Source: a bacterium
GTDB lineage: Bacteria > JACRDZ01 > JAJRWM01
Length of the DNA stretch: 9,898 nucleotides
Assembly (NCBI GenBank): GCA_024276815.1
Contig: JAJRWM010000184.1
Location: forward strand, 1-9,898
Direction: 5' to 3'
Shown: positions 1-9,898 of the stretch, in pieces
Layout of the letters: every line of letters starts with the position of its first letter
Numbering within the stretch: position 1 is the first letter of the stretch
Notes under the pieces: model-generated
What the model was told of the DNA's origin: nothing
Seen by the model: only the letters and a program-made list of their open reading frames with translations
Database searches by the model: none
Program-made: the position numbers and the translations under genes

Positions 1-1266
1 AATCCCATTACCCCGGAGATGCTGGCTCCGGTTTTTCCCATGAACCTGATTGAGCAGGAAGTCAGCCAGGAACGCTGGATTGATATTCCCGACGAAATCA
101 TCGAAATCCTCTACCGCTGGCGCCCCAGCCCGCTGAGACGGGCCAGGTATCTTGAACAATATCTCGACACGCCGGCCCGTATCTACTGCAAAGACGAGAG
201 CCTTAGCCCTCCCGGCAGCCATAAACCAAACACCGCCGTAGCGCAAGCTTGGTACAACAAGCAGTTCGGCATCAAAAGACTGACCACCGAGACCGGCGCC
301 GGCCAATGGGGCAGCGCCTTGTCATTCGCCTGTAATCTTGTTGGCCTGGAATGTAAAATTTTCATGGTGAGGATCAGCTTCGACCAAAAGCCCTTACGTA
401 AAATCATGATGAATATCTGGGGCGGCGAATGTATCGCTAGTCCCAGTAATAAAACAAAATTTGGCCGGGAAATACTGAGTTTGATGCCGGAAACCCCCGG
501 CAGTCTGGGCATCGCTATCAGCGAAGCGATTGAAGCGGCCGTAACTGATCCGACCGGCGAGACCCGCTATTCCCTGGGCAGCGTGCTCAACCACGTCATG
601 CTGCACCAGACGATTATCGGCCTGGAAGCCAAAAAACAACTGGCGTCAGTTAACGAGAAGTTGCCGGATGTGGTAATCGGTTGCGCCGGCGGCGGCAGTA
701 ACTTCGCCGGGCTTTCGTTCCCCTTTGTCTATGACAAGCTTAACGGCGCCGATATTACAATCATTCCCACCGAGCCAACCGCCTGCCCGACCATGACCAG
801 GGGGCCTTACGCCTACGACTTCGGCGATACCGGCTGCATGACGCCCCTCCTGGCTATGCACACCCTGGGACATAAGTTCGTGCCGCCGCCAATTCACGCC
901 GGGGGTTTACGCTACCACGGTATGGCGCCGCTGGTGAGCCAGGCGATAACCGAAGGGCTGCTTACTCCCAGGGCCTACGACCAGGTGACCTGTTACGAAG
1001 CGGCGCTGACCTGGGCCAGGACCGAAGGGTCGATCTGCGCGCCGGAAACCAGCCACGCTGTCGCCTGCGTTATCGAGGAAGCTAAAAAAGCCAAGGAAGA
1101 AGGCAAAGAAAAGGTGATTTTGTTTAATTACAGCGGGCACGGCCTGATGGACCTGCTGGGCTACGAAAAATATATGACCGATATGCTGACCAGATATTCT
1201 ATGCCCGAAGAAGAACTCCGGCAATCACTGGAAGCGATCAAGGATTTACCGAAACCAGGCAGATAA
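1..1266 (+). CDS. trpB: TrpB2-type tryptophan synthase beta chain, 5' end outside window
   Basis: This is a PLP enzyme that condenses indole with L-serine to give tryptophan in the cytoplasm. The frame is open from base 1 (N-P-I-T-P-E before the first ATG at 19), and the TrpB2 family has more sequence before this point, so the true start lies upstream of the window. Numbering from the ATG at 19, the PLP lysine is K69 in GSHKPNTA. The catalytic glutamate lies in ETGAGQWG (E91), and the glycine-rich phosphate loop GGGSN is at 224-228. [12 protein letters not shown] (336-347) and the C-terminal NYSGHG are also typical. The long N-terminal part with [11 protein letters not shown] and RWIDIP, and the RPSPLRRA element, mark the TrpB2 clade rather than classical TrpB1. 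No trpA lies downstream, so it may work alone, for example in indole salvage; this last point is inference. Family assignment is secure. Confidence 0.95.
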
Positions 1267-1276
1267 AGTAACCGGC

Positions 1277-1298
1277 CCCCGCCAGCAAGCTGGCGGGG
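1277..1298 (+). terminator. GC-rich hairpin after trpB2, possible terminator
   Basis: A perfect inverted repeat, ccccgccag / ctggcgggg, has a 4-base loop (caag) and starts 10 bases after the trpB2 stop codon. Position and stem strength suggest transcript termination or 3'-end protection. No clear run of T follows (tattctgg comes next), so it is not a textbook intrinsic terminator. Confidence 0.5.
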
Positions 1299-1365
1299 TA
1301 TTCTGGCGGCATAATAAAGCTTAAAGTCAAAGGATATTTGAGGCTGACGCGGGGGAACCAGTAAT

Positions 1366-1418
1366 GTCATTCCAGCGTATGCAGGAATCTAGTGGATTCC
1401 CGTTGGCACGGGAATGAC
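1366..1418. repeat. 53-base inverted-repeat element, GTCATTCC...GGAATGAC
   Basis: The element is bounded by perfect 8-base inverted ends, gtcattcc (1366-1373) and ggaatgac (1411-1418). It contains two hairpins. The right one has a perfect 8-bp stem, attcccgt (1396-1403) with acgggaat (1408-1415). The left one pairs attccagc (1369-1376) with gcaggaat (1381-1388), with one mismatch. It lies in non-coding DNA between trpB2 and the Fic gene. From general knowledge, elements with GTCATTCC-type ends and a central GGATTCCCG are dispersed in many copies in some bacterial genomes (REP- or MITE-like). Only one copy is visible here, so the repetitive nature is inferred. Confidence 0.55.
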
Positions 1419-1512
1419 AAATAAGGTCTTTTCCCCGCACCCCCTCCAAAAAAACTTTAATTGTTAGCTCTTTGCTTCACTCCCTCCCCCACCAAACACG
1501 CCGACAAAACTC

Positions 1513-1541
1513 TTGACAAAAGTTTTATAGTAGTCTACATT
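1513..1541 (+). promoter_or_regulatory. Sigma70-type promoter for the Fic gene
   Basis: A perfect TTGACA -35 box (1513-1518) is followed by a 17-base spacer and TACATT (1536-1541), which matches TATAAT at four of six positions. Transcription would begin near 1548, giving a leader of roughly 16 bases to the ATG at 1564 or about 43 bases to the ATG at 1591. No operator-like palindrome overlaps it clearly. Confidence 0.6.
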
Positions 1542-1563
1542 ACTCCGTGAGATTAAAGAGCTT

Positions 1564-2727
1564 ATGCTGGACAAAACGGTGGACATAAACATGGTAAAAA
1601 AAGTAATGACCTTAAAATCAGGTAAATTCGTATTTAGCGCTGAATATTCCCCCAAAAAGCTGAATGATCTTCTGGCTGAATCAAGGCTACTCTATCAAAC
1701 CGTAATTGATTTACCGATTTTACCCGAGCTGGCCTCAGAGTTGGAAGAGGAATTGATAAGAAGATCAATCTTTGGCACGGCGGCGATAGAAGGAAACCCT
1801 TTAACCGAAGAACAGGTCGGGAAAATACTCGACGCTGAAGAACCGGCTGGTTTTCAAAGAGCGGAAAAGGAAATAAGGAACCTTCAGTTGGCCTATGATT
1901 TGGTGAAAACATCATCAAGAAAATCATTGCCCGCCAAGTTTGATGAAGAGGATATTAAGAGTAAACACAGAATGATAACGGAAGGCCTGGATTATCCCGA
2001 CAATATTCCCGGAAAATATCGTGACCATATCGTAAAGGTAGGCGACCGGGAGCATGGCGGCGTTTACACGCCTCCTAAAATCCGCCTGGACATAGAAAAT
2101 TTGATGAAGGAATTTATTGGCTGGATTAACAGTTCCGAGTTAACGGCAATGAATCCCATAATCAGAGCCGCCTTGGCGCATTACCACCTGGGCCTGATTC
2201 ATCCCTTTGGCGACGGCAATGGCAGAACCGCCAGAATAATGGAGGCCTTGTTTATGAAACAAGCGAATATCAAGTACCTCCCCGTTATGCTTTCCAACTA
2301 CTATTATCGTAATATTGACGATTACTTCCGGGCTTTTTCCCAGTCCATTAAAAGCAAAGATGATGAGATAACGCCCTTCCTGGAATTTTTTCTAAAAGGC
2401 GTCAGGGCTTCCCTCCGGGAAATTAAAACTAAAATTATTTATGATATCAGGATTCTTACCTTGAGGAAGCATTATGATTCTCTGAAAGCAGCAAAAGAAA
2501 TAACTCAACGACAATTGGATTTACTGGTAATGCTCCTGGATAAATCGCGTATGGACAAATCATACGCGGTTAAACCTGACGACCTGTTTAATCTTTCGCC
2601 CTTCTCGGTCTTGTATCGTAAGGTGGTTGATCGGACAGCGAAGCGGGATTTACGAAAATTAACACTAAAAAAACTTTTAATTTTTAGTGATGGAAAGTAT
2701 AAATTAAATATTAGCCACCTGGGGTGA
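1564..2727 (+). CDS. Fic family protein, class II, probable protein AMP-transferase
   Basis: Fic enzymes usually transfer AMP from ATP to a hydroxyl side chain of a target protein. The complete Fic signature HPFGDGNGRTAR lies at residues 213-224, with catalytic H213. An N-terminal inhibitory helix motif of the (S/T)xxxE(G/N) type, TAAIEG, is at 72-77. Its position before the Fic core makes this a class II, self-inhibited enzyme that needs no separate antitoxin. The PGKYR and GVYTPP elements (150-171) fit the flap that positions the target. The C-terminal 75 residues or so look like a winged-helix domain, as in many 380-residue Fic proteins. The ATG at 1564 lies close to the promoter with only a weak Shine-Dalgarno; ATG at 1591 (M10) has ggtgg at a better distance and is a credible alternative. 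The gene looks more AT-rich than its neighbours, which hints at transfer. The target is unknown. Confidence 0.9.
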   Translation: MLDKTVDINMVKKVMTLKSGKFVFSAEYSPKKLNDLLAESRLLYQTVIDLPILPELASELEEELIRRSIFGTAAIEGNPLTEEQVGKILDAEEPAGFQRAEKEIRNLQLAYDLVKTSSRKSLPAKFDEEDIKSKHRMITEGLDYPDNIPGKYRDHIVKVGDREHGGVYTPPKIRLDIENLMKEFIGWINSSELTAMNPIIRAALAHYHLGLIHPFGDGNGRTARIMEALFMKQANIKYLPVMLSNYYYRNIDDYFRAFSQSIKSKDDEITPFLEFFLKGVRASLREIKTKIIYDIRILTLRKHYDSLKAAKEITQRQLDLLVMLLDKSRMDKSYAVKPDDLFNLSPFSVLYRKVVDRTAKRDLRKLTLKKLLIFSDGKYKLNISHLG

Positions 2728-2790
2728 TTAAAACCGGTAACGAATGTATTCCAGCCGGCCGACAAGGTTTGGCCTGATCGCGAGGTTATT

Positions 2791-4176
2791 ATGCTTTACA
2801 AAAGATTTCGCCAGTTTATTAAAAAGGAAGATTTGTTAAAGCCCGGAGATAACCTGGTTATCGGGATCTCCGGCGGGCCGGACTCTGTTTGCCTGGGGCA
2901 TTTATTGACGCGTTGGCGTAAGGAGTTTGGCGGCGAGTTCCTGGTTGGCAGTCTTAATCATGGGTTACGCGAGGCGGCGGCTGAAGAAACGGAGTTGGTC
3001 GCCCGGTTAGCTGAAAAGTGGGGCCTGGGTTTCCAGGCCAAAAATATGGACGTAAAAGAGTTGGCCGATCAGGATAAACGCTCGCTTCAGGATGCTGCCC
3101 GAAGTGCCAGGCTGACCTTTTTCCGGGAGTTGATGGCCAGAATCGACGCTGACCGGGTGGCGCTGGGACACCAGGCGGATGACCAGGCCGAAACGGTACT
3201 GCTCTGGTTCTTACGGGGCAGCGGCCTGAAAGGGCTGGGCGGAATACGCCCGGCGGCCCGCATGAGTTGGGGAACGATCATCCACCCTCTTCTACCTTTT
3301 CGCCGCGAGGAAATTTCAGCTTACTTAAAACAACACGGCCTGCCGTTTCGACATGACGAATCCAATTTCGAGAATAAATACCTGAGAAACCGGCTTCGTC
3401 TTGAACTGATACCGCGGTTGGAAAAAGACTTTAATCCCCGGTTGCAGGATCGGTTAGTTAACCTGGCGCAACAAATAAGAGCCGCTGACAGCTATCTCGA
3501 TTCGGTTGCCGAAGAACTGTTCGACTCTCTCAACCTCGACCGGTCCGGCCGGGAACTAAGCGTACCCGTTTCAATCCTGAAAAGACAGCCGCCGGTATTA
3601 TCGCAGCGGCTCTGGGGGCTGCTGATTAAACAGATTAAGGGCAACCTGAAGGGGATCAGTTCTGATCATTATCATTTTTTAGCCAGTTTACTCGCCGATA
3701 ACAAGTCGGGAAATTACCTGAGATTACCCGGCGGGCTGTTGGTCAGGCGGGAGTTTGACAATATTGTGATTGGCGATGATGACCGGGTGGTCCAGCCGGA
3801 ACCGCGACAGCTCAGGCCCGGCGAAACCGTTAACTGGGGCGCTTATCAGTTCAGCCTGGAATCGGTTGAGCAAGCGGGCGACACCAACTCGCCGGAAAGA
3901 ATATATCTTAATGGCGATTTGTTAAACTTGCCGTTAACCATCAGGAGTTTTCGTGAGGGAGATAAGATTGTTGGCCGGAGCGGTGAAAAAAAAGTAAAGC
4001 GTTATTTTAATAAATACCGCGTTCCTCTTTCACAAAGATCAGCGCAACCGGTTATCAGTTCAGGCGGGGAAGTGATCTATCTTCCGGGCGTTAAGCTGTC
4101 GGAAAAATATCGCTCTGTTACTGACGCGTCAAAGATCCTTTGTTTTTCCTGGCAAAAGCTGGTAATTTTTCAGTAA
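2791..4176 (+). CDS. tilS: tRNA(Ile)-lysidine synthetase TilS
   Basis: TilS uses ATP and lysine to convert C34 of the CAU anticodon of a minor isoleucine tRNA to lysidine, so that it reads AUA and accepts isoleucine. It is essential in most bacteria and cytoplasmic. The PP-loop ATP-pyrophosphatase motif SGGPDS is at residues 27-32. LGHQADDQAET (125-135) and the YLRNRLRLELIPRL block (197-210) are further family landmarks. The C-terminal tRNA-binding domain runs from about residue 340 to the end, with FREGDKI, a KKVKRYFNKYRVP element and LPGVKLSEKYR. At 461 residues it is a normal full-length TilS with N-terminal, central and C-terminal domains. The ATG at 2791 has cgaggt (2781-2786) just upstream. 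It follows the Fic gene by 63 bases in the same direction and may be read with it; I see no separate strong promoter. Confidence 0.95.
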   Translation: MLYKRFRQFIKKEDLLKPGDNLVIGISGGPDSVCLGHLLTRWRKEFGGEFLVGSLNHGLREAAAEETELVARLAEKWGLGFQAKNMDVKELADQDKRSLQDAARSARLTFFRELMARIDADRVALGHQADDQAETVLLWFLRGSGLKGLGGIRPAARMSWGTIIHPLLPFRREEISAYLKQHGLPFRHDESNFENKYLRNRLRLELIPRLEKDFNPRLQDRLVNLAQQIRAADSYLDSVAEELFDSLNLDRSGRELSVPVSILKRQPPVLSQRLWGLLIKQIKGNLKGISSDHYHFLASLLADNKSGNYLRLPGGLLVRREFDNIVIGDDDRVVQPEPRQLRPGETVNWGAYQFSLESVEQAGDTNSPERIYLNGDLLNLPLTIRSFREGDKIVGRSGEKKVKRYFNKYRVPLSQRSAQPVISSGGEVIYLPGVKLSEKYRSVTDASKILCFSWQKLVIFQ

Positions 4177-4212
4177 TATCCCTGCCCCAATTTGTCCAGG
4201 ATGTAAAACGCT

Positions 4213-7200
4213 CTAATATTGACCCTGAATATCCTGCCAGTCCGTTACTTTCTCACGCATCCGGGGAACATGGTAGTACTTATAACGATAAACCGCGTCC
4301 ATGGAGTGACAGTCAATACACACCCCGGTAGTCACGTTCTTGTTAATTAAAAAGCTGTTGGTGGCGTCGCCTTCAATATTCTTGCCAATGCCGACGCGAT
4401 CATCCAGGTAGGTCCAGCGATGCGCGTTGTGACAACTGGGACAGGAAATTATGCCGTTACGGGAACGCCGGCCGTCAATATCATAAATACGGAAATAATT
4501 CTGCAGATTTTTTATCCCGCGGCCCAGATCGGTTACCACTATGTCCAGGTTGTTGCTGTCATGTTGCGGATGGATCATTACCGGCGGGACTTTTTTCGCC
4601 TCGGAACCACCTTTCCGATGACAACTGGTGCACAGCATCATCGTAACTTCCTGGCCGTCGCCGGGATTCTTCGACCATAAATAAGCGTCCAGAACAGCGT
4701 TATGAACAGAGTGGCAAGCGCTGCACGGTCCGCCGTCGAAAACGGTCTGCCCCAGCATGTTCTTCTCATCGGGAGCGGTGATTTTCATGTCATGATCCGT
4801 GCCGATTACGGTACGGTTCGGTCTATGACAATTGATGCAAAGCGAAGAATTGTCATCGTTGACCATTCTCAGGAAGCTGTTACGCCCACTACCCTCAACC
4901 TTCTTCCCGGGACCGGTTTTCGGACGCCGGGGATCCCAGCGGTGAGGATCGTGACAGGTGGTGCACACCATAATCTTACGCTGATAAACTTCCTTTTTCG
5001 GGACCAGTTCCCGATCTGTCGGATGAGTGTATTTTGATTTATCGCCGCCCGCGTCATTCAGATGACATCCTTTTTTCAGACAGTTCTGGTCCACATAATC
5101 TTCCTTGCCCGGGAAATACCTGGTCAGGATGTTATCCTGGTAATCCTGGTGCATCAAATGACAAACGCTGGCGCATTCTTTTCGCATTCGCGGAGTTATC
5201 CGGTCAGCGTAATCCTTTTTGGTCACCAGCACTGATTTTAACGGCAGGTTGGCTTTACCAATCAGCCAGGAAGGATTGATGCCCACCGGATGCGACGATT
5301 CTCCCACCTGCTTTTCCGCTCCGAGCCGGCCGTCAGAATGACAGCTGAAACAGGCCTGACTCACCGTATCCTTGGCCTCAACCAGTTCCTGCGCCCACAA
5401 CAAATCGTTCAGCCCCTGGTGAACGGTATGACACATCCCGCAAATACCGCTGCTTTTAACTGTTTGACCAAAACGGTTCTCACCCGCGGGAGAGCTGACG
5501 TTCAAATCATGATCCGTACCCAGGATAAAGCGTTTGTCCAAATGACAGGTTAAACAAAGCCGGGCGTCCTTGTCGTTGGGGATCCGTAAGAAGCTGTTCC
5601 GGGTATCGCCTTCGGTATTTTTCTTCGGGCCAATCTCCTTTTTACGGGGGTCCCAGCGATGCGGGTCATGACAGGTATAGCAATAGACTTTACCTTCCAG
5701 TATTTTATTGCCCTTTTCATCATATAACGGCAGGGGGAAATCACGTCCCACCTCGGCGTACTTGCCGGTGGCGCTTGAAATCTGAACATTGGTCGGATGA
5801 GAGTATTCTCCCAGCAGTTTCTTTTCGGCGACTTTACCTTCCTGGTGGCAACTCTTGCAAAGCTGGGCGGCGATGTCCTCATCGCCGCCGGCGATCTTCC
5901 TGGCCCAATTTCGCCGGGCGTTACCGCGATGCACCTTATGGCAAGCGCTGCAAACGCCGCTTTGCTGAACAGTCATCCCGTCGGTATTCTTCTCATTGGG
6001 GCTGGTAACACTCATATCGTGTTCAGTGCCGATTACGTATTGTTTCGAGGTATGACAATTGACGCAAAGCTTCGATTCCGAGCCATTGGAAATCCTCAGG
6101 AAACTGTTATGAGCGTCGCCTTCGGTCTCTTTACCCGGCCCCTCGCTGGTCTTTTTCTCCGAATTCCAGACGTGCGGATCATGACAGGTATAACAGACAA
6201 CGTTGCCCTTTTCCTTTAGATTGCCCTGCTCGTCAAACAGGGGTAGCCTGGTCTTGCCTTTAACGCGGGTAATACTGATGTTGGTTGGATGGGTATACTC
6301 GCCAACCAGTTTCTTGGCGGCGGCGGCGCCCTCAAAGTGACAGGTCTTGCAGAGCTGCGAAGAAAAATCCTCACCCCGCCCGATAACCTCTTTGGCCCAG
6401 CGGCGCCGGTTAATACCATTATGCGGCAAGTGGCAGCTTCCGCAAACTCCTGATTGTTCGGCGGTCTTCCCTAAAATATTCTTTTCCAGCGGCGCGGTTA
6501 TTCTCAGGTCGTGATCAGTGTTCTTGATATAGCTCTTGTCCAGGTAGCATTCCCGGCAAAGAGAGGAATCAGCGTCGTTCTTCATCCTCAAAAAGCTGTT
6601 GTTGCCGTCGCCCTCGGTGCCCAAAGCCCAGGGAATCTTCTCAATCCCCTCAATCGAGAAACGCTCGCCCGGCGTCCAGACGTGCGGATCATGGCAGGAA
6701 GTACAGTAAACCAGGCCGTTCTTTTCCCGTAGCCCAAATTTATTAAACAGGGGCAAATCCGTCTTTTTATCCCCGGCCGGCATATGTTTTTCGGTGGGAT
6801 GGGAATAAAAACCCACCGATTTGTTTTGGGCGAGGTTGCCGCCGCTGTGACAACTCAGGCAAAGCTGGCTGACGATGTCCCCTTCCCCGCTCAGAGGTTT
6901 GGCCCAGGTGTGCGCCGTATGGCATGGCGAGCAAATCCCGCCCTCGGAAACCGTTTGCCCCAGGCTGTTCCTTTCGTCGGGTCCCATCACGAAGAGGTTA
7001 TGATCGCTTAAATAAACCGACTTTTTATCGGCGTGGCACTCAAAACAAATGCTGTTTTTCTTATTGGTTTTCAGCAGGATCGGCGTGCCGGGCGTCCCCT
7101 TGTGAGGATGATGGCAACTGTTACAGATCAATTCCCCGTTCGGCCCCTTTTGCGCTCCCAGCGCCAGCATGCTGTCTGAGACCTGGACCTGGGTCGGCAC

Positions 7201-8643
7201 AATATTCACCGGGTGTTTAATGTCATAAGGTTTTTCACGCTTGACGATGGCGCTTTTCTTCTGGTGACAGGAGCCGCAAAGCCGGGTATCGTTGTTATAA
7301 ACCAACAGGTTGGATGTCCCGGGAACGGAACCGTGTATTTTATGACAGGAGACGCAAACGACCTCGCAGTTTGGCCCCAGCTTGGCGCCTTTGTCAAACC
7401 AGTAATCAGGTATGACAGCCGTTTGCGGAACGATATTAACCGGGTGGGTTCCGATGGCTTCGGCCCTCGCCTTGTTGCTGACGACTTTTCCCTGATGACA
7501 TTCAGCGCAGAATTTACCTCCCAGGTTGGTTTGCCTCAAGATCGGCCCGTCAGACCCGTCAGCCGCGGAATTATCCACGGCGTTATGCTGGATATGGCAA
7601 CCGTTACAACTGATTTTCCCGTTTTCGACAAAGACTCTTTTGGTTGGCTTGATGTTCTTAATGCCGACATCGACCGGATGAGTGCCGGTATTTTCCTCGT
7701 TGATGCCGGAACTTTTCTTGTCCAGATGGCATCGTTTACAGAGACGGGCCTGGCTGTTGTCTTCCACCAGCAGCTTTTTACCGGGGGCGCTGTGCGGTTG
7801 ATGACAGGTACGACAGGTGATCTCGCCGCCGGCCCCGGTGACCGGCTTACGGTTTCCGATCCATGATTCAGGCAGGACCGCGACCTTGAACTTCACGTCA
7901 ACCGGATGAGTATCCTTCCCCGGACCATGACCCGGCATACTGGGATTGGCGGTATGACAGCCTTCGCAAAGAGGCGCCCGGTTGGAGCCGGGGATGCTCA
8001 CCGGCAGAGCTAACAGGTGGTCATAGGGAGAACCGTGGACGACATGACAGGACTGGCAGATGACCATGTTGGGCTTGGTGCCCTCAATCGCCCCGGCGGC
8101 TTTCAGTTCTTCCGAAAACTCCAGGGTATCAACATTAACCGGGTGCATGCCATGAAGTGGCCCTTCCTTTTTGTCTTTATGGCATCCCATACACATTTCC
8201 GAGTTATTGTTGGTGGAACGGAGGAAAAAGGATCTTTCCACGCTGTAGTCTGTTTTACCCCCGTGAGCGGTGTGGCAGGTGCCGCACTCCACCTTTCCTT
8301 TATACAGAGGGTAGAGCCCGGGGATATCCATTTTAGGATAGAACCCCACCGGGTGGCGTTTGTTTGTCCAGACAATGCTCCTGGAATCCCCCAGCGAACC
8401 GTTATGGCAACTAAAACACATCCGCTCGGTAGTAGCCTGCCTTTCCTTGGGCATCGGGACATAATCGGTGCCCTCGCCGGATAAAAACGTCTCCATCCAG
8501 TAATAGTGGCACATGGCGCATTCTTTACGGGCGTCCCGGAATTCGGTCTCTTTAATACTCACTTCGGCCCGAATCGGAATTACGCCCATCCAGAACATAA
8601 TCAGCGCGATGATAAAAACATTTATCGTTTTATTTTTTGGCAT
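4213..8643 (-). CDS. Giant exported multihaem c-type cytochrome (33 CXXCH plus variants)
   Basis: The 1476-residue protein begins with a signal peptide (basic MPKNK, then a hydrophobic core at about 8-21; likely cleavage after A26) and has no later membrane segment, lipobox or cell-wall anchor. It should be a soluble periplasmic or extracellular electron carrier. I count 33 CXXCH haem sites from C42 to H1446, plus CASVCH (1157-1162), CLKKGCH (1188-1194) and a degenerate CRECY (696-700). Residues 120-537 repeat a diheme unit with HPV and CxxCHxxH/G landmarks. Residues 507-1446 repeat a tetrahaem unit of about 170 residues with CxxCHDPHxW, NSFLR, GTDHD, GQTV, CxxCHxVH and SHPT. Many extra conserved histidines could be distal ligands, giving mostly bis-His haems. 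This fits the 'doubled CXXCH' group. It starts 13 bases after the NHL propeller gene stop, with only a weak Shine-Dalgarno, suggesting coupled translation. The redox partner is not visible; no outer-membrane porin lies in the window. Confidence 0.93.
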   Translation of the reverse strand: MPKNKTINVFIIALIMFWMGVIPIRAEVSIKETEFRDARKECAMCHYYWMETFLSGEGTDYVPMPKERQATTERMCFSCHNGSLGDSRSIVWTNKRHPVGFYPKMDIPGLYPLYKGKVECGTCHTAHGGKTDYSVERSFFLRSTNNNSEMCMGCHKDKKEGPLHGMHPVNVDTLEFSEELKAAGAIEGTKPNMVICQSCHVVHGSPYDHLLALPVSIPGSNRAPLCEGCHTANPSMPGHGPGKDTHPVDVKFKVAVLPESWIGNRKPVTGAGGEITCRTCHQPHSAPGKKLLVEDNSQARLCKRCHLDKKSSGINEENTGTHPVDVGIKNIKPTKRVFVENGKISCNGCHIQHNAVDNSAADGSDGPILRQTNLGGKFCAECHQGKVVSNKARAEAIGTHPVNIVPQTAVIPDYWFDKGAKLGPNCEVVCVSCHKIHGSVPGTSNLLVYNNDTRLCGSCHQKKSAIVKREKPYDIKHPVNIVPTQVQVSDSMLALGAQKGPNGELICNSCHHPHKGTPGTPILLKTNKKNSICFECHADKKSVYLSDHNLFVMGPDERNSLGQTVSEGGICSPCHTAHTWAKPLSGEGDIVSQLCLSCHSGGNLAQNKSVGFYSHPTEKHMPAGDKKTDLPLFNKFGLREKNGLVYCTSCHDPHVWTPGERFSIEGIEKIPWALGTEGDGNNSFLRMKNDADSSLCRECYLDKSYIKNTDHDLRITAPLEKNILGKTAEQSGVCGSCHLPHNGINRRRWAKEVIGRGEDFSSQLCKTCHFEGAAAAKKLVGEYTHPTNISITRVKGKTRLPLFDEQGNLKEKGNVVCYTCHDPHVWNSEKKTSEGPGKETEGDAHNSFLRISNGSESKLCVNCHTSKQYVIGTEHDMSVTSPNEKNTDGMTVQQSGVCSACHKVHRGNARRNWARKIAGGDEDIAAQLCKSCHQEGKVAEKKLLGEYSHPTNVQISSATGKYAEVGRDFPLPLYDEKGNKILEGKVYCYTCHDPHRWDPRKKEIGPKKNTEGDTRNSFLRIPNDKDARLCLTCHLDKRFILGTDHDLNVSSPAGENRFGQTVKSSGICGMCHTVHQGLNDLLWAQELVEAKDTVSQACFSCHSDGRLGAEKQVGESSHPVGINPSWLIGKANLPLKSVLVTKKDYADRITPRMRKECASVCHLMHQDYQDNILTRYFPGKEDYVDQNCLKKGCHLNDAGGDKSKYTHPTDRELVPKKEVYQRKIMVCTTCHDPHRWDPRRPKTGPGKKVEGSGRNSFLRMVNDDNSSLCINCHRPNRTVIGTDHDMKITAPDEKNMLGQTVFDGGPCSACHSVHNAVLDAYLWSKNPGDGQEVTMMLCTSCHRKGGSEAKKVPPVMIHPQHDSNNLDIVVTDLGRGIKNLQNYFRIYDIDGRRSRNGIISCPSCHNAHRWTYLDDRVGIGKNIEGDATNSFLINKNVTTGVCIDCHSMDAVYRYKYYHVPRMREKVTDWQDIQGQY
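4306..6705 (-). repeat. C-terminal array of about 170-residue tetrahaem modules
   Basis: Module starts (CxxCHDPHxW or its equivalent) lie at residues 647, 817, 988, 1227 and 1401; the last module is cut short after two haems. Haem spacing inside modules is nearly fixed: about 41-49 residues from first to second, exactly 38 from second to third, and 30-31 from third to fourth. The step is 170-171 residues except between 988 and 1227, where an insert of about 68 residues carries the CX3CH and CX4CH sites. At DNA level, the 19-mer tccagacgtgcggatcatg occurs at 6165-6183 and 6675-6693 (plus-strand sense), exactly 510 bases apart. Confidence 0.85.
7033..8286 (-). repeat. N-terminal array of diheme modules in the giant cytochrome
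   Basis: Six diheme units occupy residues 120-537. The CXXCH pairs start at 120/151, 196/226, 277/302, 346/379, 430/456 and 507/533. Within a pair the spacing is 25-33 residues; between pairs it is 44-51. An HPV(N/D)-type motif usually lies between units, the first haem is followed by an xxH element (for example CHKIHGSVPGT), and the second is preceded by a short L-x-C context. The last unit also acts as the opening of the C-terminal array. The pattern is seen in translation; it implies growth by internal duplication. Confidence 0.85.
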
Positions 8644-8656
8644 AATAATTTCTTGT

Positions 8657-9700
8657 TCAGGGATAATCCTTCATTTGGAAAACACTGACCTTATTGCCCC
8701 ACATTTCCACAACGTATAATCTTTTATCCTTAATATACAAACCAACCGGCGAAGCGAATTTTTTCAATTTATTGTTCACCCCGACAGCTCCCAGAAAGTC
8801 GCCCTCGAAATTGAAAGCCTGGACGACATCGATATAGCTGTCCGAAACAAAACTGTTGCGCTTGGGGTCCAAAGCCAGCCCTTGCGGGCGATAGAACTGA
8901 CCTTTCCGCACTCCCCAGGTTCCCACATCGCGGATATAGTCAAAATCCTCGTCGAGAACCTGCACCCGGGTGTTGCTGACCTCGCTGATGAAAAAATTTC
9001 GGTCCTTATCTATTTGTATGGCGTAAGGAAATCTCAGCTGTTCTTTCTCGAACCCCATAAACCCATAGGTCTTGATATAGACTCCGTTTTCGTCGTAAAT
9101 GAGTATCCTGTGATTGTTATTGTCAACAATGAAGCATTTGGTTCGTTTGTCCGTTATGGTAATAAATATATCGGTTGACACTTTGGGCAGGACAATCGTA
9201 ACGTCAGTGGGATCGGCGGGTTTTTTCCCTTCTTCGGTAGGTATTAATTTAAACAGAAAAAGGAATTTTCCCTCCGGGCTGAAAACCTGGATACTATGAT
9301 TTTTCGAATCTGCCACGTAGATATTGCCGTTTCCCGGATGGACATCCAGCCCCAGGGCATCCCAGAACTCGCCTTTATCGCTTCCCCTTTGACCGAACTG
9401 GAACAGGTATTTGCCCCGCTTGCTGAAGACGACGACCCGGCCGACAACCCCGTCCAGCACATAAATACGATCATCCAGTCCCACGGTCACGTCGCTGGGC
9501 AAGTGGAACGCCCGGCCCCCGCCGCTCTTGAGCTGGAATAAAGGCTTGACATTGACCAGTTCCAGGGCGTAAACCCGAAGGGAGCCCAGCGGCGCCGCCC
9601 AAAAAATCAAAACCGCGGCGGTAAGCGCGGCAAGGCGTTTCGCTGATTTACCCCGGGAATATTGGCCGGACTGGCGATATCTTCGTCTTTGAATTAGCAT
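8657..9700 (-). CDS. Secreted six-bladed NHL-repeat beta-propeller protein
   Basis: The 347-residue protein has an arginine-rich start (residues 5-22), a hydrophobic segment at about 23-41 and a V-Y-A site (43-45), so it is likely exported. There is no lipobox cysteine, and the long basic N-terminus could also act as a membrane anchor. The mature part is a run of NHL-type repeats: about 66-103, 112-150, 163-213, 224-260, 271-306 and 316-345. The landmarks recur as P-x-(D/G)-(V/L)-x-(V/L), IYVAD/FIVDNNNHRI, and a hydrophobic V-x-V-F/Y before G-x-(Y/F)-(L/I). This predicts a six-bladed propeller, normally a protein-binding or scaffolding fold rather than an enzyme. It is the first gene of an operon with the giant cytochrome; NHL propellers are known to sit beside multihaem cytochrome genes in metal-reducing bacteria, so a role in cytochrome assembly or docking is plausible but inferred. 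The ATG at 9700 has only a weak upstream agag. Confidence 0.88.
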   Translation of the reverse strand: MLIQRRRYRQSGQYSRGKSAKRLAALTAAVLIFWAAPLGSLRVYALELVNVKPLFQLKSGGGRAFHLPSDVTVGLDDRIYVLDGVVGRVVVFSKRGKYLFQFGQRGSDKGEFWDALGLDVHPGNGNIYVADSKNHSIQVFSPEGKFLFLFKLIPTEEGKKPADPTDVTIVLPKVSTDIFITITDKRTKCFIVDNNNHRILIYDENGVYIKTYGFMGFEKEQLRFPYAIQIDKDRNFFISEVSNTRVQVLDEDFDYIRDVGTWGVRKGQFYRPQGLALDPKRNSFVSDSYIDVVQAFNFEGDFLGAVGVNNKLKKFASPVGLYIKDKRLYVVEMWGNKVSVFQMKDYP

Positions 9701-9733
9701 AATCTCTAATATCTTATCACAAGAGGATTTTTA

Positions 9734-9784
9734 ATGCTAGCGGCGGAAGACCGCGACCAGGGCAAACGCACTAAAAATATTTAA
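9734..9784 (+). CDS. Possible 16-codon leader ORF
   Basis: An ATG at 9734 opens a 16-residue frame, MLAAEDRDQGKRTKNI, that ends in TAA at 9782-9784. It is preceded by aagagg (9721-9726) at a normal 7-base distance. It lies about 100 bases ahead of the plus-strand gene at 9881. It has no recognisable attenuator codon run and is highly charged. It may be a leader peptide or chance. Confidence 0.15.
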   Translation: MLAAEDRDQGKRTKNI

Positions 9785-9864
9785 AGTATAAGGAAATAGT
9801 TGCGGCAAGATTAAGCGGTACCGGATGACTGACGATATTTTCTCTGTTTACAAAATAAGCCGCG

Positions 9865-9870
9865 AAGGAG
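9865..9870 (+). promoter_or_regulatory. Strong Shine-Dalgarno for the right-edge gene
   Basis: The sequence aaggag lies 10 bases before the ATG at 9881. It is the clearest ribosome binding site in the window and supports a real gene start there. Confidence 0.6.
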
Positions 9871-9880
9871 AAAACAAGTC

Positions 9881-9898
9881 ATGTTAGTAAAGAAATCA
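9881..9898 (+). CDS. 5' end of an unidentified gene, cut by window end
   Basis: Only the first six codons, MLVKKS, are visible. The strong Shine-Dalgarno upstream supports the start. The basic K-K right after the start would suit the n-region of a signal peptide, and the divergent position beside a cytochrome operon makes an exported protein plausible, but six residues cannot identify it. Confidence 0.5.

Follow-up and report, generated by a model that had tools for sequence, protein, structure and literature searches.

A giant bacterial cytochrome with 36 haem-type sites in one chain and its recurrent gene neighbourhood

Introduction

What does a bacterium do with 36 haem-type sites strung along a single polypeptide? 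The question is posed by a minus-strand gene at 4213..8643 of a 9,898-nucleotide stretch of DNA from an uncultured bacterium (the window), which encodes a giant multihaem c-type cytochrome of 1476 aa, identified from its ORF, motif count and Pfam/NCBIfam matches. A sequence-only reading of this stretch had proposed a molecular wire or electron-storage protein with a haem number at the high end for such cytochromes. The functional proposal fits an exported many-haem protein with the set of distal-type histidines described below, while the haem number proved unexceptional, as 34-haem surface cytochromes with deletion phenotypes are known from Geobacter metallireducens (PMC10989804), one bioanode study reported 38 proteins of 30-53 haems (PMC7399161), and 86-haem (PMC9012536) and 113-haem (PMC7327174) proteins have been published. 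The count alone is nothing new, and the gene family and gene context are more informative. Our preferred reading, to which we assign a probability of about 0.6, is that the giant cytochrome serves as a single-chain haem wire on a path that takes electrons away from the quinol pool of the inner membrane.

Haem sites and export

The reading frame (4213-8643, minus strand) opens with ATG and runs for 1476 residues. Motif counting gave 33 CXXCH, one CX3CH at residue 1157, one CX4CH at residue 1188 and one CXXCY at residue 696, identical to the earlier count; shuffled sequences of the same composition contained a mean of 0.17 CXXCH and a maximum of 3. The Tyr of the CXXCY site (6544..6558, minus strand; residues 696-700) is encoded by TAC, one base from the His codon CAC, and both orthologues have CXXCH at this position. 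Since the site aligns with CXXCH in both orthologues and lies one base away from it, 35 haems are most likely, and about 35 bound haems is our best estimate as predicted from motifs; haem may be absent at CXXCY itself. The earlier figure of up to 35-36 sites is thus fair, with 36 positions and 35 haems likeliest. Genes for cytochrome c assembly are encoded by the source genome.

Comparison with cytochrome HMMs agreed with the assignment. The protein scored 223.8 bits against PF09699 (Paired_CXXCH_1; Pfam cut-off 20.6) and 157.3 bits against TIGR01905 (doubled CXXCH; NCBIfam cut-off 25.2), and the c7-type Pfam profile PF14522 also matched.

A signal peptide occupies residues 1-26 (8566..8643, minus strand; cleavage point placed by eye), with a hydrophobicity peak at residues 6-28. 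The best 19-residue hydrophobicity mean was 2.28 in the signal peptide versus 0.85 anywhere later, and no membrane-spanning segment was found after it by hydrophobicity. No Cys follows directly on the signal peptide, so the protein is not a lipoprotein. These features bear out the earlier claim of an export signal without a membrane anchor, and support a predicted exported and soluble protein.

Integrity of the gene in the assembly

The source genome measures 2.39 Mb in 246 contigs and is 91% complete, and the window is the entire contig C115. It is conceivable that metagenome repeats were wrongly joined and that the true protein is shorter, given that the window makes up one complete contig of a fragmented assembly and carries a repeated element at its right end. 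The giant cytochrome gene has no tandem repeats at the DNA level, its tetrahaem modules (see below) have diverged, and colinear 34-site orthologues with 46-47% identity occur in two other genomes of the same small phylum (G001 and G003), which makes a repeat misassembly unlikely. We regard such an artefact as next to negligible in probability, and repeat misassembly, which had been raised as a possible objection, does not apply.

The repeated element, of ~140 bp at 9757-9898 of the window, lies upstream of the neighbouring NHL gene and has copies that are 98-100% identical within the source genome on contigs C216, C62, C243, C118 and C130, most of them close to or at the end of a contig. The assembly was probably interrupted by this element at the right end of the window. 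Downstream of the C118 copy are genes for a threonyl-tRNA synthetase-like protein and a 16-haem cytochrome. No Rfam match was found for the repeat, and no RNA families or tRNA genes were found in the window.

Paired sites and distal histidines

The 36 sites group into 18 CXXCHxxH/CXXCH pairs. CXXCHxxH occurs at every odd-numbered site except the first, which reads CXXCHxxW (8497..8520, minus strand) and alone among the odd-numbered sites of this protein lacks the CHxxH His, and each even-numbered site is followed by a His in an HP, DH[DN] or YYH context. A free His is present in 35/36 inter-motif gaps, at the expected distal-ligand position. When the 42 free His residues were placed at random in 5000 trials, a mean of 24 gaps was filled and a maximum of 31, compared with the 35 observed.

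Two parts can be distinguished. The N-terminal part (7030..8565, minus strand; residues 27-538) holds 14 sites as closely spaced pairs, which span residues 42-538. Profiles of DmsE-type decahaem cytochromes match best at residues 427-605, comprising the last N-terminal pairs and the region after them. The C-terminal part (4255..7029, minus strand; residues 539-1463) holds 22 sites in five diverged tetrahaem modules of ~165 aa each, the fourth of which carries an extra pair, CX3CH ... CX4CH (5062..5175, minus strand; residues 1157-1194). This extra pair retains its CHxxH and THP histidines and for this reason probably binds haem, though the 34-site orthologues are without it. The chain closes with a conserved end, CXXCH...RYKYYH (4270..4320, minus strand).

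Family rules across 14 members

Fourteen family members contain 18, 18, 20, 24, 24, 28, 28, 28, 30, 30, 34, 34, 36 and 38 haem sites, all even numbers; an 18-haem member is encoded in genome L009, and thermophiles have members with 24-28 haems. The first site is without the CHxxH His in 14/14 members and has Trp instead in 12/14. Apart from one more odd site, in G173, the remaining odd sites all have CHxxH, and even sites are without exception followed by a His in the 14 members. The last His lies 12 residues past the His of the last motif, again in 14/14. Since the first site is without CHxxH while the remaining odd and all even sites have a His, the conserved distal-type His residues number N-1 for N haems, by a motif-based count. 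Some members have a non-conserved His near the first site. Judging from these counts, the length of the family appears to have changed by whole haem pairs between fixed ends.

Such a near-complete and family-conserved set of distal-type His residues supports a wire or capacitor as a better fit than an enzyme. A redox enzyme would use an open haem position, either CXXCY or the first pair, to reduce a small sulfur or nitrogen oxyanion. Such positions are offered by the site that has no proximal His and by the haem for which no distal His is conserved, and a relative bearing the same gene cassette appears to be sulfur- and sulfite-respiring (PMC3368423). However, CXXCY is not conserved, as both orthologues testify, no catalytic-family model matched at or above its cut-off, and family members range from 18 to 38 haems, with no odd site conserved within the chain. 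We therefore consider an enzymatic function very improbable.

The NHL neighbour and a recurrent cassette

The gene for an exported NHL-repeat beta-propeller (8657..9700, minus strand; 347 aa; PF01436 and PF17170; signal-type N-terminus) lies 13 bases upstream of the giant cytochrome gene, relatives have the same neighbour, and the two genes are probably co-transcribed. Plus-strand genes (TrpB-like, Fic and TilS) converge on the giant cytochrome gene from the other side; the Fic/DOC family protein (PF02661) is encoded at 1564-2727 of the window, between the TrpB-like enzyme gene and tilS.

In relatives, the NHL and giant cytochrome genes close a longer cassette that encodes a membrane multihaem cytochrome (in most cases with 6 CXXCH as well as longer motifs), a cytochrome b (PF01292), a trihaem protein, the NHL protein and the giant cytochrome. 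The cassette occurs twice in the Nitrospirae genome L009, where the first copy is cut at its start, and with a PF01292 cytochrome b also in G001, G003, G002, G013, G161, G300, G113, G173 and G267; parts or fused forms were found in G312, G327, G054 and G150. A profile built from the last 260 residues found matches in 17/386 genomes surveyed, mostly in other phyla; most of the remoter matches from a first scan of the genome collection (L010-L018) gave little information. No published account of a cassette combining NHL, giant cytochrome and cytochrome b genes, or of the family rules, was found within an incomplete literature coverage, and the published links between NHL proteins and cytochrome clusters or multihaem genes are looser (PMC10734462, PMC10376724). 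The cassette is thus apparently widespread, present in several phyla, and undescribed.

Within the window, the stretch upstream of the NHL gene ends with the contig. The membrane part of the cassette is found on other contigs of the source genome (C14, C88 and C235), not beside the giant cytochrome. The C14 copy (L058:9595-11790) has membrane multihaem cytochrome, cytochrome b and trihaem protein in one frame with a TAA inside cytochrome b, and may be broken or misread; C88 has the membrane part in fused form. C235 has a membrane multihaem protein that lacks an accompanying cytochrome b and adjoins a giant cytochrome paralogue (L019:1-6444) that runs off the contig, with a length of at least 2148 aa, 35 CXXCH and 2 CX3CH. 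Relatives of this paralogue in G001 and G003 have 2427 and 2526 aa, 37 CXXCH and 1 CX3CH, and a long C-terminal extension, which in G001 matches a right-handed beta-helix; they look like surface-anchored or adhesive versions. A larger relative of 2838 aa on G001 contig C83 (L041:2970-11486) has just 22 CXXCH and long haem-free parts, and adjoins cytochromes with 18 and 14 CXXCH. Across the source genome, 71 doubled-CXXCH domain matches were found on contigs including C30, C36, C77, C88, C108 and C195, and the organism is therefore rich in multihaem cytochromes.

Envelope and outer-membrane candidates

LpxA- and LpxB-like proteins, recognised by eye, are encoded on C14 (L058) and suggest that the source organism has a Gram-negative envelope. 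The MtrB/PioB porin (PF11854) was found in 0/4 genomes of the phylum (78-98% complete). In three relatives, a putative barrel protein without a Pfam match is encoded close to the cassette, with cytochromes of 7 or 8 haems next to it. In G113 (L119:8349-15347), the gene for a 28-haem protein is followed by those for more cytochromes and for a 421-aa protein ending in YSF that resembles an outer-membrane barrel; from sequence, these downstream genes are a candidate porin-cytochrome group beside the cassette.

Comparison with known multihaem systems

The MtrA/DmsE-type decahaem cytochromes share dense paired CXXCH with the giant cytochrome but have 10 sites compared with 36 here. The match to TIGR03508 (MtrA/DmsE decahaem) was partial, with 128 bits against a cut-off of 192.2, and TIGR03507 (OmcA/MtrC decahaem) likewise remained below cut-off (75.1 bits; cut-off 209.3). 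An MtrCAB-type conduit differs in that its MtrB porin was not found in the four genomes.

Gene makeup is the basis of a likeness to CbcABCDE of Geobacter, which comprises the 7-haem CbcA, the cytochrome b CbcB and the 11-haem CbcC (PMC10989804). Genes for an inner-membrane multihaem protein, a cytochrome b and a many-haem protein are grouped in both, in our case in relatives, those of the source genome lying on other contigs. Unlike CbcABCDE, the cassette adds a trihaem protein and an NHL propeller, and its large cytochrome has 18-38 haems rather than 11. Gmet_0571 and Gmet_0581 (OmcN-like, 34 haems; PMC10989804), likened here by description, each carry almost the same number of haems in a single exported chain; an immunoglobulin-like domain is present in Gmet_0581, whereas none was found by Pfam in the giant cytochrome. 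The giant cytochromes of ANME and Methanoperedens, with up to 86 and 113 haems (PMC9012536, PMC7327174), also carry very many haems in one chain, but are archaeal, and some have S-layer domains and a C-terminal membrane helix, neither of which was found in the giant cytochrome.

Geobacter sulfurreducens has two single-chain haem wires of similar plan, GSU1996 with 12 haems and GSU2210 with 27 (PMC10138318). Like these, the giant cytochrome is one exported chain of repeated multihaem units that gains its length without a partner, and it shares the PF14522 match. Unlike their trihaem c7-type domains, it is built of haem pairs and tetrahaem modules, has 36 sites and has an NHL propeller as neighbour. 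For lengthy monomeric periplasmic cytochromes such as these two, a role as an electron capacitor has also been discussed (PMC10138318), in which the protein would stay periplasmic and mainly store charge when acceptors run out, without bridging. The lack of a membrane anchor and the failure to find a porin partner in the phylum are in line with this, but the fixed ends and conserved neighbours point to well-defined terminal donors and acceptors, and storage and conduction are not mutually exclusive. We judge a mainly storing role unlikely.

A profile of the tetrahaem modules searched against the PDB ranked 9yuq first (E 1.7e-6) and OmcE second (1.8e-5). OmcE (7tfs) and 9yuq share with one module the order HDL, CXXCHxxHN, LW, CXXCH, LPLF, CXXCHxxH, FLR, LCXXCH; OmcE consists of separate polymerising subunits, whereas the modules here sit in one chain. 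Homology of the modules to OmcE was not established, as the profile with CXXCH masked found no cytochrome at E up to 10, under a severe mask run without a positive control; a distant relationship may still exist. The idea that the modules act as OmcE subunits linked into one chain is a hypothesis.

The same resemblance raises the prospect of an outer-surface or extracellular wire, in which molecules would join end to end and the His of the next molecule would complete a haem, as in OmcE and OmcS, each of which holds a haem liganded by a neighbouring subunit (PMC9473688). The N-1 count of distal-type His residues, the local feature order and the profile ranking are compatible with such joining, and 31% of the 30-53-haem proteins in one study were predicted to be extracellular, the rest being unassigned (PMC7399161). 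On the other hand, the likeness disappeared when CXXCH was masked, no secretion system is linked to the gene, and some members have a non-conserved His near the first site. We consider end-to-end joining distinctly improbable, and retain the single-chain wire.

Discussion

For the single-chain wire, we propose the following route. The cytochrome b and the membrane multihaem cytochrome of the cassette would oxidise quinol and hand electrons to the giant cytochrome, whose haems would form one continuous chain along which electrons hop across the periplasm. The acceptor would be at the outer membrane or external, such as a mineral, sulfur, a partner cell or a porin-cytochrome complex. The NHL propeller may act as an assembly or docking partner, and a contact end may be marked by the one haem for which the chain supplies no conserved distal His. 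Wire length would be set in evolution, as haem pairs and tetrahaem modules were gained or lost between the fixed ends.

Given rises of 34 A per 4 haems for OmcE and 47 A per 6 haems for OmcS (PMC12954529), we estimate that 36 haems laid straight would reach ~28-31 nm; the earlier proposal that the protein could bridge a periplasm is an inference on this footing. AlphaFold2 models of residues 27-640 and 560-1476 from three-row alignments had a mean pLDDT of 27, too low for use.

A more specific version of this proposal envisages a widespread, as yet undescribed electron-export system with a fixed-end wire whose length changes in steps of one pair (18 to 38), extending from the quinol complex across the envelope, and with the ligand of its terminal haem supplied by a partner, either the NHL propeller or the next wire. 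We offer it tentatively, as doubtful in this full form.

The giant cytochrome family forms a natural series of lengths (18 to 38 haems) in which ends and neighbours stay constant, and offers a way to ask how the length of a wire relates to conduction or to envelope width. The cassette-bearing genome G013 appears to be that of Desulfurobacterium thermolithotrophum, a cultured thermophile that grows strictly anaerobically and uses sulfur, thiosulfate and sulfite for respiration (PMC3368423); if this identity holds true, the wire system would be open to bench study.
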